In this document: piece by piece, positions 1 to 64,000 of the stretch
Layout of the letters: each line of letters begins with the position of its first letter
How positions within the stretch are numbered: position 1 is the first letter of the stretch
NCBI GenBank assembly: GCA_017881465.1
Contig: JADGQV010000001.1
Coordinates: forward strand, 1 to 64,000
Reading direction: 5' to 3'
From: Gemmatimonadaceae bacterium
GTDB lineage: Bacteria > Gemmatimonadota > Gemmatimonadetes > Gemmatimonadales > Gemmatimonadaceae
Length of the DNA: 64,000 nt
Notes under the pieces: generated by a model
Databases searched by the model: none
Seen by the model: only the letters and a program-made list of their open reading frames with translations
What the model was told of the DNA's origin: nothing
Made by a program: the position numbers and the translations under genes

Positions 1-371
1 TTCTGCTCCTGAAGCACAAACGGAATTTTGTGCGCGGTAGCGTAAGCCAGCGCCAGGCCCGACGCATATCCGCCGGTTGCGACAACGCAGGCGGGTGGCT
101 CACTGCGCACCTCGCCGGCGATCATCCGCCAGGCGCTCATCGCGCCCCGGATCGTCTTCCAGTTCTCCCATGGGCGCGCTCGATAGAGCGGGTGCAGGTC
201 GAGCAGATCGAACGCCCATCCAACCTGCGGGAGCACATCGCGCTCGATCCCGCGCCGCGCTCCGATGAAAAAAGGCTCGACCCGAGGGTCAGCCTTTTTC
301 AGCGCACGCGCGATCGCGAGTCCCGGGTAGAGGTGTCCACCCGTACCGCCTCCAGCGAAGATGATCCTCAT
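1..371 (-). CDS. murG: UDP-GlcNAc:lipid-linked MurNAc-pentapeptide GlcNAc transferase, N-terminal part
   Basis: Partial gene, open at the left edge; only about 123 N-terminal residues are visible. MurG transfers GlcNAc to lipid I on the inner face of the membrane to make lipid II. The start ATG overlaps the ftsW stop (shared ATGA). The protein opens MRIIFAGGGTGGHLYPGL, with the Gly-rich GGGTGGH signature at residues 7-13. It ends in the visible part with PFVLQEQN, which matches the conserved MurG segment around the catalytic region. It directly follows ftsW, the usual dcw order. The C-terminal UDP-GlcNAc-binding half lies outside the window. Confidence 0.93.
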   Translation of the reverse strand, partial: MRIIFAGGGTGGHLYPGLAIARALKKADPRVEPFFIGARRGIERDVLPQVGWAFDLLDLHPLYRARPWENWKTIRGAMSAWRMIAGEVRSEPPACVVATGGYASGLALAYATAHKIPFVLQEQ

Positions 372-1549
372 CGAGCGGGAAGCGCGCGAAGAGCGAGTGG
401 ATCCGTCGCTGCTCGGCCAAATACCTTTTCACGGGAACTGCCGATGTTGACGAGGATTCCGGTCATGAGAAGAGAGAGAACCAGATTCGAGCGGCCATAG
501 GAGATGAACGGTAGCGTCAGTCCGGTGGTCGGAAGCAATCCCGTTGCCACACCGATATGAAGATACGCGGTCAGCACCATTGTAACCGTCAAACCCACCG
601 CAACGAGCTGGAGAAAGGGCGTCCGCGCCTTTCGGGCGATCCTGAACCCGAGCGCCGCGTACAGCGCAAAGGCGAGCACGAGGAGCGCGAGTCCGATGAA
701 GCCCCACTCTTCCCCTATGTGTCCGGCGATGAAGTCGTCATAGCCGAATGGGAGAAAGCCGTACTGTTGGCGTCCTTTTCCAAATCCCACGCCAAAGATC
801 TGCCCTGACCCCACTGCTATCAGCGATTGCCGGAGCTGATAGCTCACCTCCAAAGGGGCCGCGCCCGGATCGAAGAAGGCCGTCATCCGGAGCAGGACGT
901 AGTTGAGCCGCTCGACCTTCACGTACAGGAGTGGTATGAGCATCACGCCGAGCGCAACGAAGTGTCCGATGCGCACACCGCCGGCGAAGAGAATGATCCC
1001 CATCATCAGGGTGAACATCATCGCGGTCGAGACATCCGGCTCCAGCATCACCAGGATGTCCAGCGCTCCAATGACCACGAGAAATGGCAGGATGCCTTTG
1101 GTGAGCCGCCTGAGCGCCGGACCTTTTTTTATCATCAGCATCGACGTCCAGAGGATCACAGCGAGCTTGGCCAGCTCCGACGGCTGGAGAGAGCTGCCGA
1201 ACAGATATCTGCGGGAGCCGTGAACTCGGGGGGCAATCTTCGCGGTGAACGGAAGGATCACGATCACGAGGAGCACGAGCGAGAGGATCATGATGGGCCA
1301 CGCCCATTTTTTCCATACTTCCGCATCCATCTTGGCGGCGATGGCGAAGAGCGTGACACCGATTGCCATCCCCAGCACCTGTCGGATTAGAAGGTGCGCG
1401 TGCCCATAGCCCGCCTGCATCTCGACGATCGCGCTGGCGCTGTAAACCGTCGCGAGACCGAACGCCAGCAGAACGCCGGTGAGTATGACGAGAACGCGGG
1501 CCTCGAGACCCATGTGCCAGCGGTGTACCAGATTCGCCGATGCTTCCAT
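368..1549 (-). CDS. ftsW: Lipid II glycan polymerase FtsW (SEDS family)
   Basis: 393 residues with about ten hydrophobic segments. FtsW polymerises septal glycan strands together with FtsI. Recognisable SEDS segments include GSRRYLF followed by QPSELAKLA, the GQIFGVGFGKGRQQ block and the C-terminal GLTLPFISYG block. In this last block the usual SYGGSS reads SYGRSN, a departure from the canonical motif. The start ATG shares one base with the murD stop (TAATG) and the stop overlaps murG. FtsW and RodA are homologous; the position in the dcw cluster between murD and murG supports FtsW. Confidence 0.94.
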   Translation of the reverse strand: MEASANLVHRWHMGLEARVLVILTGVLLAFGLATVYSASAIVEMQAGYGHAHLLIRQVLGMAIGVTLFAIAAKMDAEVWKKWAWPIMILSLVLLVIVILPFTAKIAPRVHGSRRYLFGSSLQPSELAKLAVILWTSMLMIKKGPALRRLTKGILPFLVVIGALDILVMLEPDVSTAMMFTLMMGIILFAGGVRIGHFVALGVMLIPLLYVKVERLNYVLLRMTAFFDPGAAPLEVSYQLRQSLIAVGSGQIFGVGFGKGRQQYGFLPFGYDDFIAGHIGEEWGFIGLALLVLAFALYAALGFRIARKARTPFLQLVAVGLTVTMVLTAYLHIGVATGLLPTTGLTLPFISYGRSNLVLSLLMTGILVNIGSSREKVFGRAATDPLALRALPAR

Positions 1550-2925
1550 TACGCCTCTTTCGCCGCGAGCGCCCGGAAGCGCTCGCCTCTTTCCTCATAG
1601 TTCGAGAACATGTCGTAGCTCGAGCACGCCGGTGAAAGCAGCACCGCCTCGCCGGCGCTTGCTGCCGCCCGCGCAGCCTGAATGACCTCATCGAAATCGG
1701 AGCCGAGGCGCACGACGTCCACCACGGGACGAAGATCCGTCGCGATAATCGTCGCCGCCTCTCCATAGGCGATCACTCTCTTCACTTTTCTGCGCACCGC
1801 ATCGGCCAGAGACGTATAGGATTCTCCCTTGTGCCTGCCCCCGAGCAATAGGACGGTCGGACGCTCCATACCGTCAATTGCGACTGCTGTCGAGCTGACG
1901 TTGGTTGCCTTGGAATCATTGATCCACTGCACACCGCCGAATTCGCCGACCAGCTCGAGCCTGTGCGGGAGAGAGCGAAAGGTCTTGAGCGCCTTTGCGA
2001 TTCCCTTCCTTGCCTTCTGCGTCTGGTGGGAACGGTCCGCGGCCATCACCGCGAGCGCCGCCGCCAGGGCGTTCCCGACGTTGTGCTGTCCCAGAAGCGG
2101 AAGATCCTGGCGCGCGAGTAGCGGCGCTCCCAACACCACGAGCTGGCCGGTACGCGAATCGACCGACGCCTCCGCCTTTTTCAGGATTGAGAACGAATAT
2201 TTGTGGCCGCCGACGTCGCGCACCATGCGCGTCACTCCCTTGTCGTCCTTATTCACGACCCAGACCGATTCCGCATCGGCGTTGGCGAAGAGACGCGCCT
2301 TGTCGGCGTAATACTCCTCGACCGTCGAATACCGGTCCAGGTGATCGGGACTCAGGTTCGTGAGCACGCCAACCGCCGGCTTGAGGCTCGGCGTATCGTG
2401 CAGCTGGAACGACGACATCTCGAGCGAAATCCATTTCGGCTGCTGCTCGCGGGCGGCGATCTCGGAGAGTGGCGTTCCGATGTTGCCCGCCTCGACTGCT
2501 TCGATGTCAAGTCCGCGCAGAAGATGAGCAATGAGCGTGGTCGTGGTCGTTTTGCCGTTCGTCCCGGTGATGGCGATGATGCGCGGCCCCTCGAGGAAGT
2601 TGAGCGCGACTTCAACCTCGCTCGCGATCGGGATGCCCTTCTCGCGCGCGAATGCCAGGGGCCGCGCCGAAGGAGGAACGCCCGGGCTGGTGACGACGAG
2701 CGCCGCGCGCGCGAGGCGCTCCAGATCGTGCCGACCGACATCGACCGCGACACCCTGCGCGCGCAGCTCCTCCGCCACCCGTCCGGTGTCGGGCGAAGAC
2801 GCTACGTCCGAGGCATAAACGTTGTAGCCGTGCTTTCGCAGGAGCATCCCCACGGCACCACCGCTCCGGGCGAGGCCGATGACGGCGATCTCGCCCTCCC
2901 GCGGCACGAGCTCGCGCGGGCTCAT
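1549..2925 (-). CDS. murD: UDP-N-acetylmuramoyl-L-alanine--D-glutamate ligase
   Basis: 458 residues, normal length for MurD, the cytoplasmic ligase that adds D-Glu to UDP-MurNAc-L-Ala using ATP. An N-terminal Rossmann-like segment (EIAVIGLARSG) is followed by the Mur-ligase P-loop GTNGKTTTTT and the central LTNLSPDHLDRY motif. A C-terminal WINDSKATN block is also typical of the family. The start overlaps the end of mraY by 4 bases and the stop shares a base with ftsW, so it is translationally coupled within the dcw operon. Confidence 0.96.
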   Translation of the reverse strand: MSPRELVPREGEIAVIGLARSGGAVGMLLRKHGYNVYASDVASSPDTGRVAEELRAQGVAVDVGRHDLERLARAALVVTSPGVPPSARPLAFAREKGIPIASEVEVALNFLEGPRIIAITGTNGKTTTTTLIAHLLRGLDIEAVEAGNIGTPLSEIAAREQQPKWISLEMSSFQLHDTPSLKPAVGVLTNLSPDHLDRYSTVEEYYADKARLFANADAESVWVVNKDDKGVTRMVRDVGGHKYSFSILKKAEASVDSRTGQLVVLGAPLLARQDLPLLGQHNVGNALAAALAVMAADRSHQTQKARKGIAKALKTFRSLPHRLELVGEFGGVQWINDSKATNVSSTAVAIDGMERPTVLLLGGRHKGESYTSLADAVRRKVKRVIAYGEAATIIATDLRPVVDVVRLGSDFDEVIQAARAAASAGEAVLLSPACSSYDMFSNYEERGERFRALAAKEA

Positions 2926-4070
2926 CGCAACTTCAGCGTGCTCAGAGCGATGAAAGCGAACAACACTCCGATGATCCAGAATCGCACCACGACCTGAGCT
3001 TCATCCCAACCCTTTACCTCGAAGTGGTGGTGCAGCGGTGCTCGCTTGAACACCCGGTGCTCGCGCGCGTACTCGATTCCGTATCGTCGCTTTCGGTACT
3101 TGAACACGAAGCGCTGTATGATCACCGACATCATCTCGGCGACGAACACGGCGCCGACCAGAACGAGGAGGAATTCGGACTTGAGGAGAATCGCGACCGC
3201 CGCGAGAGCGCCGCCCAGGGCCAGCGACCCGGTGTCGCCCATGAAAACTTCGGCCGGATGTGTGTTGTACCAGAGAAATCCTATGCACGCCCCCATCAGG
3301 GCCGCGCAAAAAACGGTGAGCTCTCCGGAGCCTCGCAGGAAATAGACGTGCAGGTACTGGCTCGCATCGACGCGTCCCACCACGTACGCATAGAACGCAA
3401 ACGTCAGCGCCGCGATCGCAGTGAGACCTGCCGCGAGGCCGTCCAGCCCATCAGTGACGTTGACGGCGTTGCTCGTTCCAGTCATCACGAACGTCACGAA
3501 GAGCACGTACAGCCATCCCATTCCCGCCGTGAGCGGGACGATCAGGATGTATTTGTAGAACGGCAGCGTCGTCGACGCGCCGGGAAGGTTCGATAGAGGG
3601 TGCTTCCACAGGTAGTAGCCGACGGCAAGACCGAGCGTCATCTGCCCCACGAGCTTGTATTTCTCGACGAGCCCCGTGTTCTTCTTCCCGGCAAGCTTCT
3701 GCTTGAGCTTGAGGTAGTCATCCAGGAAGCCGATAACTCCCATCCACGCCATGCAGATCATCGCGATGAGCACGTAGCGGTTGTCCAGGCGCGCCCAGAG
3801 CAGAGTGCTGATGAGCGTCGCTCCGAGAATGATCAGGCCGCCCATGGTCGGAGTTCTGCCCTTCTGCTGGTGAGCGTCGGGCGTTCCTTCGCGTATCACC
3901 TGGTGGAGGCGCATGCGGCGCAGCCGGCGCATTATTCCGGGGCCGACGATCCAGGTGAGAAGAATCGCGCTCACCGCCGCGCCCGCCGCGCGAAAGGTTA
4001 TCCACTGGAACAGTCGCAGAAACCCGAAGTGCGGCAGTCCTACGAACGGAACGAGTAGATAGTTCAGCAC
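2922..4070 (-). CDS. mraY: Phospho-N-acetylmuramoyl-pentapeptide-transferase (lipid I synthase)
   Basis: 382 residues with about ten transmembrane segments. MraY transfers phospho-MurNAc-pentapeptide to undecaprenyl phosphate at the membrane. Diagnostic motifs are all present: GRTPTMGGL, the aspartate-rich DDYLK, NAVNVTDGLDGLA, FMGDTGSLALGG and the C-terminal HHHFE. Length is slightly above the usual 360 because of an N-terminal extension before the first conserved block. It is coupled to murF (1-base overlap) upstream and murD (4-base overlap) downstream. Confidence 0.96.
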   Translation of the reverse strand: MLNYLLVPFVGLPHFGFLRLFQWITFRAAGAAVSAILLTWIVGPGIMRRLRRMRLHQVIREGTPDAHQQKGRTPTMGGLIILGATLISTLLWARLDNRYVLIAMICMAWMGVIGFLDDYLKLKQKLAGKKNTGLVEKYKLVGQMTLGLAVGYYLWKHPLSNLPGASTTLPFYKYILIVPLTAGMGWLYVLFVTFVMTGTSNAVNVTDGLDGLAAGLTAIAALTFAFYAYVVGRVDASQYLHVYFLRGSGELTVFCAALMGACIGFLWYNTHPAEVFMGDTGSLALGGALAAVAILLKSEFLLVLVGAVFVAEMMSVIIQRFVFKYRKRRYGIEYAREHRVFKRAPLHHHFEVKGWDEAQVVVRFWIIGVLFAFIALSTLKLR

Positions 4071-5434
4071 TATGCGGTGGCCCAGGTGGTTAGATGTGGA
4101 ACAAGACGCTCGAGCTGCACACCCCGTGATGCCTTGAGCAAGATGATCGCGTTGCGCTGCAGCCTGGCCTCGAGCTGCGGCCAGAGATCTTCGACATCGG
4201 GCGCCGTAATCACACGCTCGCGCTCGTTATGCTTCTCGAGCGCCGGCGCGAACTCGCCGATGCCGGCCACGATGTCCGCGCCAGATGCCAACGCGAGGCC
4301 CGCAATGTCGGCGTGGCATTGCTCCGACGCCGCCCCGAGCTCCCGCATCGTACCAAGGACGATTACCCTCTGCCGTCCGCTACCTGTGCCCTTCAGCAAC
4401 TCGATCGCGGCCCGGGTGGACCCGGGGTTGGCGTTGTAGGCGTCGTTGATCAGCGTGACATCGCCGATCTGCTCCCACGCCGAACGCATCTTCGGCTGCG
4501 GCATCCCGGCGATTCCCGCGGCCGCGTCCTCGTAGGCCACACCACATTCGCGAGCGACGGCCAGTGCCAGCATCGCGTTTCTGAGATTGTGGAGACCGCG
4601 CACGGGCGGGCGCACTGTCACGCCCGCGATCTCGATCAGGCCGAGTCCATCGGGCCCGATTTCCCATCGATCGGGCTTCACATGGGCATTGTTGTCGAGA
4701 CCCGCGACGACCACACGTTTCGCCTTGGCCCGCGCCGCCTCGGCAATTTCCGGTTGGGCCGAGGGCGCGATGCCGACGGCGACGTTTTCGTAGACGGCGG
4801 CCTCCTCGCGCAAAACACCGGCGAGATCCCCAAGGCCCTCCAGATGCTCCTCGGCGATGGACGTGACCAGAGCGATGTCGGGCTCAGCAATGTCTCTAAG
4901 AATCGCGACCTCGCCCGGCAGGCTGGTGCCCAGCTCGATCACCGCCACCTCAGCTTCGGGCGGAAGCGCGAGCAGTGTAAGCGGGACTCCGACCCGGTTG
5001 TTGAGGTTGCCGGTCGTCGCATGAACGTTGTAGCAACGGCTCAGCGCCGCTCTGAGGAGATCCTTCGTACTCGTCTTGCCGTTGCTGCCCGCCACGCCGA
5101 TGATCGTCTTCCCCCAGGCTCGGCGCCAATAGTGCGCGAGCGTGCCGAGTGCCACGAGGGTATCTCGGACTTCGAAGATCGGAACGCCCAGCGTGTCGAG
5201 CTTCGGAGCGCGCGAAACAACGAGCGCCGACGCTCCGTCCCGAACCGCGTCGCGCAGATAGTCGTGGCCATCGAAACGCTCGCCGCGTAGAGCGACGAAC
5301 ACATTCCCTTTGCCGATCTTGCGCGTGTCGGTCGTTATCCCGCTCAGCTCCGCGGGCCCGCGGGGCAGTTTGCCGACAGCCTGATCCGCGAGCGCCGCGG
5401 CAATTCGGTCCAGCGTCCAGAACCCGGTGCTCAA
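4070..5434 (-). CDS. murF: UDP-N-acetylmuramoyl-tripeptide--D-alanyl-D-alanine ligase
   Basis: 454 residues. MurF adds D-Ala-D-Ala to the UDP-MurNAc-tripeptide in the cytoplasm. The N-terminal domain contains the DTRKIGKGNVFVAL type segment shared with MurE, followed by the P-loop GVAGSNGKTSTKD and the central LIELGTSLPGE block. The VTLINDAYNANPGS motif is a MurF hallmark. It overlaps murE by 4 bases and mraY by 1 base. Order murE-murF-mraY-murD is the standard dcw order, which supports the call over other Mur ligases. Confidence 0.95.
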   Translation of the reverse strand: MSTGFWTLDRIAAALADQAVGKLPRGPAELSGITTDTRKIGKGNVFVALRGERFDGHDYLRDAVRDGASALVVSRAPKLDTLGVPIFEVRDTLVALGTLAHYWRRAWGKTIIGVAGSNGKTSTKDLLRAALSRCYNVHATTGNLNNRVGVPLTLLALPPEAEVAVIELGTSLPGEVAILRDIAEPDIALVTSIAEEHLEGLGDLAGVLREEAAVYENVAVGIAPSAQPEIAEAARAKAKRVVVAGLDNNAHVKPDRWEIGPDGLGLIEIAGVTVRPPVRGLHNLRNAMLALAVARECGVAYEDAAAGIAGMPQPKMRSAWEQIGDVTLINDAYNANPGSTRAAIELLKGTGSGRQRVIVLGTMRELGAASEQCHADIAGLALASGADIVAGIGEFAPALEKHNERERVITAPDVEDLWPQLEARLQRNAIILLKASRGVQLERLVPHLTTWATA

Positions 5435-6894
5435 GCGTGACTCCCCGTCATCTCTCTCACGATTTCCTTTTCGTCGAATGGATATGAAGTCGTTCCACGA
5501 ATCTGGTAGGTCTCGTGCCCCTTCCCCGCGAGCAGCACGATGTCGCCGTCCTCGGCCATATCGATCGCGCGCTGTATGGCGCTGAGCCTGTCGGTCACGC
5601 GCTGATGCTTCGAGGCGCGCATTCCGGCTTCAATGTCGTCGATGATCGCGTCAGGATCCTCGGTTCGCGGGTTATCGCTTGTAACGATAGCGCAATCGGC
5701 GCAGCGCTCGGCGATCTCGCCCATCAGCGGGCGCTTCCCCTTGTCGCGGTCGCCGCCGCATCCGAACACCACGATCAGCTTGCCGCGCGTTAAGGCGCGC
5801 GCGGTCCTGAGGCTGCGCGTGAGCGCATCGGGCGTATGGGCGTAATCCCGGAGCACGGTCGGCCGCGTCGATATGATCTCGAGCCTGCCCGCGACCTGCG
5901 GGACGGTCCGGAGGCGGCTGGCGATCGCCGTCGGCGTTTGTCCGAGCGCGAACGCGGTGGCGGCGGCCGCTAGCGCGTTCTCGACGTTGATGTCGCCGAT
6001 CAGGGGCAGCGAGACATCGGCAGATCCGCGGGGTGTGACGAGGCGCCACTCGCTTCCTTCTGATGTGTAGCGGACGTCCTGTGCGCAAACGTCCGCGGGC
6101 TCGCGCGCGGCGAACGTGAGCGGGCGCGAGCGTGGCTTGAGCGATTGCCATTCCGGAGCATCCGCGTTGATGATCGCGGTGCCCTGGGCCTTCAGGTAAT
6201 CCAGCAACCGCGCCTTCGCCTCCAGATAACTCTCCATCGTTCCATGATAGTCGAGATGATCGCGCGTGAGGTTGGTGAACACCGCGACATCAAACTCGAG
6301 GCCGTCAACCCGCCTCTGGTCGAGACTGTGCGATGACACCTCCATCGCGATCGTTCGTACTCCGCGGTCGGCCAGCGCGCGCAGGATCCTTTGCAGCTCA
6401 ACGGGACCGGGAGTCGTGAGGCCGCCCCCGCCCGGCAGAATTTCCCCTTCGCTGCCGACCAGCACGCCCAGCGTTCCGATCGACGCACTCGATCCATCGC
6501 CGTCGTCGAAGAGATGGCGCATGATCGAAGTCGTCGTCGTCTTTCCGTTCGTGCCGGTGACGCCGAGCAGTCTCAAGTTGCGGGCCGGATCTCCGTAGGC
6601 GGTTGCCGATGCGAGCGCCGCGGCCCGGCGTCCTTCCCGCACAATGAGCGACGGCAGCGTGGTTCGGGATGGATCCTCGACAATGGCAACTGCGGCTCCG
6701 CGCTTGGAGGCCGCGTCGAGAAAATCATGGCCGTCGCTGCTCCACCCTTTAACAGCGATGAAGAGATCCCCACGGGCAACCTTGCGGCTGTCGTCGGAGA
6801 TTCCGCTCGCCTCCTCCGGAATCTCGCCGCTCACTCCGACCAGCAAGCCACGTTCTGCCAGCGCGGTTTTTATTGCGTTGACGCTCACTCTCAT
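5431..6894 (-). CDS. murE: UDP-N-acetylmuramoyl-tripeptide synthetase, meso-DAP type
   Basis: 487 residues, normal for MurE, which adds the third stem-peptide residue. The ATP P-loop GTNGKTT is at residues 114-120. The signature SDNPRTEDP contains DNPR at residues 407-410, which in this family marks meso-diaminopimelate rather than lysine specificity. This agrees with the complete-looking DAP operon at 53-60 kb. The start overlaps the ftsI stop by 4 bases, and it is the first Mur ligase after ftsI in the leftward dcw operon. Confidence 0.96.
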   Translation of the reverse strand: MRVSVNAIKTALAERGLLVGVSGEIPEEASGISDDSRKVARGDLFIAVKGWSSDGHDFLDAASKRGAAVAIVEDPSRTTLPSLIVREGRRAAALASATAYGDPARNLRLLGVTGTNGKTTTTSIMRHLFDDGDGSSASIGTLGVLVGSEGEILPGGGGLTTPGPVELQRILRALADRGVRTIAMEVSSHSLDQRRVDGLEFDVAVFTNLTRDHLDYHGTMESYLEAKARLLDYLKAQGTAIINADAPEWQSLKPRSRPLTFAAREPADVCAQDVRYTSEGSEWRLVTPRGSADVSLPLIGDINVENALAAAATAFALGQTPTAIASRLRTVPQVAGRLEIISTRPTVLRDYAHTPDALTRSLRTARALTRGKLIVVFGCGGDRDKGKRPLMGEIAERCADCAIVTSDNPRTEDPDAIIDDIEAGMRASKHQRVTDRLSAIQRAIDMAEDGDIVLLAGKGHETYQIRGTTSYPFDEKEIVREMTGSHA

Positions 6895-8894
6895 TCGAGT
6901 GGGCGGCTCAGCTGAACGAGTGTGCCAGGTGCGGCGATGGTTCCGGCCGCGGGTAATGTTCCGACCGAAGACGCGGCAAGGAGCCGCACCCGGAACCCCG
7001 CGTGGTGGAGCGCTCGCACCGCTTCGCGAACTGACAGTCCTCGCACGTCGGGAACGGCGCGGGGAGCGATCGGCAGCGGCGCCGATTTCAGCGACGTCGG
7101 CAGCTCAACCACGTACGAGGCAGTGCCTTCGCTCGCGTCGCGATTCGTCACGTTCTTGTTCGGGTCGTACGAATCCGGCGCCGGTCGATCTGGTCCCTCG
7201 GCGTCATTGCGCCCCGACTGGGCGACGGCCGTCTTCTCCGATGCGGCCAGATCTTCGCGGTCGAGCGCCGCATCGCGCGCCGCGAGCGCGGCACGCAGCA
7301 CGATCTGCGTTACCGGCGCGGCGATGTCACCGCCCGCGTAGTGCGCGCCCTTCGGATTATCGAGCTTGACCATCACCACGTACTGCGGATCGTTGCCTGG
7401 AAAGAGACCGACGAATGAAGCCGTATAGTTTCCGGCGACGTAACCCGCGTTCTGCGATGTGCGTCGCGCGGTGCCGCTCTTTCCCGCAACCTCGAACGTC
7501 GCGAGATCGGCCTTCGTCGCGGTTCCCTCCCGCACCACCGCCAGAAGCATCTGCTGAACCGTACGCGCCACTTCGCCCGACATCACGCGCCGAACCGAGC
7601 GCGTCTTCGCGCGATACAACACCTTTCCATCGGTCGACCGCACTTCCTTCACCAGATGTGGCTCGAGCAGCTCCCCGCCGTTCGCTATCGCGGCGTACGC
7701 AGTGACGAGCTGGAGCGGCGTCACCGCGATCTCGTAGCCCATGAGGATCGATGCGCTCGTCTGCTTCGACCACTGCTTCGGCTCGCGCAACGTTCCTGAT
7801 GCTTCCGCCGGCAGCGGCACGCCGAGCGGCATCCCGAATCCGAGATCACGGAAGGTCTCGTACTTCTGGCGCGGCGTCAGACGCTGGCCGAACTCGACGA
7901 TGCCGATGTTGCTCGAAAACCGGATGACGTCGGCGAGCGAGAGCGACTTCGACTTGTGCATGTCGGTGATGACCCGCCCGTCGAGCTCGAGCGTTCCGTT
8001 GTGGGTGTCGACGACGTCGGTAGGCCGCGCTCGACCCTTCTCGAGCAGCGCCGCCGCGACGAAGGGCTTGAGCGTCGAGCCCGGCTCGAACGGCTCCGTC
8101 ACGGCAGTGTTCGAGAAAGCCGTGCGTCCGACTCTGTTGCTCGCCAGCGCGAGAATCTCTCCCGTGTGCGGATTCATCACCACGATGTCGCCGCCGTCCG
8201 CGCGCAGGCTGTCGACGGCGATCGACAGCTCACGCTCGCAGATGTCCTGCAGCGTATTGTTGATCGTCAGCACGACCGTCGATCCAGCCTTCGGTTGGTC
8301 GGTCCATCCGTCGGGAGAATCGAGCGGACGCCCATCCTTGTCGCGGGCCAGCCTCACTTTTCCCGAGTCACCGCGGAGCAGCGTATCGAGCGCGAGCTCC
8401 AGCCCATCCAGTGGATTTCCCCGTCCGTCCAGGCTGCCGACGATGCGCTTGATGCCGCCCGAATTGGGGTAGACGCGCTGCAGAACCGGCGTCAGGTGGA
8501 TGCCGTTCAGCTTCGAGATCGACGCGACATCGGAGGCCGTGTAGAGCCCTGGCAGGTCGATCCAGCGCCGCCGGTGCGCGATAGCGGCGCGGACGGCATC
8601 CGCATCAACGCGCGCGTGGTGCAGCGCCCTGAGAACGAACGCGGTGTCACGCACTTCGGGCAGCGCTACGGCGACGCGCGTCATCTCACGACTCTCGACC
8701 AGCGTGTTGCCGCTGGCGTCCAGAATTTCTCCCCGCGGAGCAGACAGAGCGCCCGCGAAGAAGTGCTGCCGCCTGGCGCGGGCGCTCCAATCCTTCCCTT
8801 CAACGACCTGCACCTTCGCGGCGCGAGCAACGAGCGCGAGCGCGAAGAGCACGAAGAAGGCGTGAACTATCGCGACGCGCTTAGGGGTTTTCAT
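6891..8894 (-). CDS. ftsI: Septal peptidoglycan transpeptidase FtsI (PBP3) with C-terminal PASTA domain
   Basis: 667 residues from the ATG at 8894 (MKTPKRVAIVHAFF), chosen because a single signal-anchor helix follows at once. The frame is open upstream only through ftsL. Class B PBP layout: anchor at about residues 8-25, dimerisation domain, then transpeptidase with catalytic STLK at 273-276, SSN at 327-329 and KSG at 472-474. After an Asp/Pro-rich linker comes one PASTA domain of about 60 residues (VPDVRGLSVREAVRAL). PASTA tails are more common in Gram-positive PBPs and Ser/Thr kinases. It overlaps ftsL by 14 bases and murE by 4. Confidence 0.94.
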   Translation of the reverse strand: MKTPKRVAIVHAFFVLFALALVARAAKVQVVEGKDWSARARRQHFFAGALSAPRGEILDASGNTLVESREMTRVAVALPEVRDTAFVLRALHHARVDADAVRAAIAHRRRWIDLPGLYTASDVASISKLNGIHLTPVLQRVYPNSGGIKRIVGSLDGRGNPLDGLELALDTLLRGDSGKVRLARDKDGRPLDSPDGWTDQPKAGSTVVLTINNTLQDICERELSIAVDSLRADGGDIVVMNPHTGEILALASNRVGRTAFSNTAVTEPFEPGSTLKPFVAAALLEKGRARPTDVVDTHNGTLELDGRVITDMHKSKSLSLADVIRFSSNIGIVEFGQRLTPRQKYETFRDLGFGMPLGVPLPAEASGTLREPKQWSKQTSASILMGYEIAVTPLQLVTAYAAIANGGELLEPHLVKEVRSTDGKVLYRAKTRSVRRVMSGEVARTVQQMLLAVVREGTATKADLATFEVAGKSGTARRTSQNAGYVAGNYTASFVGLFPGNDPQYVVMVKLDNPKGAHYAGGDIAAPVTQIVLRAALAARDAALDREDLAASEKTAVAQSGRNDAEGPDRPAPDSYDPNKNVTNRDASEGTASYVVELPTSLKSAPLPIAPRAVPDVRGLSVREAVRALHHAGFRVRLLAASSVGTLPAAGTIAAPGTLVQLSRPLE

Positions 8895-9189
8895 CTGGTC
8901 GCGGCCGTGGGAGTATGACGACCTGCTTGTCGGTCGGGATGTGCATGCCGAGACGATGTTCGACCGAGGCACCCAGCGTCTGTCTCGCGGAAGCGTCGCG
9001 AATATCGCTGTCGAGCCGGGCCCGCTCGCCCTCCAGCTCAACGCGCTTCGCGTCGAGCGCTGCGAGGCGCTCCGACTGGCTTATTCCGATCGTACGCCGC
9101 CACACGATCGCGAGCGCGACGAGCACGAAGGCGCCGAGTATGAGGGCCACGAGGGTCCGCCCCCGGAATGCTACGCGGCTTTTCGCCAT
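8881..9189 (-). CDS. ftsL: Cell division protein FtsL-like bitopic membrane protein
   Basis: 102 residues from the ATG at 9189 (MAKSRVAFRGRT). The layout is a short basic N-terminus, one transmembrane helix at about residues 14-32 (LVALILGAFVLVALAIVW), then a periplasmic coiled-coil stretch rich in Leu, Glu and Arg. FtsL scaffolds FtsW/FtsI at the septum with FtsB/DivIC. The sequence is weakly conserved, so the call rests on size, topology and position between rsmH and ftsI, the standard FtsL slot. The start lies inside the rsmH 3' end (19-base overlap). A longer in-frame start at 9321 would bury the helix in the middle and is rejected. Confidence 0.85.
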   Translation of the reverse strand: MAKSRVAFRGRTLVALILGAFVLVALAIVWRRTIGISQSERLAALDAKRVELEGERARLDSDIRDASARQTLGASVEHRLGMHIPTDKQVVILPRPRPDENP

Positions 9190-10121
9190 GCTCGTAGTCT
9201 GGCGCTGCGCGAGCGTGAATTCATAGCCGTCTCCGCCGGACTCGCCGCTAGCGCGCGTTTGGTCAGCACTTCGCCAAGAGCCTTGCCGCGGCAGGTGCAA
9301 TGCAGCTGCTTCGGGGGGCAAATGCAGGACTGACTCCAGCCGCGGATGGTGTGCTTGACGAGCCGGTCCTCTCCGGAGTGGTAGGAGATCACAGCGAGCA
9401 CGCCGCGCGGATCGAGGCGGTCGCGCAGCAACGGCAGTGCCTTCTCGAGTGCCGCGAGCTCGTCGTTGACGGCGATCCGCACGGCCTGGAAAAATCTCGC
9501 GAACTCACTCGGGCCCGTGCGCGCTCCGTAGGCGCCGCGAATCGCGTCGACCAGATCATCGCTCACGCGCATCGGCTTTCGATCGCGGCGACGCACGACT
9601 TCCCGCGCGAGCCGGTTGGCGCGCGGCTCGTCTCCGTAGTCACGAAAAATTTGGGATAGCTCTGCTTCATCGAGGGTGTTGAGCAAATCGGCGGCGGTGC
9701 CCGTAGAGCGACGGTCCATCCTCATGTCGAGTAACGCGCCAGGCCGAAAAGAGAAACCTCGCTCGTCGGCGTCGATCTGCCGGGAGGAAACGCCGAGGTC
9801 GGCGAGGATGCCGTCGAACGTGCGTCCGGCGAGCTCCGGGATGCGATCGATCTCACCGAAATTCCCCCTCAACGCGAGAAAGCGGCCTGACGCCTCGTGG
9901 GGCGCCAGCCGCTCTCGTGCTTCCGTTATGGCGGCCTCGTCGCGATCGATCGCTACAACCGAGGCGCCGGAGGCAAGGAGGGCTTCGCTATGCCCTCCTC
10001 CCCCCAACGTGCAATCCAGAACCTGTTTCGCGCCCTTGAACAGCGCCACCACCTCTTCGACCATGACCGGCGCATGGTAGGAGCTATCCCACCGGCCGGT
10101 CAGGGGGTCGGAGTCTGTCAC
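9171..10121 (-). CDS. rsmH: 16S rRNA (cytosine(1402)-N(4))-methyltransferase
   Basis: 316 residues, typical for RsmH (MraW). It uses SAM to methylate C1402 in the decoding centre of 16S rRNA. Visible features are the N-terminal YHAPVMVEEV segment, the SAM-binding DCTLGGGGHSEALL with glycines at about 40-43, the ILADLGVSSRQ block and the C-terminal AVISYHSGEDR motif. It is the first classical dcw gene here. Its start ATG overlaps the stop of the upstream TPR gene by 4 bases, so the TPR gene is probably co-transcribed. No mraZ is seen between them. Confidence 0.96.
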   Translation of the reverse strand: MTDSDPLTGRWDSSYHAPVMVEEVVALFKGAKQVLDCTLGGGGHSEALLASGASVVAIDRDEAAITEARERLAPHEASGRFLALRGNFGEIDRIPELAGRTFDGILADLGVSSRQIDADERGFSFRPGALLDMRMDRRSTGTAADLLNTLDEAELSQIFRDYGDEPRANRLAREVVRRRDRKPMRVSDDLVDAIRGAYGARTGPSEFARFFQAVRIAVNDELAALEKALPLLRDRLDPRGVLAVISYHSGEDRLVKHTIRGWSQSCICPPKQLHCTCRGKALGEVLTKRALAASPAETAMNSRSRSARLRAWRKAA

Positions 10122-11833
10122 TTACAGAAGCGCTTTATCTCATTGTCGACGGCGGGCGTGAACTGAGGAATCGCCGTCATAAGCTGAGCGGCCTCGGTCG
10201 GGTACTTCTGTCCGCCTGCCGGCAAGTTGATGGAGGCGAGGTTGAAGGCATCGCGAGCCATGCGGGCCAGCTCGCAGCTCCGCTTCTCGTTGGCGTCGAT
10301 GGTCGCGCTCTGACCGAGCGAGAACGCGCTGGCGCCGAGCAGGAACTTGGCGTCCGCGGAGCTCTGTAGCTGATCAGAGAGCTGGAGGAACTTGATGGCG
10401 CGCTGGAAATCCGCGCGGTCCTTCGAGCCTTGTCCCGCCTTGTAGGCGTTGCTCCCCTGCTGCAGAGCGATCTGCGAGAGACCCGCAGGATCAGCGCCGT
10501 TGGCCTTCGCCTGGTTCAGAGTGTTGATGACATCGTCGTATTGGTTGAGCGCACCCTGAATGGTTGCGAGCAGGAAGTAGGCTTGCGGGTTCTTCGGATT
10601 CGCCGCGAGCGCCTTTTTCGCCGCGTCCAGCGCCTGCTGAAGCTGTCCGGACTTGTAAAGCGAATTCGCAACGATGATCGAGAGGGTCGGATCATTCGGG
10701 AACTTCTTCGCGCCCAGATTCGAGACTTCCGAGGCCTTCTGCGGCTGGTTTAGCGCGGTGTACGCAGCCGCGAGGCGCTTGTAGTAGTCTGCCGTCGCGG
10801 CAGCGGTGTCTACCCGCACCATCTCGTTGCCCACGTCGATCGCGCCCTGATAGTCCTTTGCATTCAGATAGACCAGCCACGCCAGGTTGAGTAGCTGCGG
10901 ATCGCCGGGGTTGTTCTGAAGAAGATCACGCACTAGTGGAACGGCCTGCGGCGCACGCCCCATCGAGGCATACTCGTTGACGACGTCCTGAACGAGCTTG
11001 ATGTTCGTCGGATCGGCGGCTGCAAGGGAGCCGAGCACCTTCAGGAGCTCCGTCGTGTCGCTGCTCGCCCGAGTCGGGTCGGTCCCGGGCCGAGGTGAGT
11101 CGATCCTAGCGCGGTAAGTGGTGGTGAGCAGTCTCAGCGCCGGAATGTTGCGCGGGTCGCTGGCGCGAACACGCTCAGCGACGGCCACTACCGAGTCCGG
11201 CATCTTGAGATTGTTGTACGCCTCGGCGAGGCATACTCCAACAATGTTCGCGGTCGGATAGCCGACCAGCCCCTTACGCGCCGCGGCCACCGCTTCCTGA
11301 TACTTGCCCTGTGAGATGTCGTTGTGGCAGGTCTCCTCAGCGGGCAGCTGACGGCGCGCATCCTGGATCGCACGCGCGACTTGGCCGGCCGCATCGTCGA
11401 GCTTTGCGCCCTGGGCGCTCGGCAGAGCCTGAGCCTTGAACATGTCGCGGGAGATGATGAGCCGCGAATCGATCTTGTATCCCGTAGGCGTCTTGGTGAC
11501 GGTGCCCTCGAGATACTGCGGAGCGCGAACGAGACTCGCCAGCGCCTTGGCATCACCAGGAGCCAGGGCGTCACTCGGCGGGTACCCGGACGAGATAAGG
11601 CTACTGTTGATGTCGGTCTTGGGGACCACGACGAGATCGCGAGTGTTGGTCTGTTTCTGCAGCTGGTTGCGGATGGCTTCCGCGGCCTGAACTCCCAGCT
11701 CCTTGTCCGAGCTCTGAAGCGTGGGGATCATCACTCGCTCGCCCGTCTTGCCGCTTTGGGCGAATACAGGTGATGCCGTGATTGCCACGAGCGCTATGAG
11801 AACGAGACCGGAAATACCTAAACGTGCCTTCAA
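10118..11833 (-). CDS. Secreted TPR-repeat protein heading the dcw cluster
   Basis: 571 residues from a TTG at 11833. I chose this start because GGAGG sits 8 bases upstream and it places a clean signal peptide (KARLGISGL, hydrophobic core, ASPVFA-Q) at the N-terminus. An ATG at 11860 has no usable ribosome site, and longer frames run through tRNA-Val. After the signal peptide comes a domain of about 150 residues (MIPTLQSSDKELG, ending in an AIQDARRQL helix) resembling periplasmic lipoprotein/TolB-like N-domains. Many TPR units follow, including a block near NPKNPQAYFLLATIQGALNQ. It is probably periplasmic. Its function is unknown. Coupling to rsmH by a 4-base overlap suggests a link to envelope growth, but this is inference. 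Confidence 0.82.
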   Translation of the reverse strand: MKARLGISGLVLIALVAITASPVFAQSGKTGERVMIPTLQSSDKELGVQAAEAIRNQLQKQTNTRDLVVVPKTDINSSLISSGYPPSDALAPGDAKALASLVRAPQYLEGTVTKTPTGYKIDSRLIISRDMFKAQALPSAQGAKLDDAAGQVARAIQDARRQLPAEETCHNDISQGKYQEAVAAARKGLVGYPTANIVGVCLAEAYNNLKMPDSVVAVAERVRASDPRNIPALRLLTTTYRARIDSPRPGTDPTRASSDTTELLKVLGSLAAADPTNIKLVQDVVNEYASMGRAPQAVPLVRDLLQNNPGDPQLLNLAWLVYLNAKDYQGAIDVGNEMVRVDTAAATADYYKRLAAAYTALNQPQKASEVSNLGAKKFPNDPTLSIIVANSLYKSGQLQQALDAAKKALAANPKNPQAYFLLATIQGALNQYDDVINTLNQAKANGADPAGLSQIALQQGSNAYKAGQGSKDRADFQRAIKFLQLSDQLQSSADAKFLLGASAFSLGQSATIDANEKRSCELARMARDAFNLASINLPAGGQKYPTEAAQLMTAIPQFTPAVDNEIKRFCK

Positions 11834-11903
11834 TGGTTTAACCTCCAAGACGGTAAACATTCCTACCCACACCCCAAGCCGTGGGTCCCTTGTTTTGCTT
11901 TGA

Positions 11904-11977
11904 TGGGCGAGGAGGGACTCGAACCCCCGACATCCTGCGTGTAAGGCAGGCGCTCTAACCAACTGAGCTACTCGCCC
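11904..11977 (-). tRNA. tRNA-Val (anticodon UAC)
   Basis: A 74-base cloverleaf on the minus strand. The acceptor GGGCGAG pairs with CTCGCCC, followed by discriminator A. The D arm is GCTCAGTTGGTTAGAGC. The anticodon arm is CCTGC/GCAGG with loop CTTACAC, giving anticodon UAC (Val). The T arm carries TTCGAGT. CCA is not encoded. It lies between the small membrane-protein gene and the TPR gene. A hairpin-capable ACCCAC/GTGGGT pair lies in the short spacer that leads to the TPR gene. Confidence 0.97.
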
Positions 11978-12001
11978 GGTGCAGAAACTGAGCCTGTTCC
12001 C

Positions 12002-12199
12002 TCACCGAAGAATGGCCAGCGGGATCAGCACACAGTACCCGATTACAAGCAGAATCGGGGCTAGCGTCTCGCCACCCCGCGCGAGGTCGGCGAATCCGGC
12101 GAGCAACACTAGTGTGGCAACTATCCAATACACCCATGCGCGGCGCGGACCAGAATCGCGCCCCGCCCGGGCACCATTGGCAAGATCGGTTTTGGCCAT
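12002..12199 (-). CDS. Small two-helix membrane protein of unknown function
   Basis: 65 residues from the ATG at 12199 (MAKTDLANGARAG). A short polar N-terminus is followed by two hydrophobic segments, WVYWIVATLVLLAGFADLA and LAPILLVIGYCVLIPLAIL, joined by ARGGET. This predicts an inner-membrane hairpin. The frame is open upstream to 12334, but that extension is low-complexity and lacks a membrane-protein character. The gene ends 24 bases before tRNA-Val. I do not recognise a family with certainty; small proteins of this topology (for example DUF3098-like) exist. It is likely real because of its clear membrane topology. Confidence 0.62.
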   Translation of the reverse strand: MAKTDLANGARAGRDSGPRRAWVYWIVATLVLLAGFADLARGGETLAPILLVIGYCVLIPLAILR

Positions 12200-12272
12200 A
12201 AGGGTCGTAGTGTAGGGCGGGATGAAATGCGTGTCAACCCGGAGTGTGCCGGCGGGCCGACTGCAATGGGTG

Positions 12273-13391
12273 CTACGTGGCCGTCTGCCGCCCGTTTGAG
12301 TACTGGAGCTCGACCCAGTCCCGGTAGCTCCCATCCATGACCGAGCGCCACCACTGCTCGTTGGCGATGTACCACTTGATGGTCTTCAGCAGCCCTGTGT
12401 CGAACGATTCGGACGGTCCGTAACCGGTCTCCAGAGTCGCCTTCATCGCATCGATCGCGTAGCGCCGGTCGTGTCCGGGCCGATCCTTGACGAAAGTTAT
12501 GAGCTCGGCGGTGTCGCCGCCGAGCGCGGCCGGGCATTTGGGAAACCGCTCCCGAACCTTCTCGTCCGCCCCGAAAATCTTGTTGATGCTCGCGCAGATC
12601 GTCTTCACCACGTCGAGATTCTTGCGCTCCGAATTGCCCCCGAGGTTGTAAGTCTCGCCCACCCTTCCCTTCTCCAGCACGCGCTCGATTCCGCGGCAGT
12701 GATCGCGAACGTAGAGCCAGTCGCGAATCTGGAGCCCGTCCCCATACAGGGGCAGCGGCTTTCCGTCGAGCGCGTTCACGATCGTGAGCGGAATCAGCTT
12801 CTCCGGAAAATGATAGGGACCGTAGTTGTTGGAGCAGTTCGTCGTCGTGACGGGCAGGCCGTAGGTGTGGTGGTACGCGCGAACGAGGTGATCCGATCCG
12901 GCCTTGCTCGCCGCGTACGGCGAATTCGGGGCGTACGCCGTATCCTCGGTGAACGGAGCGGCGGTCGGACCCAGACTTCCGTAAACCTCGTCTGTCGAGA
13001 TGTGGTGGAACCGTCGGGCGCCGCCCGACCAGTCCTCGGTCCAGGCCGCGCGCGCGGCCTTTAGCAGCTCGTGCGTGCCCCTGACGTTGGTGTCGATGAA
13101 GGGATCCGGCCCGTGGATCGATCTATCCACGTGCGATTCCGCCGCGAAGTGGACGATCGTATCGATTCCCTCGTGCTTGATGATGTCGCGCATGGTGTCG
13201 CCGTCGCGAATATCGCCCTTTATGAACGTGAACCGCTCGTTATTCGCGAGGGGCTCGAGGCTCGCGAGGTTGCCCGCGTAAGTCAGCGCGTCGAGTCCGA
13301 CGATCGCGTCGCCCGAATGATGCTCGGCCCAGAAATGGACGAAGTTGGTGCCGATGAATCCGGCCGCACCCGTTACCAGCATCCTACGCAT
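12273..13391 (-). CDS. rfbB: dTDP-glucose 4,6-dehydratase
   Basis: 372 residues. This NAD-dependent SDR enzyme converts dTDP-glucose to dTDP-4-keto-6-deoxyglucose, the second step toward dTDP-rhamnose and other deoxysugars. The N-terminal [11 protein letters not shown] nucleotide-binding motif, the [12 protein letters not shown] block, the HISTDEVYG segment and catalytic YAASKAGSD (YxxxK) are all present. A good ribosome site (GAGGAAGGG, 7 bases from ATG) supports the start. No rfbA, rfbC or rfbD is adjacent, so it stands alone in a 125-base-spaced position after cheB. The last 30 residues look divergent. Confidence 0.93.
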
Positions 13392-13516
13392 CGTGATTCC
13401 CTTCCTCGTTCATTCTGCTTTGTCCTGTGATTGGTGAGCGATCAAAGATCGAATGCGCGACGCGGCGCTTCGAGAGCGCTCCCCGGGCCGCTCAGCGAAC
13501 GATACGTGACGATTCC

Positions 13517-14599
13517 TCATCCGCCAATGCCTCTGGCCGCGCCTGCGCACAGATCTCTGATCAGTGGCGCGATATCGTTCACCGCCGCGACCTTATCGGC
13601 ACCCGCCGCCGCGAGCGCAGCCTGCGGCATTCCGTAAATGATCGAGCTCTCGCGATCCTGCACGATCGCCCTTCCCCCCGCGTCCCGAATTCGCCGCAGC
13701 CCTTCCGCGCCATCCCGGCCCATTCCCGTGAGCACGACACCGATCGCGGCGCGTCCGAACGTCTCAGCGACGGAGAAAAAGAGCGGATCGGCAGCAGGCC
13801 TCACGCCCCACATCGTTGGCGACTCGTCCAGCCGGATCGACGCATTCCCCGGCTCGCCTCTCAAGGTCATGTGATATCCGCCCGGCGCGACGTAGACGCG
13901 ATTCTCGCGCAGGAGCTTGCCATCTATCGCCTCCGCCACCCAGAGAGCGCTCATCGCGCGGAGCCGCTCGGCGAGGAGTTTGGTGAATTCTCCCGGCATG
14001 TGCTGAACGATCACCACCGCCGCGCCCAGTTCTTCGGGAAGGTGCGGTATGATCTCAGCCAGCGCGCGGGGCCCGCCCGTCGACGACGCGATCGCCACTA
14101 CTTTAGTCGCCGCATCGGGCGATTTCTTTGGCGCCGCCTCGCCGTGAACCGCCGACGCGGCGGGCGCGGGTGTCCGGACTCCGCCCATGTTCATCGCCCG
14201 CGCCGCTTCGAGTGCCGACATCAGCTGCACGCGCACAGTCGAAAGGTCGATGCTGACAGGGCCGGACGGCTTTCTCACGAACTCGAGTGCGCCGCGTTCG
14301 AGCGCGCGCAGTGTCATCTCGTTTCCCAGATCCGAGCCCGCGGCGCTGAGCATCACGACCGGCCGCGGCATCTCGGCCATGATCTGCTCGAGCGTCTGCA
14401 GGCCGTTCAAGCGGGGCATCTCGATGTCGAGCGTCACGATATCGGGCTTGAGAGCGCGGATCTTCTGCAATGCCTCGATTCCGTCGCCCGCGGTACCGAC
14501 GACACGGAATGCGCCGCCCGACTCGACCATCTCTGCGATCAGCTTGCGCATGAACGCGCTGTCATCGACGACCAGGACGGTCGCAGCCTTGTCGGTCAT
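13517..14599 (-). CDS. cheB: Chemotaxis-type protein-glutamate methylesterase/response regulator CheB
   Basis: 360 residues from the ATG at 14599 (MTDKAATVLVVDDS). The N-terminal receiver domain has acidic DD at 12-13 and phospho-acceptor D58 in VTLDIEMP. A linker is followed by the methylesterase domain with SSTGGPRAL (catalytic Ser), QHMPGEFT (His) and TGMGRDGAEG (Asp). Phosphorylation by CheA relieves inhibition and drives demethylation or deamidation of chemoreceptors. It is the last gene of the signalling cluster, 19 bases after cheR. No receptor gene is in the window, so its substrate is encoded elsewhere or is not a classical MCP. Confidence 0.95.
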   Translation of the reverse strand: MTDKAATVLVVDDSAFMRKLIAEMVESGGAFRVVGTAGDGIEALQKIRALKPDIVTLDIEMPRLNGLQTLEQIMAEMPRPVVMLSAAGSDLGNEMTLRALERGALEFVRKPSGPVSIDLSTVRVQLMSALEAARAMNMGGVRTPAPAASAVHGEAAPKKSPDAATKVVAIASSTGGPRALAEIIPHLPEELGAAVVIVQHMPGEFTKLLAERLRAMSALWVAEAIDGKLLRENRVYVAPGGYHMTLRGEPGNASIRLDESPTMWGVRPAADPLFFSVAETFGRAAIGVVLTGMGRDGAEGLRRIRDAGGRAIVQDRESSIIYGMPQAALAAAGADKVAAVNDIAPLIRDLCAGAARGIGG

Positions 14600-14618
14600 C
14601 TCAGCCACGCCAAACGGG

Positions 14619-15437
14619 CTAGATCTTCCGGAAGATGCGTTCGCGCGCATTCACCGGCGTAAAAAGACCTCTCGCGCCACCGAGGAGACTCTCGACCTTG
14701 CCGAGGACGAGGAACCCGCCCCGAGCGAGCGCGCGATGAAATGCCGAGAACAGTGCGTCCTGTGCCTCGCGCTCGAAGTAGATGATCACGTTGCGGCAGA
14801 GGATGAGATGAACGTCCTGAAGCGGAGGCTCGTAGGCGAGGAGATCGTTGCACTCGAAGCTCGCCAGCCGCCTGACCTCGGGCAGCATCCCGTGGAGTCC
14901 GGCAATCTGCGGGAAGTATTGCTCGCGGAGCGCCGGCGGCGTATCGCCGAGGGCCGTGTCGGCGTAGAACGCGCGCTCCGCTTCTCCGAGACAGTCGGCA
15001 TCGATGTCCGTGCCCAGGATCCTGATTGTTTCGAGCCGCGCGCTCTCTCGCCTCTCGGCGGCGTGCTTGTGCATTAGTATGCCGATCGAGTAGGGCTCCT
15101 CGCCCGACGAGCACCCCGCGCTCCAGATGCGCGTCTCGGGCTCCCCGCGCTCCCACAGCTCCGGAACAACTGTGTTCCTGATCACCGAATAGGTGTCCCA
15201 GTTCCGGAAAAACTTCGTCACGTTGACGGTCAGCGATCGAATCAGTCGATCGTATTCCTTCGGATCGGCGTCCAGGGCTGTCGAGTACTCGCCGGCCGTC
15301 GGCGTGTGTTTCGCGCGCATCCGGACAGCGATGCGTCGTCGCAGGCACTTGTCCTTGTAGCTGGAGCAGCGAAATCCCCGATCGCGCGTGATCTTCTCGA
15401 TCAGTGCCTGGAATCCGGCGTCGTCTCCCTGGACCAA
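14619..15437 (-). CDS. cheR: Chemotaxis-type protein-glutamate O-methyltransferase CheR
   Basis: 272 residues from a TTG at 15437. No ATG or GTG gives a full domain, the open frame further upstream overlaps the preceding gene on the same strand, and this start yields the family length. The N-terminal helical domain has FRCSSYKDKCLRRRI, followed by VNVTKFFRN. The SAM-binding site is IWSAGCSSGEEPYSI and the C-terminal motif is ILCRNVIIYF. CheR methylates receptor glutamates, opposing CheB. It starts 15 bases after the PATAN-TPR gene and is followed by cheB. The start codon is the uncertain part; the family call is firm. Confidence 0.92.
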   Translation of the reverse strand: MVQGDDAGFQALIEKITRDRGFRCSSYKDKCLRRRIAVRMRAKHTPTAGEYSTALDADPKEYDRLIRSLTVNVTKFFRNWDTYSVIRNTVVPELWERGEPETRIWSAGCSSGEEPYSIGILMHKHAAERRESARLETIRILGTDIDADCLGEAERAFYADTALGDTPPALREQYFPQIAGLHGMLPEVRRLASFECNDLLAYEPPLQDVHLILCRNVIIYFEREAQDALFSAFHRALARGGFLVLGKVESLLGGARGLFTPVNARERIFRKI

Positions 15438-15451
15438 CTCCGCGCGCCCCG

Positions 15452-16744
15452 TCAGGAGTGACTCGATGCTTTCGTCGCCTTCCGTTCCGCGCGCGAAATT
15501 CCTTCCAGCGCTGCGGAGAGATTGCGACGGAGCTGCGGAAGCTCCGGTGCCAGCGCCACTCCCTTTTCGGCCGCGTCCTTCGCGCTCTCGTAGTCCTCTC
15601 GCTTGAGGTGAGCCGCGGCGAGATTGTTCAGCATCACCGCGGACTCGGGATGCGTCTCGGTTGCGGCGGCGAGCAGCAGCATCTCGCGGTCGGGGTCGTC
15701 GGTCATTGCGGCGACCTTCGCGGCGTAGTGGAACCAGACCGCGGGAGGCGGATTCGTCTTCCACAGACTGCGCGATTCACTCAGCCGAACCTTCGCCGCC
15801 TGGAAGTCTCCCAGACGCATCGAGACGATCGCCGCCTGCAGCTGGATGAGCGGATCCGTGCTTCCTCCCGCGCCCAGGGCCCGGTCGATCACCAGTCTGG
15901 CTTTTTCGAGCTGCCCGAGCTGTTCGTAGGCGAGCGCGAGGTTATGGAGAAGTGATATTTTGCTCGGCGCGTTGGGCGCCGCGGTCATGAACGCATTCAC
16001 GGCTCCGGCCCATTCCTTCTGCCGGAGCGCGATGAGGCCGACGTGGAACGATGCCACTGGGTCGGCCGCTTCCTCGACGAGCGCGCGGAATTCGCGTAGC
16101 GCCTCGTCGTGCATTCCAGCTCTGTACAACGCGCTGGCGAGCTCACGCCGCTCGAGAGGACTCGCGTTCCGGGGGAGCGTCGGTGTAGTTCTCTTCCGTC
16201 CGACGGGCAGAAGGAAGGATGCGTTCACCAATCCATACAGCGCCTTCCCGACCTCGAACTCGCCGATGCCCGAGTCGCGGATCAATCCATTGATGTCGCG
16301 GTGTCCGTCGATGATCGGAAGCAACGCCTCCTGCTCGGGGGAAAGCGGGTCCCTGTTCATCATCAGGCGCGGACGGTCGAGACTGAACACGACATCGAAG
16401 CTCGGGATCTTCTTCTCGATGAGCGACCACTCGTCGACCCTCCGCGCGCCCTCCAGCAAGAGCGACTGCGGATCGACGGAGACGCGCTCGGCGCCATCTT
16501 CCGGCTCCACGCCGGGCTCGAAGTTGAAGGTGCCGCTCGTCCACGTGAACAGCGTGTAGACGGAGTTCTCCGTGTCGAGCGGCCGGTTCACGATCGCGGC
16601 GTGGCAGATGCGCCCGCTGTCGAAGTAGATCGAGCCGAAGCTGTCGTGGAACGAGAGTCCGAGGCATCCCGTCTTCTTCCCCATCGAGAGCAGCTGGAGG
16701 ACGTCGGGGAGGCTCGCCTCCTTGAGGCTACCCTTGATGGCCAT
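15452..16744 (-). CDS. PATAN (DUF4388) domain protein with C-terminal TPR repeats
   Basis: 430 residues from the ATG at 16744 (MAIKGSLKEASLPDVLQLLS). The N-terminal part matches the PATAN/DUF4388 pattern: SL.D.LQLL...KTG.L, then a strand with IYFDSGRICHA and an FNFEPG segment. The middle (SLLLEGARRVDEWSLIEKKIPS through EQEALLPIIDGHRDINGLI) is shared with the second PATAN protein at 18772. The C-terminus carries TPR-like helices. PATAN proteins are signalling adaptors often found with MglA and roadblock proteins. The start overlaps the stop of the 70-residue gene by one base. Binding partner unknown. Confidence 0.85.
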   Translation of the reverse strand: MAIKGSLKEASLPDVLQLLSMGKKTGCLGLSFHDSFGSIYFDSGRICHAAIVNRPLDTENSVYTLFTWTSGTFNFEPGVEPEDGAERVSVDPQSLLLEGARRVDEWSLIEKKIPSFDVVFSLDRPRLMMNRDPLSPEQEALLPIIDGHRDINGLIRDSGIGEFEVGKALYGLVNASFLLPVGRKRTTPTLPRNASPLERRELASALYRAGMHDEALREFRALVEEAADPVASFHVGLIALRQKEWAGAVNAFMTAAPNAPSKISLLHNLALAYEQLGQLEKARLVIDRALGAGGSTDPLIQLQAAIVSMRLGDFQAAKVRLSESRSLWKTNPPPAVWFHYAAKVAAMTDDPDREMLLLAAATETHPESAVMLNNLAAAHLKREDYESAKDAAEKGVALAPELPQLRRNLSAALEGISRAERKATKASSHS

Positions 16745-16956
16745 TAGCGCATCTCCTCGATCATCCGGTCGGCGATGTTGGGCCACTCGACGATGAGGCC
16801 CGCGTCCGGCACGGCGGGAGTCTTCTTCCTCTCCTCCGGGGGCGCCTTCGGCTTGGTGTCGAGCGACTCCACGCGCTGCGCGATCTCCTGGCTGATGTCA
16901 GCCATGAAGTCGGCGAATTCGCCGCTCTCCTCCTCCTTCTTCGACTCGTTCGCCAC
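16744..16956 (-). CDS. 70-residue charged protein beside MglA, unknown function
   Basis: 70 residues in a tight operon slot: 3 bases after mglA and one base overlapping the PATAN-TPR gene. The N-terminal half is acidic and helical (KKEEESGEFADFMADISQEIAQRVESLD). A Pro/Lys-rich linker follows, then a conserved-looking tail LIVEWPNIADRMIEEMR. No membrane segment or cysteine is present. I do not recognise a family. Position suggests a small adaptor or regulator of the GTPase or PATAN protein. It is likely a true gene because both junctions are exact and codon use matches its neighbours. Confidence 0.7.
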   Translation of the reverse strand: MANESKKEEESGEFADFMADISQEIAQRVESLDTKPKAPPEERKKTPAVPDAGLIVEWPNIADRMIEEMR

Positions 16957-16959
16957 GAA

Positions 16960-17565
16960 TCAGGATTCCTTGACGGCGGGAGCGCTCAGGCGTGACAGCA
17001 CCAGCGACGCGACGCTGCGAAGCGTCTCGAATACGCCGCCGCCGGTGATGGCGGTCCCCGAGAAATAGGGCACGTCCCGAAAGTTGAGCGTTTCGTCCAG
17101 GTCCTCGATCGAGCTGATCTCGCCCGCGGGCAGATCGCGCTTGTTGTACTGCATTACGAGGGGAAGCGTACGCGGATCGAGGCCCTCGTCGGCCAGATTC
17201 GCGTGCAGGTCCTGCAGGCTCTCGATGTTCTCGGCGAGCTGGCGAGACTGGCTGTCGGCAACGAACACCACTCCGTCGACGCCCTGCAGCACGAGCTTGC
17301 GCGTGGCGGCGTAGTACACCTGGCCGGGAACCGTATAGAGCTGAAACCGGGTCGCAAATCCGGAGATGGTGCCGAGATCGAGCGGAAGAAAATCGAAGAA
17401 CAGGGTGCGATCGGTCTCGGTGGCGAGGGAGATCATCTTCCCCTTCCTCTCCTCCGGCAGCTGCGAGTAGATGTGCTGAAGGTTGGTCGTCTTTCCCGAT
17501 CTACCCGGCCCGTAGTAGACGATCTTGCACGTGATTTCGCGCGTGCCGTAGTTGACGACTGACAT
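16960..17565 (-). CDS. mglA: MglA-type small Ras-like GTPase
   Basis: 201 residues, typical of bacterial MglA (about 195). Sequence order: N-terminal strand [11 protein letters not shown]-loop [10 protein letters not shown] at 19-28, [15 protein letters not shown], the MglA-specific TVPGQVYY at 78-85 and the guanine-specificity motif NKRDL at 141-145. In Myxococcus MglA sets the leading cell pole and is switched by the roadblock GAP MglB. Three roadblock-type genes lie directly upstream, 1 base away. Here the GTPase sits inside a Che cluster, which suggests linked control of polarity or surface motility. That function is inferred. Confidence 0.93.
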
Positions 17566-17566
17566 G

Positions 17567-18049
17567 CTAGTGCTTTCCTATCGGACCGAAGAGCGCATCG
17601 AGACTGCGATTGAGCTCGCCCTCGAAATCACCGGACGGTCCGACGCCCGCGGCCTGCTTCTCGGGATGCAGTCTCTCGAGCGCCTTCTGAAACTCCGCGA
17701 AGTAGATCTCCACCACGCCGAACGAGCTCTCGCGGTCAAAGACGCCCACGAACAGCAATTCCTGCGCGCCGGCGGATGCGCGGGCCATGAATACCCGCCT
17801 TTCCGCTCCAGCGTGGTGCATCTCGTAGAAGGGCTTGCCATCGAGCTGGCGTCCCAGCTCACGCGCCGAAGCGTTGATGGCGGACGTGAGGGCGCAGATG
17901 GACATCACATCGGCCGCGTTGGAGAAGCCGAACTGTCCGACCGCGCGGCCACTCGGATAGAGGAGAACACCCGAGATGAGACGTGCGTCGTCTTTCAGCC
18001 GCGTGAGCGGAGCCGCGACCCAGGCTTCCGCTACAGTCGGATCGCTCAT
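17567..18049 (-). CDS. Roadblock/LC7-type protein with C-terminal extension (MglB-like)
   Basis: 160 residues. The fold pattern is an N-terminal helix ([17 protein letters not shown]), [16 protein letters not shown], a helix, then FYEMHHAG followed by [11 protein letters not shown] and ELLFVGVFD, consistent with roadblock/LC7. An extra C-terminal helix ([18 protein letters not shown]) and a Gly/Pro tail extend past the usual 110-130 residues. In MglA systems roadblock dimers act as GTPase-activating or scaffold proteins. It is the nearest gene to mglA (1-base gap) and overlaps the next roadblock gene by 4 bases, making it the best MglB candidate. Confidence 0.78.
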
Positions 18050-18408
18050 GTATTTTCTCGGGCTGCGTTCATCATCTCGAGTCTCACTCGTCCCAGGTTG
18101 GCGTCAGTCGTGACGATCGTGACGAGCACGACCTCGCGGGCGCCCACGACGAAGATGTGACCCCGCTCGGCCTCGAGCCGCATGAACGCGGGCGTGCCAA
18201 GCCTGGCCGCGTCAGACGCGCGAGTGACCTTCGAATAAAGATAGGCGGCGAGTGCCGCGGTATGTTTCCGCGGGTCGGTGCCGTCCGCGGCGCCGCCCAT
18301 GATTGCGCTCGTCTCGACGATGAGCCCGTCGGTTGCGCCGACTACCATGGCCGCGACGACGCCGGGCACGTGGGACAGGGTGGCGACTACCTGACTGAGC
18401 GCCTTCAT
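18046..18408 (-). CDS. Roadblock/LC7 domain protein
   Basis: 120 residues, the size of a single roadblock/LC7 domain. The opening MKALSQVVATLSHVPGVVAAMVVGATDGLIVET matches the family pattern of a helix, VxG, then a strand with xDGxxV. The C-terminal half has HIFVVGAREVVLVTIVTTDANLGRVR, typical of the last strands and helix. No membrane segment is present. It overlaps both neighbours by 4 bases (ATGA-type coupling), so it is made together with the other two roadblock-type proteins. It is probably a homo- or heterodimeric partner of MglA or of the other roadblock proteins. Confidence 0.85.
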   Translation of the reverse strand: MKALSQVVATLSHVPGVVAAMVVGATDGLIVETSAIMGGAADGTDPRKHTAALAAYLYSKVTRASDAARLGTPAFMRLEAERGHIFVVGAREVVLVTIVTTDANLGRVRLEMMNAARENT

Positions 18409-18788
18409 GCGCGGCCCCGCATCCAGTTGATCGCGAGCACGACCGAGCGCGTGAGAACCCGGCGGACCAGTCCGAGCGGAACGGTCAGGGATGAAGCGAG
18501 CAGAACGACAGCCTCTCGCGAGGCCGGAGCAAGCGCGATCGTCGCTGTGTCGGTCTCCACCACCACCGCGGTCCAGCCGCCGATGGAGAGGAGCCGCATG
18601 GATCTCGTCACTTCCGTGCTGACGCCGCTCAACGCTGCGCCGACCTCGGCGGAGATGTCCCGCCCGCGCTGGTCGATGTAGCTCCCGGCCAGGGGCTTGC
18701 CGGCCGAGTCGAGCAGCAGCGCCGTCTGCTCGGCCTCGCCAATCGCGGTAGCGAACAGCGTCCGCGCCGACTCAGACATTGCTGGCAT
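18405..18788 (-). CDS. Divergent roadblock-like protein
   Basis: About 127 residues. Three in-frame ATGs occur (18791, 18788, 18779); I use 18788 because AGGA lies 5 bases upstream. The pattern LFATAIGEAEQTALLLDSAGKPLAGSYID followed by TRSMRLLSIGGWTAVVVETDTATIALAPA is compatible with a degenerate roadblock/LC7 fold. The C-terminus (PLGLVRRVLTRSVVLAINWM) is more basic and hydrophobic than in the other two. The start lies inside the end of the PATAN gene and the stop overlaps the next roadblock gene by 4 bases. Family membership is inferred from pattern and neighbours. Confidence 0.68.
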   Translation of the reverse strand: MPAMSESARTLFATAIGEAEQTALLLDSAGKPLAGSYIDQRGRDISAEVGAALSGVSTEVTRSMRLLSIGGWTAVVVETDTATIALAPASREAVVLLASSLTVPLGLVRRVLTRSVVLAINWMRGRA

Positions 18789-19515
18789 CATGTTCCTGTA
18801 GCGAGATGTCGATGAGGCCCGTGCTCAGCATTCCGTAGATGATCTTTGCAACCTCGAACTCGGGAAGCACGAGACGCTTCGCGATTTCGTGGAGATTTCT
18901 CTCGCCGTCGATTATCGAGAGCACCTCCCATTCACGCGGAAGGAGGTCGATGAACGACTCCGGGCCGTCGTCGAGGGGGGCGAGCAGCGGGATCACGAGC
19001 GCGTCCGGAATCTTGTCGGCCATGCGCGACCACTCGTCGATGCGCCGCGCACCTTCCATGAGCAGCGATTCGGTGCTCACGCGTACGGCGATGTCCTTGC
19101 GAATGGGACGCGGCGGCTCTTCCGTGAATGAGAAGAAACCCTCGGACCAGGACATCAGATCGAAGACGACGGTCTCGATCTGCTGGCGCATAAAGCGATC
19201 GATGTCCCGCGGCGTCACAATGCCGTGGGCGACGAGAATCTCCCCGACTCGGCGTTTGTCGCCTGCACGCTGCATTGCCGTGGCGCGGGCGAGATCCGCC
19301 GGCGTCGCCTTGCCCGATCTCTCGAGAATCGTTCCGAGAAGATGCGGGTTGCTCTTCATCGTCGCGGCGACGATCGTCCCCGCGTCGAAATAGACGCTCC
19401 CCTCGTTGTTCCTCTCGGGAGAATACACGCGCAGCGTTCCCGTCTTCCGGCTCAGGTCGAGCAGCTGGAAGACGTCGTGAATGCCGAGCTCGCGGAGTGG
19501 TCCTTCGATCGCCAT
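18772..19515 (-). CDS. PATAN (DUF4388) domain signalling protein
   Basis: 247 residues. The N-terminal PATAN/DUF4388 domain starts MAIEGPLRELGIHDVFQLLDLSRKTG, then VYFDAGTIVAA. A middle helical segment (RVGEILVAHGIVTPRDIDRFM) resembles the MshEN/GSPII_E N-terminal helices seen with PATAN. Then come GFFSFTEEP and VSTESLLMEGARRIDEWSRMADKIPD, nearly the same as in the PATAN-TPR protein at 15452. The C-terminus (REWEVLSIIDGERNLHEIAKRL) resembles a winged-helix-like repeat. It shares one base with the upstream TPR gene and overlaps the roadblock-like gene. Adaptor role inferred. Confidence 0.85.
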   Translation of the reverse strand: MAIEGPLRELGIHDVFQLLDLSRKTGTLRVYSPERNNEGSVYFDAGTIVAATMKSNPHLLGTILERSGKATPADLARATAMQRAGDKRRVGEILVAHGIVTPRDIDRFMRQQIETVVFDLMSWSEGFFSFTEEPPRPIRKDIAVRVSTESLLMEGARRIDEWSRMADKIPDALVIPLLAPLDDGPESFIDLLPREWEVLSIIDGERNLHEIAKRLVLPEFEVAKIIYGMLSTGLIDISLQEHDASNV

Positions 19516-21956
19516 TAGACGCGTCCGCGCATCAGCAGCCGGCGATAGCGCAGCGCTTCGGCCTGGTTGGGATCGAACCGCAGCACACGCTCGAACGCCT
19601 GGATGGCGTCGGCTTCGCGGGCGAGGTCAATCAGGATCTCGCCGAGCGCGATCAGCGCGGCAAAGTGATAGACGTCGCGGCGAATGAGCGCCACGATCCG
19701 CGGCAGTGCGCTTCGCGACCGGCCGGTGCGCCGATATGGCCCCACCAGCTCCACTACTGCTGCATCGTGATTCGGCGCGGCTACGAGAACCGTCTCCAGC
19801 TCTCTGATCGCCCCCGTGTCGTCGCCGGCCTTCGCGAGGAGCCGCCCGAGCGCGATCCTCGTCTCCGCCTGCCGCTCGTCGATGCCGAGGCTCGAGCGGT
19901 ACGCCGCAATCGCCTCGATCGCATCACCGAGCGCCGCGTAGAGATCGCCGACTCGCTTCAACACGTTGGCATTGCGCGCCTCGCTCTTCTTGAGCGTGAC
20001 GAGGATTTCGCGAGCGCCCGGATTGTCGAGCGAAGCCACGCGCGCTTCCGCGGCCAGAAGGAGCAGGTTCACGTCGGTGCTTCCAGCCTCGACCAGAGCC
20101 TCGGCATATGGTCGCGCCTGCTCAGCGCGTCCGAGTGCGAGCAGCGACCGCGCGGTGCCTTGCCGCGCGTAGGAGTTCGTCTCCTCCATATCCAGCGCGC
20201 GCCGGTATCTCTCGAGCGCCTCTCCGTGCAGTCCCTGCGCCGCGAATCCGTCGCCGGCCAGCACCAGACCGAGAACCTTGTCGCCGCCGCGCGAGAGGAC
20301 CCGCGCAATCTCCGCCTGAGCGCGGTCGTACAGGCCCTTCGTGATCAGGTCGCGGGCGAGCGAGAACCCCGCCATTGCATCCTGCGACGCCGGAGTGGCA
20401 CGCACCGGCTTCTCGGCGAACAGCTCCTCTATGATGGCCGGGTCGAAGTGAAAATCTTCGACGTGTTCGACCGTTTCATCCGACTCGGTGATCGGCGGAG
20501 CGACGGTGAGCCTGATCTCCTCGTGCGGGAGCTCTATCGCCAGTTCGAGCTTCTGCGGCGTGTACATCGGATCGAGCGCCAGCGCGCGCTTCGTCTCGCG
20601 GAGCGCCGACGCGAAGTCGCCGAGGTTTGAGAGCGTGAAGCTCATGTTGTAGTGCGCTTCGGCGAAATCCGGATTTGCCTGGATCGCGCGCGCAAACGCG
20701 TTCCGCGCGTCGGTGTACTTCTCGAGCTCGACCAGGATCAGACCGATGCCGTTCCACGCCACGGGGTGCTCAGGCGCGGCGCTCAGCACCTGTCGATACG
20801 CTTCGAGCGCCAGCTCCGTGTGCTTCCTCCTGAACAACCCGAGGGCGAGGTTCAGGCGGGCTTCGACCGGAGGAGCGGGCGCCTGCAGTGCGCGCCTGAA
20901 TGAGTTGATCGCGGACTTGGTGTCGTTCTTGTGCCAGAGCAGCACGCCCAGGTTGTTCTGCGCGAACGGATAACTCGGGTCGATTTCCAGTGCCAGCGTG
21001 TAGCTCTGCTCCGCCTCGGCGTGCCTGCCTTCCAGTTGCAGCGCGACCCCCTTTCCGTTCCAGGTCTTCGCCGTCGGGGAAAACTCGCGCGCGAACCGCT
21101 CGGCGGTGGCGATCGCGGCGCCGGTATCGCGCTGCAGCAGGTACAGCTCCAGCATCGCCTGGAGCACCTCGGCGTTCGCTTCGCCGCCTTCGATCGCCTT
21201 CTCGTACTCGTGGAGCGCTTCCTGGAAGTAGCCCTTCTGCCTCAGCGCGCGGCCGAGCGTGATGTGCGCGCCGGCCGGCGTCCTCTGCTGGTGGCTCGGG
21301 GTCACGTCATGGCGATACGTCACGAGCGAGAGATTCGCCTGCGCTCGTACCAGCGTCGGATTCAGCAACACGGCGCGCCGATTCGCTTCGGCCGCCTCTT
21401 CACCGCGGCCCAGATCCCCGAGTATGAAGCCGATCAGATAAAGGGCGTCGGGATTCTCCGGGTTCAGCTCGATCGACCGCCTGACGGAGCGCATCGCGTC
21501 TTCGTGCAGACCGCGGTTGTAGAGAGTCTCGGCGAGCAGGAAATGGAGAACTGAGCTGTCGGGATCGAGCTCGATCGCGCGCTGAAAGAGAGTGTGCGCG
21601 CGCTCCATGCGGCCGCCCGTCTTCTCCGCGATCCCGCTCTGAACGAGCGCCTCGAGGTCCTCGGGATTGGCGCGCAGCCGCTCGTCGAGCTCGTGCAGTC
21701 GCCGCTCGACGATGCCGCTGTCTCCGTACGCGATCTCGAGGTTTCGCCTCGCCACGCCCATCCGCTCGTCAAGCGCGAGCGCGCGGGAGAACGCGACGAT
21801 CGCCTCGTCCGTCAGTCCCCTTCGAAAATAGAGGACACCGAGGTTGTTGTACGCGCCCGCATCCGAAGGATCGATTCGGCGGGCGAACGATCGCAGGATG
21901 TCGATCTCACCGCCCTGAGCGGCTGCCGATGGGCGGGCAGTTGCCGCTGCGCTCAT
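19515..21956 (-). CDS. Large TPR-repeat protein of the Che/Mgl cluster
   Basis: 813 residues made almost entirely of tetratricopeptide repeats, starting AGAYNNLGVLYFRRGLTDEAIVAFSRAL. A less regular acidic segment near residues 480-520 (ESDETVEHVEDFHFDPAIIEELF) separates two TPR superhelices. No signal peptide or membrane helix is visible, so it is probably cytoplasmic. It sits between cheC (3-base gap) and the PATAN gene (1-base overlap). Such a scaffold could organise kinase, GTPase and adaptor proteins. No catalytic motif is visible. Confidence 0.88.
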   Translation of the reverse strand: MSAAATARPSAAAQGGEIDILRSFARRIDPSDAGAYNNLGVLYFRRGLTDEAIVAFSRALALDERMGVARRNLEIAYGDSGIVERRLHELDERLRANPEDLEALVQSGIAEKTGGRMERAHTLFQRAIELDPDSSVLHFLLAETLYNRGLHEDAMRSVRRSIELNPENPDALYLIGFILGDLGRGEEAAEANRRAVLLNPTLVRAQANLSLVTYRHDVTPSHQQRTPAGAHITLGRALRQKGYFQEALHEYEKAIEGGEANAEVLQAMLELYLLQRDTGAAIATAERFAREFSPTAKTWNGKGVALQLEGRHAEAEQSYTLALEIDPSYPFAQNNLGVLLWHKNDTKSAINSFRRALQAPAPPVEARLNLALGLFRRKHTELALEAYRQVLSAAPEHPVAWNGIGLILVELEKYTDARNAFARAIQANPDFAEAHYNMSFTLSNLGDFASALRETKRALALDPMYTPQKLELAIELPHEEIRLTVAPPITESDETVEHVEDFHFDPAIIEELFAEKPVRATPASQDAMAGFSLARDLITKGLYDRAQAEIARVLSRGGDKVLGLVLAGDGFAAQGLHGEALERYRRALDMEETNSYARQGTARSLLALGRAEQARPYAEALVEAGSTDVNLLLLAAEARVASLDNPGAREILVTLKKSEARNANVLKRVGDLYAALGDAIEAIAAYRSSLGIDERQAETRIALGRLLAKAGDDTGAIRELETVLVAAPNHDAAVVELVGPYRRTGRSRSALPRIVALIRRDVYHFAALIALGEILIDLAREADAIQAFERVLRFDPNQAEALRYRRLLMRGRV

Positions 21957-21959
21957 GGG

Positions 21960-22607
21960 CTACTCTACGCGCACGGCGCGGAAGATGGCGTCGAATGCCT
22001 TCTGGTCGGGGACGAGCAGGAAGAATCCGTGCAGGCTCTCCACCGGCTCCTCGAGGAAGAACTCCGTCTCCACGCAAAGGATTGGAGATTCGGCCTGCGG
22101 TGCGCGGTCGCCCAGTGTCTTCAGAGCCTCCTCGGTCTTCCCGGTGGTGAGCGACGGCGGAGAGAGCATGAGGCGCATGTCGAGGAACTCACTGAGAGCC
22201 GTGAGATACGCGCCGGCGAGAATGTTTCCCGCTTCGTTCAGCGCCGACTGCTCGAGCTTGCCCAGACTCTGGGATGTCCCACGGGTCCGCCGCAGCATTC
22301 GCTCCGCGAGTCTCAGACCCGCCGGGATTGCCAGGAGAAACACCGTTTGCCCGCCGATGTCGCCGCTCATCGCCATCCGGACGGCGACGATCTCCACGCC
22401 GCTAGCGATCTCCGGCACGAAATCACCGGGCGGTACAATGTTCACCATCGGGACGCTGATCATGATGCGCGTGGCCGTCAGCGTCGAAAGCGCGGTCGCG
22501 GCGTGACCGGCGCCAATGTTGGCAACCTCGCGCAGCGCGTCGAGACGGGCGCTACTGAAGAGCGTCGTAGCGCTATCACCGGATGGTGTATTGCGGGGAT
22601 TAGTCAT
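21960..22607 (-). CDS. cheC: CheY-P phosphatase CheC
   Basis: 215 residues from the ATG at 22607 (MTNPRNTPSG). The long frame upstream lies inside cheA. Two copies of the CheC phosphatase motif (D/S-x3-E-x2-N-x22-P) are intact: DALREVAN with the proline 23 residues after Asn, and SALNEAGN with matching spacing. CheC dephosphorylates CheY-P and usually works with CheD, which is absent here. The gene starts one base after the cheA stop. With cheY, cheA and cheW just upstream, it supplies signal termination for this pathway. Confidence 0.93.
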   Translation of the reverse strand: MTNPRNTPSGDSATTLFSSARLDALREVANIGAGHAATALSTLTATRIMISVPMVNIVPPGDFVPEIASGVEIVAVRMAMSGDIGGQTVFLLAIPAGLRLAERMLRRTRGTSQSLGKLEQSALNEAGNILAGAYLTALSEFLDMRLMLSPPSLTTGKTEEALKTLGDRAPQAESPILCVETEFFLEEPVESLHGFFLLVPDQKAFDAIFRAVRVE

Positions 22608-22608
22608 T

Positions 22609-24219
22609 TCAGAGGAGACTGGAGGCGTCCACGATGAGAGCGGGCGATCCATCGCCAAGAATGGTCGCGCCGCTGAAAAGAGTCTTGCTGGCGTCCACGC
22701 CATCGAATTGCTTGACGACGATTTCCTGCTGGCCGATGAACTCGTCGACGATGAGCGCTGCGCGCCGCTCGGCCAGCTCGATGAGCACGACCTGACCGCT
22801 GGCGGCGCTGGCGGCCGGCGGCAGGCCGACGCGCTCACGCAGCCAGATGGCGGTGAAGAGATCGTCGCGGATGGCGACGACCTGCCTTCCCTTCGACTCG
22901 AGCAGCATCGGCTGCGAGAGGCTGAATGTCTCGAGTACGTGCGTGAGAGGGATCGCGTAAACCTCCTTGTCGACTCTTGCCAGGAGGGCGCGCGAGATGG
23001 CGAGCGTCAGAGGCAGACGCATGGCGACGCTGGTGCCGAGCCCCGCGTCGGTGTGCACCTCCAGCGAGCCGCCGAGCGCGCGCACCCGGGTAGCCACGAT
23101 GTCGAATCCGACACCGCGTCCCGAGATCTCGGTCACCTTCTCCGCCGTCGAGAAGCCGGGCCGGGATATGATCGAGATGAGCTCCTGCTCGGACAGCTTC
23201 GTGGTGCCCTGCTCGACCAAGCCCAGTTTCTTCGCGCGCGGCAGCACTCGCGACTGGTCTATTCCGCGGCCGTCGTCCGTCACACGAATGAGCACCGTCG
23301 CGCGGTCACGCTCCGCCGTGAGGATCAGAGTGGCGACGCGTGGCTTTCCGGCTCTCTCACGATCGTCCGGCGTCTCGACGCCGTGATCGAGCGAGTTCCG
23401 GAGCAGGTGCAGAACGGGCTCGCCCATCTCGTCGAGCATCGAGCGATCGAGCTCGATCTCCCGGCCTTCGATCTTGAAATCCACTTCTTTCCCGAGCGAG
23501 CGCGCGGTGTCGCGCACGACACGCGGGAAGCGCTCGAACACCTGCCACACCGGAACCATGCGGCTCGTCATGATCTCGTTCTGGAGCGTGGCCAGGATCT
23601 GGGAAGCGCGGAGCGTCGCCTCGAGCAGCGACTCGTCACCGAGCTGCTCAGCGATCTTCTGAATGCGGTCGCGCGCGATCACGAGCTCGCCAACGACGTT
23701 CATCAGGGTGTCGAGCCGCTTCGCGTCGATGCGGATGTGGCGCGGCGTCTTTTGCGCCGCCTGAACAGAAGGAGCCGACGGAGAGGGCGCCTTCCTGTCG
23801 ACCGCCACAATGGCGAATTCCGACGTGAACGTCTGCGGTGTCTCCTCGCTCGAGGCCGCTCGGATGCGGGCCATGATCTCCTTCACGTCGAGCTGCTGCG
23901 GAGCTGCACCCGTTGCCAGGTCTACTGCCTGCTCAAGCGCGTCCACGCCGGAGAAAAGCGTGTCGATGATCGGGCGCGTCACGACGAGCGCGCCGTTCCT
24001 GAGCTTGTCGAGCAGCGTCTCCAGCTCGTGGGACAGCTCTCCCACCGAAGTGTAGCCCATCGCGGCTCCCATGCCCTTCATCGTGTGAACCGCGCGAAAG
24101 AGACGCGCTATGGCCGTGTCGCTCCCGCCGCGCTCCAATTCGAGGAGCGCGTTGTTTATCTCGGAGAGGTTTTCACGGCTCTCCGAGAGAAAAAGCTTGG
24201 CGTAGCGACCCGTGTCCAC
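22609..24219 (-). CDS. cheA: Chemotaxis-type histidine kinase CheA
   Basis: 536 residues, short for CheA (often 650 or more) because the CheY-binding P2 domain is missing. The N-terminal HPt domain has phospho-accepting H45 in RAVHTMKGM. A linker of about 60 residues leads to the dimerisation domain (LDTLMNVVGELVIARDRI). The ATPase has N box HLLRNSLDHG, then VTDDGRGID and GRGVGFDIV. The CheW-like regulatory domain is at the C-terminus (ALLARVDKEVYAIPL). It is 0-1 bases from cheY and cheC. It should phosphorylate the adjacent CheY and CheB. Confidence 0.96.
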   Translation of the reverse strand: MDTGRYAKLFLSESRENLSEINNALLELERGGSDTAIARLFRAVHTMKGMGAAMGYTSVGELSHELETLLDKLRNGALVVTRPIIDTLFSGVDALEQAVDLATGAAPQQLDVKEIMARIRAASSEETPQTFTSEFAIVAVDRKAPSPSAPSVQAAQKTPRHIRIDAKRLDTLMNVVGELVIARDRIQKIAEQLGDESLLEATLRASQILATLQNEIMTSRMVPVWQVFERFPRVVRDTARSLGKEVDFKIEGREIELDRSMLDEMGEPVLHLLRNSLDHGVETPDDRERAGKPRVATLILTAERDRATVLIRVTDDGRGIDQSRVLPRAKKLGLVEQGTTKLSEQELISIISRPGFSTAEKVTEISGRGVGFDIVATRVRALGGSLEVHTDAGLGTSVAMRLPLTLAISRALLARVDKEVYAIPLTHVLETFSLSQPMLLESKGRQVVAIRDDLFTAIWLRERVGLPPAASAASGQVVLIELAERRAALIVDEFIGQQEIVVKQFDGVDASKTLFSGATILGDGSPALIVDASSLL

Positions 24220-24582
24220 CTAGGCGAGCACCCGCTGCACCGCTTCGAGAACGCGGCTCGGCTGGAACGGCTTCACCACGAAGTCGCGCGCTCCCGCCTG
24301 AAGGGCTTCCTGCACCAGGGCCTGCTGCCCCATCGCGCTGCACATGAGAATTCGCGCGGCAGGATCCATCTGGGTAATCTGCTTCACCGCTTCGATCCCG
24401 CCCATCTCCGGCATGATGATGTCCATCGTCACCAGATCCGGTTTCAGCTGCTGGTATTTCTCAACAGCCTGTTTCCCGTTTTCCGCTTCTCCGACGACCG
24501 TGAAGCCGGCCTGAGAAAGGATATCGCTGACCATCGTCCGCATGAACACCGCGTCGTCACAAACCAGCACAGTACTGCTCAC
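24220..24582 (-). CDS. cheY: Single-domain response regulator CheY
   Basis: 120 residues, a lone receiver domain. Acidic pocket D9-D10, phospho-acceptor D54 in VTMDIIMP, conserved S82 in place of Thr and K104 in FVVKPF. It ends where cheA begins (adjacent codons) and starts one base after cheW, so it is the natural CheA target. The output partner is unknown: there are no flagellar switch genes in the window, and the MglA/PATAN proteins are the nearest candidates for a downstream target. That link is inference. Confidence 0.95.
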   Translation of the reverse strand: MSSTVLVCDDAVFMRTMVSDILSQAGFTVVGEAENGKQAVEKYQQLKPDLVTMDIIMPEMGGIEAVKQITQMDPAARILMCSAMGQQALVQEALQAGARDFVVKPFQPSRVLEAVQRVLA

Positions 24583-24583
24583 C

Positions 24584-25072
24584 CTACCTCCCTTGTCCGA
24601 TGACTTGCTGAACCACTGTCTTGATGTCGAGCACGAGGACGCGCTGCCCCTCGATCTCGACTGCTCCAGTTACCGCGCCCACGAGCGGGATTTCCGCCTG
24701 ATCCGCCGCCCCGAATTGATCTATCGGCACATCCTGAATGTCGCGAACGTCGTCAACGCCGATTCCGATCCACCGATCGAAATAATCGACCAGCAGGATC
24801 AGGCCTTCCGCGCGCCCGCGAGCGAGCTTGCCGAGCGAGGTGCCGCCGTCAATCACAGTCACGATGGTTCCGCGCAGATTGATGAGGCCGCGCACGGTAT
24901 CGGGAGCGCCCGGCAGCCTCGTTATGTGCTGCATGGGAACTATCTCTCGAAAGGAGTCCATGTCGCACGCGAAGGAGCTGTCGCCAATGTTGAACACGAG
25001 CAGGCGGCGGGTCGGTACGTGCGGCTCTTCCTCGACGACCTGTTCGGGAGGGAGCGCGACGGCGTCACTCAT
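24584..25072 (-). CDS. cheW: Chemotaxis-type coupling protein CheW
   Basis: 162 residues. After about 25 N-terminal residues, the CheW domain starts RRLLVFNIGDSSFACDMDSFREIV and contains TRLPGAPDTVRGLINLRGTIVTVID and ILLVDYFDRWIGIGVDDV, the standard tandem SH3-like pattern. CheW links CheA to receptors. It is the first Che gene in the leftward operon; its start lies inside the 3' end of rluD (8-base overlap), so it may be read from housekeeping promoters further right. No receptor gene is adjacent. Confidence 0.95.
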   Translation of the reverse strand: MSDAVALPPEQVVEEEPHVPTRRLLVFNIGDSSFACDMDSFREIVPMQHITRLPGAPDTVRGLINLRGTIVTVIDGGTSLGKLARGRAEGLILLVDYFDRWIGIGVDDVRDIQDVPIDQFGAADQAEIPLVGAVTGAVEIEGQRVLVLDIKTVVQQVIGQGR

Positions 25073-26036
25073 AGAATCGGAACGCTGTGAGCGGGTCGAT
25101 GTCGTCCGCCAGTGCGTGCTCTCCGGCCATCACCGCGAGCGCGCTGCGCAAGTCCTCCGGAAGCGGAGAACGGAAATCGAGCGACTCGCCTGTCACGGGG
25201 TGGTTGAACGCGAGCCAGGCCGCGTGCAGGAAATGCCGCCTGGGAGGAAGTCCGGCCACACGACGTCCTCCGCCCCCGCCATACACGTCGTCGCCCATGA
25301 CAGGATGGCCGATAGACGCGAGATGAACGCGGATTTGGTGAGTCCGTCCTGAATGGAGATGGGCACGAAGAAGGTCCCCCGCATCGAACCGAGCAAGGCG
25401 TATGAGGTCGGTCTTGGCCGGCCGACCCTTATTGACGATTGCCATGCGCTTCCGGTCTCGGGGATCACGGGCTATCGGCTTGTCGATCGTGAGAGCGTCC
25501 GTCGAGATATGACCCCAGGTCATGACCGCGTATCGCCGGACCACCCGGCGGGCAGCGATCGCCGCGCTCAGAATCCGGTGCGACCGGTCGGTCTTGGCCA
25601 CCACCAGGAGGCCCGAGGTCTCCTTGTCGAGGCGGTGGACCATCCCGGCCCGCTCCGGCTCGCCCTCGGTCGAGAGGCTGCCCCCACGCCCCAGCAGGGC
25701 ATTCACGAGCGTGCCGCTCCAGTTCCCCGGTGCCGGGTGCACGACCATCCCGGCGGGCTTGTCCACCACGAGGAGGGCCTCATCCTCGTAGACCACGCTC
25801 ACGGGAATGTCTTCGCCCGAGATCGTCCGCTTCGCGGTCTTCGGGATCTCGATCCGCACCAGCTCCCCAGTCTCCGGCCGGTAGCTGGCCTTTTCGCGCC
25901 GCCCATCGACCTGCACATGTCCCTGAGCGATCAGCGTCGCCGCCTGGGTCCGCGAGAGCTCGGCACGGCTGGCAATAAAGAGATCGAGGCGGACATTGCT
26001 GTCCGCCTCGACGGGGAACTCTTTGACGTCGCTCAG
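25065..26036 (-). CDS. rluD: 23S rRNA pseudouridine synthase RluD family, with unusual start
   Basis: 323 residues if begun at CTG 26036, matching the family length of about 325. The frame is open from just after the lspA stop and encodes a good S4 RNA-binding domain (RLDLFIASRAELSRTQAATLI...GHVQVDG). The catalytic domain follows with MVHRLDKETSGLLVVAKT (catalytic Asp in HRLD). No ATG, GTG or TTG occurs before the GTG at 25916, which would delete most of the S4 domain. A GGAG lies 9 bases before the CTG. RluD modifies U1911/U1915/U1917 in helix 69. RluC-type paralogues look alike; the exact target is inferred. Confidence 0.85.
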   Translation of the reverse strand: MSDVKEFPVEADSNVRLDLFIASRAELSRTQAATLIAQGHVQVDGRREKASYRPETGELVRIEIPKTAKRTISGEDIPVSVVYEDEALLVVDKPAGMVVHPAPGNWSGTLVNALLGRGGSLSTEGEPERAGMVHRLDKETSGLLVVAKTDRSHRILSAAIAARRVVRRYAVMTWGHISTDALTIDKPIARDPRDRKRMAIVNKGRPAKTDLIRLARFDAGDLLRAHLHSGRTHQIRVHLASIGHPVMGDDVYGGGGGRRVAGLPPRRHFLHAAWLAFNHPVTGESLDFRSPLPEDLRSALAVMAGEHALADDIDPLTAFRFYE

Positions 26037-26039
26037 AGC

Positions 26040-26576
26040 CTAGCTCTCCGCCGGCGTATCCGACACTGGCGTGGCTGCGACGGCGGGGCCGGAAGATCGC
26101 TCTTCCCCCCAAAGGACCCAGGCGAGGAGGAATGCGCCGATGCTGACGGCCATGTCAGCGACGTTGAAGGTCGGCCACCGCAGGTCGCCCACCCCGACAT
26201 CGATGAAGTCCACCACGCCCGTTGCCGACCGAATGCGGTCGATGAGATTGCCGACCGCTCCCCCGCAAACCAGAGCCAGGGCTAGCGTGCGCAGGAAATC
26301 TCGCTGCCGCGTGGCCTGGTACAGCCGTCCTAAAATCACGAGCGCCCCCGTCGTCAGCGCCATGAATATCCACCGCGAGTAGACGCCCAGGTTCAGCCCG
26401 AACGCGGCGCCCGGATTGTAGACGAGCGTCAGCCGGAGATGATTGGCGAGGATCTCGTGGGGGATATGCTGCGGCGACAACGTCGACGCGGCGATCAGCT
26501 TGGTCACCAGATCGACCGCCACCACCGTGATCAGCGTGCCCCAGAAGAGGGGCGGATTAGGCTTGGCGCTTTCCAT
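26040..26576 (-). CDS. lspA: Lipoprotein signal peptidase (signal peptidase II)
   Basis: 178 residues from the ATG at 26576 (MESAKPNPPLFWG). Four hydrophobic segments are visible. The catalytic aspartates fall in GNLIDRI and FNVADMAVSIG; the LVYNPGAAFGLNLG block is conserved in LspA. It cleaves lipid-modified prolipoproteins at the inner membrane. The C-terminal tail (ERSSGPAVAATPVSD) is an extension. The start lies within the end of the dksA-like gene (20-base overlap), and rluD begins at once after its stop. This arrangement of dksA-like, lspA and rluD genes is common in bacteria. Confidence 0.95.
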   Translation of the reverse strand: MESAKPNPPLFWGTLITVVAVDLVTKLIAASTLSPQHIPHEILANHLRLTLVYNPGAAFGLNLGVYSRWIFMALTTGALVILGRLYQATRQRDFLRTLALALVCGGAVGNLIDRIRSATGVVDFIDVGVGDLRWPTFNVADMAVSIGAFLLAWVLWGEERSSGPAVAATPVSDTPAES

Positions 26577-26979
26577 CTTCTTCGCGCTGCTTGCACTCGA
26601 TGCAATACCTGGCGTGCGGAAGCGCGTCGAGACGCTCGAAGCTGATCTCACGCCCGCAGTTGTGACACTTGCCGAACTGCTCGGGATTGCGATAGAGCCG
26701 GCGGAGCGCTTCGTCGATGTGCCAGAGGAAACGGCCTTCCTGGCTCGCGAACAGAAATGCCTTTTCGCGCTCCATTGCGTCGGTGCCCTGATCGGCCATG
26801 TGGAAGGAATATGCGCTCAGATCGCCGTCCGCGCTCTGCGGCGTCGATCCGAAAGTCTCGTCGTAGTGCCCCAGCTCCTTCAAGACGCGCTTCCGCTCTT
26901 CGAGCAGTCGCTTCTCGAAATGCTGAAGGCTCTTCTTTGGCATCGCCTTCGGTTTCTTGCTGCTGGCTGCTGTTGCCAT
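26557..26979 (-). CDS. TraR/DksA family zinc-finger protein
   Basis: 140 residues. A Lys-rich N-terminus is followed by a long coiled-coil region (LQHFEKRLLEERKRVLKELGHYDE) and a C4 zinc finger with CHNCG and CIECK spaced as in DksA/TraR. The acidic coiled-coil tip reads ADQGTDA rather than the DxxDxA of E. coli DksA, so effects on RNA polymerase and ppGpp response cannot be assumed. It lies 2 bases after ileS. Similar genes between ileS and lspA are widespread in Gram-negative phyla, often annotated as dksA. Confidence 0.88.
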   Translation of the reverse strand: MATAASSKKPKAMPKKSLQHFEKRLLEERKRVLKELGHYDETFGSTPQSADGDLSAYSFHMADQGTDAMEREKAFLFASQEGRFLWHIDEALRRLYRNPEQFGKCHNCGREISFERLDALPHARYCIECKQREEDGKRQA

Positions 26980-26981
26980 TT

Positions 26982-29900
26982 CTAACCTACCCTCTCCAAG
27001 GCGACTTCAACGCTCTGCCCATCAAGGTCGAACGCATGCGTCGCGTGTGTTCCGTCGATTTTCTCGCCCACAGAGACCTTCAGGGCGAGTACTTCATCGG
27101 CGATCCATTTCTGGAAGGCCTTCATCGCTTCCTGAATCTCCGCACCACCCGCAACGAAGAGCGTGATGCGATCGCTTACGGCGAAACCCAATTCTTTCCT
27201 CAACCGCTGAACGCGGCTCACCACCTCGCGCGCGAGTCCTTCGAGGCGCAGCTCGCGCGTTACAACCGAATCGAGCGCGGCAAAATAGCCGCCTTCCTCC
27301 TTTACCACCAAATCCCCGGAAGCGGTCCGCACGACCGTCAGATCCTCGGGGCTCAGCTCCCGCGACTCATTTCCGACCGAAATGTAAAGCGGCTTCCCCG
27401 CCTCGAACTCCCTCAGTGCCTCGCTGCTCAGTGCCTGGACCGCCTCGGCGGCAAGGGGGGTATCCTTGCTGAATTTCTTACCCAGCGATCTGAAATTCGG
27501 CCGAGCTTTTAAAGTTACTAGATCGTCGGCGCTGGAGATGAATTCGACCTTTTTTATGTTGAGCTCGGCCGCCAAGAGGGGGCTCAGCTCTGCCAACATC
27601 CCCTCTGCGCGCATCTGGGCTCCCTTCGAAACGGCCCCGTGAATCGGCACGACGCACACCAGCCGGGCCAAGGGTTGACGCACCTTGACGCCGGCTTCCT
27701 CGCGGGCGGCACGGCCCAGCGTAGCGAGGGTCCGAATGTGCCCCATCGGACGCTCCAGATCGACATCGATCGCCCCCGCTCCGGAGGCCCCACGCGTGAA
27801 CGGCGCCAGATGCACTGAGCCGCCCGTGAGCTCGCGATGGACCCAGTCGGTGATGAACGGAGCGAACGGTGCGAGCAGCCGGCACGTGACCGCGAGGATC
27901 TCGTGCAGCGTCGCGAACGCGGCGCGGTTGTCCGCGGCATCGACGTCGTAGAAGCGATGGCGGCTCTGGCGCACGTACCACTTCGACACGTCCTCGTCGA
28001 AGAAAGTCATCACCGCCTTGGCGGCGTTGGTGGCCTCGTAGCGGCCCAGCAGCTCGTCGGCTTCGCGCTCGACACTGGCAAGCCGCGACAGAACCCATCT
28101 GTCCAGCAGCGGACGATCCTGTGGCGCCGGATCCTTGTCGGATGGCGACCAGCCGAAGTTCGCGTACTCCGCAAAGATGCCGGTATAGACATTCTTGAAC
28201 GTGAGCAGGAAGCGCCCCGCGGTGTCGCGGATGCCCGCCTCGTCGAAGCGGCGCGGCGTCCAGAGCTGGCTCGAGGTCGTGAGGAAGAGCCGAACCGCGT
28301 CGGCACCGTAGCGCGGAATCACGGACGCGGGATCGATGATGTTCCCGAGCCGCTTCGACATTTTCTGTCCCTCGGCGTCGAGAACTAGATCGTTGACGAC
28401 GACGGCGCGGTACGGCGCGGTGTCGCCGACGACCGGTGAATGCGCCTCGTGGGCGAGCAGGTTGTTCGGCAGCGCATCACCGAGTCCGGTGGCGATCGCG
28501 AGCAAAGAATAGAACCATCCGCGCGTCTGGTCGATTCCCTCGGCGATGAAATCCGCGGGGTAGTAGCGCTCGAACTTGTCGCGGTTCTCGAACGGGAAAT
28601 GCCACTGCGCGAATGGCATCGACCCGGAATCGAACCAGGCGTCGATCACCTCGGGCGTGCGCGTCATCGTGCCGCCGCATTTGCACTGCCAGGTGTAGCG
28701 ATCGATGAACGGCTTGTGGGGGTCGAAGTTGGCGGCGAGCGCGACACCGGACCTCTCCGACAGCTCCGCGTATCCGCCGATGGCTTCCGCGTGCGAGTCG
28801 TCCCTATCGCAGACCCAGATCGGAAGCGGAGTGCCCCAGTAGCGGTCGCGCGAAACCGCCCAATCGATGTTGTTGGTCAGCCACTCCCCGAAGCGACCAG
28901 CTCCGGTTTCGGCCGGATGCCAGTCGACGCGCGAGTTGCGCACCAGCATCGCGTCCTTGAACTCGGTCGTGCGGATGAACCAGGAGGTGCGAGCGTAATA
29001 GAGCAGGGGCGTCTCGCAGCGCCAGCAATGCGGGTATGCGTGCTCGAACAGCGTCGATTTCCAGAGCACCCCGCGCCGCTTCAGCTCTTCGAGAATGACG
29101 GCGTCCGCGTCCTTTACGAACATTCCGCCCACGAGCGGCATGTCGGCCGGGAACTCGCCGCGGAGATTTACGGGCTGGAGGAACGCGAGTCCGTTGCGCT
29201 GCCCCGCCGCGTAATCGTCGGCGCCGAACGCGGGGGCCATGTGCACGACGCCGGTTCCTTCGTCGGCGGAGACGAAAGACTCGCCAACGATTATTTCGTG
29301 CTTGCCTTCCTTGTACTCCACCCAATCGAGCGGCCGCTTGTAGCGTTTCCCGACGAGATCGCTGCCACGGACGGAGCTCACCGTCTCCCAGCGGCCGGCG
29401 AAATCGTCACCCAGAACGGCGGGTGTGCGAGAGAGAGCGAGGATGATCGTCTCGTCCGTTTCAGATTTTCTTTTCCGCAACTCGACGTACTCGAGCGCCG
29501 GGTTCACCGCGAGCGCGACGTTCGAGACGAGCGTCCATGGGGTCGTCGTCCAGACCAGGATGCGCCGCCGCGTCTTCGCACCCTTGTCCTCAACAAGATC
29601 GAGCGCGACATAGACGCTCGGATCCTTCACATCCTTGTAACCCTGCGCGACTTCGTGGCTCGAGAGAGTCGTCCCGCAGCGAGCGCAGTACGGCAGGACC
29701 TTGTGGCCGCGGTACAGGCGTCCGCCACGGAACATCGTGGCGAGCGCCCACCAGACGCTCTCGATGTAATTATTGGAGTAGGTGACGTACGGATCGCTGT
29801 AGTCGAGCCAGTACCCGATCCGCTCGCTCAGCTCTTCCCAGTCAGTTCGGTAGCGCCAAACGCTCTCACGGCACATCTCGTTGAACCGCTCGACGCCGAT

Positions 29901-30299
29901 CTTCTCGATCTGCTCCTTCGCCGTCCGAATGCCGAAGTCCTTCTCGATTCTCTTCTCGACTTCGATCTCGACCGGCAGACCGTGCGTATCCCAGCCCGCT
30001 TTGCGCGCGACGTGATTGCCGCGCATCGCGCGGTAGCGGCAGAAGAGATCCTTCACCGTTCGCGAGAACACGTGGTGGATGCCGGGCCGGCCGTTGGCGG
30101 TGGGCGGGCCTTCGAAGAAGACGAACTCGGGCTTCCCCTCCGCCTGGGCGAGGGTCTGCTGGAAAAGATTTTCCTCTTTCCAGCGAGCGAGCATTTCCTT
30201 CTCAAGTTCGTCGGGCGAGCGATCGGTCGGCAGCAAGCGGAAGCGTCTGCCCTTCTCGTCTCCCCCCGCCGCGGCCGGCACGGGGCGGACCACGGTCAT
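26982..30299 (-). CDS. ileS: Isoleucyl-tRNA synthetase, type 2, with swapped HIGH motif (GIHH)
   Basis: 1105 residues, longer than the 930-950 of classic bacterial IleRS and of the eukaryote-like type 2. The opening active-site block reads FFEGPPTANGRPGIHHVF; aligned to the classic GPPYANGSIHIGH it shows GIHH at residues 73-76 where HIGH is expected. KMSKR is at 646-650 in EGQKMSKRLGN. The editing domain and anticodon region follow. The enzyme charges tRNA-Ile. Type 2 enzymes are typically tolerant of mupirocin, and the GXHH variant has been linked with very high resistance. It overlaps divIVA by 4 bases. Confidence 0.96.
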   Translation of the reverse strand: MTVVRPVPAAAGGDEKGRRFRLLPTDRSPDELEKEMLARWKEENLFQQTLAQAEGKPEFVFFEGPPTANGRPGIHHVFSRTVKDLFCRYRAMRGNHVARKAGWDTHGLPVEIEVEKRIEKDFGIRTAKEQIEKIGVERFNEMCRESVWRYRTDWEELSERIGYWLDYSDPYVTYSNNYIESVWWALATMFRGGRLYRGHKVLPYCARCGTTLSSHEVAQGYKDVKDPSVYVALDLVEDKGAKTRRRILVWTTTPWTLVSNVALAVNPALEYVELRKRKSETDETIILALSRTPAVLGDDFAGRWETVSSVRGSDLVGKRYKRPLDWVEYKEGKHEIIVGESFVSADEGTGVVHMAPAFGADDYAAGQRNGLAFLQPVNLRGEFPADMPLVGGMFVKDADAVILEELKRRGVLWKSTLFEHAYPHCWRCETPLLYYARTSWFIRTTEFKDAMLVRNSRVDWHPAETGAGRFGEWLTNNIDWAVSRDRYWGTPLPIWVCDRDDSHAEAIGGYAELSERSGVALAANFDPHKPFIDRYTWQCKCGGTMTRTPEVIDAWFDSGSMPFAQWHFPFENRDKFERYYPADFIAEGIDQTRGWFYSLLAIATGLGDALPNNLLAHEAHSPVVGDTAPYRAVVVNDLVLDAEGQKMSKRLGNIIDPASVIPRYGADAVRLFLTTSSQLWTPRRFDEAGIRDTAGRFLLTFKNVYTGIFAEYANFGWSPSDKDPAPQDRPLLDRWVLSRLASVEREADELLGRYEATNAAKAVMTFFDEDVSKWYVRQSRHRFYDVDAADNRAAFATLHEILAVTCRLLAPFAPFITDWVHRELTGGSVHLAPFTRGASGAGAIDVDLERPMGHIRTLATLGRAAREEAGVKVRQPLARLVCVVPIHGAVSKGAQMRAEGMLAELSPLLAAELNIKKVEFISSADDLVTLKARPNFRSLGKKFSKDTPLAAEAVQALSSEALREFEAGKPLYISVGNESRELSPEDLTVVRTASGDLVVKEEGGYFAALDSVVTRELRLEGLAREVVSRVQRLRKELGFAVSDRITLFVAGGAEIQEAMKAFQKWIADEVLALKVSVGEKIDGTHATHAFDLDGQSVEVALERVG

Positions 30300-30817
30300 T
30301 CTCGGTTCGATCCGGAGGAGTTGGAGCCCGCGCCTCTGAGAGTGCTCGCCACAACCTGGGAATCCGAAGCTTCGACTTCGGACAGCTGACGCGCGATCAG
30401 GGTCCGCATCTGCGCCAGATACGTGCGCCGCGAGCGATCGAGATTGTCCAGCTCTTGCTCCATTCGCCGCACGTCGGACTTGGCGGACTCGATGATCCGC
30501 TCGCCCTCCGCCTGCGCCTCGCGCAGAACGAGCTGCGCCTCGCGCTCCGCCTGCTCGCGAACCTCGCCGCGAAGCTGCTGCGCCGCGATGAGCGCATCGT
30601 TCAGCGCCTTGTCGCGCTCACGGAACGCGCGGAGCTGCTCGTGAAAGCTCCTGGCCTTGGAGTCGAGGTCCTGATTGATGCGCGTGAGCCGCTCCATCTC
30701 CTCGGCGACCTGATCCCTGAACTGATCGACGCGCGCGCGGTTGTAGCCGCGCAGCGCCCGGCCGAAGTCGTAGCGCCGCACGTCCAGTGGTGTAAGATGA
30801 AATGACTCGTCGATCAT
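30296..30817 (-). CDS. divIVA: DivIVA-domain protein
   Basis: 173 residues. The N-terminal DivIVA lipid-binding motif is recognisable (FHLTPLDVRRYDFGRALRGYNRARVDQF). It is followed by a long coiled coil rich in Glu, Arg and Ala (EQAEREAQLVLREAQAEGERIIESA) and a Ser/Gly/Asn-rich tail. DivIVA senses negative membrane curvature and recruits polar or septal partners. It overlaps yggS and ileS by 4 bases each; yggS-divIVA-ileS linkage is also seen in Gram-positive division clusters. In this genome it could mark poles used by the MglA system, which is speculative. Confidence 0.9.
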   Translation of the reverse strand: MIDESFHLTPLDVRRYDFGRALRGYNRARVDQFRDQVAEEMERLTRINQDLDSKARSFHEQLRAFRERDKALNDALIAAQQLRGEVREQAEREAQLVLREAQAEGERIIESAKSDVRRMEQELDNLDRSRRTYLAQMRTLIARQLSEVEASDSQVVASTLRGAGSNSSGSNRE

Positions 30818-31497
30818 TTATCCCTCGCTCCGAAGAGGGTGGTCCCGACCCGCACCAGAGTCGCGCCTTCTTCTACGGCAATCTCGTAATCGTTCGACAT
30901 TCCCATCGACAGCTCCCCGGCCGGGTGCCCAGCCGCGATCAGTTCTTCGCGCCCTTCGCGAGCCTCCGCGAAGGTGCGATGGAGCTGCGACTCCGTTGCG
31001 CTAAAGCTAGCCATTGTCATCACTCCCCGAACCCGGATGCCCGATAGCGAAACGAGTCGCTCGGCTTCCGGCAGAAGATCGGAGAGAGTGTATCCGCCCT
31101 TCGAGGCCTCTCCCGAAAGATTCAGCTCGATCAACACGTCCATCGCCCGGCCGCGCACGATCCCGAATTCAGACACAGCGTCGGCGAGCCGCGGGCTGTC
31201 GAGCGAATGCAGCAACACGAACTGCTCCAGCGCCTTCACCTTGTTCCGCTGAAGATGCCCGATGAGATGCCAGCGCACCGGCACCTCGACCGCGGCCATC
31301 TTCTTCAACGCTTCCTGAACCTTGTTCTCGCCGACGTCGTGCAGGCCCGCTTCATACGCCGCCCGTGCGGCCTCGGGCCCGTGCGTCTTGGTGACCGCGA
31401 CGATCGTGACCTGCTGCCCGTGACCACCCCGCGCTGCCGCCGCGGCGATCCTGGCTCGAACATCGGCGAGGCGCTCAGCCAGGCCTGGAAAAGCCAT
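30814..31497 (-). CDS. yggS: Pyridoxal phosphate homeostasis protein (YggS/PLPBP)
   Basis: 227 residues from the ATG at 31497 (MAFPGLAERLADVRARI); a TTG three codons earlier is possible. There is no good ribosome site for either. The VAVTKTHGPEAARAAYEAGLHDVGENKVQEA block holds the PLP-binding lysine (VTK), followed by RWHLIGHLQRNK and the C-terminal LSMGMSNDYEIAVEEGATLVRVGT phosphate-binding region. The fold is the TIM-barrel part of alanine racemase without catalysis. It controls free PLP levels. It is upstream of divIVA with a 4-base overlap. Confidence 0.94.
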   Translation of the reverse strand: MAFPGLAERLADVRARIAAAAARGGHGQQVTIVAVTKTHGPEAARAAYEAGLHDVGENKVQEALKKMAAVEVPVRWHLIGHLQRNKVKALEQFVLLHSLDSPRLADAVSEFGIVRGRAMDVLIELNLSGEASKGGYTLSDLLPEAERLVSLSGIRVRGVMTMASFSATESQLHRTFAEAREGREELIAAGHPAGELSMGMSNDYEIAVEEGATLVRVGTTLFGARDK

Positions 31498-31578
31498 AAC
31501 TGTCAAATTTAGCCGCGAAGCGCTCGCCGTTCAATTCATCAGGCAGAGCGGCAACGAGTTTGGCGAGGAGCGAGTCGC

Positions 31579-32082
31579 TTACGGTTGGCCGATGCCCAGG
31601 CTGCGTCCGATCATGGCGAGCAGTTTCTCGTCCGGCCCTTTCACGCTCACAGTGACGGCGCCCGCGTAGGCGGTTCCCGTAATGCGCACAACTCTGTCGC
31701 GACTCGCCGCCGTTGGATTGGCGCGTCCCTCATACTTGAGCACGAAGGAACCGAGCAGAGAATCCCCATCGCACTCAACCGCGATCTCGGGCGAAACCGT
31801 GATCTCGATATTGCCGAGGACTGCCACGGCCTCGATCTCGGACAGGCCGTACCCAATTTCGGCCGCGCGCAAATCGAGCTCGATGTTTCCCATCACCGCG
31901 AGCGCGCGGAACCGCCTTGGCAATTGCCAGCGGCCTTCCCTCTCGGCACTGCTGAGAACCGAGACGACGCCCGACGTCGAGCGCGATTCGGGAACCAGCT
32001 GCTCGCCCTGCTCGCTGGCGTAGCTGCGGGGCGGCTCGAGGGGATTGGTCAGGCGATGATCTCCTGCTCTGAAATCTGACAT
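31579..32082 (-). CDS. LiaF-like/DUF2154-type protein without membrane segments
   Basis: 167 residues from the ATG at 32082 (MSDFRAGDHRLTNP). The N-terminal 60 residues are polar and Pro/Ser-rich. The C-terminal half has a repeated pattern, FRALAVMGNIELDLRAAEI then EAVAVLGNIEITVSPEIAVE, with VxGNIEI-type beta strands as in the soluble domain of LiaF/YvqF cell-envelope-stress proteins. No transmembrane helix or signal peptide is visible. It sits 56 bases after rseP and 81 before yggS. The family likeness is by pattern only. A role in envelope sensing is a guess. Confidence 0.65.
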   Translation of the reverse strand: MSDFRAGDHRLTNPLEPPRSYASEQGEQLVPESRSTSGVVSVLSSAEREGRWQLPRRFRALAVMGNIELDLRAAEIGYGLSEIEAVAVLGNIEITVSPEIAVECDGDSLLGSFVLKYEGRANPTAASRDRVVRITGTAYAGAVTVSVKGPDEKLLAMIGRSLGIGQP

Positions 32083-32138
32083 CCGGATTCGCGCGAGGGT
32101 GGAGTGCCGAACGTTACGAGAGCAAACGGCCAATGGTT

Positions 32139-33326
32139 TTAGCCCGAGCGCCCGAAAATGCGTCCGAAAAACCGGACGATGTTCTGCATGTTGCGGCTTA
32201 TGTCGTTGAACATCACGGTGACGAACAGCAGGCCGATTATCAATAGCCCGCCCTTCAGGATGCGCTCGCGGGTCTGCGTGCTGAACGCGCTTCCCTTGAT
32301 CGTCTCCGCCACGTTGATAAGGATCTGGCCACCATCGAGGATCGGAATGGGAAGCAGATTGAACACCGCGACGTTGATGCTGATGAGCGCCACCAGCAGC
32401 AACAGCGTCTCTATGCCGCCGCGCGCCGCCTGAACCGACACCTGCGCGATCGCGATCGGTCCTCCGAGATCGGAGACGCCGACACCGTGTGCGAGCGCGC
32501 CCAGCGCCGAAAATATCCTGCTGCCGTTGTCCATCGTCAGTCCCCATGCCGCGCCGAACGCCTGCGGCACGGAGATCGGGGTGAATCCTTCGCTCGCCGC
32601 CATGCCGATTCTGCCGAGCGACCGCTTGACTCCGGTGCGCGGGTCGGGAACGACTTCCGCCGCCGGCGTCACCCGGAGCTCTATGGTCTGCCCGTGCCGG
32701 ACGATCCCCAGGTCCAACGGACGGCCGGCCGACGCGCCGATGCTATCGAGGAGGGTCTCCCAGCTCTTGAGAGGCCGGCCATTCAGCGTGGCGATGCTGT
32801 CCCCCGCCTGAATTCCGGCGAGAGCTGCTGGCTTCCCGGGAGTCACGCCTGCCGCGATGGGAATCGGCGTCGGAAATCCCGAGTGCAGCAGAAGCCCGAC
32901 GTAGATGCCGTAGGCGAGAAGAGCGTTCATCGTGACGCCGGCAAGCATGATGAAGAGCCGCGCGACGAGCGGCTTCGACTCGAACCAGCGCGATTCCGGA
33001 ATCGGCTTGGGTCCGAATGGAATCATGGCGTTCGGATCGTAACCGTCGTGGGGATTGGCGGCTCGCGTCGCCGAATTCTCGCTTCCACCCTCGAGAAATG
33101 CGGTAGCTTCGTCCTCGCGCGAGGCCATGCGCACGTATCCGCCGAGCGGCAGCGCGGCGAGAACGTACTCGGTCTCGCCGAATCTCTTCTTCAACAGGGA
33201 TGGACCGAACCCAATCGAGAAGCGCGGCGCGTACACGCCGGTCAGCTTGGCGGCGATGAAGTGTCCCAGCTCGTGCACGAACACGACGAGCCCGAAGACG
33301 ATGATCGGGGCGAGCCAGCTCAGCAC
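32139..33326 (-). CDS. rseP: Site-2 intramembrane zinc metalloprotease RseP
   Basis: 395 residues from a GTG at 33326, with AGGAG 8 bases upstream inside the dxr 3' end; longer frames run through dxr. The zinc-binding HELGH is at residues 18-22 in the first membrane helix, with FNLLPIPILDGGQ near the C-terminus supplying the third ligand. One PDZ domain (PGKPAALAGIQAGDSIATLNGRPL) lies between. S2P proteases clip membrane anti-sigma factors and remnant signal peptides. The order cdsA-dxr-rseP is the classic one. Confidence 0.95.
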   Translation of the reverse strand: MLSWLAPIIVFGLVVFVHELGHFIAAKLTGVYAPRFSIGFGPSLLKKRFGETEYVLAALPLGGYVRMASREDEATAFLEGGSENSATRAANPHDGYDPNAMIPFGPKPIPESRWFESKPLVARLFIMLAGVTMNALLAYGIYVGLLLHSGFPTPIPIAAGVTPGKPAALAGIQAGDSIATLNGRPLKSWETLLDSIGASAGRPLDLGIVRHGQTIELRVTPAAEVVPDPRTGVKRSLGRIGMAASEGFTPISVPQAFGAAWGLTMDNGSRIFSALGALAHGVGVSDLGGPIAIAQVSVQAARGGIETLLLLVALISINVAVFNLLPIPILDGGQILINVAETIKGSAFSTQTRERILKGGLLIIGLLFVTVMFNDISRNMQNIVRFFGRIFGRSG

Positions 33327-34465
33327 TTGAACATCTCCTGCACGTGGCGGCGCGCTGCAGCGTCCGCCGCCAGCAGCTGCTCCCGCGTTCCGCCTGGCAT
33401 GTCGCTCAGCTTGTCGAGCGCGGAGGAGATTGCGCGGGGAATATCCGGAAAGCGGATCTTGCCGGCGAGGAACGCGGCGACGGCGCACTCATTGGCCGCG
33501 TTGAACACCGCGGGCGCGGCCCCACCCGCTACTCCGGCGGAGATGCCAAGGCGCAGCGCCGGAAATCGCGCGTGATCGACGGGCTCGTAGGTCATCGGAG
33601 AAAGTTTAACCGGATCGAAAGCTGGCACGCCGTCGTCGGCGACGCGTTCAGGATGCGTCAGAGCATAGAGCACCGGCAACTCCATCGTCGGAACGCTCAT
33701 CTGTGCAACGACGCTGCCATCGATGAACTCGACGAACGAGTGAACCACGCTCTGCGGATGCACCACGACCTCGATGCGATCGTAAGGGAGGCCAAACAGA
33801 AAATGTGCTTCGATGACCTCGAGCGCCTTGTTGGCGAGCGTCGCGCTGTCGATCGTGATCTTGCGGCCCATTTGCCAGGTCGGGTGTCTGAGCGCGTCAT
33901 CCACCGTCGCCGACGCGAGCCGCTCCGCGCTCCAGCCGCGGAATGGTCCGCCCGACGCTGTGAGCACGACCCGGCGGACCGCCGACGTCGGGTGTCCGGT
34001 GATGCACTGAAGGATCGCGCTATGCTCGCTGTCCACGGGAATGACCTCACCCGATCCCGCGGCACACGCCTGCCTCACCAAGTCTCCGGCAATGACCAGC
34101 GTCTCCTTGTTGGCGAGCGCGACGCGCTTTCCGCCTTCGAGCGCGGCCAGCGTCGCGTCGAGTCCCGCCGCGCCCACGATCGCATTCAGCACGATGTCGA
34201 CGTCATCGCGCGTGGCGGCGGCGATCAGGGCCTCGGTCCCGCTCTGCCACGCATCGTCCGCGTCGGCTTGGGATTCCACCATGCCGACGAACGCAGGTGA
34301 GAACTTGAGCGCCTGCTCTCTGAGGAGCGCGCCGTTGCTGTTCGCAGTTAGAGCCGTGACTCGGAATCTTGCGCGCTGCCTGTCCAGCACGCGGAGCGCC
34401 GTCGTGCCGATCGACCCCGTCGAGCCCAGCACCGCCACCCCTTTGGGTGCGGTGACCGGCGTCAC
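33320..34465 (-). CDS. dxr: 1-deoxy-D-xylulose 5-phosphate reductoisomerase
   Basis: 381 residues. Dxr makes MEP from DXP with NADPH, the committed step of non-mevalonate isoprenoid synthesis. NADPH site GSTGSIGTTALRVL at the N-terminus, then ALANKETLVIAG, the substrate and metal region PVDSEHSAILQC, and TASGGPFRG. The start overlaps the end of cdsA by 4 bases and the stop region contains the rseP ribosome site and start. Isoprenoids from this route feed undecaprenyl phosphate, the lipid used by MraY. Confidence 0.96.
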   Translation of the reverse strand: MTPVTAPKGVAVLGSTGSIGTTALRVLDRQRARFRVTALTANSNGALLREQALKFSPAFVGMVESQADADDAWQSGTEALIAAATRDDVDIVLNAIVGAAGLDATLAALEGGKRVALANKETLVIAGDLVRQACAAGSGEVIPVDSEHSAILQCITGHPTSAVRRVVLTASGGPFRGWSAERLASATVDDALRHPTWQMGRKITIDSATLANKALEVIEAHFLFGLPYDRIEVVVHPQSVVHSFVEFIDGSVVAQMSVPTMELPVLYALTHPERVADDGVPAFDPVKLSPMTYEPVDHARFPALRLGISAGVAGGAAPAVFNAANECAVAAFLAGKIRFPDIPRAISSALDKLSDMPGGTREQLLAADAAARRHVQEMFKC

Positions 34466-35316
34466 TGGGGCATGGGCAGCAGCAGGCGCCCTAGCAGGAG
34501 GAACGCGATCGGCATCACGAACAGCAGGCTGTCGAAGCGATCGAGAATTCCACCATGCCCCGGGAGGATGCGCGAGCTGTCCTTCACGCCCGCCTCGCGT
34601 TTGAGCAGCGACTCGGCGAGATCACCGGTCTGCGCCGTGACACTCACGACGATGGCGAAGAGAACCGCGCCCTGGATCGTGAGTCCCAGCTGCGCATACG
34701 GCATCAGTATGAATCTCACGTAAAGCAGACACATGACTATAGCGAGGCCGAGTCCACCCACCGCTCCTTCCACCGTTTTTCCGGGACTCACCGACGGAAT
34801 CAGCTTCTTCTTACCGAACGTGCGACCGAATGTGTATGCGCCGACGTCGGTAGCCCAGGTGAGGAGCACGGGCAGGAAGACCAGCGCTGTTCCCGCCGCC
34901 GCCCCGACAGCGTAGTCGTGGTAACGAACAGCGTAGATGTATGAAAAGAGTCCTGCATACATCACTCCGAACGCCGTGATCGCGACGGATGAGAGAGGCT
35001 TGCCCGACGGTCCGCGGAGCCAGATGGTGCTCGCGAAGAGGACGAGGATCATGGCTACGATCGCCGTCAGCGAAAGACTGTAGACACCCAGCCTCTGCGC
35101 ATGGACGGCGATGGGAAGGAGAGCAGCCAGCGCTATTCCCGCAGGCTCCATCGGCAGCGCTCCGGTTTCTTTCGCCATGCGGAAGAACTCCCAGGCGCCT
35201 AGCGCCGCGAGCACCGAAAGAACGATCGCGAGCACCCAGTCGCCGAAGTATACGATCGCGATGCTCACGGGCGCCGCGATCACCGCGAAGATGATGCGCC
35301 GTGTCAGCTCGGACAC
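34462..35316 (-). CDS. cdsA: Phosphatidate cytidylyltransferase
   Basis: 284 residues with about eight hydrophobic segments. CdsA makes CDP-diacylglycerol from phosphatidate and CTP at the membrane. The family signature near the C-terminus is intact (SLLKREAGVKDSSRILPGHGGILDRFDSLL). It lies 3 bases after frr and overlaps dxr by 4 bases. In many genomes uppS sits between frr and cdsA; it is missing from this position here. Confidence 0.95.
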   Translation of the reverse strand: MSELTRRIIFAVIAAPVSIAIVYFGDWVLAIVLSVLAALGAWEFFRMAKETGALPMEPAGIALAALLPIAVHAQRLGVYSLSLTAIVAMILVLFASTIWLRGPSGKPLSSVAITAFGVMYAGLFSYIYAVRYHDYAVGAAAGTALVFLPVLLTWATDVGAYTFGRTFGKKKLIPSVSPGKTVEGAVGGLGLAIVMCLLYVRFILMPYAQLGLTIQGAVLFAIVVSVTAQTGDLAESLLKREAGVKDSSRILPGHGGILDRFDSLLFVMPIAFLLLGRLLLPMPQ

Positions 35317-35319
35317 GGG

Positions 35320-35874
35320 CTAGACTTCCATGATTTCTGCTTCTTTTCCCTTCAACAACTCATCGATCTTGCCGATGAAGTCGTCGTGGAGCTTCTGAAG
35401 CTCTTTTTCGGCTCTCTTCTGCTCGTCTTCCGACGCTTTCTCGAGCTTCTTCAGCTGATCGCGCGCGGCGGTTCTCGCGTGGCGGATGCCGATCCGCGCC
35501 TCCTCGGCCAGCTTGTGAACTACCTTCACCAGCTCCTTTCTGCGCTCCTCGTTGAGCGCGGGGAGCGGGACCCGGATGACGCCCGACTGACTCTGCGGGT
35601 TGAGACCGAGATCCGATTCGCGGAGCGCCTTTTCGATCGCCGTGACGAGTCCCTTGTCCCAGGGCGTCACGGTGAGAAGACGCGGCTCCGGCGCGGAGAC
35701 GCTGCCGACCTGGTTGAGGGGCATCTGCTGCCCGTACGCGTCGACGCGAATGGTGTCGAGGAGGCTCGCCGTCGCCTTGCCGGTACGAATCGAGGCCAGC
35801 TCGCGCTTCGAGGCCTCGAACGATTTCTCCATCGCGGTCCGGCAGTCCTTCGTAATCTGAGGAATTGTCGTCAT
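35320..35874 (-). CDS. frr: Ribosome recycling factor
   Basis: 184 residues, the standard size. RRF splits post-termination ribosomes together with EF-G. Conserved blocks: [49 protein letters not shown], and the helical-bundle [32 protein letters not shown]. It follows pyrH with a 4-base overlap (the pyrH stop lies inside the frr start) and precedes cdsA by 3 bases, the normal tsf-pyrH-frr-cdsA order. Confidence 0.97.
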
Positions 35875-36584
35875 TGTACGATCGTTCCGACGCGCTCGCC
35901 CACCAGCGCCTTCGCAACCTCTCCGTGACGGTGAATGTTGAGTACGATGATCGGGAGCTTGTTCTCCTTGCAGAGAGTGATGGCCGTCTGGTCCATCACG
36001 CCGAGCTCGTTGACCATGACATCGCGATAGCTGATCGACTCGTAGCGTGTTGCATCGGGATCCCGCTTGGGGTCAGCGCTGTAAACTCCGTCGACGCTCG
36101 TCGCCTTGATGATGACGTCGGCGTGGATCTGGATCGCGCGGAGCGCCGCGGCGGTGTCGGTCGAGAAATACGGATTGCCGGTGCCGGCCGCGAAAATCAC
36201 GACGCGGCCCTTCTCGAAGTGGCGCATCGCGCGACGTCTAATGAACGGCTCGGCGATCGATTCCATCGCGATCGCGGTCATGACGCGCGTCTCCAGCTGC
36301 GCTTTCTCGAGCACGTCCTGAAGCGCGAGCGCGTTGATGACCGTGCCGAGCATGCCCATGTAGTCGGCGCCGACGCGGTCCATTCCCATCTTCGAGAGCT
36401 GGGTGCCGCGCACAATGTTGCCGCCGCCGATCACGAGGCCGACGCTCGCTCCCATCTTCACGATGTCGGCAACCTCCGTCGCGAGGCGCTCGAGGATTTT
36501 GAAGTCGAAGCCGGTGCCCTTCTGCCCGGCGAGAGCCTCGCCGGACAGCTTGAGCAGAACCCGCTTGTACTTGAGATCAGCCAA
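35871..36584 (-). CDS. pyrH: Uridylate kinase
   Basis: 237 residues from a TTG at 36584, giving the family length. No ATG or GTG is available and the frame further upstream lies in tsf. AGGAG lies 11 bases before the TTG, overlapping the end of tsf. UMP kinase of the amino-acid-kinase fold: [14 protein letters not shown] at the N-terminus, [10 protein letters not shown], and [19 protein letters not shown]. It converts UMP to UDP for nucleotide and UDP-sugar synthesis. It is coupled to frr by 4 bases. The start codon is the only doubtful point. Confidence 0.95.
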
Positions 36585-36592
36585 GCTGGTCT

Positions 36593-37204
36593 CTACTCCT
36601 CGCCCATCTGGAAGCGGACGAAGCGGCGAACCTGGATGTTCTCCCCCAGCCTCGCAGATGCTTCCTTGATCAACTCGCCGACGCTCTTCTTCGGCTCGCG
36701 AACCCACGCCTGGTGGACGAGAGCCACGTCCTTGTAGTACGCCTCGACCTTTCCGGCGACGATCCTCTCGATCAGGTGGTCGGGCTTGCCGCTCTCCTTC
36801 ACCTGCTCGACGAAAATGCGGCGCTCCTTGTCGACCTTGTCCGGCGGGACCTGATCCTTGTCGACGGCAATCGGAGCCGCGGCGGCGATGTGCTCGGCGA
36901 TGTACTTCACCAGCTGCTTGAAGTCATCGGTGCGCGCGACGAAATCCGTCTCGCAGTTCACCTCCACCATCACGCCGACCTTGCCGTTGTGGTGGATATA
37001 GCTGCCGATGACGCCTTCGCTCGTTTGCTTGCCGACACGCTTCTCGGCCTTGGCGATTCCCTTGGTGCGCAGGTACTCAATCGCCTTTTCCATGTCTCCA
37101 TGGTTCTCCTCGAGCGCCCTCTTCGATTCCATCATACCCGCACCGGTGCGCTGGCGCAGAGCCTGAACGTCTTTGGCTGTGAATTTCTCTTTTGTAGTCA
37201 TCAT
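36593..37204 (-). CDS. tsf: Elongation factor Ts, short form
   Basis: 203 residues, the compact form as in Thermus (about 196) rather than the 280-residue enterobacterial form. The N-terminal UBA-like domain holds [21 protein letters not shown] and the core has [29 protein letters not shown] (with the conserved TDFV). EF-Ts recycles EF-Tu from GDP to GTP. Two ATGs in a row start the gene. It is separated from rpsB by a 45-base gap holding a hairpin terminator, so its level may be set apart from the r-protein genes. Confidence 0.96.
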
Positions 37205-37215
37205 CCTGTCTCGTT

Positions 37216-37244
37216 AAAACGCCGCCGGAATTTTCCGGCGGCGT
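37216..37244 (-). terminator. Hairpin terminator or attenuator between rpsB and tsf
   Basis: A perfect inverted repeat, CGCCGCCGGAA then TTCCGGCGGCG with a 2-base centre (12 pairs counting the closing A-T), followed on the minus strand by four Ts (TTTTAACG). The strong GC stem and T stretch fit an intrinsic terminator after rpsB. The T run is short, so partial read-through into tsf is likely. Confidence 0.75.
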
Positions 37245-37249
37245 AAAAG

Positions 37250-38143
37250 TTAACCTTCCTGCTCGGGCTCGGTGGCTTCCTCTGTTCCGCCACCTTCGTC
37301 GCCGCCTGTCTTGAGCCGCGCGGCAATTGCTTCGGGCTTAGCCCGTCGCCTTCGTGGCCGTTTCTTCCGCTTCTTGTCGCCCTCGCCTTCCGGCTCGGCG
37401 CCGCGGTCCGAGCTGTAGGTGTACGACTCGGCCTCTTCGGCCTCCTCGCGCATCGGCGCCTCGCGGCGCGCCTCGACGATCGCATCGGCAATCGACTTGG
37501 CCATCAGCTCCACGGAGCGGATCGCGTCGTCATTGCCGGCGATCGGAACGGTGATCAGATCCGGATCGGCGTTGGTATCGACGAGCGCGATGAGCGGGAT
37601 TTGCAGCTTGTTGGCCTCGTTGACCGCGATCCGCTCCTTCTTGGAGTCGATCACGAACATGAGGCCGGGAAGGCGCGTCAGGTTCTTGATGCCGGAAAGA
37701 TTCTTCGCAAGCTTGTCGCGCTGACGACCCATCATCAGCTGCTCTTTCTTGGTGTAGTTCTCGAAGTCACCGCCAGCCTCGCTTCCGGCCTCCAGCTCCT
37801 TGAGACGGCGGACCTGCTTCTTCACCGTCTGGAAGTTGGTGAGCAATCCGCCCAGCCATCTCTCGGTCACGTACATCGCTCCGCAGCGCTCGGCCTCGCT
37901 CTTCACTATGTTGACGAGCTGGCGCTTGGTGCAGACGAAGAGGACGTTGTCGCCGCGGAGGATCACTTCGCGCGCCAGCTTCTGCGCGAGCTCCAGCTGG
38001 CGCAGCGTCTTCTGCAGATCGATGATGTGGATGCCGTTTCTCTCCGCGAAGATGAAACGACGCATCTTCGGGTTCCAACGGCGGGTCTGGTGTCCGAAAT
38101 GGACACCGGCTTCGAGTAGCTGCTCCAGGTTTGGCTGAGCCAT
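37250..38143 (-). CDS. rpsB: 30S ribosomal protein S2 with long charged C-terminal tail
   Basis: 297 residues versus about 235-260 usual. The S2 body is clear: LLEAGVHFGHQTRRWNPKM, FVCTKRQ, RWLGGLLTNFQTV, LPGLMFVIDSKKE and IPLIALVDTNADPD. After about residue 230 an acidic stretch leads into a very basic KKRKKRPRRRRAKPEA segment and an acidic Glu-rich end. This tail is not needed in standard S2. The gene follows rpsI by 21 bases and is followed by a terminator, then tsf. Confidence 0.97.
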   Translation of the reverse strand: MAQPNLEQLLEAGVHFGHQTRRWNPKMRRFIFAERNGIHIIDLQKTLRQLELAQKLAREVILRGDNVLFVCTKRQLVNIVKSEAERCGAMYVTERWLGGLLTNFQTVKKQVRRLKELEAGSEAGGDFENYTKKEQLMMGRQRDKLAKNLSGIKNLTRLPGLMFVIDSKKERIAVNEANKLQIPLIALVDTNADPDLITVPIAGNDDAIRSVELMAKSIADAIVEARREAPMREEAEEAESYTYSSDRGAEPEGEGDKKRKKRPRRRRAKPEAIAARLKTGGDEGGGTEEATEPEQEG

Positions 38144-38164
38144 TAAATAGTTATTCCTTCGGGG

Positions 38165-38554
38165 TTAACGCTTCGAGAACTGGAACTTCTTTCTTGCTTT
38201 CGGACGGCCTGGCTTCTTCCGCTCGACCGCTCTTGCATCGCGGGTCAACAGCCGTAGGTCGCGGAGCTTCTTGCGGTGCGATTCATCCATCCTTACGAGC
38301 GCACGAGCGACGGCGAGGCGGAGCGCCCCTGCCTGGCCGGTGAGCCCACCACCTTCGACCTTCGCCTTCACATCATAGCGGCCGAGGGTATCGGTGATCG
38401 TGAACGGCTGCTGGATGGCGGAGACGTGCGCGGGACGCGGGAAATAATCTCCCAGCGTGCGTCCATTCACCGACCACTTGCCGGATCCCGGCTTGATGTA
38501 GAGGCGGCAGACGGCTTCTTTGCGCCGTCCGATCGTGTGCATGGTATCGGGCAT
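38165..38554 (-). CDS. rpsI: 30S ribosomal protein S9
   Basis: 129 residues, normal for S9. It has the N-terminal IGRRKEAVCRLYIKPGSGKWSVNGR block, the GGGLTGQAGALRLAVARAL core and a basic C-terminus, RKKPGRPKARKKFQFSKR, whose last Lys-Arg contacts P-site tRNA in the family. Start and the rplM stop share one base, the classic rplM-rpsI pair. Confidence 0.97.
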   Translation of the reverse strand: MPDTMHTIGRRKEAVCRLYIKPGSGKWSVNGRTLGDYFPRPAHVSAIQQPFTITDTLGRYDVKAKVEGGGLTGQAGALRLAVARALVRMDESHRKKLRDLRLLTRDARAVERKKPGRPKARKKFQFSKR

Positions 38555-39003
38555 TACTTCTCACTCTTCTTGTTGAGGACGAGCACTTTCGGCTGCTGCG
38601 CGGCATGCGTGTGCTTCGCGTCGGCGAACACCCGGAGCTTGTTGCGGAGCTTCCCGCGTCCGAGAGCCGTCTTCGGCAGCATGCCGTAGACCGCCTTCTC
38701 GATCACGCGCTCGGGGTGCTTGGTGAGCATCATCTCGAACGGCGTAAACCGCTCGTGACCCATGTACCCCGTGTGTCTGAAATACTGTTTCTGCTCCGCC
38801 TTCTTGCCGGAAACGCGGACCTTGGCAGCGTTGATGACGATGACGTTGTCGCCCGTATCCATGTGGGGCGTGAACATCGGCTTGTGCTTGCCACGGATGA
38901 TCTTCGCGACTTCGGTCGCCAGACGGCCGAGGATCATGCCTTCGGCGTCGACGATGTACCACTGGTGCTCGATATCCCGCGGGGTCGCGGAGTAGGTCTT
39001 CAT
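38554..39003 (-). CDS. rplM: 50S ribosomal protein L13
   Basis: 149 residues. Typical L13: MKTYSATPRDIEHQWYIVDAEGMILGRLAT, GKHKPMFTPHMDTGDNVIVINAAKV, and YGMLPKTALGRG. A strong promoter lies about 100 bases upstream. The ATG has no ribosome-binding site just before it; the leader of about 90 bases could act in autoregulation, as r-protein leaders often do. First gene of the rplM-rpsI-rpsB transcript. Confidence 0.97.
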   Translation of the reverse strand: MKTYSATPRDIEHQWYIVDAEGMILGRLATEVAKIIRGKHKPMFTPHMDTGDNVIVINAAKVRVSGKKAEQKQYFRHTGYMGHERFTPFEMMLTKHPERVIEKAVYGMLPKTALGRGKLRNKLRVFADAKHTHAAQQPKVLVLNKKSEK

Positions 39004-39098
39004 GTGAAGCGGAACGGTATGGAAGTGCCGGCCCCCTTTTCGGTCGAGTAGGGTTCCAAGCGGTTGGCTGCGACTAAGTGGTTTTACGACAGCCTTTT

Positions 39099-39127
39099 AA
39101 GGTATCCGGGACAGGTGGGCATGTCAA
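39099..39127 (-). promoter_or_regulatory. Predicted sigma70-type promoter of rplM-rpsI-rpsB
   Basis: On the minus strand TTGACA (39127-39122) is followed after 17 bases by TACCTT (39104-39099). The perfect -35 box and consensus spacing, in the gap between the biotin-carrier gene and rplM, make this the likely ribosomal-operon promoter. Predicted start near 39092, giving a leader of about 90 bases. Confidence 0.75.
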
Positions 39128-39173
39128 CCGCGGGACGCTCCGCGAAACGGAGACCACCTCCCCTCACGTTTCG

Positions 39174-39677
39174 CTATTCGAGGGCGACCAGTAGCGCCCC
39201 CTTTTCAACGGCGGTTCCGGGCGTGACCTCCACGCTTTTCACAGTTCCGGCCGCGGTGGCGCGCAGCTCGTTCTCCATCTTCATCGCTTCCATCACGACT
39301 ATCCCCTGACCCGCTTCAACCCGGTCGCCGACGCTGACGTTGACTCGCACGATCAGGCCCGGCATCGGTGCGATGATCGGAGCTGGCCCCGTCGGTACAG
39401 CACTCGCCGCAGAGAGATCGCGGATCGAACGGATTCGCTCGTCGAGCGCCTCGGTCTCGAACCGATAGCCGTCCACCCAGAGCGTGTACCTTCCTCGCCC
39501 CTGCCGCTTCTCGGCGACAACGCGATAGACGGGGGTTCCCAGCTTGACCATTCGCACCGGGCTTCCTTCGATGTCGGAAAGCTCGGCATGCGCCGGCGCC
39601 TCGTCTTCGTAGCGAACGCCCTCCGGCTCGATCGAGACCGTTTTGCGCTGGTCGTTCAGCTGCACGACGTATCTCAT
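39174..39677 (-). CDS. Biotin carboxyl carrier protein (acyl-CoA carboxylase)
   Basis: 167 residues. The N-terminal 90 residues (VRMVKLGTPVYRVVAEK, YTLWVDGYRFETEALDE) resemble the linker region found before the biotinyl domain in propionyl/acetyl-CoA carboxylase alpha chains. The C-terminal biotinyl domain has APMPGLIVRVNVSVGD and VMEAMKMENE, with the biotinylated Lys at about residue 133. It would carry CO2 from AccC (40912) to PccB (42484). It overlaps rlmD by 4 bases. Confidence 0.92.
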   Translation of the reverse strand: MRYVVQLNDQRKTVSIEPEGVRYEDEAPAHAELSDIEGSPVRMVKLGTPVYRVVAEKRQGRGRYTLWVDGYRFETEALDERIRSIRDLSAASAVPTGPAPIIAPMPGLIVRVNVSVGDRVEAGQGIVVMEAMKMENELRATAAGTVKSVEVTPGTAVEKGALLVALE

Positions 39678-40912
39678 GCCGACTCTCCCGCGGGACGCAG
39701 ATCGCAGACCGTTTCGACGTGTGCCGTTTGCGGGAACATGTCGAACGCGCGCAGCGACTCGATTCTGTAGCTCGGAAGGCGCGAGAGGTCACGAGCCAGC
39801 GTCGCCGGATTGCAGCTCACGTAGATCACGCCGCGAAGGTGCCCCACTTCTGCCTCGAGCGTGTCGGTCACGCGCGAGTCCACTCCGGCGCGCGGAGGAT
39901 TGAGTACCACGAGATCGGCGGGAAGCAGTCCCGGAAGCGCATCCTCCACTCTCGCCCGAATCGCGCGGGACGGCTCCGCGAGCTTCGATGCGGACCAGGC
40001 CGACGCATCGGGGTCGAGCTCGACCGCGGTCACCCTTACACCCTGCTCACTCAGCGAGATTGCGGTGTGTCCAGCGCCGGAGTAGGCATCGATCACCGTT
40101 CTGGGCTCGAACGAGCGGGCGCGGTCGAGCACGTAAGACCGAAGGATCTCGGCCATCTCGGCATTCACCTGCGCGAACGACGCGCTTGGATCGCGATCCT
40201 GCCGCTTGTCATATAAAAGGCGGCGCGGCTTGTCCTCGGCCGGCTCCCACCACACCGCTGAGATCGAAGGGACCGCGGCGGAGAACTGGTCGCGTGCGGC
40301 CCAGCTCTGCCCGCCGATCATCACGAAAGTCGGCCCGCCACTAGTGATGCGGACGCTTCCGCGCAGCTCCTTCGCGTCCGGGAAATAGGCATCGGCCTCC
40401 ATGACTTCACGCCACGCAGCGACGACGCGACGGTCCGTGATCGGACAATCGGAGAGAGCAAAAATGCGCGAGGGATCATCGTAAGGATGAAGCCCCGCGA
40501 TCCAGCGCGCTCCGCGTCGGCGCATCGCGAGCGTGAGCTTCGTTCGATAATGCCATTCCTTGGGGCTGCGCTCGATCTGAGGTGCGTCGACGATGCGCTT
40601 CCCGATGCGCTGCACGGAATCGCGGATGATCGTCTGCTTGGCCGCCAGCTGGGACTCGTACGTCATGTGCTGCAGCTGGCAGCCGCCACAGTTGTCTCTC
40701 GTGTAGTGCGGGCAGGACGGCTCGATCCGAACGGGAGAGGGAGACACGATGCTCCTGAGCGCGCCGCGCGCGAAATGCCCTTTGCCCGATATCTGCGCCG
40801 TCACGACATCGCTGGGCGCCGTCCGCGGAACGAACACGACGAGCCCATTGCTCCTTCCGACGCCGTCTCCGCCCGCCGCGATCGAGTCGATAGAAACGCT
40901 GACGACAGCCAT
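39674..40912 (-). CDS. rlmD: 23S rRNA (uracil-5-)-methyltransferase RlmD/RumA family
   Basis: 412 residues from the ATG at 40912, which shares a base with the accC stop (TGATG). An N-terminal TRAM-like domain (VSVSIDSIAAGGDGVGRSNGLVVFVP) is followed by an iron-sulfur cluster motif CPHYTRDNCGGCQLQ with a later Cys in LSDCPI. The SAM motif is VIDAYSGAGHTAISL and the catalytic Cys is in VSCNPATLARDL. It forms m5U in 23S rRNA (U1939 in E. coli); RlmC or TrmA-like specificity cannot be excluded. It sits between two carboxylase genes and is coupled to both. Confidence 0.9.
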   Translation of the reverse strand: MAVVSVSIDSIAAGGDGVGRSNGLVVFVPRTAPSDVVTAQISGKGHFARGALRSIVSPSPVRIEPSCPHYTRDNCGGCQLQHMTYESQLAAKQTIIRDSVQRIGKRIVDAPQIERSPKEWHYRTKLTLAMRRRGARWIAGLHPYDDPSRIFALSDCPITDRRVVAAWREVMEADAYFPDAKELRGSVRITSGGPTFVMIGGQSWAARDQFSAAVPSISAVWWEPAEDKPRRLLYDKRQDRDPSASFAQVNAEMAEILRSYVLDRARSFEPRTVIDAYSGAGHTAISLSEQGVRVTAVELDPDASAWSASKLAEPSRAIRARVEDALPGLLPADLVVLNPPRAGVDSRVTDTLEAEVGHLRGVIYVSCNPATLARDLSRLPSYRIESLRAFDMFPQTAHVETVCDLRPAGESA

Positions 40913-42444
40913 CAGTCGCGCAGCGCCTCGACGCGCGCAGCCTGCTTCCACGAATCGAGCGCGACATCGCTGCCCCTGGCTGGAAGAGTTGCGCCGCCTG
41001 CGGCGGTCGAGACCGCGCGCGCTCCCCTGTCTCGCTCCGCCAGCAAAGCGCCGGCGATCGCCGCGACTCGAACGGACTCTTCGCTGGGCGGACGCTCGAG
41101 AATCGAAGAGAGACGCCGCTCGAGCCACTGAATGTCGATGGCGCCGCGACGGAACTCGTCGTCATCCATGACTCGAATGTGGAAATCGCGCGAGGTCTCC
41201 ACGCCCTGGATGATCAGATCTACGAGAGCACGCCGCATCCGCGTTACCGCCTGCTCCCGATCGGCGCCCCAGACAATGAGCTTGGCGAGCATCGGATCGT
41301 AGTAGAGGCCGATCTCGCTTCCCGATTCCACACCGCCATCCCACCGCACTCCCGGGCCGCTCGGCAAATGCAGGTGCTGAATTCGTCCGGTAGATGGAAG
41401 GAAGTTGTTCGACGCGTCTTCGCTGGTGATGCGGCACTCGATCGACCAGCCGTGCGGCACTATCTCCTCCTGCTTGAACGGGAGCTTTTCACCCGCGGCG
41501 ATTCGCAGCTGCCACTGCACGATGTCGATTCCGGTCACGAGCTCCGTCACCGGATGCTCGACCTGGAGTCGCGTGTTCATCTCCAGGAAGTAAAACTCCC
41601 CGCTCTGATCGAGAAGAAATTCGCAGGTGCCGGCATTCACGTAGCCCGCGGCGCGGACCGCGCGCACTGCCGTCTCACCCATCTTTCGCCTCAGCTCCGG
41701 AGTGACCGCGACACTCGGAGACTCCTCGATCATCTTCTGGTGCCGGCGCTGGACCGAGCACTCGCGCTCGCCGAGCGAGAGAACGGTGCCGTGCGAATCA
41801 GCGAGGATCTGAATCTCGACGTGCCGGGGCCGCGCCACGAATTTCTCCAGATACACTGCGTCGTCGCCGAACGCGCTCTTCGCTTCCCTTCGCGCCGCTT
41901 CGAGCGCGCCCGCCAGCTCCTTCGGCGCTGAGACCACGCGCATCCCCTTTCCCCCACCGCCCGCCGCGGCCTTCAGCAGCACCGGATAGCCGAACTTCTT
42001 CGCGATCTTCTCGGCTTCCTTCGCGTTCTCGAGGGGTTCGGTCGTTCCCGGAACCACCGGAACTCCGGCAGCGACCGCAAGCGTCCTCGCGGCCGTCTTG
42101 CTTCCCATCGCCGCGATCGCCTCGGCCGGCGGTCCGATCCAGACGATCCCCGCATCGCGGACGGCTCGCGCGAACCATTCACGCTCGGAGAGAAATCCGT
42201 AGCCGGGATGAATCGCTTCCGCCTTCGTCATCTTCGCGGCTTCGATGATCCTCTCGCCGCGCAGATAGCTCTCGCTCGAGGGCGGCGGCCCGATCATAAC
42301 GGCTTCGTCCGCCTCGCGGACGTGCGGGGCGCGCACGTCGGCCTCGCTGTACACCGCAACCGTTCTTATCCCAAGCTCGTGGCAGGCGCGAATGACGCGC
42401 AGAGCGATCTCGCCACGATTCGCGATGAGAACTTTCTTGAACAT
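40912..42444 (-). CDS. accC: Biotin carboxylase subunit of acyl-CoA carboxylase
   Basis: 510 residues, longer than the usual 450; about 60 extra C-terminal residues (AIAGALLAERDRGARAVSTAAGG) resemble a remnant of the alpha-chain linker. ATP-grasp enzyme that carboxylates biotin. Conserved features: FKKVLIANRGEIALRVIRAC, the Gly-rich KAAAGGGGKGMRVV, ECSVQRRHQKMIEE, and FLEMNTRLQVEHPVTE with catalytic residues. Lies 39 bases after pccB. Could serve both acetyl- and propionyl-CoA carboxylation. Confidence 0.95.
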   Translation of the reverse strand: MFKKVLIANRGEIALRVIRACHELGIRTVAVYSEADVRAPHVREADEAVMIGPPPSSESYLRGERIIEAAKMTKAEAIHPGYGFLSEREWFARAVRDAGIVWIGPPAEAIAAMGSKTAARTLAVAAGVPVVPGTTEPLENAKEAEKIAKKFGYPVLLKAAAGGGGKGMRVVSAPKELAGALEAARREAKSAFGDDAVYLEKFVARPRHVEIQILADSHGTVLSLGERECSVQRRHQKMIEESPSVAVTPELRRKMGETAVRAVRAAGYVNAGTCEFLLDQSGEFYFLEMNTRLQVEHPVTELVTGIDIVQWQLRIAAGEKLPFKQEEIVPHGWSIECRITSEDASNNFLPSTGRIQHLHLPSGPGVRWDGGVESGSEIGLYYDPMLAKLIVWGADREQAVTRMRRALVDLIIQGVETSRDFHIRVMDDDEFRRGAIDIQWLERRLSSILERPPSEESVRVAAIAGALLAERDRGARAVSTAAGGATLPARGSDVALDSWKQAARVEALRD

Positions 42445-42483
42445 CAGGAGTCGGCCGACGTCAGAGCCTGCGCTCTTGATCCA

Positions 42484-44034
42484 TCAGAGCGGAATGTTGC
42501 CGTGTTTCTTGGGCGGATTCTTGTCGCGCTTCGTCTGTAGCGATTCGAGCGCGTCGATGAGGGCGGGCCTGGTATCGCGCGGATCGATGATGTCGTCGAG
42601 ATAACCGCGACCGGCCGCGATATACGGGTGAGCGAACTTTTCTCGATATTCCACGATCTTCGCCTCGGTCGCCGCCGCTTCGTCCTTGCTCTCGGAGATC
42701 TCCTTCCTGAAAAGAATCTCCACCGCACCCTTTGGTCCCATCACGGCAATCTCCGCCGTCGGCCAGGCGACGTTGAAGTCGCCGCGGATGTGCTTCGAGC
42801 TCATGACGTCGTACGCTCCGCCATACGCCTTGCGCGTGATCACAGTGAGCTTGGGCACCGTCGCCTCGCAATAGGCGTAGAGGAGCTTCGCCCCGTGCTT
42901 GATGATCCCGCCGTGCTCCTGCGCGGTGCCCGGCAAAAAGCCCGGCACATCCTCGAACGTCACGAGCGGAATGTTGAACGCATCGCAGAAGCGGATGAAG
43001 CGGGCGGCCTTGAGCGACGCGCTGATGTCGAGCACTCCGGCGAGCACGGCCGGCTGGTTTGCCACCACGCCGACGCTGAATCCGCCGAGGTGGGCGAAGC
43101 CGCAGATGATGTTCTTCGCGTACTCACGCTGCACTTCGTAGAACTCGGCGTCGTCGACGACACGCGTGATCACCTCGTGCATGTCGTACGGCTTGTTGGC
43201 GTTGTCCGGAACGACATCGAGGAGCGATTCTTCGCGCCGGTTGCGAGGGTCGGTGCCCGGTCCCCGCGGCGCGGCGCCGAGATTGTTCGATGGAATGAAG
43301 CGGAAGAGATCGCGGATGTGTTGGAGACATTCCGGCTCGGAGTCGCAGGCGAAATGGGCGACGCCCGACTTGGCGGCGTGCGTGTCGGCGCCCCCCAGCT
43401 CCTCCATCGTGACATCTTCGTGGGTCACCGTTTTCACGACGTTGGGACCGGTCACGAACATGTACGACGTGCCACGCACCATGTAGGTGAAATCGGTGAT
43501 CGCCGGAGAATAGACGGCACCCCCCGCACAGGGCCCAAGCACCGCCGAGATCTGGGGGACGACGCCCGAGGCGAGCGTGTTGCGAAGAAATATCTCCGCG
43601 TATCCGCCGAGTGAGACGACGCCTTCCTGAATGCGCGCTCCGCCCGAGTCGTTGAGGCCAATCACCGGCGCGCCGTTCCGCATCGCCAGGTCCATGATCT
43701 TCACGATCTTTTCAGCGAAAGACTCGGAGAGCGACCCGCCGAATACGGTGAAGTCCTGCGAGAAGACGTAGACGAGCCTGCCGTCGATCTTCCCGTGTCC
43801 GGTGATGACTCCATCTCCGTAGAACTTCTGAGCCTCGAGGCCGAAATCGGTCGAGCGGTGGACCACAAAGCGGTCAAGCTCGACGAACGAGCCCTCGTCG
43901 AGCAGAAGCTCGAGTCGCTCGCGGGCGGAGAGCTTTCCCTTTTCGTGCTGTGTCTTGAGCCGCGCTTCGCCTCCGCCCAGCTCGGATTCGGCGCGCCGGC
44001 GCTCCAGGAGGTCGAGCTTGTCTCGCATCGTCAT
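42484..44034 (-). CDS. pccB: Propionyl-CoA carboxylase beta chain (carboxyltransferase)
   Basis: 516 residues. Carboxyltransferase with N- and C-terminal crotonase-like domains: [28 protein letters not shown], and in the C-domain [29 protein letters not shown] and [12 protein letters not shown]. The Asp at 409 in GGAYDVM corresponds to the residue that favours propionyl-CoA over acetyl-CoA in studied acyl-CoA carboxylases. First gene of a carboxylase operon with accC, rlmD and the carrier protein. No ribosome site precedes the ATG. Divergent from the HNH gene. Confidence 0.94.
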
Positions 44035-44120
44035 TGGAGCGAAAAGCTAACGCTCCGCGGAGTGGGCATCTAGCGCCGTTCGGAGCGGACGGAGCAAACC
44101 TGGCAAGGACGGCGCATGCA

Positions 44121-44150
44121 TTGCTATCGTTCCCGTTGTACTGATAGCAT
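44121..44150 (+). promoter_or_regulatory. Predicted HNH-gene promoter overlapped by an inverted repeat
   Basis: TTGCTA (44121-44126) and TAGCAT (44145-44150) are spaced by 18 bases. A 7-base inverted repeat, TGCTATC (44122-44128) and GATAGCA (44143-44149), covers both boxes, as a repressor operator would. It lies in the divergent gap between pccB and the HNH gene. Confidence 0.4.
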
Positions 44151-44170
44151 TAAAAAACAACCCGCCCGAC

Positions 44171-44620
44171 TTGACTCCACCACGAAGAAGATCACGCAAG
44201 CCGCGTAAGCGCGGGGTGCGCCGCCCCGCGCAACAGCACACATCGCTGCCGACGAGTCGCAACGCGTACATGGAGACGCGCCAGTGGCTGCTCGATCGGC
44301 ACGGACCGGTGTGCGCCTACTGCGAGCGTCGCGTCAGCTCGAAGACGATCACAATGGATCACGTGACGCCGCGAAAAGGCAAGACGGCGTACGATCGGCG
44401 CGACAACCTCGTCCTCGCCTGCCCGGCGTGCAACGCGCTCAAGGCCGATCAGCCATTTCTGGCATTCTTGCTGGCGCGACGGGCGCGCGCGGCGAGCCTG
44501 GTGCGCTACGGAGGGCACCTGAGTCCGATGCTGCTCGACCTCGCGAGAGAGATTGCGGGACCGGAAGCCTCGGCGCGCGCGGAGCGGCTCGCGGACCCGG
44601 ACTACCCCTACCTGGACTAG
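44171..44620 (+). CDS. HNH endonuclease family protein
   Basis: 149 residues from a TTG at 44171, or 116 from an ATG at 44270; neither has a clear ribosome site. The N-terminal 30 residues are very basic (RRRSRKPRKRG). The HNH core is complete: CAYCERRV, TMDHVTPRKGK, DNLVLACPACNALK, with two CxxC pairs that bind structural zinc. This is the compact HNH family near McrA and group-I-like nucleases. No methyltransferase or specificity subunit is adjacent, so it is not an evident restriction system. Its 3' end overlaps the convergent topoisomerase gene by 4 bases (CTAG). Confidence 0.85.
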   Translation: MTPPRRRSRKPRKRGVRRPAQQHTSLPTSRNAYMETRQWLLDRHGPVCAYCERRVSSKTITMDHVTPRKGKTAYDRRDNLVLACPACNALKADQPFLAFLLARRARAASLVRYGGHLSPMLLDLAREIAGPEASARAERLADPDYPYLD

Positions 44621-45771
44621 GAGCCCGTCGGCTCCAGCTCGCCCTTTGTTGGGGCTGCGTCACTCGCGGTCTCGGCCCGCGCCTGAGGTGCGCTCGCCGC
44701 TGACTTTGGCGCCCGGGCTACAGCGGCGCGGCGCGTCTTCGGCTTGAGTCTCGCCTTGATGAACCGGAGCACATCCATCTCGTGCTGACGAAGCGTGGGT
44801 CCTTTCGTCTTGCGCTTGTTCCAGTGGCGCTCCGGCAGCCGGCGTAGAACCGAGCCTTCCAGATACGCTTCGATGAGCACCGGATGGATGTAGTACTTGC
44901 GGCAGACGCTCCGCGTGTTGCCGAGCCTCTTGGCGGTGACGTCGACCGCCGCAACGACGTTCTTCTCAGCGTCCCGCTTGGTCTTGGCCGGCCCCATCTG
45001 CCGCAGGGCTTCGGCCACGAGCATCGTCCCGGCCCAGGTACGGAAATCCTTTGCCGTGATTTCTCGTCCGGTGACTTCCTGCAGGTACGCGTTCACGTCT
45101 TCCGCGTCGACTTCCTGCCGCTTTCCGTCGTCGTCCAGGTACTTGAACAACTCCTCACCGCGGAGAGCCTGACAGCGCTGCACGATGCGCGCGATGCGCT
45201 TGTCGGTGACCGAGACTGCGTGCTGAATCCCGCTCTTTCCACGAAACTCGAAGCGAAGCTCCGATCCCACGACGGCAACGTGCCGGCGGCGCATGGTGGT
45301 AAGCCCGAACGACTTGTTGGATTTCCTGTACTCGTCCGATCCGATTCGGATCAGCGTCCTCTCCAGCAGCCATACTACGGTCGCCATGATCTTGTCGCGG
45401 TCGAGTCCCTCCTTCGCGATGTCGGTTTCGACGCGCTCGCGGATCTTCCACAGCACATCGCTCAGCTCGAACATCCGCTCGAACTTGGTTCCGTCGCGGT
45501 GCTGGCGAAAATGTGGGTGGTAGCGATACTGCTTGCGGCCGCGCGCATCGCGGGCCGTCACCTGAAGGTGTCCGTCCTCGTGCGGGCAGATCCACACATC
45601 GGTCCACGCCGGCGGAATCACCAGCGACCGTAATCGATGGAGAGACTCGCGCGACCGGATCACGACGCCGTCGGGACCGACGTACGTGAAGCCACGGCCG
45701 TGACGCTGACGGCGAATTCCCGGCATCGCATCGGTGACGTACGTGAGGCCCGCCGCTACGGCGGACCCCAT
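44617..45771 (-). CDS. Type IB DNA topoisomerase (poxvirus-like)
   Basis: 384 residues. Order: N-terminal domain with RGFTYVGPDGVVI and LVIPPAWTDVWICPHEDGHLQVTARDARGRKQYRYH, then the catalytic core with GLTTMRRRHV, and the active-site Tyr in VCRKYYIHP. Bacterial TopIB enzymes relax supercoils of both signs by transient 3'-phosphotyrosine linkage. The C-terminus is an Ala/Lys/Pro-rich tail of about 45 residues. Stand-alone gene. It is convergent with the HNH gene; stops overlap. Confidence 0.93.
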   Translation of the reverse strand: MGSAVAAGLTYVTDAMPGIRRQRHGRGFTYVGPDGVVIRSRESLHRLRSLVIPPAWTDVWICPHEDGHLQVTARDARGRKQYRYHPHFRQHRDGTKFERMFELSDVLWKIRERVETDIAKEGLDRDKIMATVVWLLERTLIRIGSDEYRKSNKSFGLTTMRRRHVAVVGSELRFEFRGKSGIQHAVSVTDKRIARIVQRCQALRGEELFKYLDDDGKRQEVDAEDVNAYLQEVTGREITAKDFRTWAGTMLVAEALRQMGPAKTKRDAEKNVVAAVDVTAKRLGNTRSVCRKYYIHPVLIEAYLEGSVLRRLPERHWNKRKTKGPTLRQHEMDVLRFIKARLKPKTRRAAVARAPKSAASAPQARAETASDAAPTKGELEPTGS

Positions 45772-45989
45772 GTATTCGTGAGAGACAGACTGGCCCAGCT
45801 TTCCTCCTCGAACTCGCGCGCTCAGTAGTCACGCCTCATGCCGTGAGACGGAGAGGCGGGGCGTCCGATATGGACGAGACGAGGGCGGGGTGGCAACCTT
45901 TTTTTGCGCCCTCGACCGCTGGACCGCTCGTATGGCCACCCGCGGCTCGGGGTCGATCCGGGTCGGGAGCGGCACGCATGCCCGCAGGC

Positions 45990-47222
45990 TCAATCCAGCT
46001 CGTCGAGATTCCGCAACTGGGGGATTTTCCACGAGGTCACTCCGACTACTCCGAGAGTTATCAGCCCCCCGAAGATCACCGAGCGAACGGTGCCAAGCAG
46101 CTTCGCCGCGACACCCGACTCGAAGGATCCGATCTCGTTCGACGAGCCGATGAAGATCTGGTTGACCGCGGACACGCGCCCGAGCATTTGTGGCGGCGTG
46201 CGAATCGTCAGCAGCGTCGATCGGATCACGACGCTCACGTTGTCGACCATTCCGCTGATGAAGAGGAGCACCAGCGAGACCCAGAACCACCTCGACAACG
46301 CAAACAGAATCCAGCACAGGCCGAACGCGGCAACGCAGATGAAAAGTGTCCGTCCGGCCTTCCGCAGCTTACGGTGGACGAGCAGAAGCGAGATGAGCAC
46401 GGCGCCGGCCGCCGGCGCGGCACGGAGTATTCCCAGCCCCTCAGGACCAACGAGAAGAATCTCCGACGCGAAGATCGGAAGCAGCGCTGGCGCTCCGCCG
46501 AACAACACCGAAAAGAGGTCGAGAAGCTGCGCGCCCAGCAGCTCGGGCTGGGTCAACAGGAAGCGAATCCCGACCGTGAGATTCTCGCCAATGGTCAATT
46601 CCGTGGCGGCCGCCGGCAGGCGGGTGTACGCAATCTGCCCGAACAGAAGCAGTGCGATCGCGCACAGGATCGTTTCCACGATGTAAGCCAGCCGCGCGCC
46701 GGAAAACCCGTAAATCATTCCGCCAGCCGCGGGGCCAACGACGGCAGCGAATTGCCAGAGGGACGACCGCCACGTGATCGCATTCCTGTAGGTCTCGCGC
46801 GGCACGATCTCGGCTCCAAGCGCGGTCCGCGCCGGCTGGAGAAAGCTTCTCGCGAGTCCGCTGACGCAAACGACCGCGTAGATCGGGACTATCGTCCTGC
46901 CCAGCAGCGGCCGCGCATAGACGGTCAGAAGAAGGAGCGCGACTCCGCAGCCCGACTGAACCGCGAGCGCGATGAGCGACAGCAGCTTTCGGTCGTGCCG
47001 GTCGGCGATGTGGCCAGCGTAGAGGGCCGCGGCAATGAAGGGCAGCGCTTCGGCCAGCCCCACCAGTCCAAGGGAAAGTGGATCCTTCGTGAGGGCGTAC
47101 ACCTGCCACGCCACGACCGTCGCCTGGATCTGCGTTCCCAGCGTCATCGCCACCAGGCTGGCAACGTACCAGAGAAAGTTGGTGTTGCGCAGCGATATGT
47201 ACGGATCGTGTCGCTCTGCCAT
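45990..47222 (-). CDS. MFS transporter, EntS-like exporter family
   Basis: 410 residues with about 12 hydrophobic segments. MFS loop motif AGHIADRHDRKLLSL between helices 2 and 3, plus RSFLQPARTALGAEIVPRETYRNAITWRSS, typical of the EntS/MFS_3 branch of drug and siderophore exporters. No siderophore genes are nearby, so the substrate is unknown. A strong promoter (TTGCCG-17-TATCAT) lies 28 bases upstream. The 218-base gap between its stop and topoisomerase IB holds no visible gene. Confidence 0.9.
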   Translation of the reverse strand: MAERHDPYISLRNTNFLWYVASLVAMTLGTQIQATVVAWQVYALTKDPLSLGLVGLAEALPFIAAALYAGHIADRHDRKLLSLIALAVQSGCGVALLLLTVYARPLLGRTIVPIYAVVCVSGLARSFLQPARTALGAEIVPRETYRNAITWRSSLWQFAAVVGPAAGGMIYGFSGARLAYIVETILCAIALLLFGQIAYTRLPAAATELTIGENLTVGIRFLLTQPELLGAQLLDLFSVLFGGAPALLPIFASEILLVGPEGLGILRAAPAAGAVLISLLLVHRKLRKAGRTLFICVAAFGLCWILFALSRWFWVSLVLLFISGMVDNVSVVIRSTLLTIRTPPQMLGRVSAVNQIFIGSSNEIGSFESGVAAKLLGTVRSVIFGGLITLGVVGVTSWKIPQLRNLDELD

Positions 47223-47249
47223 TCCTCGCGCTTGGGGACGGGACGCCGG

Positions 47250-47278
47250 ATGATACCGAACCGGTACCGCCTCGGCAA
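47250..47278 (-). promoter_or_regulatory. Predicted promoter of the MFS gene
   Basis: On the minus strand TTGCCG (47278-47273), 17-base spacer, TATCAT (47255-47250), 28 bases before the ATG at 47222. The -10 box is 5 of 6 to consensus. It lies in the divergent gap shared with the DinB gene. Confidence 0.7.
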
Positions 47279-47356
47279 TTATTCAGGCGTGGCGGCCGGC
47301 GCGTGAGCGCGTTCTATTTGTTGTGGCGGGAAATTCAGCGTCCCGAGGAGGCAATA

Positions 47357-47896
47357 GTGAGTACGGCAACCCCAGTGAAAGCGAGCGCGACAAAACCGGC
47401 GAAGTCGGAATTCCCTCCCTATTACGAGAAGTACATTACGCTTGTCCCGAACGGCGATGTGATCTCGACGCTCACGGCCCAGATGACCGAAACGCAGTCG
47501 CTTCTTTGCGCCCTTCCGGCGTCAGTCGCGACCTACCGGTACGCGCCCGACAAATGGAGCGTGAACGAGGTCGTCGGACACCTGATCGACAGCGAGCGAA
47601 TCTTCACGGGACGCGCTCTCAGGTTTGCGCGGAATGATGCCACGCCGATCCCCGGCTTCGAGCAGGACGACTACGTTCGCAACGCCACGTTCGACGCGTA
47701 TCCTCTCTCCGAGCTCGCTTCAGAGCTCGAGACGGTGCGCCAGTCCACCATCCTCTTCTTCAGGCACATGGGTGAGCAGGCCTGGACTCGGCGCGGGCTC
47801 GCGAACAACGCTGAAGTCTCCGTGAGGGCGCTCGCCTACATCATCGCGGGCCACGAGCTTCACCACCTCGAGATCCTCCGCGCGAGATATCTCTAG
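47357..47896 (+). CDS. DinB/YfiT-family four-helix protein
   Basis: 179 residues from a GTG at 47357 with GAGGAG 6 bases upstream; the frame is open further left but without a ribosome site. The DinB_2 pattern is visible: YRYAPDKWSVNEVVGHLIDSERIFTGRALRFAR, FEQDDYV, and the C-terminal IIAGHELHHLEILR. Metal-ligand histidines fall in VVGHLID and AGHELHH, as in bacillithiol- and mycothiol-dependent transferase relatives. Enzyme activity and substrate are unknown. Divergent from the MFS gene and convergent with the HD-GYP gene. Confidence 0.88.
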   Translation: MSTATPVKASATKPAKSEFPPYYEKYITLVPNGDVISTLTAQMTETQSLLCALPASVATYRYAPDKWSVNEVVGHLIDSERIFTGRALRFARNDATPIPGFEQDDYVRNATFDAYPLSELASELETVRQSTILFFRHMGEQAWTRRGLANNAEVSVRALAYIIAGHELHHLEILRARYL

Positions 47897-48005
47897 CGCG
47901 GAGGAATGCGCCGGAACAAGCTCCCAGCCAGGACGCTGCCAGGCTTACAGCCCCCTGCTTCCGTTCTGTGGAGGCATCCGCGCACGACGATCCGTCCTGT
48001 AGGGC

Positions 48006-49067
48006 CTACGCTACCAGCACCGAGCTCGCTTGCCAGTTGATTCCGAGGAGGGCGTTCGCAACCGTCGGATCGAAGTGACTCCCGGCCCTGCGCTTGATCT
48101 CGGCGAGCGTGTCGTCCATTCCCCACGCCGGCCGGTAGGGACGGTCATGGGTGAGCGCGTCGAGAAAGTCTGCCGCCGCGACTATGCGCGCTTCGAGCGG
48201 AATGCTCTGACCCGAGACGCGGTCGGGATAACCCGACCCGTCCCACCATTCGTGATGGCTGCGGGCGATTCGCTGCGAGAAGCGGACAAGCTCCGAGCGG
48301 CCCTTCGAGAGCATTCTCGATCCGATCACGGTGTGGGTCTTCATGATCTCGAACTCTTCCCCGGTAAGCGGGCCAGCCTTGAGCAGGATGTTGTCCGGGA
48401 TTCCGACCTTGCCGATGTCGTGCAGGGGGGCGGCGCGGCTGATCAGCTCCAGCGTCGCCGACTCGAGGCCGATCGCTTCCCCCAGCCTCGCCGAGATCTG
48501 CGCGACTCGCTTGGTGTGATTGCCGGTGTCGTCGTCCCGGAATTCGACGGCGGCCGCGAGCCTCTCCAGAACCTCGAGCTGTGATTGCTCGAGCTCCCTC
48601 GTGCGCTCCGTGACCTTCTGCTCCAGCTCGGTGTTCTGGTGGCGAAGCTTCCGATAAAGGAAATGCGTTTCAAGGAGATTTCGAATCCTGAGGAGTACTT
48701 CCGCGGAGTCGAACGGCTTACTCAGGAAGTCCTTTGCTCCGAGTGCGAGGGCGCGGCGCTTGGCGTGGGCGCTGTCATCCGCGGTAATCATGATTACTGG
48801 CACCTGCTCCGAGTCGCCATTCTGCGCGACGATTTCTTCCAGGACCTGGAACCCGTCTTTACCGCTCATGTGAACGTCGAGCAGAACGAGATCGGGCTTG
48901 AACTGCTTATGAAGCGCGTGGGCATCCACTGAACTGGTCGTTGACGCAATATCCTCGTATCCGGCTTTCGCAAGGATTTGCTCAAGGAGGCGAACGTTCG
49001 CCTCCTGGTCGTCGATGATAAGGATCCGCCCCAGCTTGTCACGCCGTGGCATCTTGGTCTGTGACAC
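48006..49067 (-). CDS. REC-HD-GYP response regulator, putative cyclic-di-GMP phosphodiesterase
   Basis: 353 residues. Receiver domain at about 12-130 with D19-D20 and phospho-acceptor D64 in LVLLDVHM and K117. A coiled-coil linker follows (LRHQNTELEQKVTERTRELEQ). The HD-GYP domain has FRDDDTGNHTKRVAQI, HDIGKVGIPD at 216-225 and HHEWWDGSGYP at 271-281, so its metal and GYP motifs are intact. It probably degrades c-di-GMP when phosphorylated. It starts directly after the stop of the kinase-like gene (adjacent codons), so the two are co-expressed. Confidence 0.93.
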   Translation of the reverse strand: MSQTKMPRRDKLGRILIIDDQEANVRLLEQILAKAGYEDIASTTSSVDAHALHKQFKPDLVLLDVHMSGKDGFQVLEEIVAQNGDSEQVPVIMITADDSAHAKRRALALGAKDFLSKPFDSAEVLLRIRNLLETHFLYRKLRHQNTELEQKVTERTRELEQSQLEVLERLAAAVEFRDDDTGNHTKRVAQISARLGEAIGLESATLELISRAAPLHDIGKVGIPDNILLKAGPLTGEEFEIMKTHTVIGSRMLSKGRSELVRFSQRIARSHHEWWDGSGYPDRVSGQSIPLEARIVAAADFLDALTHDRPYRPAWGMDDTLAEIKRRAGSHFDPTVANALLGINWQASSVLVA

Positions 49068-50183
49068 CTAGGCGGAGGTCGTCGGGGGCTTGCTCAGAAC
49101 CGCGCGTACGGCCGAACGAAGCGCGTCCGCTGTAAACGGCTTCTGGAGGAAGTCAGTCTCCGACTTCTGGATTCCGCGACGAAGTATTTCGTTGTCGGTG
49201 TATCCCGACATGAACAGAACTCTCAGTCCGGGGCTGAGCTCGTGCAGCTCGTCGACCATGCCGCGCCCGCCAAGCGTCGGCATCTCGACGTCTGTGAGAA
49301 CGAGATCTATTTCGCCTACCTGTTCGGCGGCAATGCGGAGCGCCATGGCGCCATCTGACGCCTCGAGAACGTGGTAACCGGCCTCAGTGAGCACACGCTT
49401 CCCCAGCTTGCGAAGCGATTTCTCGTCGTCGACGAGAAGAATGGTTTCGCGGCCGGTGGGCGCTCCGTGCTTCAGGCGTCTGACCTTCGACGAATTCCTC
49501 CCGGCTGATTCGCGGTCGGCTGTCTCTTCACCCGACTCCTTCATCGGAGAGCCGGGAAGCGGAAGCGAGCTCGCGCCTCGATCGAGGCCGGTGGCTTGCG
49601 GCAGAACTCGCCGGCTCGTGAGCAGCAGCTTCTTGGTGATCGCTTCCGCACGTTCGGCGGCCAGGCGAATCTCGCCTGCTTCCTGGGTCGAGAGCTTAGC
49701 TTCGCCCAAACTCGACTCGATGATATCCGCGTTCATGCGAATGACGGTGAGAAGATTGTTCAGCTCGTGCGCGCCGCGGCTCGCCACGTCAGCGAAGGTG
49801 TGGAGCTCCTGGGTTCTGAGGGCGAGCGTCTCTTCGACAGGGCGTCCCGCCGTGAGGTCTTCGATCGCGAGGAGAACCGTGGCTTCGGCGGGGTCCGCGG
49901 AGGGGACGAGTCGCGCGCTTAGCCACAGGACTCCTCGGCCACCTTCCTTTTCGTCGTGAACCAGCTCGAAGTGATCCGACTGCGGTTCCCCGCCAAGAAC
50001 GGTCTCGAGCATGGGGCGGAGTTGTTTGTCCCACGTCATTCCACCGAGCTCGTAGACCTTGTGCCCGACGCATTCAGCGGGTGCAAGGCGAAACATGGTG
50101 TAGAAGGCTTTGTTGGCAGCGCGCACGTTGAGCTCGGAGTCGAGAACCAACAGTGCTTCGCTTGGGGCAGGGGAGCTAATCAT
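49068..50183 (-). CDS. PAS - histidine-box - REC hybrid lacking the ATPase domain
   Basis: 371 residues. A PAS domain covers about 8-115 (ALLVLDSELNVRAANKAFYTMF). A dimerisation helix follows with H139 in GAHELNNLLTVIRMNADII, matching the HDFNNLLT type of hybrid kinases. The HATPase domain is missing: residues 195-243 are a Ser/Gly/Lys-rich linker. A REC domain follows at 247-365 with D252-D253, D298 in LVLTDVEMP and K348. It cannot autophosphorylate by itself as read. It is next to the HD-GYP gene and probably regulates or is phosphorylated with it. No frameshift is evident. Confidence 0.88.
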   Translation of the reverse strand: MISSPAPSEALLVLDSELNVRAANKAFYTMFRLAPAECVGHKVYELGGMTWDKQLRPMLETVLGGEPQSDHFELVHDEKEGGRGVLWLSARLVPSADPAEATVLLAIEDLTAGRPVEETLALRTQELHTFADVASRGAHELNNLLTVIRMNADIIESSLGEAKLSTQEAGEIRLAAERAEAITKKLLLTSRRVLPQATGLDRGASSLPLPGSPMKESGEETADRESAGRNSSKVRRLKHGAPTGRETILLVDDEKSLRKLGKRVLTEAGYHVLEASDGAMALRIAAEQVGEIDLVLTDVEMPTLGGRGMVDELHELSPGLRVLFMSGYTDNEILRRGIQKSETDFLQKPFTADALRSAVRAVLSKPPTTSA

Positions 50184-50347
50184 TCACGCGATGTAGCAGT
50201 GGGGAATGGAACGCAATCCGACCCTAGTAGGACGACTAGGGGGGGGTTGAGTATCGAAAGGATTGGGGGGGAGGGCGCTGCAGCGACGCCGCGAGCCTCA
50301 CTTCTTTGGCGAAGCACAACACAATCAATCTTGAACACCGCGTCCGC

Positions 50348-50384
50348 AAAAAGAAAATGGCTCGCCCAAAAAGGAGCGAGCCAT
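50348..50384 (-). terminator. Intrinsic terminator of rpsA
   Basis: On the minus strand ATGGCTCGC and GCGAGCCAT form a 9-pair stem around a 10-base loop, followed by TTTTCTTTTT. It lies 21 bases after the rpsA stop. Both stem and T run are strong. Confidence 0.9.
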
Positions 50385-50404
50385 TCACTCGAGCCGCGTC
50401 GCGT

Positions 50405-52225
50405 CTACGCCGGCTCTTCTACGAAGGAGTCTGGCGGCGTCGGAATCGGATCCGACAGGTTGTAGTCGTCGGATTCCATCGGGATGACCTTGGACGGCGT
50501 CTCCGGACGGGGAGGCTGCTCCGCCGGAATCGCGGTCACAGCCAGAACGATGCGGCGATGAATCGGATCGACCTCGAGAACTCTGAGATCGAGGTTCATC
50601 GTCTCGTAGACGATGTCCGCAGGACTGCTCACCGGCTGTCCGAAATTGAGCTGGCTCACTGGAACGAAGCCTTCGATGTCGTTGCCGATATCGACGACCA
50701 CGCCCTTGTCCATCAATCTCACGACCTTGCCGTGCAGCTCGGTGCCAACGGGATATGTCTCGCCGATCCTGAGCCACGGATCTTCCGTCGCCTGCTTCAG
50801 GCCGAGCGAGATGCGCTTGTTCTCGGCGTCCACGTTGAGGATCACGACGTCGACCGAGTCGCCCTTCTTCACGACTTCCGAAGGATGCTGAACGCGCTTG
50901 GTCCACGACATGTCGGAGATGTGGATCAGTCCGTCGATGCCCGGCTCGATCTCCACGAACGCACCAAAACTGGTGAGGTTCCGAACCTTGCCGTTGAGCC
51001 GCGTACCGACCGGGTATTTCTCCGGCAGCATCATCCACGGATCCTGCTCCGTCTGCTTCATGCCGAGGGAGATCTTCTCCTCGTTCGGATCGACCTTGAG
51101 CACGACCGCCTCGATCGCTTCACCGATCGACACCAGCTTCGACGGGTGGCGCACGTTGCGCGTCCAGCTCATCTCGCTAATGTGAACGAGTCCTTCGATT
51201 CCCGGCTCGAGCTCGATGAACGCGCCGTAGTTGGTGATCGAAACCACCTTTCCGGAGACGCGGGTGCCGACCGGATATTTCTCGGCGACATCCTTCCACG
51301 GATAACTCTGGAGCTGCTTCAAGCCGAGCGAGATGCGCTCGCGATCCCAATCGATGTCGAGAACCTTGACCTCGAGCTCCTGGCCGATGTGCACCATCTC
51401 GGACGGATGCTGAATGCGGCCGTACGACATGTCGGTGATGTGGAGCAGTCCGTCGACTCCACCGAGATCGATGAATGCGCCGAAGTCGGTGATGTTCTTG
51501 ACCACGCCCTTCCGCACCTGATCTTTCTGGAGCTCCTTCATCAGCTTCTCGCGCTTCCCGGCCCTCTCCTGCTCGAGGATCACTCGGCGCGAGACGACGA
51601 TGTTGCGGCGACGCTTGTTGAGCTTGATGATCTTGAAGTCGAAGCTCTGGCCGAGCAGCTCGTCGACGTTCGGAACGCGGCGGAGCGCAATCTGCGAGCC
51701 GGGGAGGAATGCATCGACTCCCATGAGATCGACGACCACGCCGCCCTTGATCTTCTTGATCAGAGCGCCACGCACAGGCTCGTCGTTCTCGTAGGCGACG
51801 CGGATGCGCTCCCACACGCGCATGAAGTCCGCTTTCTTCTTCGAAAGGACGACGGATCCTTCCATGTCCTCGAGGTGCTCGAGGAGAACTTCGACTTCGT
51901 CTCCCGCCTTGAGATCGGGAAGATCCTTGAACTCTTCGAGCGGAATCGTCCCCTCGGATTTGAAGCCGATGTCGAGGACGACCATGTTGTCACGGATATC
52001 GAGCACGCGGGACTTGACGATTTCGCCCTCTTCGATCGAGGCCATCGTCCCGTTGTACATCTCCATCATTGTCTCGAGCTCGTCCTGCGAGTAATCGTCC
52101 TCGTCGTAGAGCTCGGGCCGCAGGTTGGCAAGCGGACGCAGCTGCGCTTTCTGCAGATCGCGCTTCTCGCGCGCGGTCAGCGTCGTGCCGGTTTGGGTTT
52201 GTGTTTCGGTTGGCGAGTCTATCAT
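50405..52225 (-). CDS. rpsA: 30S ribosomal protein S1, six S1 domains
   Basis: 606 residues. Six S1 RNA-binding domains from about residue 65 on, the last four most alike (each near GLVHISEMSW or GLIHISDMSW, then KISLGMKQ). An acidic N-terminal extension of about 60 residues precedes them and a Pro/acidic tail follows. S1 recruits structured or poorly matched mRNAs to the 30S subunit. The mRNA leader has no Shine-Dalgarno sequence, as is common for rpsA. Own promoter at 52268-52296 and own terminator at 50348-50384, so it is monocistronic. Confidence 0.96.
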   Translation of the reverse strand: MIDSPTETQTQTGTTLTAREKRDLQKAQLRPLANLRPELYDEDDYSQDELETMMEMYNGTMASIEEGEIVKSRVLDIRDNMVVLDIGFKSEGTIPLEEFKDLPDLKAGDEVEVLLEHLEDMEGSVVLSKKKADFMRVWERIRVAYENDEPVRGALIKKIKGGVVVDLMGVDAFLPGSQIALRRVPNVDELLGQSFDFKIIKLNKRRRNIVVSRRVILEQERAGKREKLMKELQKDQVRKGVVKNITDFGAFIDLGGVDGLLHITDMSYGRIQHPSEMVHIGQELEVKVLDIDWDRERISLGLKQLQSYPWKDVAEKYPVGTRVSGKVVSITNYGAFIELEPGIEGLVHISEMSWTRNVRHPSKLVSIGEAIEAVVLKVDPNEEKISLGMKQTEQDPWMMLPEKYPVGTRLNGKVRNLTSFGAFVEIEPGIDGLIHISDMSWTKRVQHPSEVVKKGDSVDVVILNVDAENKRISLGLKQATEDPWLRIGETYPVGTELHGKVVRLMDKGVVVDIGNDIEGFVPVSQLNFGQPVSSPADIVYETMNLDLRVLEVDPIHRRIVLAVTAIPAEQPPRPETPSKVIPMESDDYNLSDPIPTPPDSFVEEPA

Positions 52226-52267
52226 GTTGCTGGTTAAAGGGTTGAGTACGTTCGAATCAAGCCTTTA

Positions 52268-52296
52268 AATGTAGACCCTTCCTGCTGCTGGGTCAA
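52268..52296 (-). promoter_or_regulatory. Predicted rpsA promoter
   Basis: On the minus strand TTGACC (52296-52291), 17-base spacer, TACATT (52273-52268). Predicted start near 52261, leader of about 36 bases to the ATG at 52225. It lies just inside the boundary of the IS-end-like sequence. Confidence 0.75.
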
Positions 52297-52313
52297 CTTG
52301 GCCGACACTACCA

Positions 52314-52370
52314 TGTCAACGGTCATTAGAAATGTCATCCAGGTTAAGCCAATAGAAATGTCACCCTTGT
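52314..52370. repeat. Insertion-sequence end with iterated 14-base repeats
   Basis: The stretch starting TGTCAACGGTCATTAGAAATG holds two copies of TAGAAATGTCA(T/C)CC (52327-52340 and 52353-52366), 13 of 14 bases alike, 26 bases apart. Multiple short repeats of this kind mark transposase-binding ends of IS481/IS21/ISNCY-type elements. It is not flanked by a complete element. Together with the frame at 52394 it looks like a solo end. The rpsA -35 box lies 18 bases away. Confidence 0.55.
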
Positions 52371-52393
52371 GTTAGGGGTCTTTTCTCTTGTTT

Positions 52394-52516
52394 TCATGGC
52401 ACTCCGGCGGGGATTAGACCCGCCTTTCGCTGCTCAAAGTCCTCTTTGCGTTGTAGGTAGTCGTTGCCCCGCCATGGATGGTTCGCTGCTGGATGCCTGG
52501 CCTTGTGAGCTGCGAT
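52394..52516 (-). pseudogene. Possible transposase C-terminal remnant
   Basis: The minus-strand frame ending at 52394 reads about 40 residues, IAAHKARHPAANHPWRG then a KEDFEQRKAGLIPAG end, before the IS-end repeats. PxxHPWR-type tails occur in some DDE transposases (ISNCY/IS481-like), though I recall this only loosely. No transposase core precedes it: upstream sequence is the 72-residue gene. It is read as the last piece of a decayed IS. No function is expected. Confidence 0.4.
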
Positions 52517-52530
52517 CGCAAACCGGCAGC

Positions 52531-52749
52531 CTAATACATGAGGCGTTTGGTCAGGAGCAGGATGAGCTCCTGGTCGGTGAGGCCCTCGAGCGCGCCAACC
52601 GGAAGGTCCATCGCGACTTCGCTTCCATCGTCGCACCTGAACGAGACCGCCACGCTCGCGGGCTTCGACCGGCGATCTGGAAGACCTCCCGGCCGCGCGC
52701 CCTCGAACGCACTCCAATCAAGCCCCGAGCGATCAGTGAAACGACGCAT
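52531..52749 (-). CDS. 72-residue protein of unknown function
   Basis: 72 residues (MRRFTDRSGLDWSAFEGAR), basic N-terminus, then SVAVSFRCDDGSEVAMDLPVGALEGLTDQELILLLTKRL. GGAGG lies 10 bases before the ATG, at the edge of useful spacing. The middle is beta-rich (SVAVSFRC, EVAMDLPV) and the end helical. There is no signal or membrane segment. It lies 60 bases after cmk in the same direction, so it could be the last gene of the DAP-aroA-cmk operon. The family is not recognised. Codon use looks native, so it is likely expressed. Confidence 0.6.
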   Translation of the reverse strand: MRRFTDRSGLDWSAFEGARPGGLPDRRSKPASVAVSFRCDDGSEVAMDLPVGALEGLTDQELILLLTKRLMY

Positions 52750-52809
52750 TCGCGAACATCCTCCGGGTTTTCTCCCTCTCTGACGAGGCGAGAGAAGCCA
52801 CGCCTGGTG

Positions 52810-53475
52810 CTATCCCGAGCGCTGCTTGGATAGAGTCACAATCTGTTCCACCTGCTCCTGCTGAGTCAGGCCCGTCGTGTCGATCATGACCGAATCGGCG
52901 GCTGGAACGGTCTGGCCGGCGTCTCGGGCGTCCCGCCCTGTGATCCGCATCGTCTCGTCGTCGAGCATTTGTTGTGACGCTGGGGTCCCCCGCTGGCGCA
53001 ACCGCCTGGCCGCGCGTTCGCGCGAGTCGGCGACGAGGAAGATCTTGAGATCGGCGTCGGGAAAGACCATGGTACCCATGTCGCGCCCGTCGACCACGAC
53101 GTTCCGCGATTTCGCCGCGTCCCGAACCTTCTGGTTCACCCACTCCCGAACCCGCGGCATCTGCGCGACACGCGACACGTTGTCCGTCACCTCACCTCCA
53201 CGGATCTCGTCTTCGATCGCGCGGCCCTCGAGAAGCGGATAAAACGAGGTGCGAGCCGCGCGTAGCTCCACAGGTCGCGCCGCGTCGAGGACAGCCTGTT
53301 CGGTCCATTTCGACGGGTCGCTCTGGTCACGCAGCGTCGCCGCAGTCGCGGCGCGATAGAGAGACCCCGAGTCCACGTGGAGATAACCCAGCTTCTCGGC
53401 CACCATCTGCGCGGTGGAAGATTTTCCGGACGCGGCTGGACCGTCAATCGCAATCACGAATGTCCGGCGCGTCAT
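52810..53475 (-). CDS. cmk: Cytidylate kinase
   Basis: 221 residues from the ATG at 53475, which overlaps the aroA stop by 4 bases. Longer frames lie in aroA. P-loop IDGPAASGKSSTA near residues 8-20, LHVDSGSLYRAATAA and VVDGRDMGTMVFPDADLKIFLVAD match Cmk. It phosphorylates CMP and dCMP. The aroA-cmk pair, often followed by rpsA, is a widely conserved linkage; here the order aroA-cmk-(small gene, IS debris)-rpsA is kept, with rpsA under its own promoter. Confidence 0.95.
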   Translation of the reverse strand: MTRRTFVIAIDGPAASGKSSTAQMVAEKLGYLHVDSGSLYRAATAATLRDQSDPSKWTEQAVLDAARPVELRAARTSFYPLLEGRAIEDEIRGGEVTDNVSRVAQMPRVREWVNQKVRDAAKSRNVVVDGRDMGTMVFPDADLKIFLVADSRERAARRLRQRGTPASQQMLDDETMRITGRDARDAGQTVPAADSVMIDTTGLTQQEQVEQIVTLSKQRSG

Positions 53476-54737
53476 GCAGCCACTCGGCGCAGATCTTCCC
53501 AGAAACGCGGATAGGAGACGGCGACACAGTCGGGGTTCGTCACAGTGATGTGATTTCCGGAAGCCGCGGACAGGATGCCAAACGCCATCGCAATGCGGTG
53601 ATCTCCCCGCGGATCGATCGTGCCGGACAACTCCCGACGCGATGCGTGGACGCGCAGCCCATCGGGAAGCTCCTCCGCGTCCGCTCCGACCGCGCGAAGG
53701 TTTTGCACCACCGCGCTGATGCGATCGCTCTCCTTTACTCGCAGCTCCGCCGCGCCAGTGATCTCGAGATCGACCCCCGCACCCGCCGCGATACATGCGA
53801 GCAGCGGCAGCTCGTCGATGAGCGACGGGACCTCGGCCTCCGTGATTCTGGTGCTCCGGAGCGGAGCCGGCCGAACGCGCAGAGATCCGATCTCCTCGCC
53901 GCCGCTGCGGGCGCTTGCGGTCTTGTCGACCTGTGCTCCCATCCGCGTGATCGCCTCGAGAAAGCCCGTGCGCGTAGGATTGAGACAGACATCAGTCAGC
54001 GTCAGCTCTCCGCCGCCGGCGAGCGAGGCAAGCGCCACGAAAAACGCCGCTGAAGATGGATCCGCGGGCACATCTATCTCGATCGGACTGAGCCGGCGCG
54101 CGGGTCTCAGGCAGACCTGATTCCCATCGGTTTCCACGTCGGCGCCCATCGCGCGCAACATTCGCTCTGTGTGGTCGCGCGATGGCGATTTCTCCGTAAC
54201 GCGCACTTCGACCTCCGAAACGAGGCCGGCGAGCAGAATGGCGCTCTTGACCTGAGCGCTCGAGGCATGCGTGTCCCAGTCGATGCTTCTCAGGTCTGCG
54301 CCGTGCACTGTCATCGGCAGTCCATCGCCGTGCTCGAAGTCGAACTTCGCCCCCATGTACGTGAGCGGCTCCGCGATGCGCTTCATCGGGCGCCGGCTCA
54401 GGCTGGCGTCACCCTCGAAGCGCGCCGAGAAGGGATGGGCCGCAACGACGCCGGCGAGGAGACGTGTGGTCGTGCCGCTGTTGGCGCAGTCGAGCGCGCG
54501 GCGTGGCGGGAGAAGTCCGCGGATGCCGGCGCCGTTCACTCGCATCTCGCCGGCCAGCTCCGGAATCGCGGCTCCAAGGGCGCGAAGCACTTCGGCGGTG
54601 GCGCGGACGTCCTCCGAGTCGAGAATCCCCCGAATGCGCGACTCGCCATCCGCCAGTGATGCAAGGATGAGCGAGCGGTGGGAGATCGACTTGTCGCCCG
54701 GCACGCGAATGGTGCCGGACACCTTCAGCGAAGCCAA
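53472..54737 (-). CDS. aroA: 3-phosphoshikimate 1-carboxyvinyltransferase (EPSP synthase)
   Basis: 421 residues. Sixth step of the shikimate pathway: joins PEP to shikimate 3-phosphate. N-terminal [20 protein letters not shown], then [17 protein letters not shown] (the usual G-N-A/S-G-T region), [27 protein letters not shown], and [20 protein letters not shown]. It overlaps dapD by 13 bases and cmk by 4. It links aromatic amino acid supply to the same transcript as the DAP genes. Confidence 0.96.
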
Positions 54738-55591
54738 GATTCGAGCGCCGTCGCCGCGTCCGTTTTCTCGTCGCGGTATTTCACGATCACGGGAGTCTGC
54801 AGGGAGATGCCCTGGCTCTGGCCCCAGTCACCTTTCACCGCGCGCGCGCCCGGGACGACGACCGCGTTCTCCGGAATGACAAGGGGCTTCCCGTTCTCGG
54901 CGCGGTGAACCGTCTGTCGCTCGAGATCATAAACCGGCGTGCCCCTCGTGAGAACGACCCCGGCCCCGATCACCGCCCGCCTGCGCACGACGGTGCCTTC
55001 ATAGATCCCGCAATTTCCTCCGACGACGACATCGTCTTCCACCACGACAGGAGATGCGTTCACCGGCTCGAGGACGCCGCCAAGCTGCGCCGCCGCGCTG
55101 AGGTGGACCCGCTCTCCGACCTGGGCACAGGAGCCGACCAGGGCGTGAGAGTCGATCATCGTACCCGATCCGACGTACGCGCCGACGTTTATGTACATGG
55201 GTGGCATGCACACGACACCGCTCGCGACGTAGGCGCCGCGCCTGATGCTCGATCCACCCGGAACGACTCGAACGCCGTCGGCCAGGGTCAGTGGCCGCGG
55301 CGGATACATGTCCTTGTCGAAGAAATAGAGAGCAGCGTCGCCATCGGATGATCGGATCGACATGTCCATCATCCCGCCAACACGAAAGCCGAGGAGGATT
55401 CCGCGCTTCACCCACAGGACGGCGCGCCAGTCTCCGGTCGCCGGATCCTTTTCCGCCGCTCTGACGCTTCCCGCTTCGAGCGCATCAAGAAGCCGTCTGA
55501 CGATGCTCCGCGCATCGTCCGGGAGCTGAGCACCCGCGGGCGTGGATGCGAGCGCATCGATGCGCTTCTCGATTTCACGCAGGCTGGACAC
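54725..55591 (-). CDS. dapD: 2,3,4,5-tetrahydropyridine-2,6-dicarboxylate N-succinyltransferase
   Basis: 288 residues from a GTG at 55591 with AGGG 7 bases upstream; a GTG at 55597 is the alternative. The N-terminal domain has [14 protein letters not shown] and [12 protein letters not shown] as in E. coli DapD. The left-handed beta helix follows: [55 protein letters not shown] and a C-terminal [12 protein letters not shown]. It uses succinyl-CoA, so this lineage takes the succinylase route to meso-DAP. Between dapA and aroA in the operon. Confidence 0.95.
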
Positions 55592-55593
55592 GG

Positions 55594-56487
55594 TCACGCC
55601 CTGAGGGCGCCGACGGATACGAGAGCTGCGCGCACCGTCGGCTCGAACTTGTCCGCGAGCGGAACGAGCGGGAGGCGAAGGACATTCGCCATCCTGCCCA
55701 TCATCGCGAGCGCGGACTTCACTGGAATCGGATTGGGCTCGACAAAAGCGGCTGCCGTCCACTCCGCGAGCTGGTGGTGGATCGCGCGCGCCGCCCCAAA
55801 ATCTCCCGCCGCGCAAAGCTCCGTCAGCTTAGCGACGAGCTGCGGCGTCACGTTGGATGTGACGGACACGACGCCGTCTCCCCCATCCGCCATGACCTGG
55901 AGCGTGAGCAGGTCATCCCCGGAAAGCACCGAGAATCGCGCGGGCCGGTGCCGGATGATCTCACCGATCTGCGCCAGATTTCCCGACGCCTCTTTCACCG
56001 CGACAATGTTCTCGTGTTCGGCCAGCTCGAGCGTCGTGGCAGCTTCGATGTTGCTGGCGGTGCGGCCCGGCACGTTGTAAACGACAATCGGAGTTCGAAC
56101 CGCATCCGCAATCGCCCGAAAGTGCGCTACGATCCCCCGCTGCGGCGGTTTGTTGTACATCGGCGAAGCGTGTAGCAAGTGCGTCGCGCCGGCTGATTCC
56201 ATCTCGAGCGATAGCGCAATTGCCTTCTTGGTGTCGTTCGATGCGGCCCCGGCGACGACGGGAACGCGCCCTGCCGTTTGTTCGACCGTTATCTCGACCA
56301 CGCGCCGATGCTCGGCCGTCGTCATGGTCGCGGCTTCGCCCGTCGATCCGCAGGGGACTACAAAGTGGACGCCGCTCGTAATCTGCCAGTCGACAAAGGC
56401 GCGCAGTGAGCGCTCATCGATCTCGCCGGATTTGGTGAAGGGCGTGACGAGCGCTGTTCCACAGCCAGTGAGACGCTGCGATTTCAT
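55594..56487 (-). CDS. dapA: 4-hydroxy-tetrahydrodipicolinate synthase
   Basis: 297 residues. Condenses pyruvate with aspartate semialdehyde; TIM-barrel class I aldolase. [21 protein letters not shown], then [13 protein letters not shown] with the catalytic Tyr, and [13 protein letters not shown] with the Schiff-base Lys. It lies 43 bases after dapB, the widest gap in the operon; no promoter-like sequence was evident in it. Confidence 0.96.
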
Positions 56488-56530
56488 TTGTTAAATGTAC
56501 GCGGCTCTCGCCGCGGAGAGCGAGTGTCGC

Positions 56531-57238
56531 CTACCCGCGCGCGGGAAGCTCGAGTACGTCGCGCATTGTAAAAACGCCGTGTTTCCCGACGAGCCAATCC
56601 GCTGCCTTCAGCGCGCCCTCGGCGAATACGCGACGGTCCCGCGCCAGGTGCGTGAGAGAAAGCTGCTCGAACCCTCCATCGAAAATCAGCTCGTGTGTGC
56701 CGGGCACGGATCCCGTTCTCACACTCGTGGTGGGAATTGGTCGCTCCAAAGCCTCGCTCGCTGCCTTGGCGATGGCGATCGCCGTGCCCGACGGAGCGTC
56801 CTTTTTCCCGGCGTGGTGGGTTTCGACGATGTGTGCATCGAACTCGGTGAGCGCCCGCATCATGGTGCCGGCGTAGCGGGAGAGCTCGATCAGAACGTTG
56901 ACTCCGAGCGAGAAATTCGGAGACCATAGAAGCGGCGTCCCCGTCTCTTTCGCGATGCGCGTCACTTCCGGCAACGAGTCGTACCAGCCTGTCGTGCCGG
57001 CGATGACCGGCACTCCCGCGCGGAGACACGCCGTGATGTTTCCAACCGCCGCGTCCGGCTGCGTGAACTCCACCGCGACCTCCGGCTCCCCAAGAGAGAG
57101 CGCGGTGATTCCCTTCCCGCCGTCGCTTTCGCGTTCGCCGACGACCGCCGTGACCTTCCAGCCCTTCTCGACGGCCAGCTGCCTGATTGTCTGGCCCATT
57201 TTGCCATCACCGAGGATCGCAATCCTGCGCCCGCTCAT
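56531..57238 (-). CDS. dapB: 4-hydroxy-tetrahydrodipicolinate reductase
   Basis: 235 residues, slightly shorter than the usual 240-270. Nucleotide site IAILGDGKMGQTIRQLA, then SPNFSLGVNVLIELSRYAG, and the catalytic ETHHAGKKDAPSGTA with His-His and Lys. It reduces the DapA product with NAD(P)H. Its start overlaps the end of lysC by 4 bases. Confidence 0.95.
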   Translation of the reverse strand: MSGRRIAILGDGKMGQTIRQLAVEKGWKVTAVVGERESDGGKGITALSLGEPEVAVEFTQPDAAVGNITACLRAGVPVIAGTTGWYDSLPEVTRIAKETGTPLLWSPNFSLGVNVLIELSRYAGTMMRALTEFDAHIVETHHAGKKDAPSGTAIAIAKAASEALERPIPTTSVRTGSVPGTHELIFDGGFEQLSLTHLARDRRVFAEGALKAADWLVGKHGVFTMRDVLELPARG

Positions 57239-58593
57239 TTGCCCGCTCGCGCAAAGAACGCGTCGTGAAGCCGCTCCATCACCGGATTCAGCTGATCTCC
57301 ATCCACGATCATCGTGAGGTTTATTCCCGTCGCGCTGAGGGACATCATGTGCACCGTGATTCCGTCGAGGGCGCCGATCGCGCGACCCATCGCCGCGCTA
57401 TCCTCGCTGATGGCGGCCCCGACCACGGCGACGATCGCGCGATCGCGCTCGACCGAGACGTCGCCGAGCTGCGAAAGGTCGACCACCAGCGACTCCAGTC
57501 CCGACGGATCGTCGATTGTCACTGAGACCGAGACTTCCGATGTCGCAACGACGTCGATTGAAATGTCGTTCTTTTCAAAGATCTCGAACACCCGGCGGAG
57601 AAATCCTCGCGCGAACAGCATCTTGGCCGCGCCGACCTTCACCACCGTGATGCCGCCCTTGCCCGCGATCGCGCTCACGGCGCGCCGAGGCGCGTCGAAC
57701 GTGATCCGCGTTCCCTTCCCCTTCGGATTCCGCGAATTGTAGATGAAGACGGGAATGCCGAGGCGGACAGCGGGCGCGATCGTATTCGGATGGAGCACCT
57801 TCGCGCCGAACGACGCGAGCTCCGATGCCTCGTCGAAGCGAATCTGCTCGATCAGCTTGGATCCTTTGACTACCCGCGGGTCCGCGGTCAACATCCCATC
57901 GACGTCTGTCCAGATCTCGATCGCATCCGCGTGGAGCGCCGCGCCGAGGAGCGACGCGCTGTAGTCCGATCCCCCGCGCCCCAGTGTGGTCGTAATTCCC
58001 CGGGTCGTACGCCCGATGAAGCCGCCCATGACCGGCACCTTTCCTTCCTGGATCAACGGCTGCACCAACTCACGGGCGGCTTCCGCGATCGCATCGGTTT
58101 GCGGTTCCGCCGACATGAACTTGTCGTCCGTGACGAAGACGTCGCGCGCATCGATATGCTCCGCCGGAATGCCGCGCAGCTTGAAGAATGCCGCGACGAG
58201 TTGCGACGAGAGCTGCTCTCCGAACGCGGCGATCGCGTCGAAGCTGCGCGGAGTCGCGTGACCGAGCACGGAGAGCGCCTCGGCCAGACTCGCGAGCTCG
58301 TCGAAGCTCGCGCTCATCTCCGCCGCCACGTCGGACGCTTCGCCGGAGGTGCCAAGGAGTTTTTCGCACTCCTGAAAATGGCGATCCCGAAGCGTCTCTA
58401 CTCCGCGAAGCGCGCCGATGAGGTGACCTTTCGCCGACTGCTCTCCGATCGCCAGCAGCGAATTTGTCGCTCCGCCGAGAGCCGACACGACGACCGCGGG
58501 CTGTCGATCGAGACGACCCTTGACGATTTCGGCGGCGCGCTCGATCGCCTCCGCATCGCCGACCGATGTCCCGCCAAACTTTACGACGATCAC
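57235..58593 (-). CDS. lysC: Monofunctional aspartate kinase
   Basis: 452 residues from a GTG at 58593 that overlaps the asd stop (GTGA); longer frames run into asd. VKFGGTSVGDAEAIERA at the start, then GGSDYSASLLGAALHADAIEIWTDVDGMLTADPRVV, typical of the kinase domain. Two C-terminal ACT domains follow (ITVVKVGAAKMLFARGFLRRVFEIFEKNDISIDVV and AIVAVVGAAISEDSAAMGRA), which in the family bind lysine or threonine for feedback control. No homoserine dehydrogenase domain is fused. First committed step to DAP, threonine and methionine. Confidence 0.95.
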   Translation of the reverse strand: MIVVKFGGTSVGDAEAIERAAEIVKGRLDRQPAVVVSALGGATNSLLAIGEQSAKGHLIGALRGVETLRDRHFQECEKLLGTSGEASDVAAEMSASFDELASLAEALSVLGHATPRSFDAIAAFGEQLSSQLVAAFFKLRGIPAEHIDARDVFVTDDKFMSAEPQTDAIAEAARELVQPLIQEGKVPVMGGFIGRTTRGITTTLGRGGSDYSASLLGAALHADAIEIWTDVDGMLTADPRVVKGSKLIEQIRFDEASELASFGAKVLHPNTIAPAVRLGIPVFIYNSRNPKGKGTRITFDAPRRAVSAIAGKGGITVVKVGAAKMLFARGFLRRVFEIFEKNDISIDVVATSEVSVSVTIDDPSGLESLVVDLSQLGDVSVERDRAIVAVVGAAISEDSAAMGRAIGALDGITVHMMSLSATGINLTMIVDGDQLNPVMERLHDAFFARAGK

Positions 58594-59678
58594 GCGGAGT
58601 CGAGAGCGCCGTTGGAAGCGAGCAGCTCCGCGTTCAGCACGGACCCGCCCGCCGCACCCCGAACCATGTTGTGCCCGAGAGCGACCATGCGCAGGTCGAG
58701 CACCGCGTCGCGCCGCACGCGCCCGACCGTCACCGTCATTCCCCCGCCGGCGTTGACATCGCGCTTCGGCTGCGGGCGATCCGGCGCGTCGGTGACAACG
58801 ACCGGATGCTCTGGCCGCGTCGGAAGCCCCCGAGTCATCGGCAATCCCTGCCACGACCGCATCGTTTCGATCGCGGATTCGGGCGTCGGCGTCTCCTCGA
58901 AGCCTATCGTCATGCAGATCGTGTGGCCGTGTTCGACCGGGACGCGGTTCGTGTGCGCACTCACCTTGAACGTCGCACTCGTCACCTCGCCGTCCTCGTA
59001 GGTGCCGAGCAGCTTCAGCATCTCGCGCTCGAGCTTGGACTCTTCGTCGGCGATGTATGGAATCACGTTGCCGAGTATGTCGAGCGATGGCACGCCGGGA
59101 TAACCGGCGCCCGACACCGCCTGCATCGTCGAGAGAAAGAGCTGCCTGATCCCGAATTTCTGATGCAGGGGCGCGAGAGCGACGGTAGCCACCGTCGCCG
59201 AACAGTTCGCGTTCGTCACGATGGCGCCACTCCAGCCCCGCCGTTGACGCTGGCACTCGATGAGAGCGAGGTGATCGCCGTTCACTTCAGGAATCACGAG
59301 CGGCACGTCGGGCTCCATCCGGAAATTCTTGGCATTGCTGAGCACGAACTTCCCAGCCTTGGCGAACGCCATCTCCACCTCGCCCGCCACCGCGGCATCG
59401 AGCGCAGAAAACACGATCGGCGCGCTCACAACGCCTGGGTCACAGGCAATCACACGGCGATTCTGGAGCGCCTGCGGCGGAGGCGGACCTTCCAGCCACC
59501 GCGTCGCCTCGCCGTATTTTTTCCCTGCGGACCGCTCCGATGCCGCCAGCTCGGCGATCTCGAACCACGGATGTTCGGCGAGCAGCCGCACGAACATCTG
59601 ACCCACCGCCCCGGTGGCGCCGAGTACTGCCACGGGCCACTTGCCCTTGCGCTTTCCTGGAATCGGCGGAGTCGTCAT
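58590..59678 (-). CDS. asd: Aspartate-semialdehyde dehydrogenase, archaeal/fungal-like branch
   Basis: 362 residues. VAVLGATGAVGQMFVRLLAEHPWF at the N-terminus, active-site Cys in VTNANCSATVATVALAPL, and HTNRVPVEHGHTICM. The motif spacing fits the archaeal/fungal branch (often 350-370 residues) more than the E. coli one. It reduces aspartyl phosphate to the semialdehyde shared by the DAP and threonine routes. It overlaps dapE and lysC by 4 bases each. Confidence 0.94.
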   Translation of the reverse strand: MTTPPIPGKRKGKWPVAVLGATGAVGQMFVRLLAEHPWFEIAELAASERSAGKKYGEATRWLEGPPPPQALQNRRVIACDPGVVSAPIVFSALDAAVAGEVEMAFAKAGKFVLSNAKNFRMEPDVPLVIPEVNGDHLALIECQRQRRGWSGAIVTNANCSATVATVALAPLHQKFGIRQLFLSTMQAVSGAGYPGVPSLDILGNVIPYIADEESKLEREMLKLLGTYEDGEVTSATFKVSAHTNRVPVEHGHTICMTIGFEETPTPESAIETMRSWQGLPMTRGLPTRPEHPVVVTDAPDRPQPKRDVNAGGGMTVTVGRVRRDAVLDLRMVALGHNMVRGAAGGSVLNAELLASNGALDSA

Positions 59679-60676
59679 CTGGCGAGAAGTGTTTTGGCGA
59701 GCTTTTCGTACGTGTCGACGCTGGCCCTCAGCGCTTCGACATCGATGTACTCGTCCGGAGTGTGCGCGACATGAATCGAGCCGGGCCCGAACAAGAGGGG
59801 CTCGCCCCAGTTCGAGAGCAGGGGAATATCCGATGTGTACGCGACCGGACCCGTCTCGAATCCGGGCACCGTCGCGAATCGCTGCGCCGGGATGTGCGAG
59901 CCGAACTCCACGTCGGCGTGCCCCTTGGCCCAGGCGAGCACCATCTTCTTGATCGGCTCGACGTCGCCGACGAGCCGGAACATGATCTCGGACTCCGCAT
60001 AAGCCGGGATGACGTTGGCCTCGGTGCCGCCCTTGATCGTTCCGATGTTGACCGTGGTTTCGCCCAGCACGGGATCCTTGGGAAGCGGAAGCTTCCGCAG
60101 CGTCGGCAGCAGCTCGAGCAGCGGCTCGATGGCCGAGCGCCCAAGGTGCGGATACGCGGAATGCGCCTCTCGGCCGCGCGTGCGGATCGTCGCCCGGAGA
60201 GAGCCCTTCGCACCGCTCGCCAGCTTGCTCTCCGTTGGCTCACCGTTGATCAGGAAGCGGCTCTTCGCGCGCAGGTTGTTCGCGGCGCGGGCGCCGTCGG
60301 AGCCCTTTTCCTCGCCGACGACGAAGAGCACGCCGACTCGCTTCTCGCCGTCGCTGACGAGGCGGTCGGCCGCCACCATCATCGCTGCCGCTATCCCCTT
60401 CGCGTCGGATGAGCCACGCCCAAAAAGACGCGTGCCTTCCAGCCGCGGTGGGACGAATGGCGGGACCGTGTCGAGATGAGTCGAGAAGGTGACGCCACCG
60501 TCGCCTCCCGATCTCGAGGCCCAGATGTTCGCTCTCCCGCGACTCACTTCCTGCAGAGTCACGTTCCAGCCGCGCGCGACGAGCCAGCGGGACACGTAGT
60601 CGACGACGCTCCCTTCGGAGCCCGTCGTCGATTGGATCGCCACCAGCTCGGCGGCGAGCGATACGACATCGGTCAT
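59675..60676 (-). CDS. dapE: M20-family deacylase, probable succinyl-diaminopimelate desuccinylase
   Basis: 333 residues, a little short of the usual 375. M20 metallopeptidase motifs: STHLDTVPP (first zinc His and Asp), RGSSDAKGIAAAMM, VVGEEKGSDGA with catalytic Glu-Glu, and HVAHTPDEYIDV with the last His. The dimerisation domain (GREAHSAYPHLGRSAIEPLLELL) is in the middle. ArgE- and LysK-type deacylases look similar; presence of dapD and other DAP genes in the same operon favours DapE. First gene of the operon, with a promoter ending almost at the ATG. Confidence 0.85.
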   Translation of the reverse strand: MTDVVSLAAELVAIQSTTGSEGSVVDYVSRWLVARGWNVTLQEVSRGRANIWASRSGGDGGVTFSTHLDTVPPFVPPRLEGTRLFGRGSSDAKGIAAAMMVAADRLVSDGEKRVGVLFVVGEEKGSDGARAANNLRAKSRFLINGEPTESKLASGAKGSLRATIRTRGREAHSAYPHLGRSAIEPLLELLPTLRKLPLPKDPVLGETTVNIGTIKGGTEANVIPAYAESEIMFRLVGDVEPIKKMVLAWAKGHADVEFGSHIPAQRFATVPGFETGPVAYTSDIPLLSNWGEPLLFGPGSIHVAHTPDEYIDVEALRASVDTYEKLAKTLLAR

Positions 60677-60682
60677 GGGGAG

Positions 60683-60711
60683 AAGTTAGCGCTGCGCGTG
60701 GATGGTGTCAG
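60683..60711 (-). promoter_or_regulatory. Predicted promoter of the dapE operon (possible leaderless mRNA)
   Basis: On the minus strand CTGACA (60711-60706), 17-base spacer, TAACTT (60688-60683). The expected start, about 7 bases beyond the -10 box, falls on the A of the ATG at 60676. There is no ribosome-binding site in the 6 bases between. Confidence 0.6.
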
Positions 60712-60758
60712 GACGATGCGAGCCGGGGTTTCCGCGGCGCCGAGCGCGGTGAGAGCGC

Positions 60759-61283
60759 TCAGGTCGTTGCGTCGAGGCGGTTGAATGCCGACTTCCGCGC
60801 CGCGCCGTCGACCCCCTGGACGTGCTCGACGAACATGTGCTGGACGAGCCTACTCGCCTCTTTTACGTAGGCGTCGTGGCGGCGCTCGCCAATGTCTCCG
60901 ATTTCCTGGAGCGTCCGGTTGCCCATCATTTTGCCGGCTTCGCGAAAGGTCCTGAAGGCGTCCTCGGATTGGCGCGCCATCACGATGTCGCCGACGAGGC
61001 GAATGTAATCGCTCTCACGCGCGGCATCGGCGAGATCGCGTACCGCGCTGACGGTCGTTCCAATCACCGTTCTCGCGATGCCTGACCCACCTCCCAGCTG
61101 CGACTGGTACTCCTCGAGCATGTGCTGGTGCTCGCGCATGTGCGGAAGCTGGCGCGCGCAGAGATCGCTGAAGCGAGGGTCTTCTGCCTGTTCCTCGTGC
61201 GCCTCGAGCGCGCTCAGGAACGCGCCGTGCTGGGTCACGGCATTGTCGATCTGACTCTTCAGGAACGCATTCCCTCTGTCCAT
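60759..61283 (-). CDS. Helical ferritin-like protein, unknown function
   Basis: 174 residues from the second of two ATGs (61283), preceded by GGAG at 6 bases; the frame is open to 61358. All-helical look: FLKSQIDNAVTQHGAFLSALEAHEEQAEDPRFSDL, then LPHMREHQHMLEEYQSQL, and IGERRHDAYVKEASRLVQHMFVEHV. Spaced Glu and His residues resemble a di-iron ferritin-like bundle, but I cannot match a named family with certainty. It stands apart from dapE (82-base gap) and the lipid kinase (114-base gap). Confidence 0.65.
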   Translation of the reverse strand: MDRGNAFLKSQIDNAVTQHGAFLSALEAHEEQAEDPRFSDLCARQLPHMREHQHMLEEYQSQLGGGSGIARTVIGTTVSAVRDLADAARESDYIRLVGDIVMARQSEDAFRTFREAGKMMGNRTLQEIGDIGERRHDAYVKEASRLVQHMFVEHVQGVDGAARKSAFNRLDATT

Positions 61284-61397
61284 CATCGTCTCCGAAGTCG
61301 GGTGTCGGTACATCGGGATGGAACAAGCGAAAGTTGTGCCCGAAACGACTCCTTTCACCCACGATTTCCCCGGGTTACGCGAGTTGGTGCGGGGGTC

Positions 61398-62318
61398 CTA
61401 GTTGCGCCTCGGAATAAGCAAGCTGCCGGCCAGTGGGTCCACCGAAACGGAAAGCGGTGTGCCGTCGAGGAGTTCGCCGTCGGCCTGGGCGGGCATCGGG
61501 GGCAGGGTTTCGACTCTGAAATCGCGCCCGGATTTGTAGAAGAGGCACGGATCGGGACTGAAATCCTTCCTGACCATGCGCCAGAGAATCCTGAGCGAGT
61601 CCTGGAAGTTGTTCGGCGAGAAGACGCAAGCATTGAGAAGGCCGTCGTCATGAACGATCCCGTCGCCGAACGCGACAAGATCGTTGAGAACTGCTCCAAG
61701 ATTGGCGACCAGGATCGCCGAAGCGGATCGATCGTAGACGGTACCGTCCACCGTCAGGCGCAGCTCGAATTTCTGGTTGCGGAGCACGGCCTTGAATCCA
61801 CCGATGACGTAGGCCATGAAGCCGAAGCGCTTCTTGAGGCCGGCCGGTGCCTCGGACATCATCGTGGCATCAAGACCAACCCCCACGCCAATGGCAAAGC
61901 GGCGGCCGTCGCCGAGCCGTCCCAGATCTATCCTCGCTTCATCGCCGTTGAGCAGCATCGGGACCGCGCGAGCCGGATTCAACGGAATGTGAAACGTCCG
62001 CGCGATGACGTTCGCCGTGCCTCCGGCCAACACTCCGAGGGGCGGTCCCTGGTGCGCGAGAGCGCCCAGCACTTCCATGACTGTCCCGTCGCCGCCGAGT
62101 GTAAACACGGCGTCGTATTTGTGCGCGTGCGTCCTCGCGATCGTCGCCGCGTGTCCGGGCGCTTCGGTGGGCATGGAGTCGCAACCGACCCCGGCGTCGG
62201 CAAAGGCCTTCAGGGCCTGGCGGTGGATGCGCGCTCCCCGTCGTGACCCTGGATTCACGATCAATAGTACGCGCTCGATTCTTCTGGGCGCGAACCTCAT
62301 TGCCGTTGCTGCGCTCAT
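61398..62318 (-). CDS. Diacylglycerol/lipid kinase, YegS/DAGK family
   Basis: 306 residues. VLLIVNPGSRRGARIH at the start, AVFTLGGDGTVMEVLGAL with the GGDGT nucleotide motif, LAGGTANVIARTFHIP and C-terminal PMPAQADGELLDGTPL, in the order seen in DagK/YegS. It phosphorylates diacylglycerol or a related lipid at the membrane face, probably returning DAG to phosphatidate used by CdsA. A second in-frame ATG lies at codon 7. Stand-alone gene, 122 bases from tRNA-Leu. Confidence 0.92.
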   Translation of the reverse strand: MSAATAMRFAPRRIERVLLIVNPGSRRGARIHRQALKAFADAGVGCDSMPTEAPGHAATIARTHAHKYDAVFTLGGDGTVMEVLGALAHQGPPLGVLAGGTANVIARTFHIPLNPARAVPMLLNGDEARIDLGRLGDGRRFAIGVGVGLDATMMSEAPAGLKKRFGFMAYVIGGFKAVLRNQKFELRLTVDGTVYDRSASAILVANLGAVLNDLVAFGDGIVHDDGLLNACVFSPNNFQDSLRILWRMVRKDFSPDPCLFYKSGRDFRVETLPPMPAQADGELLDGTPLSVSVDPLAGSLLIPRRN

Positions 62319-62440
62319 GGCGTGTCAGGGACTTTGTGAACCCGCATTCCCGGATTCTCCGGCGACGCAGGACGCTGCACGGACTCTACGATTGCTCTCG
62401 CACATCGGCGTGCGTTGGGGCCAGGCAGGGCATTACTGGA

Positions 62441-62525
62441 TGCTCGGGGCGGGGATCGAACCCGCATGGGATCTTATCCCAAGGGATTTTAAGTCCCTCG
62501 CGTCTACCGATTTCGCCACCCGAGC
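62441..62525 (-). tRNA. tRNA-Leu (anticodon UAA)
   Basis: An 85-base class II tRNA. Acceptor GCTCGGG pairs with CCCGAGC, discriminator A. The anticodon arm AGGGA/TCCCT has loop CTTAAAA with anticodon UAA. A long variable arm (GGGATAAGATCCC) and T loop TTCGATC follow. CCA is not encoded. 52 bases downstream of tRNA-Gly on the same strand, so probably co-transcribed. Confidence 0.97.
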
Positions 62526-62577
62526 GGAAAAGGACGAGCCAGCGCGGATGGGTGGCACTGACCCCCAAGAAAAACGA

Positions 62578-62650
62578 AGCGGGAAACGGGACTCGAACCC
62601 GCGACCCCAACCTTGGCAAGGTTGTGCTCTACCAACTGAGCTATTCCCGC
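62578..62650 (-). tRNA. tRNA-Gly (anticodon GCC)
   Basis: A 73-base cloverleaf. Acceptor GCGGGAA pairs with TTCCCGC, discriminator U as expected for glycine. D arm GCTCAGTTGGTAGAGC, anticodon arm CAACC/GGTTG with loop TTGCCAA (GCC), T loop TTCGAGT. CCA is not encoded. First of the tRNA pair, with a promoter 12 bases upstream. Confidence 0.97.
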
Positions 62651-62661
62651 AAGCAGTGACA

Positions 62662-62690
62662 AAGCTACCGGCGAAAAACGACGCGAACAA
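62662..62690 (-). promoter_or_regulatory. Predicted promoter of the tRNA-Gly/tRNA-Leu pair
   Basis: On the minus strand TTGTTC (62690-62685), 17-base spacer, TAGCTT (62667-62662). The predicted start near 62655 lies about 5 bases before the tRNA-Gly 5' end, normal for a tRNA gene. Confidence 0.65.
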
Positions 62691-62727
62691 GCGGCGTGTG
62701 TGTCTCTGGGAGTCTCGCAATTTCAGG

Positions 62728-62755
62728 TTGACCAAACCTCGCGCGGAATGATAAC
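62728..62755 (+). promoter_or_regulatory. Predicted promoter of the secreted-protein gene
   Basis: TTGACC (62728-62733), 16-base spacer, GATAAC (62750-62755). Predicted leader of about 65 bases. Just downstream are two near-identical stretches, ACGTCTCCCTACTG (from 62754) and ACGTCTCTTACTG (from 62772), which could be a regulator site. Confidence 0.5.
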
Positions 62756-62827
62756 GTCTCCCTACTGGCGGACGTCTCTTACTGAAACGAACGCCTCTAA
62801 TGCCCGTTCACACCGTGCGGAAAACCT

Positions 62828-64000
62828 ATGCGGCGTCTTTTGGTCAGCGTTTCCACCGTAGCTCTGGCGTTTACGGCGATCTTCGCCAATCCGGCCGGCG
62901 CTCAGCGCGTGCTAGGCGTTGGTGACGACGCCCTGGTGCTTCCTCGGGGTGTGCTCCGGTTCCGGACCCTCGGGAACTGGACCTGGTTCAACGAGCGCTA
63001 CGGCAAGGACACCCCGGGACGTCCAGACGGCGCCCTGGAGCCGCTTGGCATCGACTTCACCCTCGATACCATTGGCGTGAAGCAGTTCCCGAATCTCATC
63101 GCTTTACAGACCGGACTACAGCAGCTGACGGGAAATCCCATTTGGCTCGCGACGCTCGGCAACACCGTCGTAAACCTGCGCGATCGCGTCGCGGCGTTCC
63201 CATTCGTATTCGAGGCCGGACTCTCGAAACGCTTCTCAGTCGGCATTCAGGTGCCGTACGTCCGCACGCAGACCACGGCCTTCTTCAACGCCAACACGAG
63301 CGGAAACCAGGGAAACCTCGGATTCAACCCAGCACTCGCGGTCGAAGCAGCCGCCACCCAGAACGCGACGATGTTGGCGCAGTTCACCACCGCGGCCAAC
63401 ACCCTCGAGGGTGCGCTCGCCGCCTGCCAAGCGAACCCCGGTGCATCTCCCTCGTGTCCTCTGCTCCTTGCCAATCAGGTGAACGCGACGGCGCTGATCG
63501 CTAACTCAAGAGCGTTTGCGGGCGGCGCAGTCGGCCCCGTTGGTGGGGCCTTCAGCCCCATTGGGGGGGTCTACACGACTTCGCCCTTCGTTCCGATCGT
63601 TGGCACCGACGCGCAGCTCGCGATCGAAGCGCGAGTCCAGGCATTCAAGGCGCTCTATAGCAGCTTTCTGGGCGCCGGCAATCCGATCACCACGAATGGC
63701 CCGTTTGCCTCCCAGGGCCGACTCACCCTGCGTGACGCGCAGCGAATCCTGGCCGAACCCGCGTTCGGGATTGGCGCCAATCCGCTGGAGTCCGTCACCC
63801 GCTCTCACGTTGGCGACATCGATGTCGGCGGCAAGTTCTCGGTGTTCGATTCCTTCGGCGGCAGCACCGAGGCGAGAATGTCGCCAAAGGGACTGAACTT
63901 CCGTACCGCAGTGGGAGTAACCTTCCGCCTCCCAACCGCTCAGATCGAGTCGCCCGACAACTTCATCGACGTCGGGACCGGTCGCAAAGCGATGACGGTC
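62828..64000 (+). CDS. Secreted, probably outer-membrane protein (N-terminal part)
   Basis: Partial, open at the right edge; 391 residues visible. A signal peptide is clear: MRRLLVSVSTVALAFTAIFANPAGA then Q. The mature part has alternating beta-like strands with aromatic girdles (LRFRTLGNWTWFNERYG, AAFPFVFEAGLSKRFSVGIQVPYVRTQTTAFF, and VGDIDVGGKFSVFDSF followed by NFRTAVGVTFRLP). A Gly/Pro/Ala-rich insert lies around 175-290. This resembles transporter-like beta-barrel proteins of the outer membrane. No named family is recognised. Weak ribosome site (GGAAAACCT). Confidence 0.75.
   Translation, partial: MRRLLVSVSTVALAFTAIFANPAGAQRVLGVGDDALVLPRGVLRFRTLGNWTWFNERYGKDTPGRPDGALEPLGIDFTLDTIGVKQFPNLIALQTGLQQLTGNPIWLATLGNTVVNLRDRVAAFPFVFEAGLSKRFSVGIQVPYVRTQTTAFFNANTSGNQGNLGFNPALAVEAAATQNATMLAQFTTAANTLEGALAACQANPGASPSCPLLLANQVNATALIANSRAFAGGAVGPVGGAFSPIGGVYTTSPFVPIVGTDAQLAIEARVQAFKALYSSFLGAGNPITTNGPFASQGRLTLRDAQRILAEPAFGIGANPLESVTRSHVGDIDVGGKFSVFDSFGGSTEARMSPKGLNFRTAVGVTFRLPTAQIESPDNFIDVGTGRKAMTV

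Follow-up and report, generated by a model that had tools for sequence, protein, structure and literature searches.

A conserved PAS-DHp-REC protein lacking the kinase ATP-binding domain in Gemmatimonadaceae, a possible adaptor for another kinase

The window, that is, the whole stretch of 64,000 nucleotides analyzed here, carries on its reverse strand a gene, called gene A below, whose product combines a PAS domain, the helical hairpin of histidine kinases (DHp) and a receiver (REC), and which lies directly beside the gene of a REC-HD-GYP protein. The features of the locus are the following.

49068..50183, (-): gene A, PAS-DHp-linker-REC protein of 371 aa without HATPase (ORF translation and Pfam)
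49848..50159, (-): PAS domain, residues 9-112 (Pfam PAS_4, 2.6e-10; PAS-like strands in the AlphaFold2 model)
49608..49838, (-): DHp (HisKA) helical hairpin, residues 116-192 (Pfam HisKA 138-191; model helices 116-161 and 167-192)
49767..49769, (-): codon of His139 in the HELNN box, with E140 and N143 (invariance in the alignment of gene A and its sister family B)
49455..49607, (-): linker, residues 193-243, in the position of the HATPase of hybrids (alignment; pLDDT < 50)
49104..49442, (-): receiver domain, residues 248-360 (Pfam, 1.2e-22; dN/dS 0.034)
49290..49292, (-): codon of Asp298, the REC phospho-acceptor (invariant in 37 aligned sequences)
48006..49067, (-): REC-HD-GYP protein of 353 aa, directly adjoining gene A (HD and GYP motifs intact, as is REC Asp64)
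50355..50386, (-): terminator-like hairpin after rpsA, 13 pairs and a T-run (consensus scan only)

The first-pass annotation was correct as to the reading frame, its coordinates and strand, H139 and D298, and Pfam bears out its description of a PAS domain, a histidine box and a REC with no HATPase: the HisKA match at 138-191 (4.7e-05, 23.8 bits) lies slightly below the 26.9-bit cut-off, and HATPase is absent from all eight intact A proteins, this one and its seven intact orthologues. As in hybrid kinases of the CckA type, there is a HisKA/DHp with a phosphorylatable His and a C-terminal REC with its acceptor Asp; the HATPase_c is missing, so that the protein does not belong among the hybrid histidine kinases as a kinase. 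A PAS region 43% identical to that of gene A is fused, in G027:C224, to an ordinary HisKA-HATPase, and this PAS is therefore a common module.

The extent of the missing part can be read from the distance between the His and the start of the REC, which is 108 aa in gene A, 86-91 aa in sister family B and 236-243 aa in full-length hybrids, a net loss in gene A of some 132 aa with respect to the latter, in agreement with the "about 130" residues of HATPase originally estimated. In the alignment, gene A departs from the hybrids near LPQxTGLD (LQPRVLD in the hybrids) and rejoins them at GxETILLV. The Ser/Gly/Lys-rich linker said to replace the HATPase does exist (193-243), but it is more than filler, since in eight sequences its first half (193-217) is nearly invariant, with the motif [VT]LPQxTGLDRGxxxVPLPGSPxKES, while residues 218-242 vary. 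The fold prediction that had been proposed for this region was made in two AlphaFold2 runs, one with 8 sequences (mean pLDDT 56.8) and one with 37 (69.5), and in both models residues 193-242 are unstructured (pLDDT < 50), the DHp hairpin and the REC being confident in the second. A fold search against the PDB returned nothing beyond the PAS-histidine kinases and receivers that were to be expected. A hidden or degenerate ATPase within the linker was rejected on the lack of a Pfam match together with the disorder in both models, and a degenerate ATPase-like domain of the Spo0B/ChpT type was not found after the DHp, the 51-aa linker being predicted to be disordered.

Among the 61 genomes searched, the protein recurs in eight besides the window's own (nine in all), with 70-89% identity and always within one genus of soil bacteria of the phylum Gemmatimonadota, the named relatives being Gemmatimonadetes/Gemmatimonadaceae metagenome bins. 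Seven of these orthologues are intact, with 371-372 aa and no internal stops, in keeping with the earlier statement that the frame is whole and not freshly shifted; the eighth (G014) is interrupted by unresolved bases or assembly gaps alone. The search of relatives for a full-length version, which the first-pass annotation had suggested, found none at the orthologous locus, and neither a full HATPase there nor an assembly deletion was seen for the orthologues. Median dN/dS (pairwise Nei-Gojobori, own script, eight intact A sequences) is 0.09 overall, 0.10 in the PAS, 0.14 in the DHp, 0.19 in the linker and 0.034 in the REC; these figures are rough because many synonymous distances are large, and closer pairs leave the picture unchanged, with the exception of the linker in one pair. 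Residues H139, E140, N143, D253, D298 and P349 are invariant across 16 A and B sequences, and the His and the Asn at +4 stay so when 21 further relatives, mostly full-length hybrids, are added. By these measures gene A is under strong purifying selection, and its invariant residues could in part be inherited.

As had been described, an intact REC-HD-GYP gene begins on the base adjoining gene A, and the predicted hairpin that separates this pair from the upstream rpsA suggests that both form their own transcript. The order rpsA - gene A - HD-GYP - DinB - MFS is kept in most of the genomes with gene A. The proposed coupling with the HD-GYP protein holds in part: the two genes are adjacent in 7 of 9 genomes, including the window's own, but G004 and G009 (67-68% complete) keep gene A with no HD-GYP gene beside it and no close copy elsewhere. 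The neighboring enzyme would be expected to break down the second messenger, and the suggestion that gene A tunes c-di-GMP is, as judged from gene order, only partly supported. Around rpsA in congeners without gene A, the stretches retrieved contain no gene A and no close homologue of the HD-GYP gene. The HD-GYP homologue of G005, which is 55% identical, shares four bases with the end of the gene for a complete hybrid kinase of 791 aa:

69-2444, (+): complete hybrid kinase, locus L138 (G005:C225)
2441-3532, (+): HD-GYP homologue, same locus

This kinase shows no special closeness to gene A in the tree. The arrangement supports a pathway from kinase to HD-GYP in general.

The closest kin of gene A is family B, a HATPase-less DHp-REC protein of about 249 aa present in eight genomes, which forms a single clade with A (support 99/96 in one sampling, 100/99 in another). 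In the first tree the full-length hybrid nearest to this clade is G000:C184 (93/84), and the second does not settle the nearest relative; that the nearest full-length relative of gene A is this CckA-like hybrid may thus be regarded as moderately supported by the phylogeny. The root between the A/B clade and the hybrids is not firmly placed, so that the loss of the HATPase in the A/B line rests on parsimony. All A and B sequences have HE[LM]NN, whereas the full-length hybrids of this subtype have HDFNN, with three exceptions among the N-N types seen (HEVNN, HEANN and HEFNN); this difference probably reflects one event in A/B, and so is a description and not a statistic. Two full-length hybrids, L019 (G058:C10) and L026 (G039:C92), have HEVNN and HEANN, and their HATPase motifs look intact by eye. 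In several B genes (L042, L045, L046) there is no in-frame ATG, GTG or TTG before the DHp, and a CTG (LKKS...) is the likely start. At L039 (G000:C138) B is one of a divergent HATPase-less pair, made up of D, a PAS-PAS-DHp gene (7350-8405, (-)), and the DHp-REC gene (8554-9300, (+)); 7 of the 8 B genomes retain this pair, G017 being without D.

The C184 kinase has 935-945 aa and, by eye, GAF/PAS, DHp, HATPase and REC. It is present in all six of the gene A-bearing genomes searched, and also, without gene A, in G003 and G007 (80% and 54% complete); it was not found in five A-negative genomes (G001, G002, G005, G006 and G012). In G011 and G007 it shares a contig with B. Kinship and co-occurrence make it a candidate in-trans partner kinase for gene A, and the co-occurrence may reflect the mere shared ancestry of one subclade.

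Gene A is not alone in its own genome, where a scan with PF00512 and PF02518 gives 5 of 35 HisKA matches with no nearby HATPase: A, B, D beside B, a PAS-DHp gene (E) and a 150-aa DHp protein. This last, with a possible degenerate ATPase end, is seen at L101 (713-1162, (-)), L103 (696-1145, (+)) and L072 (1474-1926, (-)), and could possibly be a ChpT/Spo0B-like phosphotransferase; its gene and the frame of an NtrC-like response regulator overlap in both G011 and G013. Matches judged by eye in other genomes number about 5 of 52 in G011, 1 of 30 in G013 and one or two of 39 in G019, while in a published SMART count, whose methods differ from those of our genome scans, the HATPase-less share is 3.66% of HisKA proteins (PMC3591291). 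Conversely, of the HATPase matches of the genome that lack a nearby PF00512, five were read, and none of these five is a dedicated stand-alone partner near gene A; named by eye, they are CheA (22609-24219), a NarL-type-looking kinase, an anti-sigma-like protein, a STAS-HATPase-like protein and a fragment, this list leaving aside a further match, C28. The CheA gene stands in a chemotaxis-type group recognized by eye at 21960-25072 of the window: CheC-like (21960-22838, (-)), CheA (22609-24219, (-)) and CheW-like (24584-25072, (-)).

A different set of HATPase-less proteins bears, directly after the DHp, a tail of the form Y-x-G-x3-M-x-D-L, with some variation, which is found in D, in E, in a REC-DHp-REC protein of G001 and in REC-DHp proteins throughout the phylum, the short ones without HATPase ending soon after it (L105-L134, alignment A3). 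A DHp-plus-tail profile matches 80 of 150 phylum genomes at 1e-8, although the weaker matches often end before the tail and include long kinases; clear short REC-DHp proteins occur at about twenty loci. In a DHp tree based on 84 columns, the 35 rows of the tail family cluster together (99/85), separate from A and B, so that HATPase-less DHp proteins would have arisen at least twice, if the tree holds. Gene A was considered as a member of this family and rejected: it has no tail, and it groups with the HDFNN hybrids.

Proteins of this kind are known in outline. A HisKA without a HATPase on the same chain is listed in P2CS as a "possible incomplete histidine kinase" (PMC5847659; PMC3591291), a term that covers gene A, and the HE/DxxN/T motif of potentially bifunctional split kinases (PMC3591291) is present in its HELNN. 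REC-HisKA proteins and, in a Lokiarchaeum genome, ribbon-helix-helix-HisKA-REC proteins have been listed, and acceptor, transfer or phosphatase roles suggested for the class (PMC5847659). In contrast to such census entries, here a single orthologous PAS-HisKA-REC gene is tracked at one locus, together with its sister family and a candidate for the full-length partner. The order PAS, DHp, REC is that of CckA-type hybrids (PAS-DHp-CA-REC), the fold of the REC is close to that of the CckA receiver 6tne, and CckA is the best NCBIfam profile (1.8e-42), matched in two stretches with a score of 145 bits, where membership requires 1000; unlike these hybrids, gene A has no catalytic ATP-binding domain, and has HELNN where the related full-length ones have HDFNN. 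In its possible way of working it resembles the split kinase CheA3/CheA4 of Rhodobacter sphaeroides (PMC3591291), with the phosphorylatable His and the ATP-binding activity on separate proteins, although these use CheA-type P1/P4 domains, while gene A has a HisKA DHp and its trans kinase is a candidate only. It also resembles Spo0B, ChpT and PhyT (PMC5898713, PMC3433190) in that a histidine kinase-like DHp would serve phosphotransfer without kinase activity of its own. These three keep a degenerate ATPase-like domain, whereas gene A is without any such remnant and includes a PAS and a REC. To our knowledge, none of them carries a REC.

With no recognizable ATP-binding domain, the protein should not autophosphorylate, and as this engine has been cleanly lost while the gene is retained in nine genomes, it probably relays or removes phosphate from another kinase. 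The reading we place first, with a probability of roughly 0.5, is that of a PAS-gated DHp-REC adaptor loaded in trans, followed by a phosphatase only, and then by a scaffold. The ancestor of this adaptor would have been a hybrid histidine kinase resembling CckA, from which the entire ATP-binding domain was lost. The phosphoryl group would reach His139 in trans, donated within a mixed dimer by the catalytic domain of a related full-length hybrid or passed back from a phosphorylated receiver; it would next stay on the protein's own REC, be drained through it, or be exchanged with a partner REC such as that of the neighboring HD-GYP protein, and the PAS signal would set transfer against dephosphorylation. 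Kinase activity requires the acid at +1, and phosphatase activity the Asn/Thr at +4, in CrdS and three further HisKA kinases (PMC3510030); gene A keeps both the acid and the Asn, which fits an acceptor that also dephosphorylates, and which ancestry could explain. Against the adaptor, the isolated DHp of EnvZ had no phosphatase activity in mammalian cells (PMC8971529), so that a DHp lacking its CA domain may depend on additional help. The three roles initially advanced, a phospho-sink, a substrate in trans or a dimer partner, fit the loss of the domain, the kept acceptors, the strong selection and the co-occurring full-length relative; it is the coupling to HD-GYP that makes the earlier interpretation as a whole only partly supported.

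That the DHp dimer only drains a partner receiver (its own REC, that of the HD-GYP protein or that of C184) under PAS control, His139 never receiving phosphate derived from ATP, is possible though rather unlikely: N143, the HisKA phosphatase residue, is invariant, the two activities are separable (PMC3510030) and such a role has already been raised for HATPase-less HisKA proteins (PMC5847659), but E140, which a phosphatase does not require, is just as invariant in A and B, the EnvZ test just cited again speaks against it, and the protein's own REC would be superfluous. Still more doubtful is a non-catalytic scaffold or dominant negative that would cut the output of a C184-type hybrid in mixed dimers while taking no phosphate, for which the close kinship and co-occurrence with C184 and the dimerizing nature of the DHp can be invoked, whereas H139, D298 and the acid pocket of the REC are strictly conserved, which, with the low dN/dS of the REC, points to chemistry. 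A decaying hybrid kinase, on its way to disappearing after losing its catalytic domain, would agree with the absent HATPase and the variable second half of the linker, but is highly improbable given seven other genomes with the same length, an open frame, such identity and dN/dS, and a conserved linker motif; a pseudogene is excluded by the orthologues and dN/dS. Lastly, an assembly deletion in the window's metagenome bin, whose genome is fragmented into 198 contigs, is ruled out by the seven intact orthologues of equal length without internal stops, since independent genomes, one of them on a 674-kb contig, yield the same protein.

On a wider scale, one could imagine in Gemmatimonadota a kinase-sharing network, a tentative and on balance unlikely picture, in which a few full-length hybrids would feed conserved DHp adaptors without a catalytic domain (PAS-DHp-REC, DHp-REC, PAS-PAS-DHp, REC-DHp), each with its own sensor and receiver, one branch setting c-di-GMP via HD-GYP. 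The HisKA proteins without HATPase form a class recorded in censuses and hardly studied, of which gene A is a well-conserved example and not an isolated oddity. In the open-licence literature we found no description of a PAS-DHp-REC layout with a conserved linker, a sister family and this phylum setting, nor an experimental study of a HATPase-less HisKA with the layout of gene A. What the case offers is an orthologous family under strong selection with a sister family to set beside it, a whole-domain loss that has a place on a tree, and a candidate for the full-length partner encoded in the same genome, to which G005 adds a natural comparison, with a complete hybrid kinase ahead of the same kind of HD-GYP gene. 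Taken together, these make the function of a histidine kinase minus its kinase directly testable.
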